A stretch of 64,000 nucleotides of DNA from an uncultured Balneola sp. (GTDB lineage: Bacteria; Bacteroidota; Rhodothermia; Balneolales; Balneolaceae). The stretch is taken from the NCBI GenBank assembly GCA_902529115.1, contig CABZVB010000005.1, positions 1-64,000 of the forward strand. Reading direction: 5' to 3'. The number at the start of each line of letters is the position of its first letter. Position 1 is the stretch's first letter. The position numbers were made by a program, and so were the translations under genes. Of this stretch, positions 1 through 64,000 are shown one piece after another. Under the pieces are notes generated by a model that was not told where the DNA came from, searched no databases, and saw only the letters and a program-made list of their open reading frames with translations.

Positions 1-840
1 ACCCTAGGGATACGTGACTATATGGTCAAAAGTGGGCTACCAATAAAAGTATGCTTGGGCCTTAGTGGAGGTATAGACTCGGCTTTAGTGGCTGCATTAG
101 CTGTAGAGGCATTGGGTGCTGAGGCCGTAATTGGTTTGACCATGCCATCTGAATATTCTTCGAAGGGAAGTGTGGCCGATTCAATGCAACTAGCTAGGTC
201 CTTGAGCATAGAGTGTCATCAGATTCCCATTAAAGACATGGTAAAAGCCTTTGATCGTAGTATGGCCGAATATTTTAAAGGTACTGATTTTGGACTTGCT
301 GAGGAAAATATTCAAAGTAGGATAAGAGGATCTATTTTAATGGCATGGGCTAATAAATTTGGAGCGGTAGTATTAAACACGGGCAACAAATCCGAATATG
401 CCGTTGGGTACTGCACACTATATGGTGATATGAATGGTGCACTAGGGGTCATTTCGGACCTATATAAATCAGAAGTCTATGCACTCGCAGAGTGGATGAA
501 TGAGTACTATTATGAACGAGAAGTCATACCAATAGCAAGTTTAACTAAAGCACCCTCAGCAGAATTACGTCACGATCAAAAAGACTCCGATAGTTTGCCA
601 GATTATTTTATTTTAGATTCAATTTTAAGAGCGTATTTGGAGCACGAAAAAGAAGTATTAGAGATTACTAATATGGGATTTGATGTAGGATTAGTGAAGG
701 ATATTCTAAATAGGGTGGACATGAGTGAATTTAAGCGTTATCAGTCAGCACCTGGATTAAAAATTTCAAAAATTGCCTTTGGTGTAGGCCGTAGAAGACC
801 ACTAGTTCAGAAGTGGAAGCATGATCTAAATGACCATTAA
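1..840 (+). CDS. nadE: NAD+ synthase, C-terminal part (5' end outside window)
   Basis: ATP-dependent amidation of deamido-NAD to NAD+, the last step of NAD synthesis in the cytoplasm. The reading frame is open from base 1 (TLGIRDYMVK...), so the gene starts upstream of the window; the ATG at 22 is internal. Visible hallmarks are the PP-loop LSGGIDSAL (about residue 22), the NTGNKSE segment, KAPSAEL and the C-terminal GVGRRRP. The missing upstream part could be the nitrilase-type glutaminase domain of the glutamine-dependent form, but this cannot be seen. The last about 70 codons recur, diverged, at 8217-8432, so this gene is part of a rearrangement. Identification is sure; the form (NH3 or glutamine) is not. 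Confidence 0.95.
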   Translation, partial: TLGIRDYMVKSGLPIKVCLGLSGGIDSALVAALAVEALGAEAVIGLTMPSEYSSKGSVADSMQLARSLSIECHQIPIKDMVKAFDRSMAEYFKGTDFGLAEENIQSRIRGSILMAWANKFGAVVLNTGNKSEYAVGYCTLYGDMNGALGVISDLYKSEVYALAEWMNEYYYEREVIPIASLTKAPSAELRHDQKDSDSLPDYFILDSILRAYLEHEKEVLEITNMGFDVGLVKDILNRVDMSEFKRYQSAPGLKISKIAFGVGRRRPLVQKWKHDLNDH

Positions 841-858
841 AAAAGGATTCAATTACCT

Positions 859-919
859 GGGTAACAATTCAATAACATTCCGTTAATGACACGGTTACTA
901 TTGGGTTACAATTGAATAA
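859..919 (+). promoter_or_regulatory. Five 11-bp periodic repeats, Pho-box-like
   Basis: T(A/T)A-type half-sites begin exactly 11 bases apart at 862 (TAACA), 873 (TAACA), 884 (TAATG), 895 (TTACT) and 906 (TTACA). The two outer units sit in 17-base copies (859-875 and 903-919) that differ at two positions. Direct repeats with one-helical-turn spacing are the layout bound by PhoB/PhoP response regulators, and TTAACA-like units are the Bacillus PhoP form. The array lies 75 bases before a secreted 5'-nucleotidase, which fits phosphate-starvation control. The periodicity is seen; the regulator is inferred. Confidence 0.6.
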
Positions 920-993
920 TATCAATATAATTATACTCTAATATAGAGTGTTTAGTTTAGGGTTTTAAATGTTAAAATTTTAAAACCACCAAA

Positions 994-3900
994 ATGAAAA
1001 GCACTACTAAGTTTGTATTACTTCTAGGAGTACTCCTACTGCCATTACACAATATCAAGGCTCAACAGTTAATGAGTCATGATAACAATGGACCTGAAAT
1101 AACATCCTTCAGAATAGGAATATATTCTACTGGATTGTATGATGAAGGCGCAGCTGAAATCTCAGCCTATGATCCTGGTTCAATGCATTTATTTTTCACA
1201 AATGCTGAAGAAAATACAATTGAGGTATTAGACATTTCTGATCCTTCTAATCCAACCCAATTCACAGCAATTGATATGTCAGTATACGGTGACGGGGTAA
1301 ATAGTGTGGCGGTTTATGATGGTTTAGTTGCTGTTGCTGTAGAAGCTGCAGAAGTTGGGGTAAGAGGCAGTGTTGAATTTTTTAATGCGGCCGATGCAAC
1401 ACACTTAAAAACAGTTGAAGGAGGTTTTTTACCAGATGCAGTTACTTTTACGCCAAATGGCGACTATCTAATAGTATCAAATGAAGGCGAACCAAACGAT
1501 GGTTATACAATAGATCCTGTCGGTAGTGTATCAATCATAAAAATTTCTGATTATTCAGTAGCTGAAGCCACTTTTGATTCTTTCAATGCTCAAAAGGAAG
1601 CCCTAATAGCGTCTGGAGTTTGGATTACTGGTCCGGGTGCTTCCGTTGCTCAGGATTTGGAGCCCGAATATGCCACTTCACCTGATGGTGTAACGGCATA
1701 TGTTGTCTTACAAGAAAATAACGCACTTGCCGTTGTAGACATAGCCTCTGCGACTGTTACTTCGATTTTACCATTGGGAACCAAAGATCATAGTTTATTT
1801 ATAAACGGTCTTGACGCTTCTAACCAAGACAAAAGAATTAACATTCGTGAATGGCCAGTAAAAGGATTATATATGCCCGATGCTATTGCAAGTGCAACAA
1901 TTGGTGGTAAAAACTACTTATTTACGGCTAATGAAGGCGATGCAAGGGAATACGAAGACGGAGATTTTTTGTACATAGATGAAGCAAGAGTCAAGGATCT
2001 TAAATTAGATTCTACCATATTTACCGAGCCTGATTTGCAATCAAGTGAGAAATTAGGAAGACTAAAAGTAAAAACAGCTTTACCTGATACAAATGCCGCT
2101 GGTGAATACAAAACTTTGTATTCATTTGGCGCTAGATCATTTTCAATTTGGGATACAGATGGTAATCTTGTGTTTGATAGTGGTAATGATTTCGAAAGAA
2201 TCATCGCAGTGAGATATCCAAATGATTTTAATTCTACTAATTCTGATAATGACAGTTTTGACAACCGCTCTGATGACAAAGGTCCTGAACCAGAGGCTGT
2301 TACAGTTATTCATTTAGCAGGTGAAACATATGCACTTGTTGGATTAGAGAGTATGGGAGGGGTTATGGTGTATAATGTGACTGATCCTGAAAATGCGAAA
2401 TTTGTAGAATATTTTAATGATAGAAATTATACTGAACTTAACTTCCAAGAAGACTTCATTAAAGATACGCTCAGAACAGATTCAGAGATAGCATCAATAC
2501 TTAAAAATACCGTTGCTTCTGGACCAGAAAGTATTACATTCATACCACAAGGTGCTAGTCCATTGGCAGAACCATTAGCCGTGGTAAGTAATGAAGTAAC
2601 CGGGACAGTAACGATTAATCAAATTAATTTTAAGTCAAAGGCTGCACCATTATTCTTTTCTGAATATGCAGAGGGTTCTAGTAACAATAAATATCTAGAA
2701 ATTTATAATCCAACCTCTGATACGGTTAGTTTATTAGGTTATGCACTCGCGAATACAACTAATGGTGCAAATGTACCTGGAAAATATGATTTCTGGAATG
2801 AGGTGTTTTCGGCTTCCCATAAGATTGCACCTGGTGGTGTATTTGTTGTAGCACATCCTTCTGCTGATGGATTTATAAATGATACAACTAGCATTCTTTC
2901 TATTGCAGATACAACTCATCAATATCTAAGTAATGGTGATGATGGTTATGCACTGGTCTATGGAACTGAAGATAATTTTGAGATATTGGATATGTTAGGT
3001 GACTGGTTCGCTGATCCAGGTAGTGGTTGGGATGTTGGAGACGTAACTAATGGAACAAAAGATCACACATTAGTCAGAAAATTAAATATTCAAAGAGGTA
3101 ACGCAGGGCCCAGAGCATCATTTGGTGGCGCCGCTTATACCGAATGGATAGTTAAAGATAAAGACGACTGGTCAGGGCTTGGGCAACATGCACAAAATAC
3201 AATTATTACAATTCTCCACAATAATGACGGTGAATCCCAACTAATTAATGCCGGTGAAGGGTTGGAAGAATTTGGTGGAGTTGCTCGTTTCGCTAGTGCA
3301 GTAGAAAAAGCTAGATTTGATGCAAGACAAAAAGGCAATCTTCCTATCCTATTGTCATCAGGAGATAATTTCTTAGCGGGACCTGAATTCAATGCGAGTT
3401 TGAGCTCAGGTACATTTTTCGACGCAAAAGCTATCGGACTTTTAGATTATGAAGCACTTGCTTTAGGTAATCATGAATTTGATGCGGGACCAGTTGTGCT
3501 CTCAGAATTTATTAATTCTACGGGTGGTAACAATCCCACATTTTTAAGCGCTAATCTAGACTTTACAAATGTACCTTCACTTTCCTCATTGGAGTCACAA
3601 GGAAGAATTGCTACGAGCGTTGTTTATGAAGAAAAAACGGGTCGAAAAAGAAAATTAGGAATAATTGGAGCAACAACCGAGAATCTGCCTTTTATATCCT
3701 CACCTGGTGAAACCATTGTTAAAAATGTACTTCCTTCTGTACAAGCTGAAGTTGATGCTCTTACAGCTGATGGTGTGAACCATATTATATTGATAAGTCA
3801 TTTACAAGGAATTGAAGAAGATTCTTTACTTGCAACAAAACTATCGGGTGTGGATGTGATAATAGCCGGTGGTGGAGATGATTTATTGGCTAATTCAGGG

Positions 3901-6900
3901 GCACTTCTTGTTCCTGGTGACGAGATAAGATCTGCCTATCCGATGGTTGTTGCCGATGCAGATGGTATTAATATTCCATTAGTAACTGTGAAAGGACAGT
4001 ATACATACCTTGGCCGCTTGGACGTAGAATTTGACACAAATGGCGATGTGGTTTCATTTAATGGTAATCCAATAAGAATTGCCAGTGTCACTCAGGAAGG
4101 TGGTTTCCCAGATCATCCAGAAATGATGAACTCCGTGGTACTCCCTGTCAAGGCGTATGTAGACGATCTAGATAAAATTGAAATTGCAAGTAGCACGGTC
4201 CCACTACAAGCTGACAGAGAGCAAATAAGATCTAGAGAAACTAATATGGGTAACCTAGTAACCGATGCTTACATTGCTCTTGCATTGGATGGAGCAGAAG
4301 ACTTTGGTCTAGATATAAATGAAGATCGACTCGTGGCTTTGGCAAATGGAGGAGGTATTAGGGCAACTATCCCTCCTGGTTCTATAACAGCAAAGCAAAC
4401 CTTTGATGTGTTACCATTCCCTAATAATGTAGCATATATGCCGGATGTTTCACCTGAAATGTTGCATGAGGTTATGGAAAATGCGGTATCTCGTATAGAT
4501 CCATCAACAGGTATAGCTACAGGTGGTGGAACAGGTAGATTTGCGCAAATTTCTGGATTCAGAGTAGAGTTTGATCCTAATAATACCGCCATTGTCTATA
4601 ATGATGACGATGCCCAAACTATATCTGTTCGAGGAACAAGAGTTCAAACTATTACCCTCAATGACGGGACACCCATTGTTGAAGATGGAGAAGTTGTAAG
4701 TGGAGCTCCAAATGTTGACTTATTAACAGCAGATTATACTGCAGGTGGTGGCGATCAGTACCCATTTAGAGGTCAACCATTTTCCACTATTGGTTTAACC
4801 TACCAGCAAGCACTACAAATATATTTAGAAGAGTATGTTGGTGAAGTAAATGCCATTAACTATCCAGTTAGAGGAGAGGGAAGAATCGTTAATCTTGCAA
4901 TGGATCTTAAACAAGGTTTTACGCTTACGGTTCTCCATAATAATGATGGTGAATCGCAACTAATAAATGCTGGTGGTTCATTACAAGACTTTGGCGGTGT
5001 TGCAAGATTTGCTTCTGTTGTTCATCGCGAAAGACATGACGCGATGAAACAAGGGTTTGATCCAATATTACTCTCAGCGGGTGATAATTTTCTTCCAAGT
5101 CCGGAGTTCGATGCAAGTTTAGAGTCGGGAACTTTCTACGATGCAAAAGCAATAAATCTTTTACGTTATGATGCAGTTGCAATAGGTAATCATGATTTTG
5201 ATATGGGTCCTGTAGTTCTTGCTGAATTTATTGAACAAGCCAATGAAGATAATCCATTTACTGAGCCTAGGCTTATACCATTTTTAAGTGCTAATCTTGA
5301 CTACACAGGATCACCTGAGTTATCAAGATTAATAGAGAAAAATATGGTAGCATCTAGTTCCATTGTATTTACAGGTCAAAATACAATAGGTGTAATTGGA
5401 GCCACCACTGAAAATTTACCTTTCATTTCAAGCCCAGGAGCTGTAACAGTTAAGGATGTGGCAGAATCAGTCTCAGCAGAAGTTGAAAAACTTGAGGCTG
5501 CAGGTGTGGATGCAATTATATTAGTTAGCCATTTACAGGGTATACAAGAAGATTCTTTGTTGGCAACACAGTTAAAAGGTATTGATATATATATTGCCGG
5601 TGGCGGTGATGACTTATTAGCTAATACGGATGATCTATTGTTACCAGGTGATGTTGCAAAATCAGCCTACCCAATGGTAGTTACCGATATGGATGGTATT
5701 GAGGTACCTATTGTATCTACAAAAGGTGAATATGGATATCTAGGTAGGTTAGATGTAACTTTTGATGAACTTGGAAATGTCATTTCTTTTGATGGTGGTC
5801 AAAAGCGAGTTGCGTCAGAATTCTATCCAGATGGTGTAACTGAAGACCCATTATTTTTAGAAGAGATAGTTGATCCAGTTGCAGAATTTGTTCAAGACCT
5901 TGCTACTTCACAAGTTGGGGTATCAGAGGTATTTTTATTTGGCTCCAAAGATGATATACGGTCAAGAGAGACAAATTTAGGTAATCTAATAGCAGACGGT
6001 TTTAGAGCTACTGCTATAGAACGTGGAGCTGGTTTTGGCCTAGAATTAGATCCCAACAGAACTCTTGCGGTAACTAATGGAGGCGGTATCAGAGCGTCTA
6101 TTGCAGCTGGTAAAATAACTGCGCAGGATGTATCAAATGTGCTGCCATTTTCCAATAATATTGCAGTATTTCAAGATCTAGGTCCAGAAGTGCTTCAAGA
6201 AATAATGGAGAATGCTGTTTCACGAATAGACCCAGAGACAGGGCAACGATCAGGTGGTGGGACAGGTAGATTTGCACAAATCTCTGGTTTTAAAGTCGAA
6301 TTTGATCCATCTAAAACTGCAATTGAATATAACTCAGATGACGAACAAAGTATTTCAGTTGCTGGAAGTAGAGTGTTATCTATAACACTTAATGATGGTA
6401 CCGAAATAGTGAAAAATGGTTTTGTTGTAGATGGAGCTCCATCTGTGAACATCATTACAAATGACTATATAGCAAAGGGTGGTGATCAGTACCCATATAG
6501 GGGCACTAGCTTCCAAACTATTGGTTTAACATATACACAAGCTCTTGGTTTTTATATCACTGAGAATCTTGGTGGTGTTGTATTTGCAAGTCAGTATCCA
6601 GTAGAAGGTGAAGGTAGAATAGTTGATGTACTAAACACTTTTGAGAATCAAAAACCAGTTGTAAATCTCCCTGTTGAAATGAGTATGCTTGAAGATCAAC
6701 CAATGAGTTTTGATGCTAATAAAGTTATGAAAGATGATCGTGCTCTAGATGCTAATCATATGAGTATGACGTTTAAAGGTTCTTTCAGCATGGGTTATGA
6801 CATTAATGGCACTATGGTAACTTTAAACCCAGATACTAATGCATATGGTCAATTAAAAATGATACTCACTGTTACCGATGATCATGGTGAAACCGCATCG

Positions 6901-7494
6901 GATTCAACAATAATTACTGTTATTCCGGTCAATGATGCTCCTACAGCTGCATTTGAATTTGAGCAAGGGGGTAATGATGATGGGAATAATGTTGTAACAT
7001 TTACTAGCACTTCAAATGATGATGCAGATCCAAATGGATTTTTAGTGTCTTACTTTTGGAACTTTGGAGATGGAACAACAAGTACGGAAGCAAACCCAAC
7101 AAAAGAGTATACTTTTAGCCAAGAATTCGAAGTTGAGTTAACAGTTACAGATAATCAAGGTGCAACTAGTACTAAGAAAAGTCCTGTAAATGTTACTGTA
7201 GTTACTTCATCTGAATTGGAAAACTTACCTACTGAATTTAGTTTAAATCAGAATTATCCAAACCCATTTAACCCAACAACGGTAATTAATTATGATATAC
7301 CTGAAGCAACTAATGTTGTTCTTACAGTGTATAATATGCTTGGGCAAAAAATGACAACCTTGGTTAATGAAAATAAATCAGCAGGAAGGTATAGTATTAA
7401 TTTTGATGCAACATTATTCTCAAGTGGTGTATACATTTATAGACTTGAAGCTGGTCAATTTGTAAGTACAAAAAAGATGATGTTGATTAAATAA
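994..7494 (+). CDS. Giant secreted protein with two 5'-nucleotidase modules and T9SS tail
   Basis: A 2166-residue exported protein, probably a surface or secreted phosphatase for organic phosphate. Order: signal peptide (1-23, ending IKAQ); choice-of-anchor-I-like beta-propeller region (about 30-545); lamin-tail-like domain (about 550-730); first metallophosphatase/5'-nucleotidase module (about 737-1305); second module (about 1310-1880); cadherin-like segment; PKD domain (about 1980-2068); sorting tail from about 2084 with NYPNPFNPTT and a final basic KKMMLIK. Each nucleotidase module has LHNNDGES, a GNHE/DFD motif (H827, H1400), an AGGGDDLL motif, and the C-domain signatures RSRETN and NGGGIRA. 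The usual histidines of NDxHG and GHSH are replaced in both copies. The gene stands alone, behind a Pho-box-like array and before a strong terminator. The nucleotidase fold is clear; activity and substrate are inferred. Confidence 0.88.
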   Translation: MKSTTKFVLLLGVLLLPLHNIKAQQLMSHDNNGPEITSFRIGIYSTGLYDEGAAEISAYDPGSMHLFFTNAEENTIEVLDISDPSNPTQFTAIDMSVYGDGVNSVAVYDGLVAVAVEAAEVGVRGSVEFFNAADATHLKTVEGGFLPDAVTFTPNGDYLIVSNEGEPNDGYTIDPVGSVSIIKISDYSVAEATFDSFNAQKEALIASGVWITGPGASVAQDLEPEYATSPDGVTAYVVLQENNALAVVDIASATVTSILPLGTKDHSLFINGLDASNQDKRINIREWPVKGLYMPDAIASATIGGKNYLFTANEGDAREYEDGDFLYIDEARVKDLKLDSTIFTEPDLQSSEKLGRLKVKTALPDTNAAGEYKTLYSFGARSFSIWDTDGNLVFDSGNDFERIIAVRYPNDFNSTNSDNDSFDNRSDDKGPEPEAVTVIHLAGETYALVGLESMGGVMVYNVTDPENAKFVEYFNDRNYTELNFQEDFIKDTLRTDSEIASILKNTVASGPESITFIPQGASPLAEPLAVVSNEVTGTVTINQINFKSKAAPLFFSEYAEGSSNNKYLEIYNPTSDTVSLLGYALANTTNGANVPGKYDFWNEVFSASHKIAPGGVFVVAHPSADGFINDTTSILSIADTTHQYLSNGDDGYALVYGTEDNFEILDMLGDWFADPGSGWDVGDVTNGTKDHTLVRKLNIQRGNAGPRASFGGAAYTEWIVKDKDDWSGLGQHAQNTIITILHNNDGESQLINAGEGLEEFGGVARFASAVEKARFDARQKGNLPILLSSGDNFLAGPEFNASLSSGTFFDAKAIGLLDYEALALGNHEFDAGPVVLSEFINSTGGNNPTFLSANLDFTNVPSLSSLESQGRIATSVVYEEKTGRKRKLGIIGATTENLPFISSPGETIVKNVLPSVQAEVDALTADGVNHIILISHLQGIEEDSLLATKLSGVDVIIAGGGDDLLANSGALLVPGDEIRSAYPMVVADADGINIPLVTVKGQYTYLGRLDVEFDTNGDVVSFNGNPIRIASVTQEGGFPDHPEMMNSVVLPVKAYVDDLDKIEIASSTVPLQADREQIRSRETNMGNLVTDAYIALALDGAEDFGLDINEDRLVALANGGGIRATIPPGSITAKQTFDVLPFPNNVAYMPDVSPEMLHEVMENAVSRIDPSTGIATGGGTGRFAQISGFRVEFDPNNTAIVYNDDDAQTISVRGTRVQTITLNDGTPIVEDGEVVSGAPNVDLLTADYTAGGGDQYPFRGQPFSTIGLTYQQALQIYLEEYVGEVNAINYPVRGEGRIVNLAMDLKQGFTLTVLHNNDGESQLINAGGSLQDFGGVARFASVVHRERHDAMKQGFDPILLSAGDNFLPSPEFDASLESGTFYDAKAINLLRYDAVAIGNHDFDMGPVVLAEFIEQANEDNPFTEPRLIPFLSANLDYTGSPELSRLIEKNMVASSSIVFTGQNTIGVIGATTENLPFISSPGAVTVKDVAESVSAEVEKLEAAGVDAIILVSHLQGIQEDSLLATQLKGIDIYIAGGGDDLLANTDDLLLPGDVAKSAYPMVVTDMDGIEVPIVSTKGEYGYLGRLDVTFDELGNVISFDGGQKRVASEFYPDGVTEDPLFLEEIVDPVAEFVQDLATSQVGVSEVFLFGSKDDIRSRETNLGNLIADGFRATAIERGAGFGLELDPNRTLAVTNGGGIRASIAAGKITAQDVSNVLPFSNNIAVFQDLGPEVLQEIMENAVSRIDPETGQRSGGGTGRFAQISGFKVEFDPSKTAIEYNSDDEQSISVAGSRVLSITLNDGTEIVKNGFVVDGAPSVNIITNDYIAKGGDQYPYRGTSFQTIGLTYTQALGFYITENLGGVVFASQYPVEGEGRIVDVLNTFENQKPVVNLPVEMSMLEDQPMSFDANKVMKDDRALDANHMSMTFKGSFSMGYDINGTMVTLNPDTNAYGQLKMILTVTDDHGETASDSTIITVIPVNDAPTAAFEFEQGGNDDGNNVVTFTSTSNDDADPNGFLVSYFWNFGDGTTSTEANPTKEYTFSQEFEVELTVTDNQGATSTKKSPVNVTVVTSSELENLPTEFSLNQNYPNPFNPTTVINYDIPEATNVVLTVYNMLGQKMTTLVNENKSAGRYSINFDATLFSSGVYIYRLEAGQFVSTKKMMLIK

Positions 7495-7510
7495 GATTTA
7501 ATTTTGTAGT

Positions 7511-7544
7511 AAAGGCTTGTATGATTTAATACAAGCCTTTTTTT
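7511..7544 (+). terminator. Intrinsic terminator of the nucleotidase gene
   Basis: Perfect 12-bp stem AAAGGCTTGTAT/ATACAAGCCTTT with a six-base loop, followed by a T run, starting 17 bases after the stop codon. It isolates the phosphatase gene from the pseudogene that follows. Confidence 0.9.
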
Positions 7545-7577
7545 ATTTTTGAAGTAATTTTAGTTTTATGTTAGAAT

Positions 7578-8216
7578 ATGAAGCTAAAATTATTATTTCT
7601 ATTTTTTATTGGTTCGTATCAATATATCATTGCACAAGATGCACCTCCAACGGTAGAGTACCAAGAGATAAAAACCAAATATCTCCCTTATCATAATCCC
7701 ATGCAGGCTTGGTCTTTGTCCTCTACAGACATTGCAGCTGGTGACAACAGAATTAATTCCGATGGAGTTACAACTGGACAGTTTTGAGCGGGATATGATG
7801 CTTCACATCGCTAACATATATGGAACTCATGTACAGGCATTAAAGGAACAGGTAAACAAAGAGCCAGTAGAAGCAGAACGTCTAATTAACGAATCATTGG
7901 CGGCTTCGCAGGACTTGTTAGTTGAGTATCCAGAAATTAGAAGCAATACACGCTTTGCTCAACTCTCTAGAGCGGTTGTTGGTGAGTATCGAAATTTCTA
8001 CGGGATTAGCGAAGAAGAAGATCAGGCGCAGGGTGAAATATTTGCCATCCAAGAAGATTTTCCAGAAAATGAAAACACCTTGGCAGAGGACTTTAATTTT
8101 CCAAAAGATACCGAAACCTCCAAAACAACGTTGCCGTTACTGCAAAATGCACAAGTAAATCGACATCTTGTTTATTACACGCTTAGAAGGCCAGATGTGA
8201 TAGAAAAATGGAGAAG
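7578..8216 (+). pseudogene. Truncated, frameshifted copy of the MltD-like transglycosylase gene
   Basis: Matches the N-terminal about 245 codons of the intact transglycosylase gene at 8499-10568. It keeps a signal peptide of its own (MKLKLLFLFF...IIAQ) and then the shared stretch APPTVEYQEIKTKYLPY. A net one-base length change between about 7705 and 7745 moves the reading frame: the first frame stops at 7787 and the homology goes on in another frame from TTELIP. The match ends abruptly at EKWR, before the catalytic SLT domain, where the sequence becomes a nadE fragment. Most differences from the intact gene are at third codon positions, so this copy diverged while still functional, probably in another strain, and broke later. 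It cannot make an active enzyme. Confidence 0.85.
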
Positions 8217-8432
8217 GGATATATCGAAGAGGCCAAAGAATTTTCAGAACTAGTTCAGATGGGTTTTGATGCGGAATTAGTGCAAGATATTCTCAGAAAA
8301 GTGGATTTGAGTGAATTTAAACGATATCAATCGGCACCAGGATTAAAAGTCTCAAACGTAGCTTTTGGGGTAGGGCGGAGGCGACCAATTGTTCAAAAGT
8401 GGACAGGCTCCAGGTTGGGTCGTCTTTTCTAA
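8217..8432 (+). pseudogene. Orphan C-terminal fragment of nadE
   Basis: Codes for about 71 residues matching the end of NAD synthase: MGFDAELVQDIL, EFKRYQSAPGLK and FGVGRRRPIVQKW pair with the end of the nadE gene at the window start, after which the tails differ. The homology begins near 8217, directly after the truncated transglycosylase homology, so the two fragments meet at about 8213-8217. By eye the nucleotide identity to the other nadE copy is only about three quarters, mostly silent changes. A 74-residue frame from the ATG at 8208 could be translated but would be a domainless stub. It is best read as the old nadE end left behind when foreign DNA was inserted. Confidence 0.85.
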
Positions 8433-8498
8433 GAATTTTATTATATTATAGTAATACGTATACAAAACGTTACAATATCATCTAATTATTTGCACATC

Positions 8499-10568
8499 AT
8501 GCGTCTATATTCCCCGGATATACATTCAACAGATATGCATGGAATGTTGAAACCTATTTTATTCAAGGCAACATTCAATACACTAGCTATATCAATCATT
8601 ATACCGGTGTTCATACTATTATGGGGTATTACACCCATTCTTTTTGCTCAAGAAGCACCTCCAACAGTTGAATACCAAGAGATAAAAACCAAATATCTGC
8701 CATATAACAACCCTATGCAAGCTTGGGCTTCCTCCACTGGCCCTAGCGTGAATGACACTACAGATTTGATACCCATAGAGCTGCAATTGGACAGTTTCGA
8801 GCGTGATATGATGCTTCGAATTGCCAATATATATGGGACTCATGTCCAGGCCCTAAAAGCACAAGTAAATAATGAGCCAGTGGAGGCAGAACGTTTGATT
8901 AACGAATCGTTAACAGCTTCACAGGAGTTACTGGATGAGTACCCTGAAATCAGGAGTAATACTCGATTTATGCAACTTTCTAGAGCTGTAGTTGCTGAGT
9001 ATAGGACCTTTTATGGGATTAGTGAAGAAGAAGATCAGGCTCAAGGAGAAATATTTGCAATTCAAGAAGACTTTTTAGAGGATGAAAATACCCTAGCGGA
9101 GGATTTTAATTTTCCTAAAGATACCGAAAGCTTTAAAACAACCGTGCCTCTTCTGCAAAATACGCAGGTCAATCGTCACCTTGTTTACTACACGCTTCGT
9201 AGGCCGGATGTAATGGAAAAATGGAGAGAGAGGGCAGAGGTGTACAAACCCATGATGCTTGAGATTTTCAGAGAGGAAAGATTGCCCGAAGAATTAGTTT
9301 ATTTAGCTTTTATTGAAAGTGGTCTTAATCCTACTGCTAGAAGTTGGGCATCGGCAGTGGGAATGTGGCAGTTTATTTCAGCTACAGCCCGAATTTATGG
9401 AATTGAAATAAATTGGTGGGTAGACGAGCGAAGAGACCCTGAAAAAGCTACCAGAGCCGCTGCTCGACACCTTAAAGATTTATACAATGTATGGGGTGAT
9501 TGGCATCTAGCTATGGCCAATTACAATATTAGTCCACGTGGTTTAAATAGAGCCATTACCCGTGCAGGTGGAGTGAAAGATTATTGGGCTGCCTATCCTT
9601 ATCTTCCCCGTGAGACCAGAGGTTACGTGCCGGGTTTTATTGCCACAACCATGATTAATTTGAGCCCAGAGGACTTTGGCTTTCAAACTAACTATGAACA
9701 AGAACCATATTCCTATGAGACTGTGGAGGTTGATGGCCTTGTTTCTTTAGAGCTTCTCGCAGAAGCTATGGGCTTATCAACAGAAGTCCTAAAAGAATAT
9801 AATCCAGAACTCTTACGGTGGGCAACCCCACCTGGTTCGAAGTATTCCCTAAAAGTACCCGTTGGTAAAGCGAATTATTTATTAGCTATCTATGACAGTT
9901 TACCTCTAGAAACTCAAAATCAAAGCATCACCATGCATACTGTACGAAGAGGGGAATCTATCGGCCTGATTGCACGTAAATATGGTACAACGGTTAGTGG
10001 TATTTATGCAAGTAATGATAATCTCTCTAATATTATTTATCCGGGGCAGGTGATTGCGGTACCATTACCATCAGGATCTATTAATCAACTATCCGTTAAC
10101 CGTCCCAGTAATCAACGAAGTGGAACAGTGACTACCCGATCGAGTTCATCGAGCAGTTCTATTCCACCCAACTCGGTCAAGATATTATATAAAGTAAAAA
10201 CAGGTGATACAATTGGACATATCGCCGAATGGCATGACGTTCGTGCATGGGAAATAAGAAGCTGGAATGGAATAGGGAATACTATTCGGGTAGGACAAAA
10301 TTTAACCTTGTATGTAGCAAATAATCGTGAACAATATTACAAAACTATAAATAGTCTTAGCTTTAACGATAAACAAGATTTAGAACGTCGCCAAAAAAGG
10401 GGTGAAAATATTTTCGGGGGACAAGATATCTTTACTTATGTTGTCAAGCGAAATGATACCCTATCCGCGATTGCTCGTAATTTTAGAATGTCAACAACTC
10501 AATTACGTGAACTTAATGATTTATCAGGGTCCACTATATATATCGGACAAGTACTTAAGGTTCGATAA
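8499..10568 (+). CDS. MltD-like membrane/periplasmic lytic transglycosylase with three LysM domains
   Basis: Cleaves the glycan strands of peptidoglycan in the periplasm. After a hydrophobic signal segment (...WGITPILFAQ) there is a conserved N-terminal region, then the SLT/GH23 domain with catalytic Glu in FIESGLNP (E276 counted from the TTG at 8490) and the AVGMWQFI and MANYN motifs, then three LysM repeats (about residues 482-527, 565-612 and 648-692). The start is uncertain: TTG 8490, ATG 8499, ATG 8535 or ATG 8544; the later ones place the signal peptide nearer the N terminus. A broken copy of its first third lies just upstream. Two bases separate its stop from the protease gene that follows, so the two are probably co-transcribed. 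Confidence 0.93.
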   Translation: MRLYSPDIHSTDMHGMLKPILFKATFNTLAISIIIPVFILLWGITPILFAQEAPPTVEYQEIKTKYLPYNNPMQAWASSTGPSVNDTTDLIPIELQLDSFERDMMLRIANIYGTHVQALKAQVNNEPVEAERLINESLTASQELLDEYPEIRSNTRFMQLSRAVVAEYRTFYGISEEEDQAQGEIFAIQEDFLEDENTLAEDFNFPKDTESFKTTVPLLQNTQVNRHLVYYTLRRPDVMEKWRERAEVYKPMMLEIFREERLPEELVYLAFIESGLNPTARSWASAVGMWQFISATARIYGIEINWWVDERRDPEKATRAAARHLKDLYNVWGDWHLAMANYNISPRGLNRAITRAGGVKDYWAAYPYLPRETRGYVPGFIATTMINLSPEDFGFQTNYEQEPYSYETVEVDGLVSLELLAEAMGLSTEVLKEYNPELLRWATPPGSKYSLKVPVGKANYLLAIYDSLPLETQNQSITMHTVRRGESIGLIARKYGTTVSGIYASNDNLSNIIYPGQVIAVPLPSGSINQLSVNRPSNQRSGTVTTRSSSSSSSIPPNSVKILYKVKTGDTIGHIAEWHDVRAWEIRSWNGIGNTIRVGQNLTLYVANNREQYYKTINSLSFNDKQDLERRQKRGENIFGGQDIFTYVVKRNDTLSAIARNFRMSTTQLRELNDLSGSTIYIGQVLKVR

Positions 10569-10570
10569 TA

Positions 10571-12304
10571 ATGGCCAAAATACCATTAAATCCGTTACGA
10601 AATGTTCGTAAAAAGTTATTTTTTGGATTTATTATTCTCCTAGCTATCTCGTCTACAGCTTACCAACAAAAAGATCTTTTTTTCCGAATAAAACAAAGTT
10701 TAGAAATTTTTTCTGAGGCATTTAGTTTAATTGTTGTTGAGTTTGTTGATAAAATAGATCCTCTTGAGCTAATGGGGGTAGGACTAAACGCGATGTTCGA
10801 AAGTTTAGATCCTTATACTAATTATTTCGATGCAAGTAGTAATGAGCAAGCGGAAATTTTAAATCGAAGTAATTTTTCTAGTATAGGAATTCAGGTTGAT
10901 AATAAAGAAAACAGAGCGGTTGTGGTTCGAGTGATTGATGGGAGTCCAGCCCAAAGATCAGGTATTCGTACGGGTGACATTATCCAATCGATTGACGGTC
11001 TATCAACTGAAACTCTTGAACCAGAGGAAATAGAAAATTTGTTAATGGGTGAAATTGGTTCCAAGGTTACCCTTACCGTAGAAACGCAGAACACAACGAT
11101 AGACCAGCTACAACTATCTCGCGCTAAATTTGATCCGAAGAGCTTGGGTTATGCGGCCATCCTTAATCTAAATGGACGACCCATCATTGAGTTGAATACG
11201 GATACCAAAGAATTAGAACCCCTGGATTCCAGCATAACTGAACAGAAACAGGGTGTAGCGTATCTTCAATTAAATGAATTTAGCCTAGGTGTGAATGCTG
11301 AATTTAGGCAAGCTTTAGAAGCTATAATTAAGAAATCTGAGCTACATGGACTCATCCTAGATTTAAGGGGAAACCCTGGTGGACTTTTACAGGAATCAAT
11401 TAAGATGTTAGATTTTATGGTCGAACCAGGCATCACTGTGGTTGAAACGATAGGCCGTTTAGATGAATATAATACTCGATACATAACCAGAGAAGTTCCT
11501 AGGTACAATGGTCCTCTAGTCGTATTAATTGACCAAGGAAGTGCGAGTGCAAGCGAAATTTTATCGGGGGTTGTGCAGGATCTAGATAGAGGAGTTGTAG
11601 TAGGGGAGCGTAGTTTCGGAAAAGGTTTAGTTCAATTAGTTAAACCTTTACCATACAACAACTCAATGAAATATACTATATCAAGGTATTATGTTCCTTC
11701 TGGAAGGAGTATTCAAAGTCTAGAGTATACTCATGATACAAATAACACAGCCTTTCAGCAAGCAGATGATAATGTATATAAAACCAAAAATGGTAGAGTG
11801 GTACGTGGAGGGAGGGGCATTGAGCCTGATCTTCAGACTGATACAGAAATACTCAGTTCATTCCAATTGGAGCTGCTACGGTTGGGATTAGTTAGTGAAT
11901 TTATTCAGCAATTAGAGTTACCCATAACAGCCATAATTGATGATGAGCTTATAAGAGTCATAACTAAACAATTTATGGATAATTTTGACCCCACTCGTTT
12001 GCAGATATGGAGTGAGATGTTGTCATTGACGGACTCTCTAGGTTTTTCTTTAAATGATAAGAATGCATTGAATGCCAATACAAAGGAGTCTATATTACAA
12101 ATTAATGATTATATCAATGAAATGGCTAAGGTTAACTTAATAAAAAAAGCTGGAGAAGTAGAGGTAGTATTAGAGTTGGAACTGATACGGTTTTATAAAG
12201 GAAACAAGGCCTGGAAAAGAGCTAGTCTAGCCATTGATCCAGCAGTGATTTCTGGAATACAGCTTTTGGACGAATTGCAAGATTATTATTCAATAGTACA
12301 ATAA
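10571..12304 (+). CDS. S41 C-terminal processing peptidase with PDZ domain
   Basis: Periplasmic, inner-membrane-anchored serine protease of the CtpA/Prc family, which trims exported proteins and often controls cell-wall hydrolases. One N-terminal hydrophobic segment (about residues 14-28) is followed by a PDZ domain (about 95-180) and the S41 core. The core carries LDLRGNPGG, the catalytic serine inside GSASASE (324-329) and the catalytic lysine K351 in SFGKGLVQ. Its 577 residues fit the family; the last about 150 are a helical extension. It lies directly behind a lytic transglycosylase, which fits a protease-hydrolase pairing, but a substrate relation is only inferred. Confidence 0.93.
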   Translation: MAKIPLNPLRNVRKKLFFGFIILLAISSTAYQQKDLFFRIKQSLEIFSEAFSLIVVEFVDKIDPLELMGVGLNAMFESLDPYTNYFDASSNEQAEILNRSNFSSIGIQVDNKENRAVVVRVIDGSPAQRSGIRTGDIIQSIDGLSTETLEPEEIENLLMGEIGSKVTLTVETQNTTIDQLQLSRAKFDPKSLGYAAILNLNGRPIIELNTDTKELEPLDSSITEQKQGVAYLQLNEFSLGVNAEFRQALEAIIKKSELHGLILDLRGNPGGLLQESIKMLDFMVEPGITVVETIGRLDEYNTRYITREVPRYNGPLVVLIDQGSASASEILSGVVQDLDRGVVVGERSFGKGLVQLVKPLPYNNSMKYTISRYYVPSGRSIQSLEYTHDTNNTAFQQADDNVYKTKNGRVVRGGRGIEPDLQTDTEILSSFQLELLRLGLVSEFIQQLELPITAIIDDELIRVITKQFMDNFDPTRLQIWSEMLSLTDSLGFSLNDKNALNANTKESILQINDYINEMAKVNLIKKAGEVEVVLELELIRFYKGNKAWKRASLAIDPAVISGIQLLDELQDYYSIVQ

Positions 12305-12307
12305 GTT

Positions 12308-13162
12308 ATGGCTGCGAAAGCCGATTTGCATATTCATACCACCTATTCTGATGGAAAAAAAAGCCCATTAGAGGTTCTTAATTTGGCAGTGTCTAAAGGG
12401 TTAAAGGCTATTTCAATAACAGACCATGATACCGTTAAAGGTTATTTAAATGGAGTAGAAATATTAAAATCGGAACAATTACCAATTGAACTAATAACAG
12501 GTGCAGAATTTACGGCTTCCTTTAAAGGCAAAGATATTCATTTGTTAGGTTATTATTTTGATCCTTATCATAAAGAATTATCGGAGTACTTAACAACATG
12601 TTCGGTACAACGGAGATGTCGAATGAAATCTATGATTGAATGGCTCAATAAAAAAAATATTGAGGTTGATTTTCAAGAAGTTTTAGCTATATCCAAACAA
12701 GCCACTTTAACTCGTCCTCATTTAGCTAGGTTATTAGTAGAAAAAAACTATGTAGCCAATCAGATAGAGGCCTTTCAAAGATACTTGGTTATAGCTCATG
12801 AGGAAACACACCAGCCCTATTTCTTAGATGCCAGTTCCCTTATAGCATTGGTGCGAAGAGCGGGAGGAGCCATTATATTGGCACACCCAGGGAAGTTATT
12901 TACTCAGCCAGAGCTCGAAGAAATTCGAATGCTAGGTATAGACGGGGTTGAATGTATTCATCCTAGTCATACATATCAGCAACATAATTACTTTGTAAGA
13001 TGGGCTAAAAAAAATCATCTACTTCAAACAGGTGGAAGTGATTATCATGGACATCTAGATTTTGGTTATACTCCCATCGGTACGGTCACGACTTCCTATA
13101 ATAACGTAATAAAGATGAAGGCAATGACCCAACAAAGAAGAGCTTTAATTCCTAATAATTAA
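12308..13162 (+). CDS. PHP-domain phosphoesterase (YciV/RNase AM-like)
   Basis: Cytoplasmic metal-dependent phosphoesterase. The PHP motifs are all there: DLHIHTTYSDG at the N terminus, ITDHDTVKG, GAEFT, ILAHPGK and GGSDYHG near the C terminus. At 284 residues it matches the stand-alone PHP proteins related to E. coli YciV (a 5'-3' exoribonuclease acting on short RNAs and nucleoside 3',5'-bisphosphates). The start ATG is four bases after the protease stop, so both are probably on one transcript. Family is certain; the exact substrate cannot be told from sequence. Confidence 0.9.
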   Translation: MAAKADLHIHTTYSDGKKSPLEVLNLAVSKGLKAISITDHDTVKGYLNGVEILKSEQLPIELITGAEFTASFKGKDIHLLGYYFDPYHKELSEYLTTCSVQRRCRMKSMIEWLNKKNIEVDFQEVLAISKQATLTRPHLARLLVEKNYVANQIEAFQRYLVIAHEETHQPYFLDASSLIALVRRAGGAIILAHPGKLFTQPELEEIRMLGIDGVECIHPSHTYQQHNYFVRWAKKNHLLQTGGSDYHGHLDFGYTPIGTVTTSYNNVIKMKAMTQQRRALIPNN

Positions 13163-13170
13163 TATAAATC

Positions 13171-13650
13171 ATGAGAAAAAAACTAGGGATTTTCAAGGAT
13201 TTAACAAATACAGAAATTGAAGATGCTACCGTGGGGATTGTGGTTTCAAGGTGGAATTCTATGATTACTGAAGCAATGTTAGAAGGTGCTTTATCTACTC
13301 TAAAAGCTAATGGTGTAAATAAAGATTCTATTACGATAGTACGTTGTCCAGGGAGTTATGAGATTCCACTTACCGCACAGTGGTTATTAGAAACTAAACG
13401 CTATGACGGTGTTATTGCTCTAGGTGTAGTAATTCGAGGTGGCACTCCACATTTCAAATATGTATGTAATGCAGTAAATCGAGGAGTAATTGATTTAAAT
13501 CTGCGTTTTTCAACTCCCGTTGCATTTGGCGTACTTACAACAGATAATGTACAACAGGCTTTAGATAGAGTAGGAGATAAAGGAAATAAAGGGTCAGAGG
13601 CAGCCCTAGCCCTTTTAGAGATGATAGCAATACGACAAAATCTAAAGTAG
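13171..13650 (+). CDS. ribH: 6,7-dimethyl-8-ribityllumazine synthase
   Basis: Penultimate step of riboflavin synthesis: condenses the 5-amino-6-ribitylaminouracil precursor with dihydroxybutanone phosphate. Recognisable parts are VVSRWNS near the N terminus, CPGSYEIPL, the active-site loop VIRGGTPHF with the catalytic histidine, and GNKGSEAA. Length (159 residues) is typical. It follows the PHP gene after 8 bases and is not with other rib genes, as is common in this phylum. Confidence 0.96.
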   Translation: MRKKLGIFKDLTNTEIEDATVGIVVSRWNSMITEAMLEGALSTLKANGVNKDSITIVRCPGSYEIPLTAQWLLETKRYDGVIALGVVIRGGTPHFKYVCNAVNRGVIDLNLRFSTPVAFGVLTTDNVQQALDRVGDKGNKGSEAALALLEMIAIRQNLK

Positions 13651-13753
13651 CTTATGACGTCAAAATATTTTTTTATTAAGATGGTTTAAGAAATAGCTTT
13701 CAAAAATAGTTGCCTAATATAGCTTGTTAGAAATAAGCAGTTTAGCTTAAAAC

Positions 13754-13794
13754 AAAAGCACTTTATAATGAGTATAATTAAGGCGCTTTTTTCT
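13754..13794 (+). terminator. Probable terminator after ribH
   Basis: An imperfect stem (AAAAGCACTT against AAGGCGCTTTT, one bulge and one mismatch) around an AT-rich loop, followed by TTTTTTCTT, in the 202-base gap between ribH and uppS. The rest of that gap is AT-rich with no recognisable gene. The stem is weaker than the other terminators in the window. Confidence 0.5.
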
Positions 13795-13852
13795 TGAATA
13801 AGCACTAATAAAGCTCTAATTTAATAAATTAAAGAAAATCAACAACTATCCC

Positions 13853-14656
13853 TTGAAAGAGCTAAGTCTCACTAAAATTAAACAGACTCAGGAAGACAAG
13901 AATCGGCAGAAAGAGTTAACGGATTCAGGTGTCATACCAGTGCATATCGCCATCATTATGGATGGTAATGGGCGATGGGCTAAAAGTAAAGGGAATATTA
14001 GGCTTTTTGGACACAAGGTAGGTGTAGATTCTGTTAGAGATATCACTGAGGCGTGTGCTCAGGTCGGGGTTAAATTTCTCACCTTATATGCTTTTTCGAC
14101 AGAAAACTGGGGTAGACCAAATGCTGAAGTTCGAGGGCTAATGCGATTGCTTGTATCCTCTCTTAGGAAGGAGGCGGATAACCTACATCGAAACAATATT
14201 CGTTTGGTCACCATTGGCCAGATGGACCGATTTCCTGACGATTGTATTAAAGAATTAGATGAGGCTGTATCATTAACACAGGATAATACAGGATTAGAGC
14301 TATGTCTTGCACTTAGTTATTCAGGTCGATGGGATATCACTGAGGCTGTGAAAAAAATTGCTAAACATGTAGAAAAAGGTAGATTAGCTCCTAATTTAAT
14401 TAATGACCAAATGATTGGTGATCATCTTTCTACCGCTAGTATACCGGATCCTGATTTAATTATTAGAACTAGCGGTGAATATCGTATTAGTAACTTTTTA
14501 TTATGGCAATTGGCGTATTCTGAATTGTATATATCTGAATTATATTGGCCTGATTTTAGACGTAACGAATTGTATGAAGCTATTCATTCGTTCCAAAAAA
14601 GAGATCGAAGATTTGGGAAAGTGTACAAAAATAAAAAAGACGAAATAAGCGACTAG
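13853..14656 (+). CDS. uppS: Isoprenyl transferase (undecaprenyl diphosphate synthase)
   Basis: Makes the C55 lipid carrier for cell-wall synthesis by cis-adding isopentenyl units. Contains IAIIMDGNGRWAK with the catalytic Asp, FGHKVG, TLYAFSTENW, SYSGRWDI, RTSGEYRISNFLLWQ and the ELYWPDF end motif. The start is a TTG: no ATG occurs in frame before the active-site motif, and the 20-residue leader before the core is the usual length. It opens a cluster with bamA and three skp-like genes, a common order in Bacteroidota. Confidence 0.95.
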   Translation: MKELSLTKIKQTQEDKNRQKELTDSGVIPVHIAIIMDGNGRWAKSKGNIRLFGHKVGVDSVRDITEACAQVGVKFLTLYAFSTENWGRPNAEVRGLMRLLVSSLRKEADNLHRNNIRLVTIGQMDRFPDDCIKELDEAVSLTQDNTGLELCLALSYSGRWDITEAVKKIAKHVEKGRLAPNLINDQMIGDHLSTASIPDPDLIIRTSGEYRISNFLLWQLAYSELYISELYWPDFRRNELYEAIHSFQKRDRRFGKVYKNKKDEISD

Positions 14657-14734
14657 TTCGTTACAGTAAAAGTTATCAGCTTGAAGGATTAAATATTGTT
14701 TATCAAGATATTACAGACTCAAAATAATACAACA

Positions 14735-17185
14735 ATGCACTCGCTAAGGAATGCATTTGCACTTATTATATTTGTGCTTTTTAGCAGTTTTTTTACTGTT
14801 TATGCCCAACAAATACAAATAACAGATCCTACTCTGGAGACCCCTGAAGAATATCGTATTTCCCATGTTCGAGTTCAGGGTAATCAAAGCACGCGCACTC
14901 AATTTATTATCAATACCAGTGGATTGGTAGAAGGGAAAGTAATTACTTACCCAGGTGATGATATACCGAATGCTATAAACCGTTTATTTCAAGTTGGTTT
15001 ATTTTCTGATGTAAAAGTATTTATTGAGAATCAATCTTTAACAAGCCTAGGTATTCTCATCCAAGTGGCTGAACAACCCCGGATGCTTGAATACAGGATA
15101 GAAGGAGTTAAGAAATCAGAGGCTGATGATTTAGAAGATCTAATCAGTTTAGTTCAAGGTGCAGCAATTACGGATGCAAATCTTATACAAGCCAAGCGTA
15201 CCATTATTCGGTTTTTTAAAGAAAAAGGATTATGGGGAACTGAAGTGGTTACTCGGATAGAAGACTCGGAGGAAATAGAAAACCGATCCATCTTATATTT
15301 CGATGTAAAAAAAGGGAAGAAATTAGAAATAAAGGACATTCAATTTTTTGGATTAGATCGGTTCACTGAAAAAGATTTATTGAAGGTAATTAAGCCTTTA
15401 AAAGAAGATGCTTGGTGGAAATTTTTGTCAAAAAAACTCTACAAACAGGAAGACTTTGATGAGGGAGTGGTTAATCTAATTACCCATTTTCAAGAAGAAG
15501 GGCATATTGATGCTAGAATTGTTTCCGATAGTTTATGGGTAGACGATTTTGGGAATGCACAACAAGGACTACTTCTAGCCTTTACCATCTATGAGGGTCC
15601 TCAGTACAAGGTCCGAGATATAAGTTGGGATGGTAATACTGTATACACTGATGACCAACTGACACAGTCTTTAGGTTTTGAAGTGGGGGATATTTTTAAT
15701 CAAACACTCTACGATGAAAATTTAAACTTCAACAAAACCTCTACAGACATAAATAGTTTGTATCAAAATATTGGCTATTTATTTTTTCAGGCCATCCCTA
15801 CCATCTCTAAAGCTGGTAACGATTCGTTAGATATTCACTTCGATATTTACGAAGATGAAATTGCAACTATCCGAAAAGTAACCTTTAGTGGAAATACGCA
15901 AACCCATGACGACGTTGTTAGAAGGACCCTGCGCACAATACCTGGCGCCACCTACAGCCGTGAAGCTATCGTTCGTTCGGTTCGTGAACTCAGTACCTTA
16001 GGATTTTTTGACCCACAAAATATCACCCCTGATGTGCAACCCATTCCCCAAAACAAAGAAGTAGACGTATCTTTTGTGGTTGATGAATCTGCTAGCACTT
16101 CAAATTTTGAGTTTTCTGGGGGGTATGGTGGACGTGCAATTGGTGCATTAATATCTACACGTCTAAACTTTAACAACTTTTCGTTACAGAGGGCGTTAGC
16201 TGGTGACTTTACACCATTTCCTTCAGGCGATGGACAAAACCTTTCATTGGGTGTTCAGGTGACTGGTACTGGTTTTCAAAGCTATAGTTTTGGATTTGTA
16301 GAGCCTTGGCTAAACGGAAAGCCTACTTCATTTGGCGTAAATCTTTCTTACAATTTTATTCAGTACCGTGGCTTTTCTGAAAAAAATCGACTCTTTTCAT
16401 CTTCAGTGTCTCTTGGAAAGCGATTACGATGGCCCGATGATTACTTTTCTAGCAGAACTGCGCTAGGGTATCAATTGTATGATATTCAAGGTACAGCCTC
16501 CTTTTTATCAGCTGGAACCTCTTCCATTATTTCAATTAACCAGACTTTTGAGCGTAATTCATTGGACAATTTCATATCGCCAAATAGAGGATCTAAATTA
16601 GGACTGTCCTTTGAGATAGCACCTCCGTTACCAGGCCTTTCAGAATACTATAAAATCAAGACAGACTATCAATATCACATCCCTATTGTAGAGAAATTGG
16701 TACTGACTAGTCAGGTGAATTTTGGATTTATTGGCTTTTTCACTAATGATAGGCGGTCTAATTTCCAGCGGTTCTTAGTCGGAGGAACACAACTCCAGCA
16801 ACGGCAAAGTTTTTTGTATGATAATATCGATTTACGAGGATATCCCGGTGGTAGTGATGGCAGCATAGCACCAATAATAGATGGACGGCAAGTTGGCGGG
16901 CGTGTTTACAATAAATATTCCTTTGAACTACGGTATCCAGCGGTTAGTAATGAGCAGTTACAATTAATACCCTATGCTTTTTATGATGCTGCAAATGCAT
17001 TTAATGAATTTGCAACTTTTGATCCATTTAATGTCAAGCGCGCAATTGGGTTCGGAACCCGTTTATATCTACCAGTATTAGGACTTGTTGATTTGAGTTA
17101 TGGGTACCGATTAGATAATATAGAAGGGACCAACACACTTGCAGGAGAATGGGAATTTTTGTTTAATATTGGTGCACCATTTTAG
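14735..17185 (+). CDS. bamA: Outer-membrane protein assembly factor BamA
   Basis: Core of the machine that folds beta-barrel proteins into the outer membrane. The ATG at 14735 is preferred over the upstream TTG at 14696 because it places the signal peptide (MHSLRNAFALIIF...VYAQ) at the N terminus. POTRA-type repeats fill about residues 35-430 (for example ISHVRVQGN, YRIEGVKK, IKDIQFFG, VRDISWDG, IRKVTFSG). An Omp85 16-strand barrel follows to the end, with the VGGTQLQQRQSF and LRGYPGGSDG loops in the place of the lid-loop VRGF motif, and the terminal phenylalanine usual for barrels. It is followed after three bases by the first chaperone gene. Confidence 0.95.
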   Translation: MHSLRNAFALIIFVLFSSFFTVYAQQIQITDPTLETPEEYRISHVRVQGNQSTRTQFIINTSGLVEGKVITYPGDDIPNAINRLFQVGLFSDVKVFIENQSLTSLGILIQVAEQPRMLEYRIEGVKKSEADDLEDLISLVQGAAITDANLIQAKRTIIRFFKEKGLWGTEVVTRIEDSEEIENRSILYFDVKKGKKLEIKDIQFFGLDRFTEKDLLKVIKPLKEDAWWKFLSKKLYKQEDFDEGVVNLITHFQEEGHIDARIVSDSLWVDDFGNAQQGLLLAFTIYEGPQYKVRDISWDGNTVYTDDQLTQSLGFEVGDIFNQTLYDENLNFNKTSTDINSLYQNIGYLFFQAIPTISKAGNDSLDIHFDIYEDEIATIRKVTFSGNTQTHDDVVRRTLRTIPGATYSREAIVRSVRELSTLGFFDPQNITPDVQPIPQNKEVDVSFVVDESASTSNFEFSGGYGGRAIGALISTRLNFNNFSLQRALAGDFTPFPSGDGQNLSLGVQVTGTGFQSYSFGFVEPWLNGKPTSFGVNLSYNFIQYRGFSEKNRLFSSSVSLGKRLRWPDDYFSSRTALGYQLYDIQGTASFLSAGTSSIISINQTFERNSLDNFISPNRGSKLGLSFEIAPPLPGLSEYYKIKTDYQYHIPIVEKLVLTSQVNFGFIGFFTNDRRSNFQRFLVGGTQLQQRQSFLYDNIDLRGYPGGSDGSIAPIIDGRQVGGRVYNKYSFELRYPAVSNEQLQLIPYAFYDAANAFNEFATFDPFNVKRAIGFGTRLYLPVLGLVDLSYGYRLDNIEGTNTLAGEWEFLFNIGAPF

Positions 17186-17188
17186 TTT

Positions 17189-17755
17189 ATGAAAATAAAT
17201 TACCAACATAATGTACTAAGCTTCTGCAGAATTTCACTCTTAATTAGTAGTACTATAGCTATACTAGTTAGCACTGAGATAAATGCTCAGGATCAAAAAA
17301 TAGGATATTTTGAATCTGATTTAGTCGTTGCACAGTTACCCGAATACGCTGGTATTGAACAGCGGTTACAATTATTGAGCAGTGGGTGGCAGCAAGAAGC
17401 ACAAGAAATGTTAGATAAAGTAAATGCTTTAAAAGAAGATTATCAGGCTAAAGAAATTTTATATACTGAAGAGATTCGCAGTCAAAAAAGAGTGGAAATT
17501 GAACAGAAGAAAAAACAGCATCAAACATTTCTCCAGCAAAAGTTTGGTCCTAGCGGTGAATATTTTCAGCAACAAAGTGATTTATTAGAGCCAATACAAA
17601 GAAAAGTATTTAGTGCCGCACGGACTGTTGCTCTTGAGAAAGGATATGATTATATCTTTGATAGAAGTGGTGATATTTATCTGATATATGCTAGGGCTGA
17701 ATTTGATATTACATCAGATATCCTGTTCGAGTTAGGAATAGATTTGGAAAATTAA
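17189..17755 (+). CDS. Skp/OmpH-family periplasmic chaperone, copy 1
   Basis: Predicted holdase that carries unfolded outer-membrane proteins to BamA. It has an N-terminal signal segment ending near INAQ, then the family start QKIGYFESDLVVAQLPEY, a long charged coiled-coil arm rich in Gln/Lys/Glu (about residues 65-125) and the closing core motif EKGYDYIFDRSGDIYLIYA. Length 188 fits. It is the first of three consecutive paralogs, three bases after bamA, so probably co-transcribed with it. Confidence 0.9.
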   Translation: MKINYQHNVLSFCRISLLISSTIAILVSTEINAQDQKIGYFESDLVVAQLPEYAGIEQRLQLLSSGWQQEAQEMLDKVNALKEDYQAKEILYTEEIRSQKRVEIEQKKKQHQTFLQQKFGPSGEYFQQQSDLLEPIQRKVFSAARTVALEKGYDYIFDRSGDIYLIYARAEFDITSDILFELGIDLEN

Positions 17756-17821
17756 CATACAAATTAGGATAGGTAATTAAGTAAAAATTACGGTATTTTT
17801 TGAATCAAAATTAAAATAACT

Positions 17822-18364
17822 ATGAAACAGACTTTTTTATTTTTCGCATCCATTTGGATTTTTCTGTGTACGGCAGGAATTCAGGCCCAAGTAAAAATTG
17901 GATATATGAATCCATCTGTGATATTAGCACAGTTGGACGAAGTAGCTGTCGTAGACCAACTAATCGAGCAACTTGTCCAGGAAAGAGATTCAGAATTAAT
18001 GTCTAAAGCCAATCGACTTCAACAAGATTTTGTAGCATATGAAGAAGCTAGAAGCATGCTAAACGAAGAAGCTCGATTAACAAGAGAGAAAGATTTATTA
18101 GATCGAGATCAGCAACTTCAAGAAGAAAGAGAAAATTATCTCAACGAAATCACCCAGAAACGAGCACAATTACTTCAACCTATAATTGAAAAAATAGATC
18201 AAATAATGGCGGAAGTAGCACAAGAAAAAGGGCTAGACTTAATACTAAATGAAGCAACATCTTATGGTGATGCAATAGTGTTTTTTAGTTCCGATGACCT
18301 TAATATTACCCAGGAAGTACTCAATAAAATGATTGCTTCTGGAAATAATAATAATAATAATTAA
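17822..18364 (+). CDS. Skp/OmpH-family periplasmic chaperone, copy 2
   Basis: Same architecture as its neighbours: signal peptide (...CTAGIQAQ), VKIGYMNPSVILAQLDE, coiled-coil arm, and EKGLDLILNEATSYGDAIVFFSSDDLNIT at the end. The protein finishes in six asparagines coded by a run of AAT triplets, whose length could vary by slippage without changing the frame. It is separated from copy 1 by 66 bases and from copy 3 by 24. Confidence 0.9.
   Translation: MKQTFLFFASIWIFLCTAGIQAQVKIGYMNPSVILAQLDEVAVVDQLIEQLVQERDSELMSKANRLQQDFVAYEEARSMLNEEARLTREKDLLDRDQQLQEERENYLNEITQKRAQLLQPIIEKIDQIMAEVAQEKGLDLILNEATSYGDAIVFFSSDDLNITQEVLNKMIASGNNNNNN
18344..18364 (+). repeat. AAT triplet microsatellite at a gene end
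   Basis: Six AAT codons directly before the TAA stop of the second Skp-like gene. Changes in copy number would only lengthen or shorten an asparagine tail. Confidence 0.9.
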
Positions 18365-18388
18365 TATCAATTCAATAAAACTATCCAT

Positions 18389-18940
18389 ATGCGAACGTTA
18401 CGTGTTGCAATTATTTTATTTCTGAGCATTATTCTAAATATCCAAGCTCAGGCTCAGTCAGCCAATTCAGAATTGAAAATTGGATATGTCAATCCGCAGT
18501 CAATCTTAGCTAACATGCCTGAAATGCGTGCAGTTCAACAAAGATTGCAAAATTTCACTGCCCGTAAGCAACAAGAGTTATCGACTTTAGAGCAGGAATT
18601 TCAGACTCAAGTTGCAGAATATCAACAAAAGGCGGCTGTGATTTCAGCAGAAGCACAGAAGCAAGAGGAAGCTCGCTTAGGGAAACTACAACAAGAGCTT
18701 TTACAAACACAAGAGATTGCTGAACAAGAGCTTGCGCAACGCAGGGACGAATTAATAGGTCCACTACTGGAACAAATAGGCTCAGCCATTGAAACAGTTG
18801 CACAAAAACAGGGTTTATCCTATGTATTAAATACCACTACTAGTTCGGGTGATATGATTGTTTTGTATGCATCAGAAGAGTTCAGAGCTAAGTTTGATAT
18901 TACACAGTCGGTAATGGAAGAACTTGGGATGTTTAACTAA
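18389..18940 (+). CDS. Skp/OmpH-family periplasmic chaperone, copy 3
   Basis: Third member of the tandem set. Signal peptide (...LNIQAQAQS), then LKIGYVNPQSILANMPEM, a Gln/Glu/Ala-rich coiled coil (about residues 50-125) and the end motif KQGLSYVLNTTTSSGDMIVLYASEE. The three copies share order and ends but differ strongly in the arms, so the duplication is old. The last gene of the uppS-bamA cluster; no clear terminator hairpin was seen in the 100 bases before the convergent VWA gene. Confidence 0.9.
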   Translation: MRTLRVAIILFLSIILNIQAQAQSANSELKIGYVNPQSILANMPEMRAVQQRLQNFTARKQQELSTLEQEFQTQVAEYQQKAAVISAEAQKQEEARLGKLQQELLQTQEIAEQELAQRRDELIGPLLEQIGSAIETVAQKQGLSYVLNTTTSSGDMIVLYASEEFRAKFDITQSVMEELGMFN

Positions 18941-19040
18941 TTTTTTACAAATCAGTATTATTGAAAACCTAGAACTGTTTATCGCCACATGAATCTTCAA
19001 TAATTTTTAGGTGAGATAAGAAGGTTGCCTAGAAATGTAG

Positions 19041-20150
19041 TTAATGAACTCGACGTTTTCTATTTTTAATATAATCCTCGAAAATAAATCCACCTAAATT
19101 GTCTAAACTTGAAAAGTAAGCTTTTCCTTTATTTGCTTCGGTCATTTCACGGATAAATTGTTGAAGATATGGATCCGATGCAATCATAAAAGTAGTAATG
19201 GTTATTTTTTCCCTTCTGCATTTAACTGCTTCGTCTAACACCTTATTTACAATTTTCCTATCTAATCCGAAGCTGTTTTTGTAAAGTTTACCATTTTCAA
19301 ACATACAAGAAGGTTTCCCGTCGGTAATCATGAAAATTTGCTTATTCGCAAACTTTTTGCGTAATAGAATATGACGTGCTACTTCTAATCCCTGCTTTGT
19401 ATTAGTATGGTATGGACCTACTTTCAAGTATGGTAAATCTTTCACTGAAATGTGCCATGCTTCATTACCAAAAGCCACAATGTCTAATGTGTCTTTTGAA
19501 TAGCTACGCATGATTAATTCAGACAGAGCCATTGCAACCTTTTTTGCTGGAGTGATTCGATCCTCACCGTATAGAATCATAGAATGGCTCAGATCAATTA
19601 GGAGTACTGTAGAAACTTGAGTGTGATAATCTGTTTCATATACCTGTAGATCGTCTTCTGATAAATTCAATGCATCAATACTACTATGTTTAAGCATATT
19701 GATTATGGTGCCGGTATTATCAAGATTGACAAGCTCTTCATGACCATTCCATGGGCGTGTTTCGGATTGCCGCTCTACTCCGGATCCATAAAAATTCGTT
19801 TTATGGTCTCCTTGTCCGCCTTTTCTTAAACTACTAAATATCTCATTTAATGAGCGTTCACGCAGACTTTTTTCAGTCTTGGGAGTAATGATCATAATAC
19901 TAGTATCATCATCCTGATTTATATACCCCTTATCGATTAAATCTTGAATAAAATCAGCTAAGCTATAGGTTTCCTCAAAACTTTCGGTTATTTCATATTC
20001 CTTATCAATATTTGTTAACCATTTAAGTGACTGGGATACATCTCCACTAGCAATGGTTAACAGTTGCTGAAATAAATCCAACAAGGTTTCAAATGGGTTC
20101 TTACCTGAAATAGGTTTTACATGTTTCCAATGAGTATATTTGTAATTCAT
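19041..20150 (-). CDS. VWA-domain protein with intact MIDAS
   Basis: A 369-residue soluble protein with no signal peptide. The C-terminal half is a von Willebrand A domain with the metal-site motif DLSHSM (D186) and a later ITDGKPS (third MIDAS position). The N-terminal half is helical and charged and resembles the leader of the BatA/CoxE-like VWA proteins that work with MoxR-type AAA+ ATPases; a KGGQGD linker precedes the VWA domain. No MoxR or ChlI gene lies nearby, so the partner must be elsewhere. It stands alone between two plus-strand units. Family clear, role unknown. Confidence 0.8.
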   Translation of the reverse strand: MNYKYTHWKHVKPISGKNPFETLLDLFQQLLTIASGDVSQSLKWLTNIDKEYEITESFEETYSLADFIQDLIDKGYINQDDDTSIMIITPKTEKSLRERSLNEIFSSLRKGGQGDHKTNFYGSGVERQSETRPWNGHEELVNLDNTGTIINMLKHSSIDALNLSEDDLQVYETDYHTQVSTVLLIDLSHSMILYGEDRITPAKKVAMALSELIMRSYSKDTLDIVAFGNEAWHISVKDLPYLKVGPYHTNTKQGLEVARHILLRKKFANKQIFMITDGKPSCMFENGKLYKNSFGLDRKIVNKVLDEAVKCRREKITITTFMIASDPYLQQFIREMTEANKGKAYFSSLDNLGGFIFEDYIKNRKRRVH

Positions 20151-20239
20151 ATTAAGATAACCATTTATGAATTCTAACTCGTTCCGTTAAGAGTTCATTT
20201 AAACAATATTTTTAGCTCAATTTCGAAACTAGTAGCCTT

Positions 20240-20857
20240 ATGAGTAGACTGGATATTGAACAAAAACTATGGGAGGAAGGCTTTGACCGTATTATGGGAC
20301 TAGATGAAGTTGGAAGAGGTTGTTTGGCAGGTCCAGTAGTGGCAGCTGGTGTTATTTTAGACCCAAATAATCTTATAGAAGGGATACAGGATAGTAAAAA
20401 GTTATGTTTGTCTGAACGCAGGCGTCTGTCTACAGAGATAAAAAAAAAGGCACTCTATTGGACTATTCAAGAGGGTAATTTAGAAATGATCGACCGACTT
20501 AATATACTTTGGGCTAGTTTAGAAACTATGGATATGTGTGCTACTTCTGAGGGTGCTAATCCTGATTATTTATTAGTAGATGGCAATCGCTATTTGTCAA
20601 CACTTCTTGCTCATCAATGCGTTGTAAAGGGAGACAGTAAGAGTGCGTCAATAGGTGCTGCTTCTATTATTGCCAAAGTTTACCGAGATGAACTCATGGC
20701 TAGCTATCACCTAGAGTATCCAGAGTATGAATGGAATCAAAATGTTGGGTATCCAACCAATACTCATAAACAAGCTTTAAAAGAATTTGGTTATACACCT
20801 CACCATCGAATTAGTTTTTGTTTAGGAACCACTAAGGTCCGCTCACCTAAGTCATAA
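20240..20857 (+). CDS. rnhB: Ribonuclease HII
   Basis: Removes ribonucleotides misplaced in DNA and RNA primers. The active-site start GLDEVGRGCLAGPVVAAGV, the VDGN segment, KGDSKSASIGAASIIAKVYRD and the late HPxH-like stretch identify it. At 205 residues the length is typical. It runs convergent to rodA with a 97-base gap that holds no obvious hairpin. Confidence 0.96.
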   Translation: MSRLDIEQKLWEEGFDRIMGLDEVGRGCLAGPVVAAGVILDPNNLIEGIQDSKKLCLSERRRLSTEIKKKALYWTIQEGNLEMIDRLNILWASLETMDMCATSEGANPDYLLVDGNRYLSTLLAHQCVVKGDSKSASIGAASIIAKVYRDELMASYHLEYPEYEWNQNVGYPTNTHKQALKEFGYTPHHRISFCLGTTKVRSPKS

Positions 20858-20954
20858 GTGTTTTAAGACTTTCAAAAAATTCATCATTAAAAACCTTGAT
20901 TCGAGGGTCGGATTATAAACACATAGTTAGAGTCAAAAAATTAGTACAACTTTA

Positions 20955-22208
20955 TTAACTGTAAATACTTAGCTCTCTTTTATACAAATCCATGTTTAAA
21001 CAGATCGCAAGCATAAGTGTATTTGCTATAAATGCAGAGCCACCATAACTAATGAAAGGTAGGGGAATACCTATAACAGGTAATAGTGCTGTTGCGCTTC
21101 CAACATTGATAAAAAAGTGCACAAAATAAACCGCTGCTATGCTTAGTGTGACCAATTGAGCGAAGGGATTTTTGTGGTTAATCGATAATTGTAACAAACG
21201 GAGTAAGAAAAGCATGAAAACTAATATTAGTATAGAAGCGCCTAAAAAACCAAACTCTTCTCCCACTACACAAAATATAAAATCTGTCCACTGCTCAGGT
21301 AAGAAGCGTAATTGAGTTTGGGTACCTTCAAGAAAACCTTTTCCAGTCCATCCACCAGAACCAATGGCTGTTTTAGCCTGTATGACATTCCACCCAGCCC
21401 CAGTTGGATCATACGAGGGATTAGTAAAAGCAATTACACGAGCAACTTGATGTGGTTGGAGTATTTTTGTTAATGCCAATTGTACAACGACCACTGTTGC
21501 AGACCCCATAATTACAGAAAGAATGGTAAGCCACTTTGATCGTTGTAATAAAAATACTCCTGCAGTAATGACAACCATTGCGATGAGACCATATATCCAG
21601 CTAAATACACTCAGATAGAGAATAATTGCAGGACTAATTATTAACAAAGCTACACCATAAGGTAGCCCCGACCAAAATAAAATGACTGGAATAAGAGCCA
21701 TAAATATGATAGCAGTACCAAAATCATTTTGTGCAATTACCAAAAGTGTTGGTATAAAGATAATTAGAAAACTAACTAAAGCATAGCGTATCTGTTCTAA
21801 ACCTATATTTCGTCTAGAGGTCAGAAAATTTGCGGCTGCTAATATAGTAGTGATTTTCATAAATTCACTCGATTGCAATCCAAAACCACCAAATCGTAAC
21901 CAACTTTTTGCCCCATTAATCTCTTGACCAAAAAATAAGGTGCAGACCATTAAAAGTAAGGAAGCTATATAGGCTAAATATGAGAAATTTTTAAAGATAG
22001 TAGGGTTGATGAATTGAATATAAAAAAGCAAACCCAATGAAAATCCAACAAATAGAAGTTGCTTCCAGAAGTTATTTTGAATGAATCTAGGTAGAAACTC
22101 TGAAACCGGACCTTGAGTAGCGCTATAGACAGCTATAAGTCCTATGATACTTAGTCCAACCCACAGCAAGACACTCATCCAATCTAAATCTTTTTGTATT
22201 GAAGCCAT
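20955..22208 (-). CDS. rodA: Rod-shape SEDS glycosyltransferase RodA
   Basis: Polymerises lipid II during cell elongation together with PBP2. About ten hydrophobic segments and the SEDS motifs are visible: the NDFGTA stretch, the long loop with QAKTAIGSGGWTGKGFLEGTQ, LPEQWTDFIF and the C-terminal LPFISYGGSAF. It ends the mre/mrd operon: its ATG is three bases after the PBP2 stop, so expression is probably coupled. Length 417 is normal. Confidence 0.95.
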   Translation of the reverse strand: MASIQKDLDWMSVLLWVGLSIIGLIAVYSATQGPVSEFLPRFIQNNFWKQLLFVGFSLGLLFYIQFINPTIFKNFSYLAYIASLLLMVCTLFFGQEINGAKSWLRFGGFGLQSSEFMKITTILAAANFLTSRRNIGLEQIRYALVSFLIIFIPTLLVIAQNDFGTAIIFMALIPVILFWSGLPYGVALLIISPAIILYLSVFSWIYGLIAMVVITAGVFLLQRSKWLTILSVIMGSATVVVVQLALTKILQPHQVARVIAFTNPSYDPTGAGWNVIQAKTAIGSGGWTGKGFLEGTQTQLRFLPEQWTDFIFCVVGEEFGFLGASILILVFMLFLLRLLQLSINHKNPFAQLVTLSIAAVYFVHFFINVGSATALLPVIGIPLPFISYGGSAFIANTLMLAICLNMDLYKRELSIYS

Positions 22209-22211
22209 AGA

Positions 22212-24050
22212 TCATTCAGCAGTTTGGTTAGAATTGTCATCTCGAGGTTCCCAATTTTTCACATAATTATAAACATTATTATTATAGGTGCCTAGCAAAT
22301 AGTATTCATGTAATAAGCGGGCAATAGGTGCGGCCGAAATAGAGGCAAAACCCGCATTTTCTAAAAAAACCGTAACAACAATTTCAGGGTAATCAAAAGG
22401 AGCGAAAGAGGTGAACCAGCCATGGGAGTATCCATGTGGATTTTGAGCAGTTCCTGTTTTTCCTGCAATGGCTAGGAAATCATTTTTCACATAGAATCTA
22501 CCATTTCCTCGTTGTACTACACCTCGCATTCCGTTTTTTATTAAATCTAAATGTTCTTTTTGTACCCATTCAATTTTCGATGGGTCTTTTTTATTTGGAA
22601 AAATAGTTAAATAAGGGGTTTCTAGCTGTTCTACAAGATATGGGGTAATTCTATACCCACCATTGGATATTGCACTTGTCATAGTGGCAATTTGAAGAGG
22701 TGATACGGACATAACCCCTTGCCCAATTCCTAGATTAATTAAATCACCTAGGCCCCATTTATTTACCCCAAACCAACGATCTAAGAACGCACTATCTGGA
22801 ATAATACCCGTGGTTGCACTAGGTAAATCAATTTCTAAATCCACCCCAAGGCCAAAATCTTTTACTCGTTCACTCCAAATATTTAATCTGCCTGAGCTTG
22901 CAAAATCATCCATTAACTTGTAGAAGTAAGTGTTAGATGAATAGGTTATTGCTTTTTCTAAATCATAATCTCCTTTAGGTGCTATGTCGCGATACAATCG
23001 ACCACGTTGATAGCCTCCCGTATTTGGAATATTTGTTGTGGGTGTTATCAGTCCCTCCTCTAAGCCAATTAAACCCATAAGAGGTTTAAAAGTAGAGCCA
23101 GGTGGTTGCCGGCTTGAAACGGCTCTGTTGAAGAGAGGCCGAGTTGAATCACTATTTATTTGAGCCCAATAGGCTCTATCGAGTCGGCCTGCTAGTCTAT
23201 CAACTTGATAATTAGGTGAACTTACCATAGCTAATATAGCCCCAGTATTGGGATTTATAACAATAATTGCTCCTGTTTTATCAATCATTAAGTCCTCTGC
23301 AAAAGCCTGTAAATCAGCATCAATACTTGTGATTATATTAGCTCCTTCAATGGGATTAGTACCTTCATTTTCGACCATAAATGAACCTAATGCTTGTCCA
23401 TAGGCATTGACTCGTTTAAACTCTATGCCAGACTCACCCCTGAGTCTGTCTTCATAAATTAACTCGAGGCCACTCTTTCCAATTTTATCTCCTAAAAATA
23501 AAGATGTATTAGTTTCAAAATCTTTAGCGTCAGCTTCGCGCAAATAACCAAAAATATGTGAGGCATTAATTTTTTCAGAGTAGGTTCGTTTACTTTTGAC
23601 TTGATGACCAATACCGGGTAATTGCCATAAATTTTGCTGGATAATTGAGAATTGAGTGAAGTCAATATCTGATAAAAGGGGTGAACTTCTATACCAAGAA
23701 TACCGCTGTGCTATATTAATCTGATCGCTTACTTGAGATACATCTACACCTAATAGTTCAGCCAATAATTGATTATTAGTGGTATCATAGGTTGCAGGAT
23801 TTACTGTTAAAGTAAAAATAGGCTCATTGGATACTAACAGTTCCCCCTTTCTATCATATATGAGCCCTCGGGCCGATGGGATAATTTCTTGGCGAATGGA
23901 ATTTCGTTCACCTTGCAAAGAATATTTTTCATACTCTATAACCTGTAAGTAAAAAACTCGCCCTAAAACTATTAAACATACCGTGGCAAACATTACTTGC
24001 ATTACTCGGAGTGATACTTGAGTTCTATGGTGGTTTTTAAAGTCGTTCAC
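22212..24050 (-). CDS. mrdA: Penicillin-binding protein 2, elongasome transpeptidase
   Basis: Cross-links new peptidoglycan along the cell cylinder. One N-terminal membrane anchor (about residues 14-34), the dimerisation/pedestal region with IPSARGLIYDRKG, then the transpeptidase with active-site STFK (S319, K322), SSNTYFY as the SxN box and KTGTAQNP as the KTG box. 612 residues is usual for PBP2. It lies between mreD and rodA with gaps of four and three bases. Confidence 0.95.
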   Translation of the reverse strand: MNDFKNHHRTQVSLRVMQVMFATVCLIVLGRVFYLQVIEYEKYSLQGERNSIRQEIIPSARGLIYDRKGELLVSNEPIFTLTVNPATYDTTNNQLLAELLGVDVSQVSDQINIAQRYSWYRSSPLLSDIDFTQFSIIQQNLWQLPGIGHQVKSKRTYSEKINASHIFGYLREADAKDFETNTSLFLGDKIGKSGLELIYEDRLRGESGIEFKRVNAYGQALGSFMVENEGTNPIEGANIITSIDADLQAFAEDLMIDKTGAIIVINPNTGAILAMVSSPNYQVDRLAGRLDRAYWAQINSDSTRPLFNRAVSSRQPPGSTFKPLMGLIGLEEGLITPTTNIPNTGGYQRGRLYRDIAPKGDYDLEKAITYSSNTYFYKLMDDFASSGRLNIWSERVKDFGLGVDLEIDLPSATTGIIPDSAFLDRWFGVNKWGLGDLINLGIGQGVMSVSPLQIATMTSAISNGGYRITPYLVEQLETPYLTIFPNKKDPSKIEWVQKEHLDLIKNGMRGVVQRGNGRFYVKNDFLAIAGKTGTAQNPHGYSHGWFTSFAPFDYPEIVVTVFLENAGFASISAAPIARLLHEYYLLGTYNNNVYNYVKNWEPRDDNSNQTAE

Positions 24051-24054
24051 TGCA

Positions 24055-24525
24055 TCAGGATTTAATTATTTTGTGAAGAATAAAAGACAAAAAGGTGGTG
24101 TAGAGAGCTCCAAGTAGCAGTACCGTATAAGGCCATAAGCCGCTTGCGTAGCCACCTGTTATCAAAGATAATAGGTAATAAATGGTGTTATGAGTAAAGG
24201 CAATAGCTAAGGTAAGAACTGCAAATTGAGAAGAAAATATTATACCTTGATTACGATTCACCAAATAAGTATGAAATAAGACTATAACTAAGGTCTTACT
24301 AAATAGCATAAGCCCCCAAGAATCGTAGAGAGCGTCTTGAAGAAATGCAAGTAATCCATAAATGTAGAGAGCTTCAGTTTTTTTAAGTAAAGGCAAGTTC
24401 CATATTAAAATGAGTAGTAATGCATCGAATTGTATTCCCCAAAGAGATAGGTGTTGCAGAAGAATTTGATCCAAAAAAATAATAAAAAGACCACCAAGCA
24501 GATATTTGGTCCAATCAAGATTCAT
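24055..24525 (-). CDS. mreD: Rod-shape-determining protein MreD
   Basis: Small inner-membrane partner of MreC. About five hydrophobic segments in 156 residues and little other motif; the identification rests mainly on its position between mreC and mrdA, with a four-base overlap (ATGA) with the mreC end. Weak sequence conservation is normal for the family. Confidence 0.85.
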   Translation of the reverse strand: MNLDWTKYLLGGLFIIFLDQILLQHLSLWGIQFDALLLILIWNLPLLKKTEALYIYGLLAFLQDALYDSWGLMLFSKTLVIVLFHTYLVNRNQGIIFSSQFAVLTLAIAFTHNTIYYLLSLITGGYASGLWPYTVLLLGALYTTFLSFILHKIIKS

Positions 24526-25364
24526 TCAAATAGCTGGTTAAATTCATTGTTTAGTTGGACCAAATTTGTGTCTGAATTAAATAGAACTATAAATCCTTCA
24601 GTGACTTCATTCAGTTGACTAAGAGGCCTAATTTTTAATTGTTGGGTATTGGTTCCCTCCTGGGATCGAAAATCGATTACCTGTCCAATCGGTATTCCAG
24701 CTGGAAATTCATTACCGAGTCCAGAGGTCTGAACGACCATCCCAGTATCAACTAGCACTGTTTTAGGGACATAATCCATTATTAAGTGGCTAGGACTCGA
24801 TATGTCCCAGGTAATAATACCATTAGCTTTACTTTCTTGTAATTGTGCACTAACGTGAAAAAGCGGGTGCGATAGTGGCATTATTTGTGAATAATTATTT
24901 GCGACCAATATTACTTTACCTATTAGTCCATCAGAATTTATCAATGGCATGCCGCGTTGAATACCATCATTACTCCCTAAATTTACACTTAAGCTGTTAT
25001 TTAGTGTGTTGAGTTGTTTAGTAACAACCCGTGCAATCTGTAAAGGATAGGTATAGGACTTATCTAAGCTTAATAAAGATTTTAGTTCCTCATTCTCTTT
25101 CTCTATTGATCGGATTCTGCTTAACTCGTCTTGTAAAAGTATATTTTGTTGTTGTAGATAGGCATTTGTTTTTAAAGCATTTCTGTAGACACGAAAATTT
25201 GAAACAGGCTCTTCTAAGACACTGGCAGCGGTTACTGTAACGGCACGTAAGTTATTTAGTCCATCTTGACTACGAGTGAACGCTAAGATAAGTGCGATAA
25301 GTATAACCAATAACACATGAAAGTAATGAGAGATACCATCAGTGTCGAACTGCAAAAATCTCAT
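24522..25364 (-). CDS. mreC: Rod-shape-determining protein MreC
   Basis: Periplasmic scaffold linking MreB filaments to PBP2/RodA. A single N-terminal membrane helix (about residues 13-30), a coiled coil (about 60-95, ending EKENEELKSLL), then the beta-barrel domain with GSNDGIQRGMPLINSDGLIGKV, VQTSGLGNEFPAGIPIG and the end stretch. Length 280 is typical. It overlaps mreD by four bases and follows mreB by 12. Confidence 0.94.
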   Translation of the reverse strand: MRFLQFDTDGISHYFHVLLVILIALILAFTRSQDGLNNLRAVTVTAASVLEEPVSNFRVYRNALKTNAYLQQQNILLQDELSRIRSIEKENEELKSLLSLDKSYTYPLQIARVVTKQLNTLNNSLSVNLGSNDGIQRGMPLINSDGLIGKVILVANNYSQIMPLSHPLFHVSAQLQESKANGIITWDISSPSHLIMDYVPKTVLVDTGMVVQTSGLGNEFPAGIPIGQVIDFRSQEGTNTQQLKIRPLSQLNEVTEGFIVLFNSDTNLVQLNNEFNQLFE

Positions 25365-25376
25365 TGTAGAACATTT

Positions 25377-26441
25377 TTAAGAGATTACGGGGCGATAGTA
25401 ATCTAAATTCTCTAATATTAATCCAGTACCTCTTACCACAGCAGTCAAAGGATCTTCAGCTATATGAACAGGAAGATCAGTGGTTTCCATGATCAATTTG
25501 TCTAAATTTTTTAAAAGTCCCCCACCACCAGTCAACATTATACCTCGATCAAGTATATCAGCGGATAACTCAGGAGGAGTTTGTTCAAGTGATTTGGTTA
25601 CTGAATCGACTATGGTGTTTATAGATTCCGCCATGGCTTCTCTAGCATCCCTTGATGTGATATGTCGTGTTCTGGGAACACCATTAACAAGATCACGCCC
25701 TTTTGTAATCATTTCAAGTTCATCATCGAGAGGAGCTGCTGAACCAATTTCACATTTAATTTTTTCAGCAGTTCTTTCACCTATAAGCAAATTATTTTTT
25801 CTTCGGAAATAATTGATGATGTCATCGTTCAATTTATCACCACCTAAACGTACAGATTGGGCATACACAATACCTGATAGGGAAATAACTGCTATTTCAG
25901 TGGTACCACCTCCGATATCTACAATCATATTACCGACTGGTTCATGGACGTCGAGGCCAATACCTATAGCTGCAGCCATAGGTTCATCAACTAGATATAC
26001 TTCCTTAGCACCTGCATGTTCAGCACTATCTCGTACAGCTCTTCGTTCTACCTCAGTTATACCACTAGGGACACAAATAACCATTTGCCGGGTAGTTGAA
26101 AACCACTTGACCTTAACCTTCTTTATCATACCACGTATCATTTGTTCTGCAACCTCGAAATCTGCAATAACTCCATCTCTAAGCGGTCTAATAGTACGGA
26201 TTTTCTTGTGCGTACGTTCGTGCATTAATCTGGCTTCATGACCAGTGGCGACGGGAACGTCCTGTTGATTTAAGGCAACGATACTTGGTTCATTCAAAAC
26301 TATGCCTTCATTGCGCGAGTAAATTAGAGTATTAGCTGTACCTAAGTCAATAGCTATATCGGTATATAAAAAATCAAAAAAGCCCTTTTTACTTTGTTTT
26401 TTATTGTTTGAGGCTTGATTTTCAGTATTTGGTTCGTTCAT
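25377..26441 (-). CDS. mreB: Actin-like rod-shape protein MreB
   Basis: Forms the membrane-associated filaments that steer cell-wall synthesis. The actin-fold nucleotide-site motifs are clear: AIDLGTANTLIY, PSGITEVERRAV, VDIGGGTTEIAVISL and MLTGGGGLLKNLD. 354 residues, with a slightly extended, lysine-rich N terminus. First gene of the mreBCD-mrdA-rodA operon; the 94-base gap upstream toward purH probably contains its promoter. Confidence 0.97.
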   Translation of the reverse strand: MNEPNTENQASNNKKQSKKGFFDFLYTDIAIDLGTANTLIYSRNEGIVLNEPSIVALNQQDVPVATGHEARLMHERTHKKIRTIRPLRDGVIADFEVAEQMIRGMIKKVKVKWFSTTRQMVICVPSGITEVERRAVRDSAEHAGAKEVYLVDEPMAAAIGIGLDVHEPVGNMIVDIGGGTTEIAVISLSGIVYAQSVRLGGDKLNDDIINYFRRKNNLLIGERTAEKIKCEIGSAAPLDDELEMITKGRDLVNGVPRTRHITSRDAREAMAESINTIVDSVTKSLEQTPPELSADILDRGIMLTGGGGLLKNLDKLIMETTDLPVHIAEDPLTAVVRGTGLILENLDYYRPVIS

Positions 26442-26535
26442 TATTATTGCAAAAAATGTAAATGTTCACTAATTAAATAATATGAAGCATTTTGGGCAAA
26501 TTTGAAACTTTTTTCTGTGTTTCAGCTCATTTATT

Positions 26536-28164
26536 TTAATGTCTAAAATGACGGATGGATGTGAAAACCATGGCTAAGCCTAGCTCATTTGCTTTATCGA
26601 TAATTTCTTGATCTCGAACACTACCCCCAGGTTGAATTACAGCAGTGGCTCCAGCATTTGCAGCAGCTTCAATACCGTCGGAAAAAGGAAAGAATGCGTC
26701 TGAAGCGATAGTTGATCCTATAAGACTGAGCTGTTCTTTGGCTGCTTTCGAAACCGCTATTTCAGATGAGTCTACCCGTGATGTTTGCCCTGAACCTATA
26801 CCAAGTGTTTGCTCATCTTTTGCAAACACAATTGCATTGGATTTTACATGTCTTACAATTTTCCATGCAAATAGCATGTCCTGCATTTCTCTTGGAGTAG
26901 GTTGTCTATTTGTTACCACTTTGAAGGAGGCTGTTTCGATGGCTATATTATCTAGTTTTTGTACTAGTACACTTCCAAAAATAGAGCGATATTGTTTTTG
27001 AGTGCCAAGTTTTTGTCCAGCTAAAATTCGAATTAAACGTCGATTTTTCTTTTGAGTCAACAACTCTAAGGTTTCATCTGAATACTTAGGTGCGATAATT
27101 ATTTCAGTAAAGATGGAGTCGATAGCTTTTGCCGTATCTATATCCAATAGGGTATTGCAAAGTACAATTCCTCCAAAAGGGGAAACTTTATCGGTAGAAA
27201 AAGCTTTCCTGTATGCCTCTTTTAAAGTAGAAGCACTTGCTACTCCGCATGGTATAGTATGTTTGAAGATAGCACAAGTAGGATTGGTTTCATAGAAGTC
27301 TTCGTATAATCTTAGTGCTGAATCAATATCCAAATAATTGTTATAACTTAGGTCTTTACCGTGGAAACAATCGATAAATTTATTAGGTTCTCCATAGATA
27401 AATGCATCTTGATGCGGATTTTCTCCATATCGTAGACTATTATGAAGTGGTGAATTTACATGAAAATTAGTTTGGCTGACTATATGTTCTTTTTTTGGAT
27501 GACTAGCCTCATCTTCTAGGGGTTCAATGGATTCAATATGGGTAATAGAGTCAAAATAGTTGGAAATACCTCGTTCATATTCAAATGTATGTTTGAAGGC
27601 TTGCTGTGCTAAATTTAGTCTAGTTTGAAACGATATCGTAGAATGTGAGTTGAACTCGGATAAAAAGGTATCATATTGGTTTGGATTACTCAATATAGCT
27701 ACATGAGCAAAGTTTTTTGCTGCTGCACGTACCATCGTGGGGCCCCCAATGTCTATATATTCTGTAGCTTCTTCAATCGCTACATCGCTTTTTGCTGAAA
27801 TGCTGGCGAAGGGGTATAAATTTACAACTACTAATTCTATGGGTTTAATCTGAAGCTGTCTTAATTCGTTGTTATCAGGCTCAAAAGATGTACGAGCAAG
27901 TATGCCTCCATGAATTATGGGATGTAGTGTTTTGACTCGTCCCTCTAGACATTCAGGGAAGCCGGTCAGGCTTGCAACTTCGGTTACGGGTATACCTGCT
28001 TCTTGTAAAGTCTTATATGTTCCACCAGTAGATAAAAGAGTAACATTAGCAGCATGTAATGACTCTGCTAATGGTAGTATGTTTGTCTTGTCAGAAACTG
28101 ATAATAAGGCTCTTTTAATGGTAAGAGGGGTCTTTGGTAGTTCCTCTAATGGCTTAAGAGACAT
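26536..28164 (-). CDS. purH: Bifunctional AICAR transformylase / IMP cyclohydrolase
   Basis: Last two steps of IMP synthesis. The N-terminal cyclohydrolase domain (about residues 15-150) has ALLSVSDK, STGGTYKTL, GRVKTLHP and NLYPF. The transformylase domain has LRYGENPHQ, GKDLSYNNYLDIDSAL and KHTIPCGVA, with the Lys-His catalytic pair kept; the usual Asn of KHTNPCG is Ile here. The C-terminal FFPFSDGIEAAANAG and VIQPGGSVRD motifs complete it. 542 residues. It is followed after 65 bases by purN, so a purine pair. Confidence 0.96.
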   Translation of the reverse strand: MSLKPLEELPKTPLTIKRALLSVSDKTNILPLAESLHAANVTLLSTGGTYKTLQEAGIPVTEVASLTGFPECLEGRVKTLHPIIHGGILARTSFEPDNNELRQLQIKPIELVVVNLYPFASISAKSDVAIEEATEYIDIGGPTMVRAAAKNFAHVAILSNPNQYDTFLSEFNSHSTISFQTRLNLAQQAFKHTFEYERGISNYFDSITHIESIEPLEDEASHPKKEHIVSQTNFHVNSPLHNSLRYGENPHQDAFIYGEPNKFIDCFHGKDLSYNNYLDIDSALRLYEDFYETNPTCAIFKHTIPCGVASASTLKEAYRKAFSTDKVSPFGGIVLCNTLLDIDTAKAIDSIFTEIIIAPKYSDETLELLTQKKNRRLIRILAGQKLGTQKQYRSIFGSVLVQKLDNIAIETASFKVVTNRQPTPREMQDMLFAWKIVRHVKSNAIVFAKDEQTLGIGSGQTSRVDSSEIAVSKAAKEQLSLIGSTIASDAFFPFSDGIEAAANAGATAVIQPGGSVRDQEIIDKANELGLAMVFTSIRHFRH

Positions 28165-28229
28165 AGATAAATGAATAAGGGTGATTAGTTGGTCAAGTTA
28201 TTATTGAAATGAAATTGACTGTTTTCCTA

Positions 28230-28826
28230 TTAACTAAGACTATTCAACTGCTTCAAATAGGATGCTATAATTTTTGGATAAAGTTGATGTTCTACTTTAA
28301 GTACGCGTTTAGCAAGTTGCTCAGCAGATTCATATTTATTAACAGCTATCTTTTTTTGAGCTAGTATAGGACCTTTGTCATATTTTTCTGATACGATATG
28401 AATGGTACAACCGGTATATATTTCATTGCTTTCTAATACACTTTTGTGAACATGTATGCCATAATAACCACGTCCCCCAAATTTGGGAAGTAAAGATGGG
28501 TGAATATTGATAATTCTATTTTGAAAAGAATGGATCAGTTTTGGCGGTATTTTCCTTAGGTATCCAGCACAAATGATTAAACGTGGGTTCAATTCTAAAC
28601 ATTGATTCAAAATAGCTAATTCATATGCATCATAGCTATCAAATTGCTCAGCTGAAAGAACGTAGAAGGGGATTCCGTGTTCTCTAGCGATGTCAATAGC
28701 CCCGATTTCAGGTTTATTTGTAATTAAGCCGAGTACCCTAGCGTTAAGGTATCCATTCTTAATGTGATTAATAATTGACCGGAAATTGGAACCTGATCCT
28801 GATGCAAAAATTACCAGTTCATTCAA
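28230..28826 (-). CDS. purN: Phosphoribosylglycinamide formyltransferase
   Basis: Transfers formyl from 10-formyl-THF to GAR in purine synthesis. FASGSGSNFRSI binds the phosphate; INIHPSLLPKF carries the catalytic histidine; YDKGPIL carries the catalytic aspartate. 198 residues is the family size. Lies downstream of purH on the same strand. Confidence 0.95.
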   Translation of the reverse strand: MNELVIFASGSGSNFRSIINHIKNGYLNARVLGLITNKPEIGAIDIAREHGIPFYVLSAEQFDSYDAYELAILNQCLELNPRLIICAGYLRKIPPKLIHSFQNRIINIHPSLLPKFGGRGYYGIHVHKSVLESNEIYTGCTIHIVSEKYDKGPILAQKKIAVNKYESAEQLAKRVLKVEHQLYPKIIASYLKQLNSLS

Positions 28827-28862
28827 TGGTATTAGTGTAGATTTTTAATTTCTACAATATAC

Positions 28863-29939
28863 TCAAATTTGTCTCGATTGGTCTAGTCGAAATATCTGAT
28901 AATTATTAAAACTCCAAATAATCTGCTTAATAGTTATACGAATGGTTGTGGCTAAAGGTATTGCAATTAGCATACCTAAAATTCCAGCAGTTTCGGCCCC
29001 AATTAAAATAATGAATAAAATAGCTACAGGGTGCATATCAGCTGATTTGGAAAATAAATAGGGCTGAAAAATCAAATTGTCAATCATTTGAACAATAAAT
29101 ATGGCAACCACACAATACAGTACTAAACTGAAATCACCTGTCTCAACAATTGAAATAATTATTGAAAGGAGGTAACCAATTATAGGTCCAAAGTAGGGGA
29201 TTGTGTTTGCTATACCAACAGATATGCCAACAGAAAGTGAATTTTCAAGTCCTGCAATACTTAATGTTGTCCAAGACAAAAGAGTAACTAAGGAACTTTG
29301 TACCACTACACTTCTGAAATATAGACCTAATCGCTTTTCTACTAGATCGAGTATCGTTAGTATAGTTTCGAAATATTTGTTTGGAATAGCTCGTAAAACA
29401 TCTCTTCTAATCCTACTACCATCTTTTAGAAAGAAAAAAGCTGCAAATGGGACTACAATTACGGCAGAAAATATGTTGGTAAAAAGTCCAACAACATCGC
29501 TAAGAACAGTAGATAGCTTACCTAGATCAAAAAGTTCTTGGCTTAACTTTGTAATATTATCTCTAAGGAAGCCTTCTGGTATAAAACTGTATTCTGAAAC
29601 TAAGCGAGTTTCGATTCGAGCGGCAATAAGCTCAATAGTTTCAATGTTCAGATTATTTGTAAGTATAAGCATTTCTTCTACAAATATAGGAACCACATTC
29701 GTTGAGAAGAATACAATGGCCATAATTATGACTGAGAGTGTTAATGTGATGCCTAGAGTTCTATACACACCCATACGTTGTAATCTATTCACTGTTGGGT
29801 CAAGTACATAACTAAGAATCATAGCAAGAATTAGAAAAGCGACTAATGTAATGTAATTATACAGTATAACTATGACTACGCTGGTCGTTAGGACGCCCAA
29901 TAATGTTCGGACAACACGTTCTAATGTGATGTTTTTCAT
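28863..29939 (-). CDS. AI-2E family (PerM-type) permease
   Basis: Integral membrane protein of about eight hydrophobic segments, 358 residues. Typical family features are the N-terminal helix pair, the soluble region after the second or third helix, FFFLKDGSRIRRD, GIANTIPYFGPIIGYL and MHPVAILFIILIGAETAGILGMLIAIP. Members include E. coli TqsA (AI-2 exporter) and Na+/H+ antiporters of halophiles; substrate cannot be read from sequence. It lies 16 bases after the recX end and is probably co-transcribed with recA-recX. Confidence 0.88.
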   Translation of the reverse strand: MKNITLERVVRTLLGVLTTSVVIVILYNYITLVAFLILAMILSYVLDPTVNRLQRMGVYRTLGITLTLSVIIMAIVFFSTNVVPIFVEEMLILTNNLNIETIELIAARIETRLVSEYSFIPEGFLRDNITKLSQELFDLGKLSTVLSDVVGLFTNIFSAVIVVPFAAFFFLKDGSRIRRDVLRAIPNKYFETILTILDLVEKRLGLYFRSVVVQSSLVTLLSWTTLSIAGLENSLSVGISVGIANTIPYFGPIIGYLLSIIISIVETGDFSLVLYCVVAIFIVQMIDNLIFQPYLFSKSADMHPVAILFIILIGAETAGILGMLIAIPLATTIRITIKQIIWSFNNYQIFRLDQSRQI

Positions 29940-29955
29940 GAACTCTTAATTAGGA

Positions 29956-30645
29956 TTATTTATCATTTTCAATTAACAATAATAGATTATTCATCTCACT
30001 CCAAATTAAAGTTGGGGTATAGCCTTTACGAGCTAAATAATCATATATTTTCTTTTTTCGCTTATTTGGATCTGTTCGTTTTAACTTCGCTTTATTTCTA
30101 CCGATTAGGGTAAACAATTGTTCCTTCCAAATAGAATTATCTAAGTCAGAAAGCAATTCATTAGTAATAGACTTAATGACTCCTTTTTTCTGTAGTTCAA
30201 ATTTAATTTTATTTAGGCTCCATGTCCTGAATTTGATAGCATCATGTATGAAATTTGATGCAAATCGGTGATCATCGAGATACTTATTCTTTTGTAGTTC
30301 GAGCGTGATACTCTTAAGAATTTCCTTGTTATATCCTTTTTTAATTCCCTTTAAAATCAGTTCTTTAACTGAGTGATCTCTACGTGACAATAAATTTAAG
30401 CAATATTCTTTAGCTTTGTTGTATTGTTCAGTGTTGAGAATAGTTTCTAATAACTCATTCGTTAATAGTGTCCCTTTTTTTAGTGAACAAAAAACAAGAG
30501 TTTGGCTTTTTATACCCAATAAAAAACGATCCTCATGATATAATGAAAATCGATCTTTATTATTTTTCTGTATCTGAATTCTAGTGATTGTGATGGGTAG
30601 TAATGAAGTTAATTCATTGTACCCATCATGTTCTGTATTCTTCAT
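29956..30645 (-). CDS. recX: Regulatory protein RecX
   Basis: Binds and limits RecA filaments. The three-helix repeats are visible: YCLNLLSRRDHSVKELILKGIKKGY, LQKNKYLDDHRFASNFIHD and IKFELQKKGV, then DPNKRKKKIYDYLARKGYTPTLIWSEM. 229 residues, longer than E. coli RecX but usual in this phylum. It starts 15 bases after the recA stop, the common recA-recX arrangement. Confidence 0.93.
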   Translation of the reverse strand: MKNTEHDGYNELTSLLPITITRIQIQKNNKDRFSLYHEDRFLLGIKSQTLVFCSLKKGTLLTNELLETILNTEQYNKAKEYCLNLLSRRDHSVKELILKGIKKGYNKEILKSITLELQKNKYLDDHRFASNFIHDAIKFRTWSLNKIKFELQKKGVIKSITNELLSDLDNSIWKEQLFTLIGRNKAKLKRTDPNKRKKKIYDYLARKGYTPTLIWSEMNNLLLLIENDK

Positions 30646-30660
30646 AATGAAGAGATAGCC

Positions 30661-31722
30661 TTATATTTCAACTTTCTCTGAAGATTGTTCTGCTTCTGCG
30701 AATTCGGTTGTTGCTCCTTTTATTTCAACATCAAGGCCATTGAGTCGAGTGCGAACCATTTTTTCGATTTTCTCTAATAATTCAGGATCTTCCTCTAGGA
30801 ATTGCATAGCAGAATCGGCTCCCTGACCAATGGGTTCTCCGTCATAGCGAAACCAACTACCTCGTTTTTGGATAATATCGTATTCAATGGCCAAATCGAG
30901 GATCTCTGCTATTCGTGAGACCCCTTTGCCATACATGATATTGAATTCCACTACCTTAAAAGGTGGGGCAACCTTATTTTTAGCTACTTTTACCTTTGTT
31001 CGGTTGCCGATTACTTCATCGGCTTTTTTGATACTACCAATTCGGCGTATATCCAAACGTACTGATGAATAAAATTTAAGAGCTCGTCCACCGGTAGTAG
31101 TTTCCGGATTACCAAACATAACTCCTATTTTCTCACGTACCTGGTTTATAAAAATGCAAGAGGTTTGAGTTTTGTTTACAATACCGGTTATTTTACGAAG
31201 TGCTTGTGACATAAGCCTAGCTTGTAGGCCCATATGTGAATCACCCATTTCTCCTTCGATTTCAGCTCTAGGTACTAAGGCAGCAACAGAATCAACCACG
31301 ATCACATCCAATGCACCTGATCGAATTAAAGTCTCGGTTATTTCTAATGCCTGCTCACCGCTATCTGGTTGTGACACTAAAAGTTCTTCAGTATTAATCC
31401 CAAGAGCACGAGCATAACGTGGATCAAAAGCATGTTCTGCATCTATGAAAGCTGCATATCCACCTTTTTTTTGTGCCTGTGCAATAACCTGTAGTGCTAA
31501 GGTGGTTTTGCCACTAGCTTCTGGCCCATAAATTTCAGTGATTCTTCCCCTTGGCACCCCTTGAACACCAAGCGCATAGTCTACTAATATAGAACCTGTT
31601 GATATTACATCAACATCTTGAGTGGCACTATCACCAAGTTTCATGATAGTCCCTTTTCCGTGCTGTTTCTCGATTTGCCCAACAGCTATATCGAGCGCTT
31701 TAATTTTTTGATTGTCTGCCAT
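30661..31722 (-). CDS. recA: Recombinase RecA
   Basis: DNA strand exchange and SOS coprotease. Walker [10 protein letters not shown], the [14 protein letters not shown] stretch, Walker [14 protein letters not shown]1/L2 loops around [15 protein letters not shown] and [28 protein letters not shown]. 353 residues with an acidic tail. No E. coli-type LexA box was found upstream. Confidence 0.98.
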
Positions 31723-32011
31723 ATGTGTTAGATAAAATTAAAAATTTAACAAAAGGTAATTCAAAAGGGTGACACATCATGTCACTACGTTTTTTTTTTA
31801 AATATGTATATGTTCAATATATGTAAATATAGTATAAATACCATAATGATTTTTAATTAGTCTGTACATGATTATGTTTATACTATTAGATTATCTCTGA
31901 TGTATTCAAATAGGTAAAAAAGCATTCTAACTAACAAAACGTACAAAAAAATTGAAAATACATAGCCATCTTAATAGCTGAAAAGTTATAAATTACGTAT
32001 TACATACGTAA
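31723..32011. other. AT-rich gap upstream of recA
   Basis: 289 bases between the recA start and the end of the kynureninase-like gene, both on the minus strand. It holds runs of A and T and loosely repeated ATATGTA motifs (31800-31830) but no recognisable gene, hairpin or SOS-type palindrome. The recA promoter must lie here. Confidence 0.5.
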
Positions 32012-33220
32012 TTAAATCTTAATTTCTTTAACAGTCTCTGAAAGTATTCCAATTACATCATTAATTTGCTCGGAGGTGGTATAGGGCGCAGGACCCAAAC
32101 GAAGGATTGTATCCCGGGCATCAGTGAAAACTTCTTTTTCAAGCAATCGTTTTCGGATAGCAACCGCATATGGCGAGTGTAGAGAAAGAAATCCGCCATT
32201 CAAACAAATATTTTCATTATGGGTGAGTCGCAGAATTGATGGGTCGACATCCTTTTCAAGGAATAAATTTCTTAAAAGACCAATTTGTTCTTGATACCCA
32301 GTTCGTAATACTTTAGAGTTTAATGATTGTTTTTTGAAAAATTGTACCACTTTAGCTGCTCTAAATTGAGAACTTGGGTCATAGGTGCCGCTTGCAAAAC
32401 GTTGATCCCCAGGATCAAATTCAACCGGTTTACTAAAATCTTGTTTCTTCTGGAGGGAGTCGAATGAAGCAAACCAACCCGTAATTACCGGGCGAAGAGT
32501 GCAGTCTTTAGGGAAACGAAGAAAGCAGTTTGCTTCTCCCCATTGTAGATATTTATACCCGCCAATTAAAATAAAAGTATCTTCTAGCCCCTCATCACGA
32601 ATGGATAACGGCACTACATTAGTTCCATGATAGTCATCTATAACTAATGGTACTCCGTGTTCTCTGCAAATCTTTGCAATTTCACGTAGGTGTGGATTGA
32701 TTAGACCACTTTGGAAGTATACTCTTGAAATCATCACAGCAGAGGTTTTATTATCTAAATTATTCTGAATATTTGCCAAAAAATCCTCGTCGATACTAGC
32801 GGGTATTTTGACTACCTCGAGACCTGCTTCGGAGAATCGTGCCAATTGTCTAGCAAGAGAATAGAACTCACCCTCACTGGTTATAATTTTTGGTTTATTT
32901 ACTAGATTCCAAGCACTCATTAAACTCACAAATAGGAAATGGGTACTTTCCTCGCGGCAATATAAACCAGTTGGGTCATCGTAGTATGTTCTAAGATATT
33001 CTCTGAGTACTTCAGTTTTTTTAAACGCTAGATCCCATTTTTTATCGATTAAATTTGCAGATGCATGAAAATATTCAATCTGACCTTCTAGTGCGCAGTC
33101 AGGCCATGCTTGATGCGAGTGACCCGTGAATAGAAGTCGGTTAGCCACGTTGAAGTGCGTATAATATGGAAGTAGTTCATGTGCTTTTTTATCAAAAGAT
33201 AAATGCATAGATATTGACAA
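32012..33220 (-). CDS. Kynureninase-like PLP-dependent enzyme (aminotransferase class V fold)
   Basis: Fold-type I PLP enzyme of 402 residues. The PLP lysine is probably that of GGYKYLQWG, the PLP-pairing aspartate lies in VIDDYHGTNVVP, and the N-terminal FTGHSHQAWP and C-terminal RLGPAPYTT resemble kynureninases, which split kynurenine to anthranilate and alanine. No other tryptophan-degradation or NAD-from-tryptophan gene is nearby, so the substrate is not settled; a related desulfurase or lyase is possible. It is divergent from the following kinase gene across a 168-base gap. Confidence 0.75.
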   Translation of the reverse strand: MSISMHLSFDKKAHELLPYYTHFNVANRLLFTGHSHQAWPDCALEGQIEYFHASANLIDKKWDLAFKKTEVLREYLRTYYDDPTGLYCREESTHFLFVSLMSAWNLVNKPKIITSEGEFYSLARQLARFSEAGLEVVKIPASIDEDFLANIQNNLDNKTSAVMISRVYFQSGLINPHLREIAKICREHGVPLVIDDYHGTNVVPLSIRDEGLEDTFILIGGYKYLQWGEANCFLRFPKDCTLRPVITGWFASFDSLQKKQDFSKPVEFDPGDQRFASGTYDPSSQFRAAKVVQFFKKQSLNSKVLRTGYQEQIGLLRNLFLEKDVDPSILRLTHNENICLNGGFLSLHSPYAVAIRKRLLEKEVFTDARDTILRLGPAPYTTSEQINDVIGILSETVKEIKI

Positions 33221-33388
33221 AGTTAAGTTGGTATTGAAGCAAAATTAGTGACAATGTATCTTCGAGTTGTATATTCAAATTAAAATCCATAATTGTTTTA
33301 AATTCTACGATATCCGACTACTTAATTAGTAAATAAATGCTTCTACTTTCTACTATTTGTAACTTTATTCAACACAACAATCGTTCAG

Positions 33389-34243
33389 ATGAAAGGTATT
33401 AGACAACTAGTTGCAGAAAGTGGCTCCACAAAAACAACATGGAGTTTAATAGAAGGTGACAGATTACTATGGTCAAGCCGTACTTTAGGCTTAAATCCTT
33501 ATTTTGTGGATTTCAAAAAGTTGTGTGAGATATTACAAAGTTTACGTAATGACTTACCTGATCACTCATTTGAGCAGATATATTTTTATGGATCAGGATG
33601 CTCCAACCCAGCTATGAAAAATCTAATTTCAGAAGCTTTTTCGTCTGTATTTCCGAAAATTAAGATTGAAGTAGATACTGATTTGATAGCTGCTGCTCGA
33701 GCTCTATTTGGATCAAATAGTGGGATTGTTGCGATTTTAGGAACAGGGGCCTCTTGTGGTTTATTTAATGGAGAGTATTTTAGCGATTACGTCCCATCAC
33801 TGGGGTTTAGTTTGGGAGATGAAGGAAGTGCAGGTTATTTTGGAAAGTATATAGTTCGTGATTATTACTATAAAATATTGCCTACTGAAATTTCAAGCTA
33901 TATTGATAATCATTTTGATATGGATATTGATAATACCTTAAATCGACTATATAAAAACGAACAGGGTAATGCCTATATAGCATCTTTTGCTTCCGTTTTA
34001 GCAGAATTTAGTACACATATTTACACAAAATATTTGATAGAGAAAGGCATAAAATCGTTTGTAAAGTTGCAACTTGGCTATTTTGATAGCATTGAGCAAA
34101 AGAAAATTGGAATAGTTGGAACTGTTGCTGCAATCCATCAAAAAACAATTAGTGAAATTTTAACTAGAGAAGGATGGGAGTTAGTAAAAGTAATAAAAGA
34201 GCCCATGGATTTACTTATTACCTATCACATGCAATCCAGATAG
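33389..34243 (+). CDS. BadF/BadG-type ATPase, GlcNAc-kinase-like
   Basis: Sugar-kinase/actin-fold protein of 284 residues. Phosphate-1 motif AESGSTKTTWSL, the central GTGASCGLFNG and GDEGSAGYFGK, and an AAIHQ stretch near the end match the Bacteroidota proteins annotated as N-acetylglucosamine kinase, probably for recycling of cell-wall amino sugar. It converges with the giant secreted protein with only 10 bases between the stops. Confidence 0.8.
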   Translation: MKGIRQLVAESGSTKTTWSLIEGDRLLWSSRTLGLNPYFVDFKKLCEILQSLRNDLPDHSFEQIYFYGSGCSNPAMKNLISEAFSSVFPKIKIEVDTDLIAAARALFGSNSGIVAILGTGASCGLFNGEYFSDYVPSLGFSLGDEGSAGYFGKYIVRDYYYKILPTEISSYIDNHFDMDIDNTLNRLYKNEQGNAYIASFASVLAEFSTHIYTKYLIEKGIKSFVKLQLGYFDSIEQKKIGIVGTVAAIHQKTISEILTREGWELVKVIKEPMDLLITYHMQSR

Positions 34244-34253
34244 CGAATTTATA

Positions 34254-37200
34254 TCACTTAATAAGCGTCATTTTTTTTGTTGTAACACCTTTTGATGTTT
34301 TAAGTTGATAAACATAAGTCCCGCTAGATAAATTAGTGGCATTGATTATTATGGTATGTTTACCTGCTGTAAAATTACCCTCGACAATGTCCATAACTTT
34401 TTGTCCAGATAAATTGAATAAGCTAATATTGATATATTCTGTTTTGGGTAATGAAAATTCAATATTTGTTGTTGGGTTAAATGGATTTGGATAATTTTGA
34501 TATAGTGTTATTTCATTTGGTATAACATTTTCAATATCAGAACTAACATTAATGACATCTATACTAACTTCAAATGGTATCAAAATTGTTGTATCATTTT
34601 TCTCATTATACCAAAGTCTAGTTTCTAAATTATCTTTAATAACTGTAGATGTGCTAATATTTGGTACAAAAAATTCTATTGGGATGATCAAACTATCAGA
34701 TAAAGTGCCGCTGAGTTTAGTTGTGTTACTTTGATTAAATGGAATATTAATTTCCCAATTTATATCAGTTTGGCTGAGATTTTTGATAGTTAGTTTTTCT
34801 TCAATAAATAGAGTATCATTTAAATTAATCTCTTTTTGTAATACATAACTACTTGGTTCAATAAGAACATTAATTTTAGTTTCTTCAATTACATCAATAT
34901 TGATTTTAAATGGTACTATTACAGTTGTATCGTTGTTTTCATTATACCAAAATCTAGTTTCTAAATTGTCTTCTATGATAAGAGATGAATTAATATTTGG
35001 CACAGAAAATTCTATTGGAATAGTCAAACTGTCAGTTATAGTTCCGCTGATTCTTGTTGAGTTGTTTTGATCAAATGGAATATTGACTTCCCAATTTATT
35101 TCAGACTCACTAAAATTACGTAAGACTAACTGCTCTTTAATGAATAGAGTATCATTTATTTTTATTTCCTTTTGCAAGTTAAAACTATTCGGCTCAACTG
35201 CTATGTTTATTTTTGGTTCTTCTGGTTGATATAAAATATCCAGTGCTAAAGGAATAGTAATTAATGTGTCATTGCTATCATCGTACCAAAATCGAGTAAC
35301 AATATCTTCTCTAATTGTCTTAGACTCATTTACGTCATTGAAGATTATTTCAAAAGGTAATACCAAACTATCAGATAATATACCACTAATGGCTTTTTTC
35401 CCTTGGACTTGATCAGGTAATAAAACATTCCAATTAACCCCTGGTTCCCCATTATTTTTCAGGACTATTTCTTGTTTATATGAATAACTATCATTGGATT
35501 TAATTTCAATTATATCAGTAATACTATCTGGTTTTACTTCCACTAAAATAGTTTGTGGGGATTGATCTCCTTCTATATTTATATCAATCACAATTGGGAT
35601 TTCCAGTGTAATCATCTCTTCTTTTGGATAGAAAAATTTATACGATAGCACTGTATCCATGTAAATTTTTTCTTGTACTTGAGCAAAACTTAATTTTATT
35701 CTGACGTCCTGTTTTGTGTTGAATTGACCATTAAAAGGATTCGACTGTGCAAATGAACTTAGCGATTGAACATACTGAAAATTTACTCCTGGGGTCCCAA
35801 GATTATTAAATGTGATATCGATAAATTCCTCAAAGCTTTCACCTATTGCTAATGTATCTGTTACAAATAGTTGTGAAGGAGAAATATCGATTTTAGGTAA
35901 TGGGTCTGTATCTTCACCTGTTATGATTAGACGAACAGGAAGTTCAGCTTGTGTTTGTTCTTCAGAATCATCAAAAAAAGCAGCTGTTGTTATTTTTGCA
36001 TTTTTAAATCCAATTTGATCATTTGGTCTTAGTCTAAAGCTTACAGTTACTTCTACTGAATCTTTAATCTTTCCACCAGCTGGTTCTAAACCTGTTATCC
36101 AGCCTTGATTTTTAAAAGCCATCCAATTTATGGAGTCACTACTTTGATTGTATAATACAAATGTAGCTGTTCCAGTGGAGTTTTCATTTGGCCTTTGAAA
36201 TGTTGCTTTTAGTGTATCAACATTAAAGCTAATAACGGGTTTATTGGGTGTTATATTTATTACAATTGGTATTTCGTATGGTGTTTCTTGCCCGCCTTCA
36301 TATCCAGTATAAACTGTCAATAAACCACTTTTTGGTCCTGTGGGATCAGTGCTATTAACATGGAGGATGATTTGAACTTCTTTAGTACCAGAGTTTATTG
36401 TTCCACTTTCGTTCACAGGTGCAATCCATGGCTGATTATCATGTATCCGCCACTGAAGATTTGGATCGCCAAAATTTGTAATACTAATACTAGTGGTTAT
36501 TTCAATATTTGTAAAAGGTTGTCTTGTAGTTACTTCAATTGAGTCTGGACTAATTATAACATCATTTACATTTTTTGGTACCATATTTATTACAAATGGT
36601 ATTTCCGTAGCAGTTTCATTCTCAGGAACTGTACCTGCGAATAAAACCAACGTAGCTCTTTTACTACCCTCTGGATCATTAGCTTTTAATACAAAGGTAA
36701 TAGTTACATCGGTTGAAGTACCTGATTGGACGGTACCGGATTTAGGTGATAACCCCATGATCCAGCCTTGATTTTTTGACATTCTCCAGTTTACTGCATC
36801 ACTATTGTTGTTTGTTAGTGAGAGTGTTTTAGTAATAGTGGAATCTTGATTAGGTATCTTATAAACGAGACTTACTGAATCTTCTGATAAAGTTAACCAG
36901 TCAGTCTCACCTGTATCGAACGTAATTTCAACAGGTAGACTTCTAAGAGTTGGTCTAATTTCATTACTATTAATGGTTATACTTCCAGTATGAGAGTTTA
37001 TTTCATCGGATAGATCCCTAGAATCAAAATAAATTGTAAGGTTTTTAGTTTCTCCACTAGCGACAGTGAATGGAACATATTTACCGTCAGCATCTAAATT
37101 AAGATCTAGGTTAACCCACCCTAAGTCTTCCTCTAATAGTAATACTAGATCAGTAGAACCATTATTTGTTATTTGTAACGTATGCTCGCTGTACCAATTG

Positions 37201-39980
37201 CTGGTATGATCAGCACTCAATGATGAAAAACTATAAGAAGCACTAGGTGAAGAGGTTTCGGGAAGCAGTTGAACTAAATTTGAAAATTCAGAGGTAACCA
37301 GTCTATCATCTGTAAAAGTAGTCGAAATAAATACATTGGAAGAACCAGTATAGGGTAATGCTAAAGTTTTTGTAGAAAGATCATCCGAGGTTATAGACAG
37401 TTTTGATATTATAATATTCTCGCCTTGTGGAATAGCAGGGGAGCTTGAATTAGAAAATATATCTACTAAGAAATTTTCTGAAGATGTTTCGGAAATACTT
37501 GAGTGATTAATAATTAGGCTATCGTTAGTACTATTTACATAGGCTGAATATAGAGTAGGTGATGCTAATTTTTGTATGTTAGAATATTGTCCGATTGATC
37601 CGTTAGGATTATCAAATATTTTATTGCCAATAACAGGATTACCAGTCTCTGTATTAACTAAAAAACTCACTCCATAGCCATTACTATTGATGGTATTACC
37701 TTTATCTGAATCTCCCACAAAATTACCTTTACTAGTCCCTGAAACGTGTACTCCTATTCCAGAATTATTAGAAATTACATTTGAATAGATTTTATTATTG
37801 TCTGCACCATTAATAAAGAGCGCTGCTTCACCTTCGTCACTATTTGTGAATTTTATCGTGTTCCCTTCAATATGATTATTTGAGGCACTTGTTAGTTTTA
37901 TGCCTGCACCTTGATTAGCTAAAGAAGAATTTGACCATGGTAAATAACCAATATGGTTATTTATAATTTTATTGTCATCACTAGTAACATTAATTAGTAT
38001 TCCATTATCTTTCCCCACTATAACGTTAGATTCTAAGGTATTGGTGAATCCCATATTAACACCATATGTATTCATTAATGAATTTCCATTATGCCCTATA
38101 AGATTACCTCTTACGATATTACCAGTACCAGCAAATACAACATTTCCTATAATATTTGCAGAATCAGCTGAAAAGCCACCTATCTGAACACCGCTGGTAT
38201 GAGCGTTGTTTAGTGTGAGCGTATTTATCTTTGATTGAGTGATAGAAACAGATGATGTTTGTGATCCATCTTCACCTCCGCCTACATCTACACTTTGGAC
38301 ATCAATTCCTTTTAATTCATGTTCTTCTCCGCTTTCAAAAACAAAACCTGGCTTGATATGAACCCCATATGTTCCGTTCCAACCATTTTCAATATCTAAT
38401 GAGTTTGCAGAGAAATCTTGGTGTGCTGTACCATCGATTATCGTTCGTTTATTTATTCTTGCTAAATAATCTTCAGTCAACGAATCTGGAGCTGAGTCTC
38501 CGATTGTAATTGTTAATGGAACGGATGAATCAACCCACCATGGCCTACTTTCAGATTCAGTGACAGCAGTAATTAAAGAGCATCTACTAAATCCGTTATC
38601 ACAATAGCCATCGCCAGGATTTGCATCTTCGGGTATTTTTAAATTAGTATGTGTAATCTCGAAACTACTAACCTCATGATTCGAAAAACTCAAAGGGAGA
38701 TAGTTAATATCACGTTTTGCATTAAGTGCTGGATCATATTCACCATTATTTAGTTCTGGTTGGACATAAACTAAATAAGCATTTTGACCAATATCACCAC
38801 CTATGTTATTTTGATCAAAAATCGAGACATAATAAACAGGCCAGTAAGGTTCATCGTCCCCAGGAAAATCAAAAGAACTAAAATTATCTTCAAAGGGTAG
38901 AAGCATAGCATTACCACTCCAATTGAAGCCGTCTTCAGATAAGTAATAATATACTCCTGGTTCAATTTCTGGTGCAAAACTAAAGCTTCTGGTTCTTAAT
39001 TTAATATATTTATTAAAATAAGAACTATATGCGAGCCCTTCGACTGGCTCATTATTTGAATTTATTTTGAGGGGATAGTAATTGTCAATAGGGGGAGGGA
39101 GATGACTTGCTGGATCAGAGATATTTTCCAAGTAAGGGTTTACATTTGGGATTGAAAAGTCTTCTCCATCAAAATACCTCCAACTACTAGCATCTGAAAT
39201 GTCATTAGTTCGTGCTATGGAACCAATCTTAAAATCTTCTCCCCAAAATTCAACTTCTATATAAAAATAATCACCAACTTTTTTTAATCCGTAGTCGGCA
39301 CCGTTAGCCCAAGTGAATGCGCCATGTCTACCTGAATTATTTTGTTCTCGGTATTTGTAAGGTGAACTTGCGACTACATATTCGCTTGGATGATCACCAG
39401 CCTTGTCCCATGTTAGTCCACCATCAGTAGATTTAACAAGTATGGCAGCACTCATCCAACATTCTTGTGCAAGTGCTCCAACATTATTTGATGGACAACC
39501 GGTGGAATTATAACCATAGACTGTCCAACCAGTGAATTCTAAGTAGGCAATTGAATACAAGTTACCATCATTACCTTCAAAAGAGTCATATGTTGGCCAG
39601 ATAAGATAATCATATTTTCCAGGATCTGGATCTCTTGTACCTTTATAATGTCCAGTATTTTCATCAGTATTGACTTGAAAATTAACTTTGGTAAGATCAC
39701 TCATTTCTAAGAAACTGGGGGCTTTAGCAGTGACATTTATATCACTATGCCCAAATACAGCAACTACGCTGTCTCCCGTGGTATACATATGTATACTAGC
39801 ATCAGGGCCAAAGGTATAATTTGGAAATACAGCTTGAAATATGTCAAAATCGATTAGTGTTGCATTATTAGAAAAATCATAAGTTGCTTTGTCAGGATAG
39901 ATTATTTGACCCTTTGAATGGGTGTTTAAAAATAGAGCCAAAAAAAAGGATAAAAGGATGGGAAAAGAATATTTTGTCAT
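34254..39980 (-). CDS. Giant secreted T9SS substrate: sialidase-like N-part, beta-helix, Ig-like repeats
   Basis: 1908 residues. A signal peptide (about 1-24) is followed by a region with a BNR/Asp-box stretch (KSTDGGLTWDKAG) in a propeller-like context, then a right-handed beta-helix (about 510-840) with NKI.SN.I.N and GN.I rungs. A set of BACON/Ig-like repeats follows, each with a conserved NQ-W-I type centre (for example NNNSDAVNWRMSKNQGW), then about 110-residue repeats of increasing likeness toward the C terminus. The last about 85 residues are the sorting domain with LYQNYPNPFNPTT and KKMTLIK. It probably sits at the cell surface as an adhesin or polymer-binding protein; no catalytic site could be assigned. 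Its upstream gap of 73 bases has no Pho-like repeat. Confidence 0.8.
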   Translation of the reverse strand: MTKYSFPILLSFFLALFLNTHSKGQIIYPDKATYDFSNNATLIDFDIFQAVFPNYTFGPDASIHMYTTGDSVVAVFGHSDINVTAKAPSFLEMSDLTKVNFQVNTDENTGHYKGTRDPDPGKYDYLIWPTYDSFEGNDGNLYSIAYLEFTGWTVYGYNSTGCPSNNVGALAQECWMSAAILVKSTDGGLTWDKAGDHPSEYVVASSPYKYREQNNSGRHGAFTWANGADYGLKKVGDYFYIEVEFWGEDFKIGSIARTNDISDASSWRYFDGEDFSIPNVNPYLENISDPASHLPPPIDNYYPLKINSNNEPVEGLAYSSYFNKYIKLRTRSFSFAPEIEPGVYYYLSEDGFNWSGNAMLLPFEDNFSSFDFPGDDEPYWPVYYVSIFDQNNIGGDIGQNAYLVYVQPELNNGEYDPALNAKRDINYLPLSFSNHEVSSFEITHTNLKIPEDANPGDGYCDNGFSRCSLITAVTESESRPWWVDSSVPLTITIGDSAPDSLTEDYLARINKRTIIDGTAHQDFSANSLDIENGWNGTYGVHIKPGFVFESGEEHELKGIDVQSVDVGGGEDGSQTSSVSITQSKINTLTLNNAHTSGVQIGGFSADSANIIGNVVFAGTGNIVRGNLIGHNGNSLMNTYGVNMGFTNTLESNVIVGKDNGILINVTSDDNKIINNHIGYLPWSNSSLANQGAGIKLTSASNNHIEGNTIKFTNSDEGEAALFINGADNNKIYSNVISNNSGIGVHVSGTSKGNFVGDSDKGNTINSNGYGVSFLVNTETGNPVIGNKIFDNPNGSIGQYSNIQKLASPTLYSAYVNSTNDSLIINHSSISETSSENFLVDIFSNSSSPAIPQGENIIISKLSITSDDLSTKTLALPYTGSSNVFISTTFTDDRLVTSEFSNLVQLLPETSSPSASYSFSSLSADHTSNWYSEHTLQITNNGSTDLVLLLEEDLGWVNLDLNLDADGKYVPFTVASGETKNLTIYFDSRDLSDEINSHTGSITINSNEIRPTLRSLPVEITFDTGETDWLTLSEDSVSLVYKIPNQDSTITKTLSLTNNNSDAVNWRMSKNQGWIMGLSPKSGTVQSGTSTDVTITFVLKANDPEGSKRATLVLFAGTVPENETATEIPFVINMVPKNVNDVIISPDSIEVTTRQPFTNIEITTSISITNFGDPNLQWRIHDNQPWIAPVNESGTINSGTKEVQIILHVNSTDPTGPKSGLLTVYTGYEGGQETPYEIPIVINITPNKPVISFNVDTLKATFQRPNENSTGTATFVLYNQSSDSINWMAFKNQGWITGLEPAGGKIKDSVEVTVSFRLRPNDQIGFKNAKITTAAFFDDSEEQTQAELPVRLIITGEDTDPLPKIDISPSQLFVTDTLAIGESFEEFIDITFNNLGTPGVNFQYVQSLSSFAQSNPFNGQFNTKQDVRIKLSFAQVQEKIYMDTVLSYKFFYPKEEMITLEIPIVIDINIEGDQSPQTILVEVKPDSITDIIEIKSNDSYSYKQEIVLKNNGEPGVNWNVLLPDQVQGKKAISGILSDSLVLPFEIIFNDVNESKTIREDIVTRFWYDDSNDTLITIPLALDILYQPEEPKINIAVEPNSFNLQKEIKINDTLFIKEQLVLRNFSESEINWEVNIPFDQNNSTRISGTITDSLTIPIEFSVPNINSSLIIEDNLETRFWYNENNDTTVIVPFKINIDVIEETKINVLIEPSSYVLQKEINLNDTLFIEEKLTIKNLSQTDINWEINIPFNQSNTTKLSGTLSDSLIIPIEFFVPNISTSTVIKDNLETRLWYNEKNDTTILIPFEVSIDVINVSSDIENVIPNEITLYQNYPNPFNPTTNIEFSLPKTEYINISLFNLSGQKVMDIVEGNFTAGKHTIIINATNLSSGTYVYQLKTSKGVTTKKMTLIK
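34555..35560 (-). repeat. Tandem about 336-bp coding repeats
   Basis: Three direct units inside the giant secreted protein. The start stretches at about 34555 and 34891 are 336 bases apart (112 codons), and a third, more diverged unit starts near 35230. Shared protein text includes LFI.E.L, INWE.NIPF and NLETR.WYN..NDTT. Likeness is highest between the two units nearest the C terminus, which suggests growth at that end. Confidence 0.8.
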
Positions 39981-40053
39981 AACTCAAGGGACTTAATTTT
40001 AAGTATCTGAATTATATACAAGAACAAAGAAAAAATCTAACCTTTCTTTTAAA

Positions 40054-40653
40054 TTATAATGACCAAATTCTACCGCCTGTAGCTTCTTCTAGATCAATGC
40101 ATCCAACCTGACGTCCTGGAATAGGATCATAGGCAAGATACTGTTCACCAACCAATTCACTGCCACGATAAGCTCGTATCATAAGAGATTTTAAATTTGT
40201 GAGGAGTGCAAAAATGGCTATTTCGTCAGATAATTCACCTTTTCGTCCCTGTTTAGTTGATTTTTCAAAATTGTTGATTTCATCATGCCACTGATCTCTA
40301 GTATCCCAATCAGCAGAAAATGTATTTGTTACCCAGTATTCAATGGGTTTCTCAGTATTTATTGCACCCATATACTTTTCCATGAATGACTTTAAATTTT
40401 TTTGTTCATCATCCTCAACTATATCAGCCACATAATGGTCAATATATTCTGCGACTCCAACATCAGATGCTTTGGGTAACTCGTTGGTTCCAGGAATTAT
40501 CATATCAGATGTTTCTATAAGTAACTGTAGTTCGAGTTCATTAAAAAAGTGAGTAGTAGATTTTTTTGCACAGGAGGCATGAAACAACACTGGGCTAGTT
40601 ATGACCACCCCAAAACTAAGTCCTAATTTTTTTAAAGCTTCTCGTCTGTTCAT
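40054..40653 (-). CDS. Gluconate 2-dehydrogenase subunit 3 family protein (Tat-exported)
   Basis: Small subunit of a membrane-bound FAD oxidoreductase. The N terminus has a twin-arginine signal (NRREALKKLG, then a hydrophobic stretch); the following HASC might be lipidated but is a poor lipobox. The body has MIIPGTNELPKASDVGV, typical of the family. In FAD-glucose dehydrogenases the matching gamma subunit carries the catalytic subunit out through Tat, and the large subunit beside it here indeed lacks a signal. It starts 10 bases after the GMC gene. Confidence 0.88.
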   Translation of the reverse strand: MNRREALKKLGLSFGVVITSPVLFHASCAKKSTTHFFNELELQLLIETSDMIIPGTNELPKASDVGVAEYIDHYVADIVEDDEQKNLKSFMEKYMGAINTEKPIEYWVTNTFSADWDTRDQWHDEINNFEKSTKQGRKGELSDEIAIFALLTNLKSLMIRAYRGSELVGEQYLAYDPIPGRQVGCIDLEEATGGRIWSL

Positions 40654-40663
40654 AGTTAAGTTC

Positions 40664-42358
40664 CTATAAATTCATTTTTTTAAGTTCCTCAACTGCGTGA
40701 GAAACGGCTCTAGCAGTGAAGGCCATATAGGTTAAAGAAGGATTTTGGCATCCTGATGAGGTCATGAATGAGCCATCTGTAACGAATACATTGGGTACAG
40801 AGTGAATTTGATTGTATTTGTTTAAAACGCTACTCTTAGGATCTTTTCCCATTCTCGCCGTGCCCATTTCATGAATACCTAGACCAACTCCTCCTGGGTT
40901 ATCAAAGGTAGAAATATTCTTAAAACCAGCTTTATCTAACATTTCGGCGGCTTGATTCATCATATCCTTACGCATATTAAGTTCATTTTCTTTAAAATCA
41001 GCATCAAAGGTTACGGTGGGGAGTCCCCATTTATCAAGTTTTTCATAATCTAAGGTCATTTTATTGTCATGATAAGGCAAGAACTCTCCAAATCCGCCCA
41101 TTCCTATAGACCATCCACCAGGTTCAGTTAGGGCCTTATTAAAGGCTCGCCCATATTGATATTCTCCAATGTTTTCAGACCAGTTGCTTCTTGAGCCCCC
41201 ACCTTGATACCCATACCCGCGAATAAACTCGGAAACGTTGGTACCTTTACCCAAGTTTCTGAAACGGGGTATGTAATATCCATTAGGTCGGCGCCCCACA
41301 TAATATTTATCCCTAAATGAATCAGTGGTACCAGATGCTCCTACCCCTAGGTGATGATCCATGATATTATGCCCAAGTTCCCCGGAGTCATTACCCATTC
41401 CATTAGGAAAACGGGAGGAAATGGATTGCATAAGTATACTGGTCGATGCAATGGCAGACGCGCACAGGAAAATAACCCGTGCTCGATATTCATAATGCTC
41501 CATGGTTTCGGTATCAATAACCCGGACTCCAGTAGCTCGTTTGGTAGTTTCATCATATATGACCTCATGAACAATGGAATTAGGTATCAAGGTCATATTG
41601 CCAGTTATATCAGCGGCGGGGAGGGTAGAAGAATTACTGCTAAAATAGGCACCATATGGACATCCACGCATGCACCGGTTGCGATATTGGCAACTCACTC
41701 GTCCCAAGCCTTCTTTCGTTCCTTCCGTGATATGGGCGGCACGACCTATGGTGAGTAGTCGATCCGAATACTTTTTACTTAATTGCTCTTTAAGTACTTC
41801 TTCTACACAATTAAGTTCCATAGGCTTCAAGAATATACCATCTGGTAATTGTTTTAACCCCAAATTCTCCCCACTTACTCCTATATATTCCTCTACGTAA
41901 TCATACCAAGGTTTAATCTCAGCATATCTGATGGGCCAGTCGACACCGTAGCCATCTTTTGCATTAGCTTCAAAGTCAATTTCGCTGAGTCTGTAGGTCT
42001 GACGACCCCACATTAATGACCGTCCACCTACATGATATCCTCGCATCCAATCGAATCGCTTTTTTTCATTGTAAGGATGTTCAATATCATCAACAAAAAA
42101 ATGACTGTGAGCTCGATCAGTCGTATATCCTGTTCTACTCTGTTTAGATTGTCTTTTTAAATCTTCTTTTGTGGGACGCCCGCCATGATCCATATCCCAA
42201 GGATCTAGATGAGCAGTATGATAATCAGTCACATGCTCTATCATCCGACCTCTTTCAAGAACTAATGTTTTTAGCCCACTTTCAGTTAGTTCTTTTGCCG
42301 CCCAACCTCCACTTATTCCAGTTCCTACAACTATAGCATCGTACTCATTTATACTCAT
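40664..42358 (-). CDS. GMC-family FAD oxidoreductase, large subunit
   Basis: Probable periplasmic sugar/polyol or alcohol dehydrogenase. The FAD-binding VVGTGISGGWAAKEL is at the N terminus and DGSFMTSSGCQNPSLTYMAFTARA at the C terminus, with HEMGTARMG before it. A cysteine set C223-x5-C229-x3-C233 matches the spacing of the 3Fe-4S site in bacterial FAD-glucose dehydrogenases, pointing to electron transfer to a cytochrome and not to oxygen. No cytochrome subunit is in the window. 564 residues, no signal peptide; exported presumably with its partner. Substrate unknown. Confidence 0.88.
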   Translation of the reverse strand: MSINEYDAIVVGTGISGGWAAKELTESGLKTLVLERGRMIEHVTDYHTAHLDPWDMDHGGRPTKEDLKRQSKQSRTGYTTDRAHSHFFVDDIEHPYNEKKRFDWMRGYHVGGRSLMWGRQTYRLSEIDFEANAKDGYGVDWPIRYAEIKPWYDYVEEYIGVSGENLGLKQLPDGIFLKPMELNCVEEVLKEQLSKKYSDRLLTIGRAAHITEGTKEGLGRVSCQYRNRCMRGCPYGAYFSSNSSTLPAADITGNMTLIPNSIVHEVIYDETTKRATGVRVIDTETMEHYEYRARVIFLCASAIASTSILMQSISSRFPNGMGNDSGELGHNIMDHHLGVGASGTTDSFRDKYYVGRRPNGYYIPRFRNLGKGTNVSEFIRGYGYQGGGSRSNWSENIGEYQYGRAFNKALTEPGGWSIGMGGFGEFLPYHDNKMTLDYEKLDKWGLPTVTFDADFKENELNMRKDMMNQAAEMLDKAGFKNISTFDNPGGVGLGIHEMGTARMGKDPKSSVLNKYNQIHSVPNVFVTDGSFMTSSGCQNPSLTYMAFTARAVSHAVEELKKMNL

Positions 42359-42443
42359 TATGGCTAAATTAGATTATCTGTCACATTTGAATAATAGAAC
42401 CCTCAGCTGAGCTATGCAAGCGCTTTTATTTAAAGAACACTAT

Positions 42444-43415
42444 TTACCAAAATTTACCATCTAACTCGGCTGTTTTTTCCCACTCGCTCATAGGTTGGGT
42501 TAGAATAGCGGATAATTGATCAAATAGTAGCTTAGATTCAGGTAGATCATAATGATACCATTTATGAATCATTTTTTTATACTCATAATAATTAAATATA
42601 ACAGGTTGCGAGGCTGCTTTTTGACGTAATTTTTCTGCATCTGCTTTAAAGATATCATATTCAGCTGTATAAACCCGTGTTGGCGGCATCTTCCTAAGAT
42701 CCAAATAAACGGGAGCTAGTGAAGCGGTTGTATTTTTATCGCCACCTTTTGCAGTTTCATGTTCTTCCGCAGTGGCAATCTGTCTTTGCCATATTGCTCC
42801 AAGTCGAGTCCATTCAGCGCGATTATTAATGGGATCAATGGCTTCAATCTTATCAATCCAAGGATTGCTTAATGTAACGTCCAGCCAAGGGCACAACAGG
42901 ATTAGTTCATCAACCGGGAGTTGATTCTTATTGGTAAGATTATGAAGAAAATAATAGGCAAGCCATGCACCTGAGCCTTCACCTAATACCTTAAATTGAG
43001 TAACTTTGTTTACCTTATTATTTACTATCTCGGTTGTGACTTTTAAACTCCATTTTAATATTTGAAATATTTTATAAGAGGGAAAAAGTGGCGCTTCAAC
43101 CAGAATAATTCTTGGAACGCCTCGTTGCAATAACTGTTCGATAAATTTCCAATGTTGTTTTCTAGGACCTCGAATAAGTCCACTTCCATAAAAATAAAGT
43201 AATGTGGGATCATCTTTCTTGACAGATTTTGTTTCACATGTCCAAATTCCACCATCATCAAATTTTTTTAACTCAATATAGTAATTTGAATAGAGCTTCT
43301 TTGGCGGATATAGTGAAATATTTTCTCTAAAAGGATCAATAGGTTTTCTATAGGTAGCGTCGGTATGCTTAAGAAAATAGTAGAGCATACGGCTGGCTAA
43401 GCTAGATTTTGACAT
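42444..43415 (-). CDS. HSL-type alpha/beta hydrolase fold protein lacking the nucleophile serine
   Basis: 323 residues. The core follows the hormone-sensitive-lipase pattern: an oxyanion strand (LLYFYGSGLIRG in place of HGGGF), a nucleophile elbow (LGEGSGAWLA in place of GDSAGGNLA), an acid strand (YTAEYDIFKADAEKL) and a His loop (KMIHKWYHYDLP). The acid and histidine are kept, but the nucleophile position is glycine (G147) and the HGG motif is changed. It lacks a signal peptide and sits 28 bases from the end of no operon partner with clear meaning. Probably non-catalytic or using another mechanism. Confidence 0.75.
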   Translation of the reverse strand: MSKSSLASRMLYYFLKHTDATYRKPIDPFRENISLYPPKKLYSNYYIELKKFDDGGIWTCETKSVKKDDPTLLYFYGSGLIRGPRKQHWKFIEQLLQRGVPRIILVEAPLFPSYKIFQILKWSLKVTTEIVNNKVNKVTQFKVLGEGSGAWLAYYFLHNLTNKNQLPVDELILLCPWLDVTLSNPWIDKIEAIDPINNRAEWTRLGAIWQRQIATAEEHETAKGGDKNTTASLAPVYLDLRKMPPTRVYTAEYDIFKADAEKLRQKAASQPVIFNYYEYKKMIHKWYHYDLPESKLLFDQLSAILTQPMSEWEKTAELDGKFW

Positions 43416-43493
43416 AAAATTGAAAGATAAAATATTGGCTGAGTGAGAACGAAAAAGAGAATCCTCGCTATTTACTTAAAAAAGCTATTTCCT

Positions 43494-44171
43494 CTATTCT
43501 ACTATGTCAAATTGTTCTTTTGTGGAGCTTCGTTCCATTGCGTCAAAGTGCCACCATTCTGAAGATAAGCACAGAAAACCAGCTTTAGTCATAACCTGAC
43601 GAAGTAATTTTCTATTTTGAACATGTTCAGGTTTCAAGGCGCCAATACTTAATAATGAATCTTCCGAAGTAATGTGCGAAAGCGCTGAAAAATCATCAAA
43701 AACGGTACCCATATCAAGTAATCCTACCCCATCGACCCAAATCCCGAGATCAACAGCCATACCATAGTTATGTATTGAGCCCTTTTGAGGATGTGCTATG
43801 TATTTATTCCTTTGATCAATTGGAAGTTCCGATTCGTCCCATAATAGCTGTTGAATACGACGCGGACGTGTGGCATCAAAAATATACAAGGAGTGAGTGG
43901 GATGATGTGCCTGTAAATTTTTTTGGGCTAAAACTAACTTCTTCGCAGCTTCTGGTCTCAAATAAGCTTGATCTAAGTCTCCATAAATATCATAGCCAAT
44001 TACATTATTGGAACTTGAGTAGGCCAATCTTACCTTAATTGTAGAGTCTAGTTCTTGTACATTAACTAAGCCCGCTTCATTAAATGTTGCTGACCAGTTG
44101 GGTGTTTTTGAACAGCTAAAGCAAATTAAAAACCATGAGAAGAGAAATAATGTAGATTGAAAAAAATTCAT
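43494..44171 (-). CDS. D-Ala-D-Ala dipeptidase, VanX/DdpX-like lipoprotein
   Basis: Zinc dipeptidase of peptidase family M15D. The start at 44171 is preferred over 44207 because it puts a lipoprotein signal (MNFFQSTLFLFSWFLICFSC) at the N terminus, so it is probably anchored in the envelope. The metal and catalytic motifs are intact: FDATRPRRIQ with the catalytic Arg, SIHNYGMAVD and EWWHFD. Without vanH/vanA nearby this is most likely nutritional use of wall-derived D-Ala-D-Ala, not glycopeptide resistance. Confidence 0.9.
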   Translation of the reverse strand: MNFFQSTLFLFSWFLICFSCSKTPNWSATFNEAGLVNVQELDSTIKVRLAYSSSNNVIGYDIYGDLDQAYLRPEAAKKLVLAQKNLQAHHPTHSLYIFDATRPRRIQQLLWDESELPIDQRNKYIAHPQKGSIHNYGMAVDLGIWVDGVGLLDMGTVFDDFSALSHITSEDSLLSIGALKPEHVQNRKLLRQVMTKAGFLCLSSEWWHFDAMERSSTKEQFDIVE

Positions 44172-44223
44172 AGTAACTCGCTTTATAACGCAACAATTTA
44201 TCAACAATGTAAAAGTATAATCA

Positions 44224-44253
44224 AAAAAAAAGCCGCATTATTTTGCGGCTTTT
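44224..44253 (-). terminator. Intrinsic terminator after the Hc1-like gene
   Basis: Perfect stem GCCGCA/TGCGGC extended by A/T pairs, with an A run on the plus strand (T run on the minus strand), 20 bases after the small histone-like gene. Oriented for minus-strand transcription; the flanking A and T tracts could also let it work the other way. Confidence 0.9.
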
Positions 44254-44273
44254 ATAAGTATTATAAAAGAGGA

Positions 44274-44450
44274 CTAGCCAGCATTCTTTTTTGCTTGAAT
44301 TTCTAGTCGAATATCCTGGGCTAATTTTTTAAGATCTTGAAGACCTTTTCTAGCTCTAGTGCCAGCTGCTTTATTTCCTTTTTCATAGAACTTTTCCATT
44401 TCTGATGATACTGATTCTACTAATGTATGTAAGTCACTTACTCTACTCAT
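44274..44450 (-). CDS. Histone H1-like nucleoprotein Hc1 family
   Basis: A 58-residue, highly charged protein. It reads MSRVSDLHTLVESV, then MEKFYEKGNKAAGTRARKG, then LQDLKKLAQDIRLEIQAKKNAG. The KFYEKGNKAAGTRARKGLQ core is the signature of the Bacteroidota Hc1-like proteins, thought to bind and compact DNA. A GGAG sequence lies about eight bases before the ATG, and a strong terminator follows, so it is a monocistronic, probably well-expressed gene. Assigned by recognition of the core motif. Confidence 0.88.
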   Translation of the reverse strand: MSRVSDLHTLVESVSSEMEKFYEKGNKAAGTRARKGLQDLKKLAQDIRLEIQAKKNAG

Positions 44451-44664
44451 TATTACTCCGTTATGTTTTAGTTAATGAATTTTCATTTGAGAATATTCTA
44501 AACTATTGATTCAGAATCATTGAATCAACAGAAAAAATACATTTTTATTTATAAATATAGGCATGATATAATAATAAAAGCAGATTTTAGGTGAATTCAT
44601 AAAAATTTGAACAATTAGTAAAAAATAATCTGCGATACTTAAGAAAATGAAATAAAATTTAATT

Positions 44665-45546
44665 TTAAAATTTGGCTAAAAAGTCGGTATAGAAGGCATT
44701 TGGGAGTAAATCATGAATGAAATATTCCGACCATGTATAATCTTTGTGGAGACAATAAAGTTTAGAAAATAACATGTGTTCACTTAAAATTTGACGGCAA
44801 GCCCCACAAGGTGTACTTAGATCGCCATAAATGGCATGTACAAATATCCCATAAAATTTATCAGCTCCATGACTTAAGGCGCTTATTAAAGCCGTTCTCT
44901 CTGCACATAATCCTAATGACCAATCGTGGAATTCAACATTTACCCCTGGAAATATCCCAAGATTTGTCCAAAGTAGGGCGCCAACAGGAAAATTGGATTC
45001 TGGACATATCGCTAGTTTACATACATCTACTAGTGCGTACTTAAATTGTTCCATTTGAATTTTAGAGAATATGGGGTGAGATTTATTTGTTTCTTCTTTT
45101 AAGTCATGCATATCCCTGGAGAGCTTTGAGAGATCAAAAACCTCAAGAGGTATGGGCTTAACTGAATTAAGTCCAGTTGCTTGGTTAGGATTTGATATTT
45201 GATTAAGATTTAGTGTAGATGAATCTAACTTTTGCTGGTTATACTCCTGAAGTTTTTTTGCTTTATCATTTAGCTCTTGTTCTGAAATTTGCTCAGCTTC
45301 AATAGAAAGAGAATTTATCCAATACTCAAGACCACTAAGTGTAGGATCTTGATAAAATACAACGGCTGGTTGCTCACCGTGCATCAAACACTGAATAACT
45401 CCTGATTGTACCGCAGATATGGTAGTAGGGAAGGAGGCTGACTCTACTCTGATACCTAGAAATAAGTTACCTTCTTTACTTTCAATCATGCAAACCCCAG
45501 GTTTACTTGAGTAAGGTTGATATCTACGAGGAGATGAGATACTCAT
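44665..45546 (-). CDS. cdd: Two-domain cytidine deaminase, catalytic domain at the C terminus
   Basis: Zinc-dependent deamination of cytidine/deoxycytidine in pyrimidine salvage. The C-terminal domain has CAERTA (C214, catalytic E216) and TPCGACRQI. The N-terminal half (about 1-95) is also deaminase-like, with YQPYS and LGIRVESASFPTTISA, but its zinc Cys and catalytic Glu are replaced, so it should be a structural domain. E. coli Cdd is also a two-domain protein but with the opposite order. An 80-residue polar linker joins the halves. The ATG at 45546, one base after the upstream stop, is chosen over 45582 inside that gene, implying translational coupling to the GH3/beta-lactamase gene. Confidence 0.88.
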   Translation of the reverse strand: MSISSPRRYQPYSSKPGVCMIESKEGNLFLGIRVESASFPTTISAVQSGVIQCLMHGEQPAVVFYQDPTLSGLEYWINSLSIEAEQISEQELNDKAKKLQEYNQQKLDSSTLNLNQISNPNQATGLNSVKPIPLEVFDLSKLSRDMHDLKEETNKSHPIFSKIQMEQFKYALVDVCKLAICPESNFPVGALLWTNLGIFPGVNVEFHDWSLGLCAERTALISALSHGADKFYGIFVHAIYGDLSTPCGACRQILSEHMLFSKLYCLHKDYTWSEYFIHDLLPNAFYTDFLAKF

Positions 45547-45547
45547 G

Positions 45548-48445
45548 TTATTTACTAATGGATTCATATGCTGCATCCGCAACGGCAGCTCTTATACTGC
45601 CTATTCTTCTACCAAAAGACCGGTATGGATGTACTCTATTGGTCAAAATAATAACCCCTAAATTATGTTTTGGATCAACCCAAAAAGAGGTACCTGTGAA
45701 GCCAGTATGTCCAAAAGTATCTGGACTCATTAACGTACCTGCTGAGCTAAATCCAGATCTAGATTTTTTATCAAATCCTAAACCTCTTCCGCTCAAAGAA
45801 GTTTGTGTAGAAACAAACTCGTCGATACGCTCGCTGGATATAAAGCGCTGACCAGCATAAAATCCTTTGTTGGTTAAAAAGGTAATGTACTTTGCTATAT
45901 CTATACTATTTGAGAACAAACCAGCATGGCCTGCAACTCCATCCATGTAATAAGCTCTTTCATCGTGCACATCTGCTTGAACCAATTCCATTCTAAAGAG
46001 GGTATCCATCTCGGTAGGGGGGATGGATTGTGAGTACCAGTTCCCTATTTTCTTAGGGGTAAAAAAGGTTGAAAACATACCCATAGGATAGTGTAACTGC
46101 GAGCGGACATAGGTGTCAATTCGTTGTCCACTTACTTTTTCAATAATTTCGGCCAAAATAATTAACCCTAAATCGCTATAAACATATCGTTGATTTGGAT
46201 TCCTCTCCAAGGGCTCATTTTTGATTGCCTCAATAATCGATGCCCTATCTTTTAATTCATCTACGTACACTTTGAAGGCTGGTAGTCCTGATTCATGATT
46301 TAATAAATCTCTAATGGTAATACCTTCTTTATCATTGACTAGAAATTCAGGGATATATTGACTCACTGGGGTGTCAAGTTTAAGCAATCCACGATCGACC
46401 AAATGCATAATGGCTGTTGTGGTAGCGAGAATTTTTGTAACACTTGCAAGATCATAAGGTGTGTTGGTTTGCACAGGTGTTAGCTTTTTATAGTCTTTAT
46501 ACCCAAAGGCTTTGTTGTAGACGAGAATACCATCCTTCACTAATGCAACAACTCCACCTGGAAATACAGAATCTTTGATAGCATGATGCATAATACGATC
46601 AATTTTAGCTAGTTTTACGGATTGCATTCCCGCTTCTTCAGCCATGCCAAAATGAAGGGTGCTTTTGGGAATATGAATTCCATCTCCTAATTTAAACTTA
46701 GGGGGTATATCAATAGGTAACCGACCTTTTATATCCCTAGCACCGAATAGACTAGCGGCAGCGGCCTCACTTTGTACAGAGTTATTAGACCAGGCAATAA
46801 TTTGTACCTCAGTCTGCTTTATTGAGCTAATTAAATAAGGGTTTCCAAAGATTACAGTAACAATAGGTGTACGACTAGCTATGAGCTTACGTATAAAATT
46901 AGTTTGTGCAGAACTCAGTTGAAAATCTTGACCTACCTGGAATCGGGTAAAGGCCCCTAGTATAATAAGGTCTGAAATTCTGGCCTGTCGTATTATTTCA
47001 AGCTCCTCAGAATTGGTAGTTCGGGTGTCATGTCCGAAAAAACGAACATCGGGATGATGCTCTCTAATACCCCTTATAAAAGTGCTTTCTGGATTATCTA
47101 TTTCTGAATCACTTAAATTTACGACGGTTAATTTTGGGAAGTGTGAAGGATTAATAGGCAAAATATTTGATTCATTATTGAGTACAGTTATACTTTGTTG
47201 AGCAATACTTTTAGACTTTGCTAAGTGTTCTGATGAGGATATTATGTTCGCCATCTCTTCTATTGCAACCTTTCCTTTGGAATCGAATAATCCATATGTC
47301 GCTTTCCAATTAAGTAGCTTTAAAACGGACTCATTAACTCTCTGAATACTTAATTCCTCTGATTCAATTGCTGCAATCACCTCATCAATTGCCGTTGGTA
47401 TGTCAGGGCTCATCAGCATGAGGTCAGCACCAGCTTTTAGTGCAGCTACGACGGCATCGCCCGGTGAAAAATAGTTGGAAATTCCTTTCATACCTAACCC
47501 ATCTGTCACGATAATTCCTTCAAAGTCTAGTGAATCCTTGAGTATATCATTCAAAATACGAGGATCTAAGGTTCCCGGTAGACCAATACTGTCTGAAAAT
47601 TTAGGAAAGGAGATATGAGCAGACATGATGCTTTGAACACCGCCTTCAATGGCTGCTGTAAATGGAATTAGTTCTAAAGAGTCCAATCTAGTGTAATCAT
47701 GAGGAACAACTGGCAGGTCTAAATGGGAATCTGTTTCGGTATCTCCATGACCGGGAAAGTGTTTTGCGGTTGCAATTAAGCCCTCACTTTGAATTCCTTG
47801 GATAAAGGCCGTACCATATTCAGACACCAACTTTGGGTCCGATGAAAAGGACCGTATATTAATAATTGGGTTTTTGGGATTATTGTTTACATCTAGTACA
47901 GGTGCGAATATTTGGTGTACGCCGGCTGCCTTTGCCTCTCTTGCAGTAATTTTACCCTTCATAAATGCATTCCGAATATCTCCTGTGGCTGCTATACCCA
48001 TTGCAGGGGTTATATGAGTTGATCCATTTATACGCATAGCCGCACCAAATTCCATGTCCTGTGTAATCCATAATGGAATATTACTCAATGTTTGTAAATC
48101 ATTAATTAAGGCTGCTTGACCGTAAATATCTCCACTCATCATGATTAGACCACCAATTTGCTCTTCGGTAATTAAGCGCTCAATGGCCAGTCTAGAGTCA
48201 TCACCTCGTGCCATATAATTACCCTTAACTGGGGCAAAAAAGAGTTGAGCAACACGTTGGCGATGAGATAACTGCTTGAGTAATAATTCGGGTGTTTTTT
48301 TCTGGTTAAAGACAGTTACATAAGAATTGTGGTGTGGTATTTCTTCTCGGGTTAGTTGGGCCGATTCGTCCTGCGCACTACTTAAGCTAGCTAGTATAAG
48401 AAATACAATTAAGATGATTGAAAATAAGTATAAACCTTCTTTCAT
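45548..48445 (-). CDS. GH3 glycosidase fused to a beta-lactamase-family serine hydrolase
   Basis: A 965-residue exported protein. After a signal peptide (...ILASLSSAQ) comes a NagZ-like GH3 domain with KHFPGHGDTETDSHLDLPVV and the nucleophile region VTDGLGMKG, then a GH3 C-terminal domain (about 400-590), then a class C beta-lactamase/esterase domain with SVTK (S668, K671), YVYSDLGL and a late GHTGFTG motif. GH3 members of this type remove GlcNAc from wall fragments; the second domain may act on peptides or esters. Neighbours include a D-Ala-D-Ala dipeptidase, a cytidine deaminase and a penicillin-acylase homolog. Domain calls are firm; substrate is inferred. Confidence 0.9.
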   Translation of the reverse strand: MKEGLYLFSIILIVFLILASLSSAQDESAQLTREEIPHHNSYVTVFNQKKTPELLLKQLSHRQRVAQLFFAPVKGNYMARGDDSRLAIERLITEEQIGGLIMMSGDIYGQAALINDLQTLSNIPLWITQDMEFGAAMRINGSTHITPAMGIAATGDIRNAFMKGKITAREAKAAGVHQIFAPVLDVNNNPKNPIINIRSFSSDPKLVSEYGTAFIQGIQSEGLIATAKHFPGHGDTETDSHLDLPVVPHDYTRLDSLELIPFTAAIEGGVQSIMSAHISFPKFSDSIGLPGTLDPRILNDILKDSLDFEGIIVTDGLGMKGISNYFSPGDAVVAALKAGADLMLMSPDIPTAIDEVIAAIESEELSIQRVNESVLKLLNWKATYGLFDSKGKVAIEEMANIISSSEHLAKSKSIAQQSITVLNNESNILPINPSHFPKLTVVNLSDSEIDNPESTFIRGIREHHPDVRFFGHDTRTTNSEELEIIRQARISDLIILGAFTRFQVGQDFQLSSAQTNFIRKLIASRTPIVTVIFGNPYLISSIKQTEVQIIAWSNNSVQSEAAAASLFGARDIKGRLPIDIPPKFKLGDGIHIPKSTLHFGMAEEAGMQSVKLAKIDRIMHHAIKDSVFPGGVVALVKDGILVYNKAFGYKDYKKLTPVQTNTPYDLASVTKILATTTAIMHLVDRGLLKLDTPVSQYIPEFLVNDKEGITIRDLLNHESGLPAFKVYVDELKDRASIIEAIKNEPLERNPNQRYVYSDLGLIILAEIIEKVSGQRIDTYVRSQLHYPMGMFSTFFTPKKIGNWYSQSIPPTEMDTLFRMELVQADVHDERAYYMDGVAGHAGLFSNSIDIAKYITFLTNKGFYAGQRFISSERIDEFVSTQTSLSGRGLGFDKKSRSGFSSAGTLMSPDTFGHTGFTGTSFWVDPKHNLGVIILTNRVHPYRSFGRRIGSIRAAVADAAYESISK

Positions 48446-48514
48446 ACGAGGTTAAGTGGGAATTAATCAATATTTATGTAACTGTATTTAGTCTCAATAG
48501 CAGACATTAAAAAA

Positions 48515-50944
48515 TTACTGAACTGGAATCAATTGCATATGTTGCCAATTACTTGGTTTAACGTATGAGCTATCTTGCACAAGTTCTTTATAACGGCCTT
48601 CCAGCCATAAAGGAGTTTGATCGCCAAAATGGGATGAAAATGGATTACCAGATTGACCTGTTGGTAAAACACTTTGAGAAAATCTTAGGTCAGCGAGATC
48701 GACTATTCTTCTAACCGAAGCTCCTAGCACCATTTCAAAGGGGTTATCCCAGCTATATTGGCCATTATTTATTGTCATACCTTGCCCGGGAACCTCAAAT
48801 GGTCCATGACTTAGGATGTTATCTACAATCAATTTGAGCGCTTTGGGTGATGAAGAATCTTGTGTCGCTTCCTTGAATAAGGGTGGTGAAAAACGAATAG
48901 TATGCAATTGCTCCCATCTCCACTCGAAAGGTTCAGAGCCGTATAAATCACTTAGATAATAGATAGTCTCCTGCATGCTCTTAACAATAATATCCTCAAT
49001 AGTTTCTACCTCTGTAGTTAGTATATTGTCAAACAGCCTACTCTTAGTTTTAATTAAGTGAGGCATCACTCGGACTGGTATGAGTTCATGTCTCACAAAA
49101 TGGCGATAGCTATCCTCACCAAATTCATCTAATAAAGTATTTCGAGTGAATTGTAGGAAAAAAACATCAAATATAGATGCAGCAGTGGAATTCTTTGTAT
49201 AATTGTAATCCCAATTTTTAAGGTAACTCAATGCAATGCTAAAATCATACTCCTGTTGGGATTCAATAAAGTTAACTATTATAGGTGTTATTGATGCTGC
49301 AAAATGAGAGAAGACATCATTTTGCAGCGAACCTATTTCTACCGTCGAAAAGACGCTATCAGTATCTATTAATTCTTCTATTCGTTGAATTCGTGAAGGA
49401 GGCTCCCAAAAACTTGCAATATAGTGAGAATACGCGTCTGTCGTAATTTTATTGTTGGCATTAGCAATCCATCCTTTGTTAGGATTTATAATTGAAGGCA
49501 ATTCATCAAATGGTATCCAAGATTGCCAATCATAGTCTTGGTCCCAACCCGGTCGTAAAAGTAACGGGTCATGTTTACGAATAGGTAATTTTGCTACACT
49601 AAACATGGCAATATTGTCGCTTTTATCAGCATACATAATATTTTGACCTGGAACACCATAATTTTTTAAGGCGTCTTGGAAGCTTTTAATATCTTTGGAC
49701 CAATTAATTTCATGTATACTCTTAATCTCATGGCTAATTTCATGTCCGGTCCATCGCATTGAAATTACCTGATTTTTCACTATCTCTTTTGTGGGGTAAA
49801 TATCACTAATAACCGGACCATGTATTGTGGTTCGAATATCAAAAAATTGATCATGAGAATCTTTTATTTTGATAAGTTCTCTTCTAATATCAAAAGGCAG
49901 ATAAGCCAGACCCTCAGGAGTATCTCTTCTGTACTTACCTCGGTCTTGAGGATCTACAATTTCCAAATAGAAATCGGTATCATCTGCCATAATATTCGTA
50001 AAGCTCCATGCTAGATCATCATTTTGGCCAAGTACAATTCCCGGTAAACCAGCCAAGGTTACCCCTGATATATTACGCCCATCAACGTGTACATGAATTT
50101 CATACCATTTTCCAGGCATATCTAAGCCAAGATGCGGATCCCCTGCTAAGATGGGATAGCCTGTATTAGTTTTAGATCCATCAATAGCCAAGGCATTACT
50201 TCCCACAGCAGATCCGCCAATTTCTAACAAGTCACGTCGTTGCCATTCTAAGTCTAATAATCCCAATAGTGACTGGCTTTCCTGATTGTTTAAGGTAGTA
50301 GGTAAATCTTCGGACCATCCAACCATTATCGCCTTAAAGTCGTCAATGGACAATTTTTGCATCAAATCCTGATACATAAGTTCACTCCACCAGCTCAAAT
50401 TTAAATCCCAAGCCATTAGTCTAGACAATCCAATAGAGTGAGTAACGGTCCATTGTATTGGAGTAATTTCTGTTAGGGCGAATTCAACAGGTAAGCGATC
50501 GGAGTGTGTTTTAATGAAAGAATTAACACCTTGTGAATAGGCCTTTAGAATAGACTTTTCTTCAATGCTTAGTTGCTTCTCAATTTTTTTTGCTGTGTGC
50601 CAAAATCCTAGGGTGCGTTGATACTGATCCAATGGGACTAAATCTTTGCCAAAGAATTCAGCAAACCTACCTTCCATCGCGAGTTGGGAAAGTGTCATTT
50701 GCCACAAACGATCCTGTGCATGTACATAACCCATTGCATAATACATATCAGGTTCATTCATAGCATAGATGTGTGGTACACCAAAATCATCCCAGTAAAT
50801 ATTAACAGCGTCGATTAGGTACATATGTTCACTGGTCTGTTCATAGTTAGGTAATGGCTTCCAAAAAGTCCAATAAAAAGCGGTAATTGCTATACCTAAA
50901 AATAGAAACACTAAAAAAAGAGCGAATTTTATAATCGTATTCAT
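48515..50944 (-). CDS. Penicillin acylase family (Ntn hydrolase) protein
   Basis: An 809-residue precursor with one N-terminal membrane segment (about 5-27). Autoproteolysis probably occurs before S249 in AVGSNALAIDGSK, giving a small alpha and large beta chain; AGDPHLGLDMPGKWYEIH and LPGIVLGQNDDLAWSFTN are the usual following motifs, with the oxyanion Asn in the NANNK stretch. Members hydrolyse amides such as N-acyl-homoserine lactones, acylated amino acids or beta-lactam side chains; the actual substrate is unknown. It is upstream of the GH3/beta-lactamase gene by 69 bases on the same strand. Confidence 0.9.
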   Translation of the reverse strand: MNTIIKFALFLVFLFLGIAITAFYWTFWKPLPNYEQTSEHMYLIDAVNIYWDDFGVPHIYAMNEPDMYYAMGYVHAQDRLWQMTLSQLAMEGRFAEFFGKDLVPLDQYQRTLGFWHTAKKIEKQLSIEEKSILKAYSQGVNSFIKTHSDRLPVEFALTEITPIQWTVTHSIGLSRLMAWDLNLSWWSELMYQDLMQKLSIDDFKAIMVGWSEDLPTTLNNQESQSLLGLLDLEWQRRDLLEIGGSAVGSNALAIDGSKTNTGYPILAGDPHLGLDMPGKWYEIHVHVDGRNISGVTLAGLPGIVLGQNDDLAWSFTNIMADDTDFYLEIVDPQDRGKYRRDTPEGLAYLPFDIRRELIKIKDSHDQFFDIRTTIHGPVISDIYPTKEIVKNQVISMRWTGHEISHEIKSIHEINWSKDIKSFQDALKNYGVPGQNIMYADKSDNIAMFSVAKLPIRKHDPLLLRPGWDQDYDWQSWIPFDELPSIINPNKGWIANANNKITTDAYSHYIASFWEPPSRIQRIEELIDTDSVFSTVEIGSLQNDVFSHFAASITPIIVNFIESQQEYDFSIALSYLKNWDYNYTKNSTAASIFDVFFLQFTRNTLLDEFGEDSYRHFVRHELIPVRVMPHLIKTKSRLFDNILTTEVETIEDIIVKSMQETIYYLSDLYGSEPFEWRWEQLHTIRFSPPLFKEATQDSSSPKALKLIVDNILSHGPFEVPGQGMTINNGQYSWDNPFEMVLGASVRRIVDLADLRFSQSVLPTGQSGNPFSSHFGDQTPLWLEGRYKELVQDSSYVKPSNWQHMQLIPVQ

Positions 50945-51145
50945 AGAAACAGATAATTAGGTTGAATTTAACTGACTAATTGGATAGGATTTATGTTTAG
51001 AAAATATTGACTCTATATAGGAATTAACATGAGCGGTTATTAACTAATTAAATCTAATAACTAAGAAATTAATCCCAAAGGCGTAATTATAAAATTAAAT
51101 GCCAAGATTAGTAAAATTTTACTTATAAAAATTGGTGAAGCAAAG

Positions 51146-52024
51146 ATGCATAATCAACATATAAACTCAATAGCTATTATAGGAGCTGGTACGATGGGAA
51201 ATGGAATTGCGCATGTTTGTGCTATGTCTGGTCTTCCTGTAAAATTAATGGATAGAAGTATAGAACAGCTCAAAATAGCAAGTCAAACGATTGAAAAAAA
51301 TTTAAAACGGATGGTTCAAAAACAGAGGATTAGACCAGATCAGGTAAGCTCTACTTTAGCTCGTATTCAAAGCTATACAGATATCAAGCAAGCGATAGTA
51401 GATGCAGATATAATAGTGGAAGTAGTACCAGAGCAGATTTCAGTAAAGAAAGCGGTATGGAGTGAAATAGAACAGGAAATCGACCCCAAACGACTGAAAC
51501 AAACAATATTTGCTACTAATACCTCCTCGATATCGATTTCTGAATTAGCAAAAGAGTTGACATTTCCTGAAAATATGATCGGAATGCATTTCTTTAATCC
51601 AGTTCCAGTAATGAGTTTGGTTGAAATAATACTTGGGCAAAAAACTAGTGAGAAGACCTTTAAAAAAGTAGAACGCCTTACTACAGATCTTGGTAAAACT
51701 CCTATACGAGTACATGATTTTCCTGGGTTTGTGAGTAATCGTATTCTTATGCCTATGATTAATGAAGCTATTTATGCACTGTATGAGGGTGTCGCTGAAA
51801 AAGAAGCTATAGATCAAGTAATGACCTTGGGCATGGCTCATCCAATGGGACCTTTGCGACTGGCCGATTTTATAGGATTAGATGTGTGTTTAAATATCAT
51901 GAAGGTACTACATAAGGGCTTTCAAGACGACAAATACAGCCCCTGTCCACTACTGATAAAAATGGTAGATGAAGGCCATTTAGGAAATAAAACTGGATAT
52001 GGGTTTTATACGTATACTGTCTGA
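51146..52024 (+). CDS. 3-hydroxybutyryl-CoA dehydrogenase
   Basis: NAD-dependent oxidation of 3-hydroxyacyl-CoA in beta-oxidation or butyrate-type pathways. The Rossmann motif AIIGAGTMGNGIAHVCAMSG opens the protein; ATNTSSISI, GMHFFNPVPVMSLVEII (catalytic His) and DFPGFVSNRILMPMINEA are the family signatures, and GNKTGYGFYTY closes it. 292 residues. It stands alone and divergent from the penicillin-acylase gene over a 201-base gap with no clear structure. Confidence 0.94.
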   Translation: MHNQHINSIAIIGAGTMGNGIAHVCAMSGLPVKLMDRSIEQLKIASQTIEKNLKRMVQKQRIRPDQVSSTLARIQSYTDIKQAIVDADIIVEVVPEQISVKKAVWSEIEQEIDPKRLKQTIFATNTSSISISELAKELTFPENMIGMHFFNPVPVMSLVEIILGQKTSEKTFKKVERLTTDLGKTPIRVHDFPGFVSNRILMPMINEAIYALYEGVAEKEAIDQVMTLGMAHPMGPLRLADFIGLDVCLNIMKVLHKGFQDDKYSPCPLLIKMVDEGHLGNKTGYGFYTYTV

Positions 52025-52328
52025 AAGTATTGCAATGAAATAAGTTAAGGGAATGATGAGGTAATTCACGCACAAAAAAACTAATTAATTTTTTTTTTTT
52101 TTTTGATATTTACTTGCAATAAAGTAGTAATGATAGATTAATTGAGTTTAATTAGTATGATTGAAAAATTATAACTCATTGTGCAACATATAGTTGCAAG
52201 AATAAATTATTAAACCAATAATGGAAGCGCTTTTATAATTAAAACCACAACTTATTTGTTTGGTTGGGAACTAATCAAGAATTAGTATTAGTTATATTTA
52301 AGTAAATCTTTAACTAAACGGAGAATTA
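52025..52328 (+). promoter_or_regulatory. Control region upstream of the rhodopsin gene
   Basis: 304 bases without a gene. It has a run of 16 T (52089-52104), which may end hbd-type transcripts, then a dyad TGCAAC-ATATA-GTTGCA (52182-52198) that could be an operator, with a further TTGCAA about 70 bases before it. A good ribosome site ACGGAG lies five bases before the rhodopsin ATG. A convincing -33/-7 promoter pair could not be fixed. Confidence 0.5.
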
Positions 52329-53096
52329 ATGGAATTAAGTACATTAAGTATGGAGCAATACTCCCTTGTCTACAATATGTTATCATTTTGTATAGCATCT
52401 ATGGTCTTCTCTGGACTGTTCTTTATAATAGCCAAGGATAGAGTAGCTCCCCAGTATAGAATGTCTGTCATTCTTTCAACAATGGTTGTTGGAATTGCTG
52501 GTTATCACTATTTTCGAATTTTTGGATCGTGGGAAGCAGCTTTTGTTTTAGAAGGCGGTGCTTATGTGGCTTCTGGAACTCCTTTCAATGATGCTTACCG
52601 CTACATGGATTGGCTTCTTACAGTACCACTACTCGTTGTAGAATTATTACTACTTTGCAGTGTTGCTGCTGAGAAGAAAGAAGATTTAATCTTTAAAACA
52701 GTTGTAGCAACAGTATTAATGCTAGTATTTGGATACCTTGGTGAGACCAATGGTGGTACATCACTAACTGACTCGAGAGGTATTTTTGGCTTCTTAAGTA
52801 CTGTTCCATTTGTATACATAGTTTGGGTGCTGTGGAATGAAGTTACTATTGCAATGGCAGATAAGGAAGGTCATTTAAAAATTCTTTATAGAAATATTAG
52901 ATTACTCCTAATCTTCACATGGGGTTACTATCCAATAGTTTACATGGCACCATTTATAATGGATCCAAGTTCAGCTCTTGTAAATGTACAAGTTGGTTAC
53001 ACTATTGCTGATGTAGCTGCAAAAGCAGGATACGGATGTTTGATTTATGCAATTGCTAGAGCCAAATCAGACGAAGAAGGATTTGCAGTGGCTTAA
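52329..53096 (+). CDS. Xanthorhodopsin-like light-driven proton pump
   Basis: Seven-helix retinal protein of 255 residues. Helix C carries D94, T98 and E105 (RYMDWLLTVPLLVVE), the DTE set of outward proton pumps. L102, at the tuning position, predicts green absorption. The retinal lysine is K232 in IADVAAKAGYG. Many stretches match Salinibacter xanthorhodopsin as I recall it (QYSLV.NM, GYHYFRI..SWEAA, FGYLGE, RGIFGFLSTVPF), and G154 falls where xanthorhodopsin has the glycine that makes room for a carotenoid antenna. It converges with the blh gene, which should supply retinal. Ion specificity is well supported; antenna binding is inferred. Confidence 0.95.
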   Translation: MELSTLSMEQYSLVYNMLSFCIASMVFSGLFFIIAKDRVAPQYRMSVILSTMVVGIAGYHYFRIFGSWEAAFVLEGGAYVASGTPFNDAYRYMDWLLTVPLLVVELLLLCSVAAEKKEDLIFKTVVATVLMLVFGYLGETNGGTSLTDSRGIFGFLSTVPFVYIVWVLWNEVTIAMADKEGHLKILYRNIRLLLIFTWGYYPIVYMAPFIMDPSSALVNVQVGYTIADVAAKAGYGCLIYAIARAKSDEEGFAVA

Positions 53097-53121
53097 TCGT
53101 TGATACGTTTAAGTTTGCAGT

Positions 53122-53154
53122 AAAAGCCACATTATTGAATGTGGCTTTTTTTTT
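53122..53154. terminator. Shared terminator between rhodopsin and blh
   Basis: Stem AAAAGCCACATT/AATGTGGCTTTT with a four-base loop followed by nine T, 25 bases after the rhodopsin stop. The A run at its left side makes it usable for the convergent minus-strand blh gene, which ends 18 bases away. Confidence 0.9.
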
Positions 53155-53171
53155 ACCCTTTTTTTAAAACT

Positions 53172-54128
53172 TTATTCACTAATTTTAGTTTTATCAAAGG
53201 CACGATACATTTGTTCAACCACAAGCATATGGGGTAAGGTAATAACACTTATTAAAGTGAATAAAACAGCTACCAATAAAGCTTCGTCGCCAAATGCCTC
53301 GACCAAGAAATAAATAAGTATAAGCCCTATATACGATATTACCGAGAATACAGCGGTTTCTTTATAAAACCATCCAAAACCAACTTGCTCATTTTTACTG
53401 CTTAAAAAATCCAACATGGTTTTTGTGTGATTATATCCATGCCATAATCCAAAATATAAAGCAAAAGCAAAAATAGGATCAACCATTGAAAACAAAGCAG
53501 GTACCACAAATGCATCTAAGGTTAGCCAATTTTTTAAGGGTACTTTTTTTGAGATAAAGCTTCCCAATAAATAAATACAGGGATACAATAAGGCAAAAAA
53601 TAATCGTAAGTCTTCTATAGTAACAAAGTTATAGACTATAGATATAAGCGATACACCAGTGACCGATTCTACAATCCGAGAAGTATAAAAAGGATCGCTT
53701 CCGAAAAGAATGAGTCCAGCTATACTTAATCCTCTCGCTAAAATAAATAACTGCTTTATCAAACCATTTAGTGGTAAACGTTCAGTATCGGATTGTCCAA
53801 AATGATATAAAGTGAACAGCATAAATAATAAAAATCCTACAAAAGGTTGGACATACCAGAGCCAAGCGTACACAGCAACTACCAAAAGGTATCCTGCATA
53901 AAATACTAACTGAGTTTTCACAGTTTCTTCTTTATGCAGTGCTTTAAAATAGATTTTGTGGTCTAATGCACCGTGAGGCATACCTATAATCAGGATTGAG
54001 GCTGCTAATGCATAGTAACGAATAGCTTCAAACCATTGGTTAAAAAAAAAATTTAGCCCAATGATTGCTAGGCCAACAAATACTTGTAATTGAATAATTT
54101 CGTTGTTGGTTTTAGCATGTATAGCCAT
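53172..54128 (-). CDS. blh: Brp/Blh-family beta-carotene 15,15'-dioxygenase
   Basis: Splits beta-carotene into two retinals for the rhodopsin. About eight hydrophobic segments in 318 residues; the iron-binding histidines are expected in GMPHGALDHK, LYHFGQSD, GLWHGYNHTK and LPHMLVVEQ, all present. The convergent position next to the proton pump supports retinal production as its role. No carotenoid synthesis (crt) genes are in the window. Confidence 0.93.
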   Translation of the reverse strand: MAIHAKTNNEIIQLQVFVGLAIIGLNFFFNQWFEAIRYYALAASILIIGMPHGALDHKIYFKALHKEETVKTQLVFYAGYLLVVAVYAWLWYVQPFVGFLLFMLFTLYHFGQSDTERLPLNGLIKQLFILARGLSIAGLILFGSDPFYTSRIVESVTGVSLISIVYNFVTIEDLRLFFALLYPCIYLLGSFISKKVPLKNWLTLDAFVVPALFSMVDPIFAFALYFGLWHGYNHTKTMLDFLSSKNEQVGFGWFYKETAVFSVISYIGLILIYFLVEAFGDEALLVAVLFTLISVITLPHMLVVEQMYRAFDKTKISE

Positions 54129-54276
54129 AATAATGTGTTTGTTATAATGATGAGGGTTAATATTACTAATCGGTTGTTTAAAACCAAGTTAGCAAAAGAA
54201 ATTTGAGTAATAGAATTCTTGTATAAGCTGGTCGAATCTTTCTATACTTACATATTTTATCGATTTTGATATTAGC

Positions 54277-55233
54277 TTACTTAAAATGCATTATGGTACA
54301 ACCATTCATATTTTTCCGATTTAGCACCTTTTTTTCAATTGCATTTAGCTTAGAATTGATCGGAATAGTTTGTTTATCCAACAGCTCAGGTAAACCAGCC
54401 CATTCATGTACCAGGATAAATCCATTCTTACATCCTATGGAGATGATGTGCTCTTTTGTTAAGTTAGTCTGTAATTGTTCTCCTGTTATTTGTACACCAA
54501 GCTCAAAAAAGAAACGTTGTTTGCTGCTTAATAAGCTACGATCAAAATGAGTGCTTATCCACTCATTTTCTGGATGAAGACGCTTTATTTGTGATAGTAA
54601 AGACTGTAGATTTTTTCTGGGAATGTAATCGATAAATCCTTCCGTAATAAATAAACAAGCTTCACTAGAATTAAACGCAGAATGTAGCGTTAAGGACTGC
54701 TCTAGAGAATCGTTCATTGCATCAAAGTCAATAAAATGTACCTTTTGGTTTAGTGTTGGCAAAAGTTTCATTTTAATGCTAATCATGGGTTCGATGTCTA
54801 ATTCAAAGCTGGTACACTTATCTGAAAAAAGCCACCCTAAATGATCCAGACCACTCCCCAAGATTACCAATTGTTTGATAGTAGCATGGGCATTCATTAA
54901 ACGAGCATGGATGGCCCTTTGTAAAACTAATTTTCTAAAAATTATATGGTGTAAATCACCTTTCAGTAGCCAATCATCAAGTTGTAGCATGTAGGAAATC
55001 CATGCGGCATTCCATTGATTTTTGAGGTTTTTTCCATCTTGAACACCACCTGTCTTAACTTTTTCAGTGATGTTATCTGAGTTCATTAAGCGCCCAAAAC
55101 GACTTAACTTCCGTTCAGTTTGATCATAGTAAGTGTGAAGCTTGGTAGGAAAGAGTGGAGCGATTTCCGGATATTTTCTTAGGGTATTAAATTTTGAATA
55201 AACATTGAAGGCTGTTTTAGATGTAATAAACAT
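54277..55233 (-). CDS. Class I SAM methyltransferase, LCMT/Ppm1-like family
   Basis: A 318-residue cytoplasmic protein. The SAM site is the QLVILGSGLDHLGW stretch with SFELD as the acidic loop and LFITEGFIDYIP as the following motif, typical of the leucine-carboxyl-methyltransferase-like (TIGR00027) group. The N terminus has the family's RA.A...D region in the form KNQWNAAWISYML. Substrate unknown; small-molecule or protein carboxylates are possible. It follows blh on the same strand after 148 bases. Confidence 0.78.
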   Translation of the reverse strand: MFITSKTAFNVYSKFNTLRKYPEIAPLFPTKLHTYYDQTERKLSRFGRLMNSDNITEKVKTGGVQDGKNLKNQWNAAWISYMLQLDDWLLKGDLHHIIFRKLVLQRAIHARLMNAHATIKQLVILGSGLDHLGWLFSDKCTSFELDIEPMISIKMKLLPTLNQKVHFIDFDAMNDSLEQSLTLHSAFNSSEACLFITEGFIDYIPRKNLQSLLSQIKRLHPENEWISTHFDRSLLSSKQRFFFELGVQITGEQLQTNLTKEHIISIGCKNGFILVHEWAGLPELLDKQTIPINSKLNAIEKKVLNRKNMNGCTIMHFK

Positions 55234-55316
55234 AACTGGGATAATTCCTCAATCCTCATGATGACTTAATCTAATTATCTGTGTAATCTTCATAACACAT
55301 TTTGGCTAGTAGTGAT

Positions 55317-56054
55317 TTAGTAGTCAAATAAATTCCAAGGTTGTTGTGAAGGTATCTCTGCTTTGATATGTAATAACTTTTTTTTGACTGGGTGCTCGAA
55401 GACTAAGGCATACGACCTGAGTGCAAGTGATTTATCAGGGTTAGTATCCTCCTTACCATATTTATAATCACCCCATATAGGAAAACCCATTTTGCTAAGC
55501 TGAACACGAATTTGATGTGGTTTCCCAGTAATTAAATCTACTTCAATGAGACTATAATGGGTACTTTGTTTTACGGTAGTGTAGCTTAGTACGGCAGGTT
55601 TTGCTCCTGATATTTTGGAGCTATAGGCTTTGGTTTTATTGATTCTTAAATCTTTTTTAAGAAAGTGCTCATAAGTTGCTTTTGAAGGCGTTCGACCATG
55701 TACGATTGCCCAATAGGTTTTTTTTAACTGATGTTCTCGAATGAGTTTGGAGATGCGTGAAGCAGCCTTCGATGTTTTAGCGAGAACCATAAGTCCGCTC
55801 ACAGGCCGATCTAGTCGGTGTGTTAAGCCTAAATAGACATTCCCTGGTTTGTTGTACTCTTTTTTTAAATATCGCTTGCATAAATCGGTTAAATCGACAT
55901 GTTTGGTTTTATCGGCTTGCGATAATAACCCTGCAGGCTTGTCAATAACCAGCAAATGATTATCCTCATAAATAATTTTAATATTCGGATTGGTGCATGT
56001 CCATTTTTTACTGGTTGATTGATACCTTTCCATTACAACTCGCTTAGATTTCAT
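55317..56054 (-). CDS. RluA-family pseudouridine synthase
   Basis: Isomerises uridine in rRNA or tRNA. Catalytic motif HRLDRPVSGLMVLAK with the conserved Asp, IIYEDNHLLVIDKPAGLL near the N terminus and LITGKPHQIRVQLS after it. No S4 domain, 245 residues, so nearer to RluC/TruC-like short forms. A second ATG at 56033 is an alternative start. Follows the symporter gene after 15 bases. Confidence 0.9.
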   Translation of the reverse strand: MKSKRVVMERYQSTSKKWTCTNPNIKIIYEDNHLLVIDKPAGLLSQADKTKHVDLTDLCKRYLKKEYNKPGNVYLGLTHRLDRPVSGLMVLAKTSKAASRISKLIREHQLKKTYWAIVHGRTPSKATYEHFLKKDLRINKTKAYSSKISGAKPAVLSYTTVKQSTHYSLIEVDLITGKPHQIRVQLSKMGFPIWGDYKYGKEDTNPDKSLALRSYALVFEHPVKKKLLHIKAEIPSQQPWNLFDY

Positions 56055-56069
56055 AATATAAGGTATGAA

Positions 56070-57548
56070 TTAGGCATGCGTAAATTTTTCAACAATAGAA
56101 GCCTCAGTTTTTTGGGTAATAAGGCTTACAGTTATTAAACTAAAAAGGTTAATAACGAGACCATAAATGCCTTCATGAATATCCCAAGGTTTTAATTCCG
56201 GCCAAAAAAGAAAAACCAGCGTAGCAATTATACCACTTAATAGAGCCACAAGTGCACCAATCCGAGTGGCTGATGGCCAGTAAAACATCGCAAAGACTAA
56301 AGGAAAAAGTTGAGCTACACCACCGTAAGCACCTAATAATAAACTTACAATATCTGTGGAAGAAATAACCGCAAAATAATATGCAAGGACACTTATAAAT
56401 AAAATACTCAGCTGTATCACTTTTCGCTCTACATTTCCTTGGTTCAAACTATTCTTGAGTTGTGGAAGTTTGCGAAGACCATCCCTGACAAACACAGCCC
56501 CAGCAGCATGCAGTATTGCATCACCTGAACTCATCGAGGCGGCAAGAGTACCGGCGCAGACTAGGCCTACTAATACAATAGGTAAATCCATATTTTTGAG
56601 CACATGAGGTAAAATAGTATCTGATGGCGCTATTCCGGGAAAACTCAGTATAGCCGAAAAGCCGATGAATAATATGGGTAATAAGAATAGCTGAAATGTG
56701 GGGTATAATACTACGGTTAGTTTCATAGTTCGATCGTCTTTAGCAGCAAATGTTTTCATGAAAAAATGCGGCCACATTGAAAACCCAATAGCCGATATCA
56801 AAACCGCTGAGCTAAATCCGGCCCAGGACCAAGTGCTTCCATCACTTTGTAATCCTGGTGCTTGCAGCATATTTCCCAAACCCTCTCGTTGAATGGCTTC
56901 GAACATAGGTCCAATTCCACCATAAAGTTCCTTAGGTAGGTACAAACCTAAAAACCAAGCAATACTTAACATAAAAATACCCTGAAAGGTATTGGTCCAA
57001 CCAACCCCCATAATACCACTAAAAAAAACATATAATAAAACTACAATATAAGCCATTGCTGCGCCAAGCCAGTAGGGTATTTGACCGTCACTAATGGTAT
57101 TGAGCACCAATCCAGCGCCTTTCATTTGGAGAGTCAAATAAGGGATGAGTACTACTACTGTAAGTATGGCAAGAAGTATAGATAAAAAAGGACTTTGGTA
57201 TCGCTCTGAGAGTAATTCAGCTTGTGTAAGATAGCCATATTTAACACCCATTCTTCGTGCCTTTGGGCCAAAAAAATAGAGGGGTACCATTCCCAATGTT
57301 CCGTAGGCTATAATATAGAGAGCAGCAACACCTCTAGAGTATGCCCACCCTGGTCCTCCTAGAAATGCAAAGGAAGAAAAGATGGAGGCTCCTAATACAA
57401 AATAAAGCAGTAATAAATTCATAGAGCGGTCACCCGCAACGTAGCCTTCAGAGCTCTTACTCACCTTTAATCCGGGCAGAATCCCCATCACCAAGCTAAG
57501 AAGAAGATAGCCCATGGAAATACCAACTATAATCCAAGTATCATTCAT
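56070..57548 (-). CDS. Sodium:solute symporter (SSS family)
   Basis: Twelve to thirteen hydrophobic segments in 492 residues, with the LeuT-fold signatures SSEGYVAGDRSMNLLLLYFVLGASIFSSFAFLGGPGWAY split over helix 1, and GTLAASMSSGDAILHAAG, the Na2-site serines. Relatives with a DUF3311 partner carry monocarboxylates such as lactate, pyruvate or acetate. Its ATG overlaps the partner's stop by four bases, so the two are made together. Confidence 0.9.
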   Translation of the reverse strand: MNDTWIIVGISMGYLLLSLVMGILPGLKVSKSSEGYVAGDRSMNLLLLYFVLGASIFSSFAFLGGPGWAYSRGVAALYIIAYGTLGMVPLYFFGPKARRMGVKYGYLTQAELLSERYQSPFLSILLAILTVVVLIPYLTLQMKGAGLVLNTISDGQIPYWLGAAMAYIVVLLYVFFSGIMGVGWTNTFQGIFMLSIAWFLGLYLPKELYGGIGPMFEAIQREGLGNMLQAPGLQSDGSTWSWAGFSSAVLISAIGFSMWPHFFMKTFAAKDDRTMKLTVVLYPTFQLFLLPILFIGFSAILSFPGIAPSDTILPHVLKNMDLPIVLVGLVCAGTLAASMSSGDAILHAAGAVFVRDGLRKLPQLKNSLNQGNVERKVIQLSILFISVLAYYFAVISSTDIVSLLLGAYGGVAQLFPLVFAMFYWPSATRIGALVALLSGIIATLVFLFWPELKPWDIHEGIYGLVINLFSLITVSLITQKTEASIVEKFTHA

Positions 57549-57880
57549 GAGTCCTGACTCCTGGAGGTGGGCCTAAGATTTTGAGGTTCATTTGGCAGGC
57601 TTTTTCTCAGGATCTTATAATCTGTACGTTCACTTTTCTGATTCTCCCATATAAAAAAGGTCAAAAGCCCAAAAAAACTCAACAACAGACAGAGCAAAAC
57701 CCAAGCAATTGAAAAAGGCATTCCAAATACTATAGGTTCAATTGACCCAACTAAAGGATAGATAGGCCATATCAAAGAGAGTTGAATTAACATTAAAAAT
57801 ACAACAAAACACCGTATTACCGACTTTTTTTTCGGTTCTTTTACCGAATATACTAACCCGAGTTGCTTTTTTGAATTCAT
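57545..57880 (-). CDS. DUF3311-type small membrane partner of the symporter
   Basis: 111 residues with two hydrophobic segments (about 22-42 and 50-77) separated by the Pro-rich loop IWPIYPLVGSIEPIVFGMPFSIAW, the DUF3311 pattern. A charged tail of about 30 residues follows. It overlaps the symporter start by four bases. Known pairs suggest an accessory subunit; its own role is unproven. Confidence 0.82.
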   Translation of the reverse strand: MNSKKQLGLVYSVKEPKKKSVIRCFVVFLMLIQLSLIWPIYPLVGSIEPIVFGMPFSIAWVLLCLLLSFFGLLTFFIWENQKSERTDYKILRKSLPNEPQNLRPTSRSQDS

Positions 57881-57960
57881 AATAAGCTTTGTTGAGCCAA
57901 ATTGTAGGTATTGATAATATGATTAGCTCGAAAATAGAACAAATTCCTTAAGTTCCTACT

Positions 57961-59808
57961 ATGGAATCCAATACCATAAAAGAAAAAATAGCTAATTTGC
58001 CGCTAGAACCGGGCGTATATATATATAGAGACACCAAAGGTAGCATTTTATATGTAGGTAAAGCAAAGAAGCTTCGAAATAGAGTGCGTTCGTATTTTCA
58101 AGAGCGAAGTATTCAATCTGGTCGAATTCAGACAATGGTCCGGAAAATTGCCGATTTAGAGGTTATTGTAACGGATTCAGAAGCGGAAGCACTAATTCTT
58201 GAAAATAATTTAATCAAACAAAATCAGCCACGATATAATGTGCTTCTGAGGGATGACAAAACTTATCCCTATATCTGCATCACCAATGAGGAGCGTCCAA
58301 GAGTATTTCCTACCAGAACAGTCATTAAAGATGGGAGTCAGTATTATGGGCCGTATGATAGCGTCAACGGGATGAAGAGAATGCTAGAAGTTATTCGAAA
58401 AGCTTTTGGCTTATGTACCTGCGCTGTTTCTATTAAGACCCTCGATAAAACAAAAAATACGCCCAAGTGGCATAGCTGTTTTGATGATTACCTCGGGAGT
58501 TGTTCGGCTGAGTGGTCACTTTCAACCTATCAATCTAGTATCGATAAAGTAACTAAACTTATTAACGGTAAGACAAGTGTGCTCATTCGAGAACTAAAAG
58601 AAGAAATGGATATAGCAGCTCAAGCGATGGCTTTTGAGCAGGCAGCTTACTTGCGAGATAGTTTACAAGCTGTCATAAGGTACAGTGAGCGTATGAAAAT
58701 GGTAACAGAGACCGAACAAGACCGTGATTTATTTGTAGTAGAAAAAAATAACCAAATAAACGAGGCATGTGGAGTACTTTTAAAAATTCGCGAAGGGAAA
58801 CTAGTAGGTAAATTCCATCGGTTCATTAAGCCTGTTGAAGGATATACCCATTCGCAATTGCTCCAGAGTTTTATTGAAGACTATTATACCTCTGATCATC
58901 ATATTACCTTGCCGGATGAAGTATATTTGAGTCATGAATTGGTAGATGAAGAAGTACTCCATAGGTATTTGCATGAGCATAAATCTAAAAAAGTACCCTT
59001 CAAAGTTCCCGAGCGTGGAGACAAAGCTAAGCTGGTAAAAATGGCAGTGACCAACGCGAACTTATATCTCAACGATCGCGCCTTAGCACTAGAGAAAAGA
59101 GAACGAAATCGAATTCCAGCCGCTGTCTCAGATTTGCATCATTTTTTAAATCTTAGTCGCCTACCCCGTACGATACACTGCTTTGATAATTCTAATTTTC
59201 AAGGTGCCTACCCGGTTGCCTCGATGGTGTGTTTTGTGGATGCCAAACCAAGAAAAACTAAATACAAACACTTTCACATTAAAACTGTGGTAGGACCGGA
59301 TGATTTTGCTTCAATGGCAGAAGTCTTGACTAGACAATACAAAAGAGTACAAAAAAGTGGAGAGCACATACCCGATTTAATTGTAGTAGATGGTGGAAAA
59401 GGGCAGCTGAGTGTAGCTGTAAAAGCCTTAAAAGAGATTGAATTTTATGGTGAATGTGAGGTTATAGGTTTGGCTAAAAGATTAGAAGAAGTTTTTCTTC
59501 CAGGTCGCAAAGAGGCTATTATGATTCCAAAAACATCCCCAGCACTTAAACTGTTACAACAAGTTAGGGATGAAGCACATCGATTTGCCATTACTTTTCA
59601 TCGTAATATAAGGAGTAATCAAACAATTGGGAGTGAACTTACTAATATCAGCGGAATTGGCAAGAAAACAGCAGTACAACTACTAAAAAAATTTGGTTCA
59701 ATTTCTAACATACGAAAATTAGAGGTTCACGCGTTAGCTGAGGAAATTGGACATACGAAGGCAAATAAAATATTTGAATATTACACTGAAAATAATGTAA
59801 AGCAGTGA
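57961..59808 (+). CDS. uvrC: UvrABC system protein C
   Basis: Makes the two incisions in nucleotide excision repair. GIY-YIG nuclease at the N terminus (PGVYIYRDTKGSILYVGKAK), UVR domain (about residues 205-240), RNase H-like nuclease with FDNSNFQGAYPVAS and VVDGGKGQL, and a helix-hairpin-helix end (ISGIGKKTAVQLLKKFGS). 615 residues, complete. Transcribed toward the sigma factor gene. Confidence 0.97.
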   Translation: MESNTIKEKIANLPLEPGVYIYRDTKGSILYVGKAKKLRNRVRSYFQERSIQSGRIQTMVRKIADLEVIVTDSEAEALILENNLIKQNQPRYNVLLRDDKTYPYICITNEERPRVFPTRTVIKDGSQYYGPYDSVNGMKRMLEVIRKAFGLCTCAVSIKTLDKTKNTPKWHSCFDDYLGSCSAEWSLSTYQSSIDKVTKLINGKTSVLIRELKEEMDIAAQAMAFEQAAYLRDSLQAVIRYSERMKMVTETEQDRDLFVVEKNNQINEACGVLLKIREGKLVGKFHRFIKPVEGYTHSQLLQSFIEDYYTSDHHITLPDEVYLSHELVDEEVLHRYLHEHKSKKVPFKVPERGDKAKLVKMAVTNANLYLNDRALALEKRERNRIPAAVSDLHHFLNLSRLPRTIHCFDNSNFQGAYPVASMVCFVDAKPRKTKYKHFHIKTVVGPDDFASMAEVLTRQYKRVQKSGEHIPDLIVVDGGKGQLSVAVKALKEIEFYGECEVIGLAKRLEEVFLPGRKEAIMIPKTSPALKLLQQVRDEAHRFAITFHRNIRSNQTIGSELTNISGIGKKTAVQLLKKFGSISNIRKLEVHALAEEIGHTKANKIFEYYTENNVKQ

Positions 59809-59810
59809 AC

Positions 59811-59826
59811 TCACATGCACATGTGA
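59811..59826. promoter_or_regulatory. Palindrome between uvrC and the sigma factor gene
   Basis: TCACATG-CA-CATGTGA, seven-base perfect arms, ending 35 bases before the sigma factor ATG. Too short a stem and no T run of note for a terminator; the place and symmetry suit an operator. A direct repeat GTGTATC/TGTATC follows at 59836-59850. Confidence 0.4.
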
Positions 59827-59861
59827 TATTATTTTGTATCGATGTGTATCATTTTTATTGA

Positions 59862-60494
59862 ATGAAAATACATAAACCGACAAGATCCACACCTAAACGA
59901 TACTCTTTAACAGATAAAGAGCTAGTGTATTTATACCGCTATGAGCATGATGTAGAGGCATTTAAAACACTCTTTAACAGATATGAGTCTAAAATTTACT
60001 CCTATATTTATAGCATGGTATATAATGCAGAAGTTGCGAGTGATCTTTTTCAGGACACCTTTACTAAGGTTATTAATAAGATGGATAAAAACTATAACGA
60101 AGAAGGAAAATGGATTGCCTGGGTCATGCGAATAGCTCATAATGCTACCATAGATTATTTGAGAAGGGCAAAAAAGTTTGTAAATATTTCTAGTAATGAA
60201 GAAGAAAACACAGATTTTTTCCATCGTGTTGTTGATGAAGGAGTATTAGATCCCTCACAAGTCTACATTCAGCATGAGGACAAAAAGAGAATGTATAAAC
60301 AAATAAGTCGTTTACCTGAGGAGCAAAGAGCAGTAATTATGTTGCGTCATTATGAAGAGTTATCTTTTAAGGAAATAGCTGAAATTACTGGTGTTTCAAT
60401 TAATACGGCTTTAGGGCGTATGCGATATGCACTATCAAATCTGAGGAAATATTTTGAAGAAGAAAAAGAATCAGAACAAAACCATGCAAGTTAA
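59862..60494 (+). CDS. ECF-type RNA polymerase sigma factor
   Basis: A 210-residue sigma-70 family factor with region 2 (SDLFQDTFTKVINKMD, WIAWVMRIAHNATIDYLRR) and region 4 (LPEEQRAVIMLRHYEELSFKEIAEITGVSINTALGRMRYALSNLRKY). No region 1 or 3, so group 4. An 11-base overlap with the next gene, a likely anti-sigma factor, suggests translational coupling and a membrane-signalling switch. Regulon unknown. Confidence 0.93.
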   Translation: MKIHKPTRSTPKRYSLTDKELVYLYRYEHDVEAFKTLFNRYESKIYSYIYSMVYNAEVASDLFQDTFTKVINKMDKNYNEEGKWIAWVMRIAHNATIDYLRRAKKFVNISSNEEENTDFFHRVVDEGVLDPSQVYIQHEDKKRMYKQISRLPEEQRAVIMLRHYEELSFKEIAEITGVSINTALGRMRYALSNLRKYFEEEKESEQNHAS

Positions 60495-61119
60495 ACATAC
60501 AGATATTATTCGGTTCTTGATGGACGAGATGGACCCGTCTGAGAAAATTGTATTTGAGCAAAGAATTCAGTTGAACCAAGATTTACTTATCGAAGTCGAA
60601 AGTTTAAAACAGACGTGGCAAAAAACTAGTATATATCCCACTTTTAAGAGCCCATTGCATTTAAAAGAGGCCATATTTACTAAGGCAGAAACATCCATAA
60701 ATTCATCAACTATTGACTGGAATTGGCAAAGGATACCGCAAGATACTATGAAAATAGCGGCTAGCTTTTTAGTATTAGCGATTGCTATAGTTGCTTTGAA
60801 CACTTGGATGCCTGCAAGCCAATCTCTTAGTGAAAGTTCATTAAATACAGAAAATAACGAACAAAAAATTATAAAACCATTGACTAATGTTAAGGATATA
60901 AGTGCAGAAAATAATACAAGTAAAATAAATAGTGAAATTACTCCTTGGGTTGACCATAATCATATAATACGATTTGCTGGTACCGCTGAGTTTAATCCTA
61001 ATCAATCCCTGGAAATAAATCCAGTAAGCCAATATAACAGCAAGTTGCGGCTAGTAAACGGTAAAACAGGATACACCGGTCAAAGCAGAAAAATTTTACT
61101 TACGGGAAAAACCCCTTAA
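60484..61119 (+). CDS. Probable membrane anti-sigma factor
   Basis: The ATG at 60484, inside the last codons of the sigma gene, is chosen because it starts the conserved-looking HTDIIRFLMDEMDPSEKIVFEQRI helix region found in anti-sigma domains; the earlier ATG at 60454 only adds lysines. One membrane segment (about residues 90-110, IAASFLVLAIAIVALNTW) separates a cytoplasmic domain from a short polar outer part. No HxxxCxxC zinc motif. Function is inferred from position and topology. Confidence 0.7.
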   Translation: MQVKHTDIIRFLMDEMDPSEKIVFEQRIQLNQDLLIEVESLKQTWQKTSIYPTFKSPLHLKEAIFTKAETSINSSTIDWNWQRIPQDTMKIAASFLVLAIAIVALNTWMPASQSLSESSLNTENNEQKIIKPLTNVKDISAENNTSKINSEITPWVDHNHIIRFAGTAEFNPNQSLEINPVSQYNSKLRLVNGKTGYTGQSRKILLTGKTP

Positions 61120-61149
61120 TCATCATATTTAACCCTCCTAAACCCTCAA

Positions 61150-61158
61150 TGTGGATAA
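61150..61158 (-). promoter_or_regulatory. Perfect DnaA box in the parAB upstream region
   Basis: TGTGGATAA, the reverse complement of the consensus TTATCCACA, in the 133-base gap before parA. Only one was noticed, so this is not an origin by itself, but it fits parAB control by, or nearness to, the replication origin. Confidence 0.5.
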
Positions 61159-61252
61159 CTTAGCACTTCACTGTTAATAAGTATTTTTGGTTCGCTTCAG
61201 ACGTACTTTTATATTTGATTATATTTTACAGTTTTAAAGTTTTAACTCGTCA

Positions 61253-62050
61253 ATGGGTAAAGTAATTTCTATTGCAAATCAAAAAGGAGGGGTAGGTAAA
61301 ACCACCTCATCCATAAATTTAGCTGCTAGTTTGGCGGCTATCGAACATCCTACCTTGATTATTGATATTGATCCGCAAAGCAATACCACTAGTGGGTTAG
61401 GAATAGATATCTCCACGGTTACTAATTCTATCTATGAAGTCATGATAGGTAGTGCTGAAATTAACGATACCATCCGACAAACAGAATTAGACTTTCTCGA
61501 CCTTGTGCCGGCTCATATTAATTTAGTAGGAGCTGAAATAGAGATGATTGATCGTGATCAGCGTGAAAGAATTTTGACGAAAGCTTTAGCTGAATTACGG
61601 GATAAGTATGATTTCATCATCATTGATTGTCCACCTTCCTTAGGCCTATTGACCATTAATGCATTAACTGCTTCTGATTCCATTTTGATACCAGTTCAAT
61701 GTGAGTATTTTGCTCTAGAAGGTTTGGGGCAACTACTTAACACTATAAAAATTGTACGTCAACATTTAAATCCAAGCCTAGATATTGAAGGAGTGGCATT
61801 GACTATGTATGATACTAGAACTAGGTTGTCCAACCAAGTGGCAGAAGAGGTTAAGCGTTATTTTGATGATCGTGTATTCAAGACAGTTATTGCTAGGAAT
61901 GTACGCTTGGCGGAGGCACCATCTTTTGGTAAGCCCGCATTACTTTATGATTCAACTTCAATGGGAGCAAAGAATTATTTGGCCTTAGCAAGTGAGATCA
62001 TAAAGAGGAATAGGAAACTATTTAAGAATAGTCCTGTATTAACCAAGTAA
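61253..62050 (+). CDS. parA: Chromosome partition ATPase ParA (Soj)
   Basis: Deviant Walker [47 protein letters not shown] and [16 protein letters not shown] mark a chromosomal ParA of 265 residues. It starts a parA-parB operon, with parB six bases after its stop. Chromosomal parAB loci usually lie close to the replication origin. Confidence 0.96.
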
Positions 62051-62056
62051 AAGGAC

Positions 62057-63094
62057 ATGCCGAATAAAAAAGTACTAGGAAGAGGTTTGGGAGCTTTTTT
62101 CCCTGATATGGAAGATCAGCTCTCAAAGAAAATTTCCATTCTAACAGAAGCTGATCAGAAAGAAAGTTTAGCAGAAATTAGGCTTGGAAAACAATCAGTA
62201 AAATCTAATAATAGTAAAAAATTAACGGTAGAGAGTTCTGATTCCTATCCAGAATCAAAAGATGTTAAGGAAGATATAGTACTCTTCTTAGAACCTGAAA
62301 AGATCCGCCCGAATCCTTTCCAACCAAGGAAAAAATTTGACGAAGAACGGTTAGAAGAGTTAGCTGAATCTATTGAACAATATGGGCTTATTCAGCCAAT
62401 TACTGTTCGTTATTTAGGAGAAGAACGCTACGAACTAATTAGTGGTGAACGTCGACTAAGGGCGTCTAAATTAGCAGGTATTTCTAATATACCAGCCTAT
62501 GTTCGATATGCTGATGACGAACAAAGTATGGCGTGTTCGCTCATTGAAAATATTCAGCGTGAGGACTTAAATCCTTTGGAGATAGCTCTTGCATATCAAA
62601 GGTTGCTCGAAGAGTTTAGTTATACCCAATCTGAGGTAGCTAATAAGGTAGGTAAAAACCGGACAACGGTTACTAACATGCTTAGGTTGTTAAATTTACC
62701 CGATTTTATTCAATTAGCTTTATCGTCCAATAGAATTAGTGGAGGACATGCAAGAGCTTTACTTGGAGTTGATTCAGTAACCCAACAAAAGTTAATTCTC
62801 GATAAGGTAATAAGGGGACAATGGTCAGTTCGTCGCTTAGAAGATTATATTCGAGTTAAAGCTAATACCCCTAGAATTGATGATTATAGCGAAACAACTA
62901 AGACCTCGGAAAAAAAAGAAAATCTCGGAAAAAAAAATAGCGCTATTATTAAAGATATAGAATCTAAATTACGCAGTGCACTTGGTACAAAAGTGCAAAT
63001 GAAGACTTTTTCTGAAGGTGGAGAGATTCGTATAAAATACTTCACAGACGACGATTTAGAGCGAATATTAGAACTTCTCTCATCCACAGAATAG
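62057..63094 (+). CDS. parB: Chromosome partition protein ParB (Spo0J)
   Basis: CTPase clamp that loads at parS. Start KKVLGRGLGAFFP, then IRPNPFQPRKKFDEERLEELAESIEQYGLIQPI, the CTP-site GERRLRASKLAG, ACSLIENIQREDLNPLEIALAYQ and the helix-turn-helix YTQSEVANKVGKNRTTVTNMLRLL. A dimerisation domain ends the 345 residues. No clear parS was found in the window. Confidence 0.96.
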   Translation: MPNKKVLGRGLGAFFPDMEDQLSKKISILTEADQKESLAEIRLGKQSVKSNNSKKLTVESSDSYPESKDVKEDIVLFLEPEKIRPNPFQPRKKFDEERLEELAESIEQYGLIQPITVRYLGEERYELISGERRLRASKLAGISNIPAYVRYADDEQSMACSLIENIQREDLNPLEIALAYQRLLEEFSYTQSEVANKVGKNRTTVTNMLRLLNLPDFIQLALSSNRISGGHARALLGVDSVTQQKLILDKVIRGQWSVRRLEDYIRVKANTPRIDDYSETTKTSEKKENLGKKNSAIIKDIESKLRSALGTKVQMKTFSEGGEIRIKYFTDDDLERILELLSSTE

Positions 63095-63101
63095 TAGACA
63101 T

Positions 63102-63869
63102 ATGACCAACTCAAGACTATTTTTGTTGGTAAGAATTTGCTTGAGTAGCTTCATCAGTGTTTTTCTTTCATTTAATATGATTTTTGGACAGCCTACTAGT
63201 ATTAATGATCAAAAGTCGTCATTTTTTTCATCCTCACCGTTCAATTTAACCATACCGATTCTATCTGACACCTTAGACCCGGTTCCAATAATCCGAGAAA
63301 GTACAGTAAATCAGTCTGATTCTACCCGCCTTTCCAGCATCATAAATGGTAGGGCAGACAAACAAGTTAATGCGCTTCCCTATCCTAAACAGATTTTACG
63401 AAAGTCACTGATTGTCCCAGGCTTAGGTCAATATCATAACGATCAAAGTTGGAAGATCCCGATTATTTACAGCCTCTTTGGTGGTTTAGGCTATTACAGT
63501 GTGTATTTGACTAAGCAGTATCATGACTATAAAGCAGCCTATTATAATGCTGTTACTGATCATGATGATCTTCGATTTGGCCCGACTCCTGAAAGGCTCA
63601 TAGGGGCAAATACCAACCAACTAAAGAACAATCGTAACTTTTTGCGTAATCGGAGAGATTTGATATATGTGACCGTTGGATTGGCTTACGCGCTAAGTGC
63701 TATAGATGCTTATGTATATGCACATTTATCAACGTTTGATGTTTCAGATGATTTAAGTCTACATCCAACTTTTGATATTTACCAACTTGAGAGCAGCAAG
63801 TCTAGTACAGAAATTACAAGTACTAGTAAGGCGGTACCAATGCTTGGGTTTCAACTCGATTTTAAATAA
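63102..63869 (+). CDS. DUF5683-type membrane protein
   Basis: 255 residues: an N-terminal hydrophobic signal or anchor (about 5-27), a low-complexity polar stretch, then RKSLIVPGLGQYHNDQSWKIPIIYSLFGGLGYYSVYL and RNRRDLIYVTVGLAYALSAIDAYVYAHL. The PGLGQ..N...WK.P..Y...G pattern is that of DUF5683 proteins, which follow parB in many Bacteroidota. It starts seven bases after parB. Role unknown. Confidence 0.85.
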   Translation: MTNSRLFLLVRICLSSFISVFLSFNMIFGQPTSINDQKSSFFSSSPFNLTIPILSDTLDPVPIIRESTVNQSDSTRLSSIINGRADKQVNALPYPKQILRKSLIVPGLGQYHNDQSWKIPIIYSLFGGLGYYSVYLTKQYHDYKAAYYNAVTDHDDLRFGPTPERLIGANTNQLKNNRNFLRNRRDLIYVTVGLAYALSAIDAYVYAHLSTFDVSDDLSLHPTFDIYQLESSKSSTEITSTSKAVPMLGFQLDFK

Positions 63870-63962
63870 GCTTAGATTTTTTCATTCATAGAATTCCATA
63901 AAAGTCTCAATATTGAGATCGCACAAAAAAACAAAACAATAAAATTTAATCATTTTAAAAGC

Positions 63963-64000
63963 ATGGATAAACAAAAGCCGCTGCTAATTCCTAATTCATA
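63963..64000 (+). CDS. Possible start of a gene leaving the window
   Basis: ATG followed by an open frame MDKQKPLLIPNS to the window edge, 93 bases after the DUF5683 gene. Too short to identify; no clear ribosome site. Confidence 0.3.
   Translation, partial: MDKQKPLLIPNS

Follow-up and report, generated by a model that had tools for sequence, protein, structure and literature searches.

Homology-facilitated illegitimate recombination (HFIR) during transformation is known from S. pneumoniae, Acinetobacter baylyi and Pseudomonas stutzeri, with a usual microhomology of 3 to 10 bp (PMC3240628). HFIR has also been described for E. coli conjugation (Amarir-Bouhram 2011), where three of four joints had no homology and the fourth shared a single nucleotide (PMC3240628). 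In Vibrio cholerae, displacement arrays of type VI secretion system (T6SS) effector-immunity genes have been explained by HFIR (PMC5361080, PMC9711863). Here, we describe a recombination scar between nadE and an mltD-like gene in an uncultured Balneola sp., which is a fresh example of this already known type of event. The scar was probably left by an HFIR-type import of congener DNA, in which the right join was illegitimate and the left join presumably homologous. Like the V. cholerae arrays, it is a natural locus with the incoming unit upstream of the displaced native 3' end; the remnants there are useful immunity genes, whereas those of the present scar consist of a nadE tail and a broken front of mltD.

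The stretch of DNA that was analysed (the window) comprises the first 64 kb of a 123-kb contig (C5), with contig base 1 being window base 1. The genome (G000) is a draft of 1.97 Mb in 43 contigs, 87.6% complete and with a contamination estimate of 0.04%; the scar is known from this one draft metagenome-type assembly. Relatives were Balneolaceae metagenome assemblies, the closest to G000 being G007 (98% complete). The nadE-mltD locus was compared in six congeners (G007, G001, G005, G004, G002, and G008), and G003 and G006 were left out of this comparison because the whole stretch is missing from their drafts.

Gene order and the right join

The locus consists of nadE (cut by the contig start), a gene for a large secreted 5'-nucleotidase, the front of an mltD gene, the end of nadE, and an intact mltD. 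The coordinates agree with the order that an earlier note on this DNA had claimed, and the parts are as follows.

1 to 840, forward strand: 3' half of nadE with the NAD synthetase domain, imported allele (PF02540 match; dS; contig start)
994 to 7494, forward strand: imported gene, ORF intact, most likely for a secreted nucleotidase (Pfam; absent from the sister G007)
7578 to 8213, forward strand: donor mltD front, truncated at the join and frameshifted (dS to congeners; frameshift)
8213 to 8214, no strand: illegitimate join of donor mltD TGGAGA to host nadE AGGGATATATC (both parents in congeners; BLAST to G007)
8214 to 8432, forward strand: native nadE 3' end, a displaced remnant (183/192 nt identity and dS 0.11 to G007)
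8490 to 10568, forward strand: native gene, intact, for an mltD-like lytic transglycosylase that has LysM repeats (SLT and LysM domains; 97% amino acid identity and dS 0.18 to G007)
10571 to 13650, forward strand: native collinear flank with carboxy-terminal protease (ctp), PHP-family protein, and ribH (order as in G007, G001, G005, G004, and G008)

Both partial genes resemble their counterparts in the window far above chance, with 79% identity over 300 nt between the mltD front and the intact mltD and 73% over 184 nt between the nadE tail and the longer nadE. A 2-bp deletion at ∼7746, followed by a stop at ∼7787, makes a pseudogene of the mltD front. The product of the 994-7494 ORF is predicted by Pfam to contain choice-of-anchor I, LTD (lamin-tail), two 5'-nucleotidase modules, PKD, and a T9SS sorting tail, which makes a secreted nucleotidase, scavenging phosphate, its most likely function. 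The phosphatase of the earlier note is thus corrected to a secreted protein of 2,166 amino acids with two 5'-nucleotidase modules.

At the right join, the scar reads ...GAAAAATGGAGA up to the break and AGGGATATATCGAAG... beyond it; the corresponding native nadE sequence (G007) is ATTCTAAAGGGATATATCGAAG, and mltD in the G001/G005/G004 group has GAAAAATGGAGAGAAAGGGC or GAAAAATGGAGAGAGAGGGC. The exact joint lies at 8213/8214, inside the range of about 8213-8217 given in the earlier note, and 1 nt is common to both parents there, so that, judged from the parental sequences, the join of mltD front to nadE end is illegitimate, as had been claimed. If the donor was like G001/G005, A(AA)GGG, 3 nt from the joint, is also common to both parents, and joining may have gone through a microhomology of 4 to 6 nt near the joint and then a 3-bp loss. 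Host DNA was probably lost beside the joint: the part of native nadE that precedes the equivalent of position 628 is missing from the contig and no second nadE was found in the assembly, which makes a deletion of native nadE next to the joint probable at the 87.6% completeness of the assembly.

It is unlikely that the joint is an artefact of assembly or strain mixture, in which two strain versions were stitched together at 8213. The fragmentation of the draft and the start of the contig inside nadE, whose N-terminal half is missing, hint at an unresolved region; however, the two sides share 1 to 6 nt at the joint, which is too little for overlap-based stitching, the frameshift in the mltD front is unexpected in an intact strain version, and the contamination estimate is 0.04%.

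Native and foreign sides of the locus

BLAST aligned window positions 8214-34439 to G007 without a break (26 kb at 92%), starting at the first base of the nadE tail, while the homologous pieces on the left side reached 80% (nadE, 5-817) and 79% (mltD front, 7630-8214). When the same columns were compared with G007, the native nadE tail matched at 183 of 192 nt and the imported nadE at 135 (Fisher P = 3e-11), and the native mltD matched at 449 of 468 nt and the mltD front at 377 (P = 8e-14). Synonymous divergence from G007 was low on the right side (dS 0.11 for the nadE tail, 0.18 for mltD, 0.28 for ctp, 0.27 for the PHP gene, and 0.14 for ribH) and high for the imported nadE (1.14) and the mltD front (2.1). 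The imported nadE had dS values of 0.80 to 0.86 to G001, G004, and G005, lowest for G004 and G001 (0.80 to 0.81), and the mltD front had values of 0.46 to G004, 0.65 to G005, and 0.76 to G001, being saturated against the native mltD; of the two mltD copies, the front is the one nearer to G004 and G005. In the mltD tree, native mltD and G007 form a 100/100 clade with the mltD front outside, and a topology that pairs the G000 copies as sisters was rejected (AU P = 1.1e-5). Since the right side is G007-like and the left pieces, at about 80%, lean to other congeners, we regard the nadE tail as native and the longer nadE, the nucleotidase gene, and the mltD front as imported. This answers which nadE copy goes with the host, a check that the earlier note had proposed: the tail at 8214-8432 is native, and the copy at the window start is foreign.

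The dN and dS values were 0.09 and 0.81 for the imported nadE against G001 and 0.06 and 0.46 for the mltD front against G004. With dN/dS ratios of 0.11 to 0.13 for both pieces against relatives, most of the divergence arose in working genes, in line with the earlier observation that the duplicates differ mainly at silent sites; by these ratios, both pieces were under purifying selection before transfer.

In all six congeners with the locus, nadE is directly followed by mltD with nothing between them, and ctp, the PHP-family gene, and ribH come next in the five whose contig reaches that far. A search of 92 family genomes found no example of the donor order nadE-nucleotidase-mltD. Nucleotidase homologues were present in 12 of the 92 genomes and lay between nadE and mltD in none of the neighbourhoods read; where they are near the locus (G001, G005, G012, and G084), the nucleotidase gene precedes nadE and is encoded by the other strand. 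The window's nucleotidase is nearer to those of other genera (about 61%, G084/G058) than to those of G001/G005 (about 50%). A BLAST search of plasmids with mltD yielded distant matches only.

Two side observations concern these neighbourhoods. In G001, G005, G084, and G012, the homologous large nucleotidase gene and a conserved gene in front of nadE are divergently oriented (L040, L041, L133, and L146), and the folE-nucleotidase-nadE neighbourhood is long-lived, though variable. The G004 mltD (L044:5747-8149) gave a two-part match, with ∼100 extra codons near query residue 540, in a single open frame of 826 codons.

The earlier note had favored import over tandem duplication, and the rejected sister topology and the empty sites in the relatives uphold that preference. 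An old tandem duplication within the lineage, followed by nucleotidase insertion and partial loss of one nadE copy and one mltD copy, is improbable. A tree joining the insert copies with native G000 and G007 was not rejected (AU P = 0.127), and by the tree alone a duplication older than the G000-G007 split would be conceivable; however, there is no trace of a second copy in G007 or the other congeners, so that clean losses would have had to happen independently, and the imported nadE leans over its first ∼600 nt to the G001/G004 clade as the mltD front does to G004/G005. We rejected tandem duplication on the grounds that the copies are not sisters and the relatives are all empty.

A single crossover of a circular molecule (a plasmid or circularised fragment) carrying nadE', the nucleotidase gene, and the mltD front would make 8213 the circle's own junction. 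Most of the unexpected products in the E. coli conjugation experiments were such duplications (PMC3240628), but in the window nadE is native from the first base past the joint, where some donor nadE would be expected for any crossover more than a few bases from the junction. We consider this course of events very improbable and rejected it for the lack of donor nadE past the joint.

The nadE mosaic and the left end of the import

The homologous left join had been placed inside nadE. This was not borne out: no switch to native sequence was found anywhere in nadE 1-817, the N-terminal half of nadE is absent from the assembly, and the left join thus lies to the left of the contig start, possibly to the left of nadE. 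A break was detected in the imported nadE at ∼606 (max-chi-square; the observed value was reached in 0 of 200 permutations). Up to this position, nadE differs by about 12% from G001/G004, and from ∼606 to 817, it differs by about 31% from every congener; the break separates two non-native parts, with 1-606 having a dS of ∼1.1 to G007. A replaced nadE end may thus have been present in the donor already, along with the nucleotidase gene. The last residues of the imported nadE product are KHDLNDH, where the products of G007, G001, G005, and G004 end in TGFRLGRxF.

A site-specific integrative element that entered the nadE 3' end, supplied a replacement tail (606-840), and displaced the native one (8214-8432) would give a similar architecture of complete gene, cargo, and displaced 3' end, and the change in nadE character at ∼606 is near the equivalent of the native-tail start (628); it is nevertheless extremely improbable and was rejected, as no integrase or recombinase ORF is listed in 841-8213 and no direct repeats were found at the two boundaries where they were looked for, and, further, nadE 1-606 is non-native and the segment at the joint is the front of mltD, a chromosomal neighbour.

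Contig C23 represents the upstream synteny. As far as the ftsH end it is 92% identical to G007; this part is followed by a permease gene (dS 1.8), then a TonB receptor gene that is present in G001 and not in the G007 stretch, and then the contig end. Since C23 is native up to the ftsH end and diverged beyond it, the import could start anywhere between ftsH and nadE. The ftsH gene itself (L127, C23, reverse orientation, 12274-14421) is a mosaic against G007, with dS mostly 0.4 to 1.1 for codons 1-360 and 0.05 to 0.28 for codons 360-650, which suggests a further recombination tract in G000 or G007.

In an HFIR-type import, the donor would be another, unsampled member of the genus, contributing a piece with nadE, the nucleotidase gene, and the mltD front to a recipient that carried plain nadE-mltD. 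An illegitimate join at 8213/8214 would have linked the right end of the fragment, ∼0.6 kb into donor mltD, with the middle of the recipient nadE 3' part, so that the native nadE tail and the intact native mltD remained. For the left end, homologous recombination within nadE or further upstream is presumed, with loss of the corresponding native nadE, and the result would have the product geometry of HFIR.

Route of entry

ComEC and DprA gave no profile match in G000 or G007, and both were matched in G001 and G005. The comEC region was read against collinear G001 DNA (G000 C1:82337-83181 [L153] and G007 C6:148983-149825 [L152] against L144:7886-10897). The gene is deleted at common endpoints (G000 C1:83156/83181 and G007 C6:149797/149825), and the last ∼160 bp of comEC are left; the comEC loss was thereby checked by synteny, and the absence of DprA rests on the profile search. 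The common endpoints indicate that the comEC loss most likely predates the G000-G007 split, and the absence of the import from G007 indicates that the import most likely postdates it. Judged from these gene contents, the competence machinery seems to have been lost in the G000/G007 sub-clade. Ku was not found in a search of five congeners.

These findings weaken the earlier suggestion that the import occurred during DNA uptake. Of the HFIR reading in the earlier note, the import, the illegitimate right join, the empty sites, and the native tail stand; the homologous left join is presumed, and uptake by transformation is doubtful. The scar resembles HFIR in transformation in its illegitimate join at one end, the loss of host DNA from the presumed anchor to the joint, and the partial neighbour left behind. 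It differs in that the presumed homologous end is beyond the contig, the imported piece is at least 8.2 kb rather than about 1 kb, the recipient lineage is without comEC, and the exact joint has 1 nt of microhomology, below the usual 3 to 10 bp, which would speak against an HFIR import of this kind. ComEC-dependent transformation is unlikely as the entry route; the DNA more likely came in by conjugation, by transduction, or in vesicles. The joints of 0 to 1 nt in E. coli conjugation HFIR fit the 1-nt joint better than those of transformation, and competence is not needed there; that case, however, is a laboratory plasmid system in which such events are very rare (about 3.5e-10).

HFIR scars from nature in which both parental sides can be told apart seem to be rarely documented, the described cases considered here being Vibrio secretion loci. 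The present scar shows how a gene for a secreted nucleotidase can be newly gained along with a replacement nadE allele, in a lineage apparently unable to take up DNA via the usual ComEC route. The loss of comEC before the sister split, followed by the gain of a congener segment of at least 8 kb through one-sided illegitimate joining, might tentatively be read as a sign of transformation-independent chromosomal transfer and Ku-independent end joining in these Balneolaceae.
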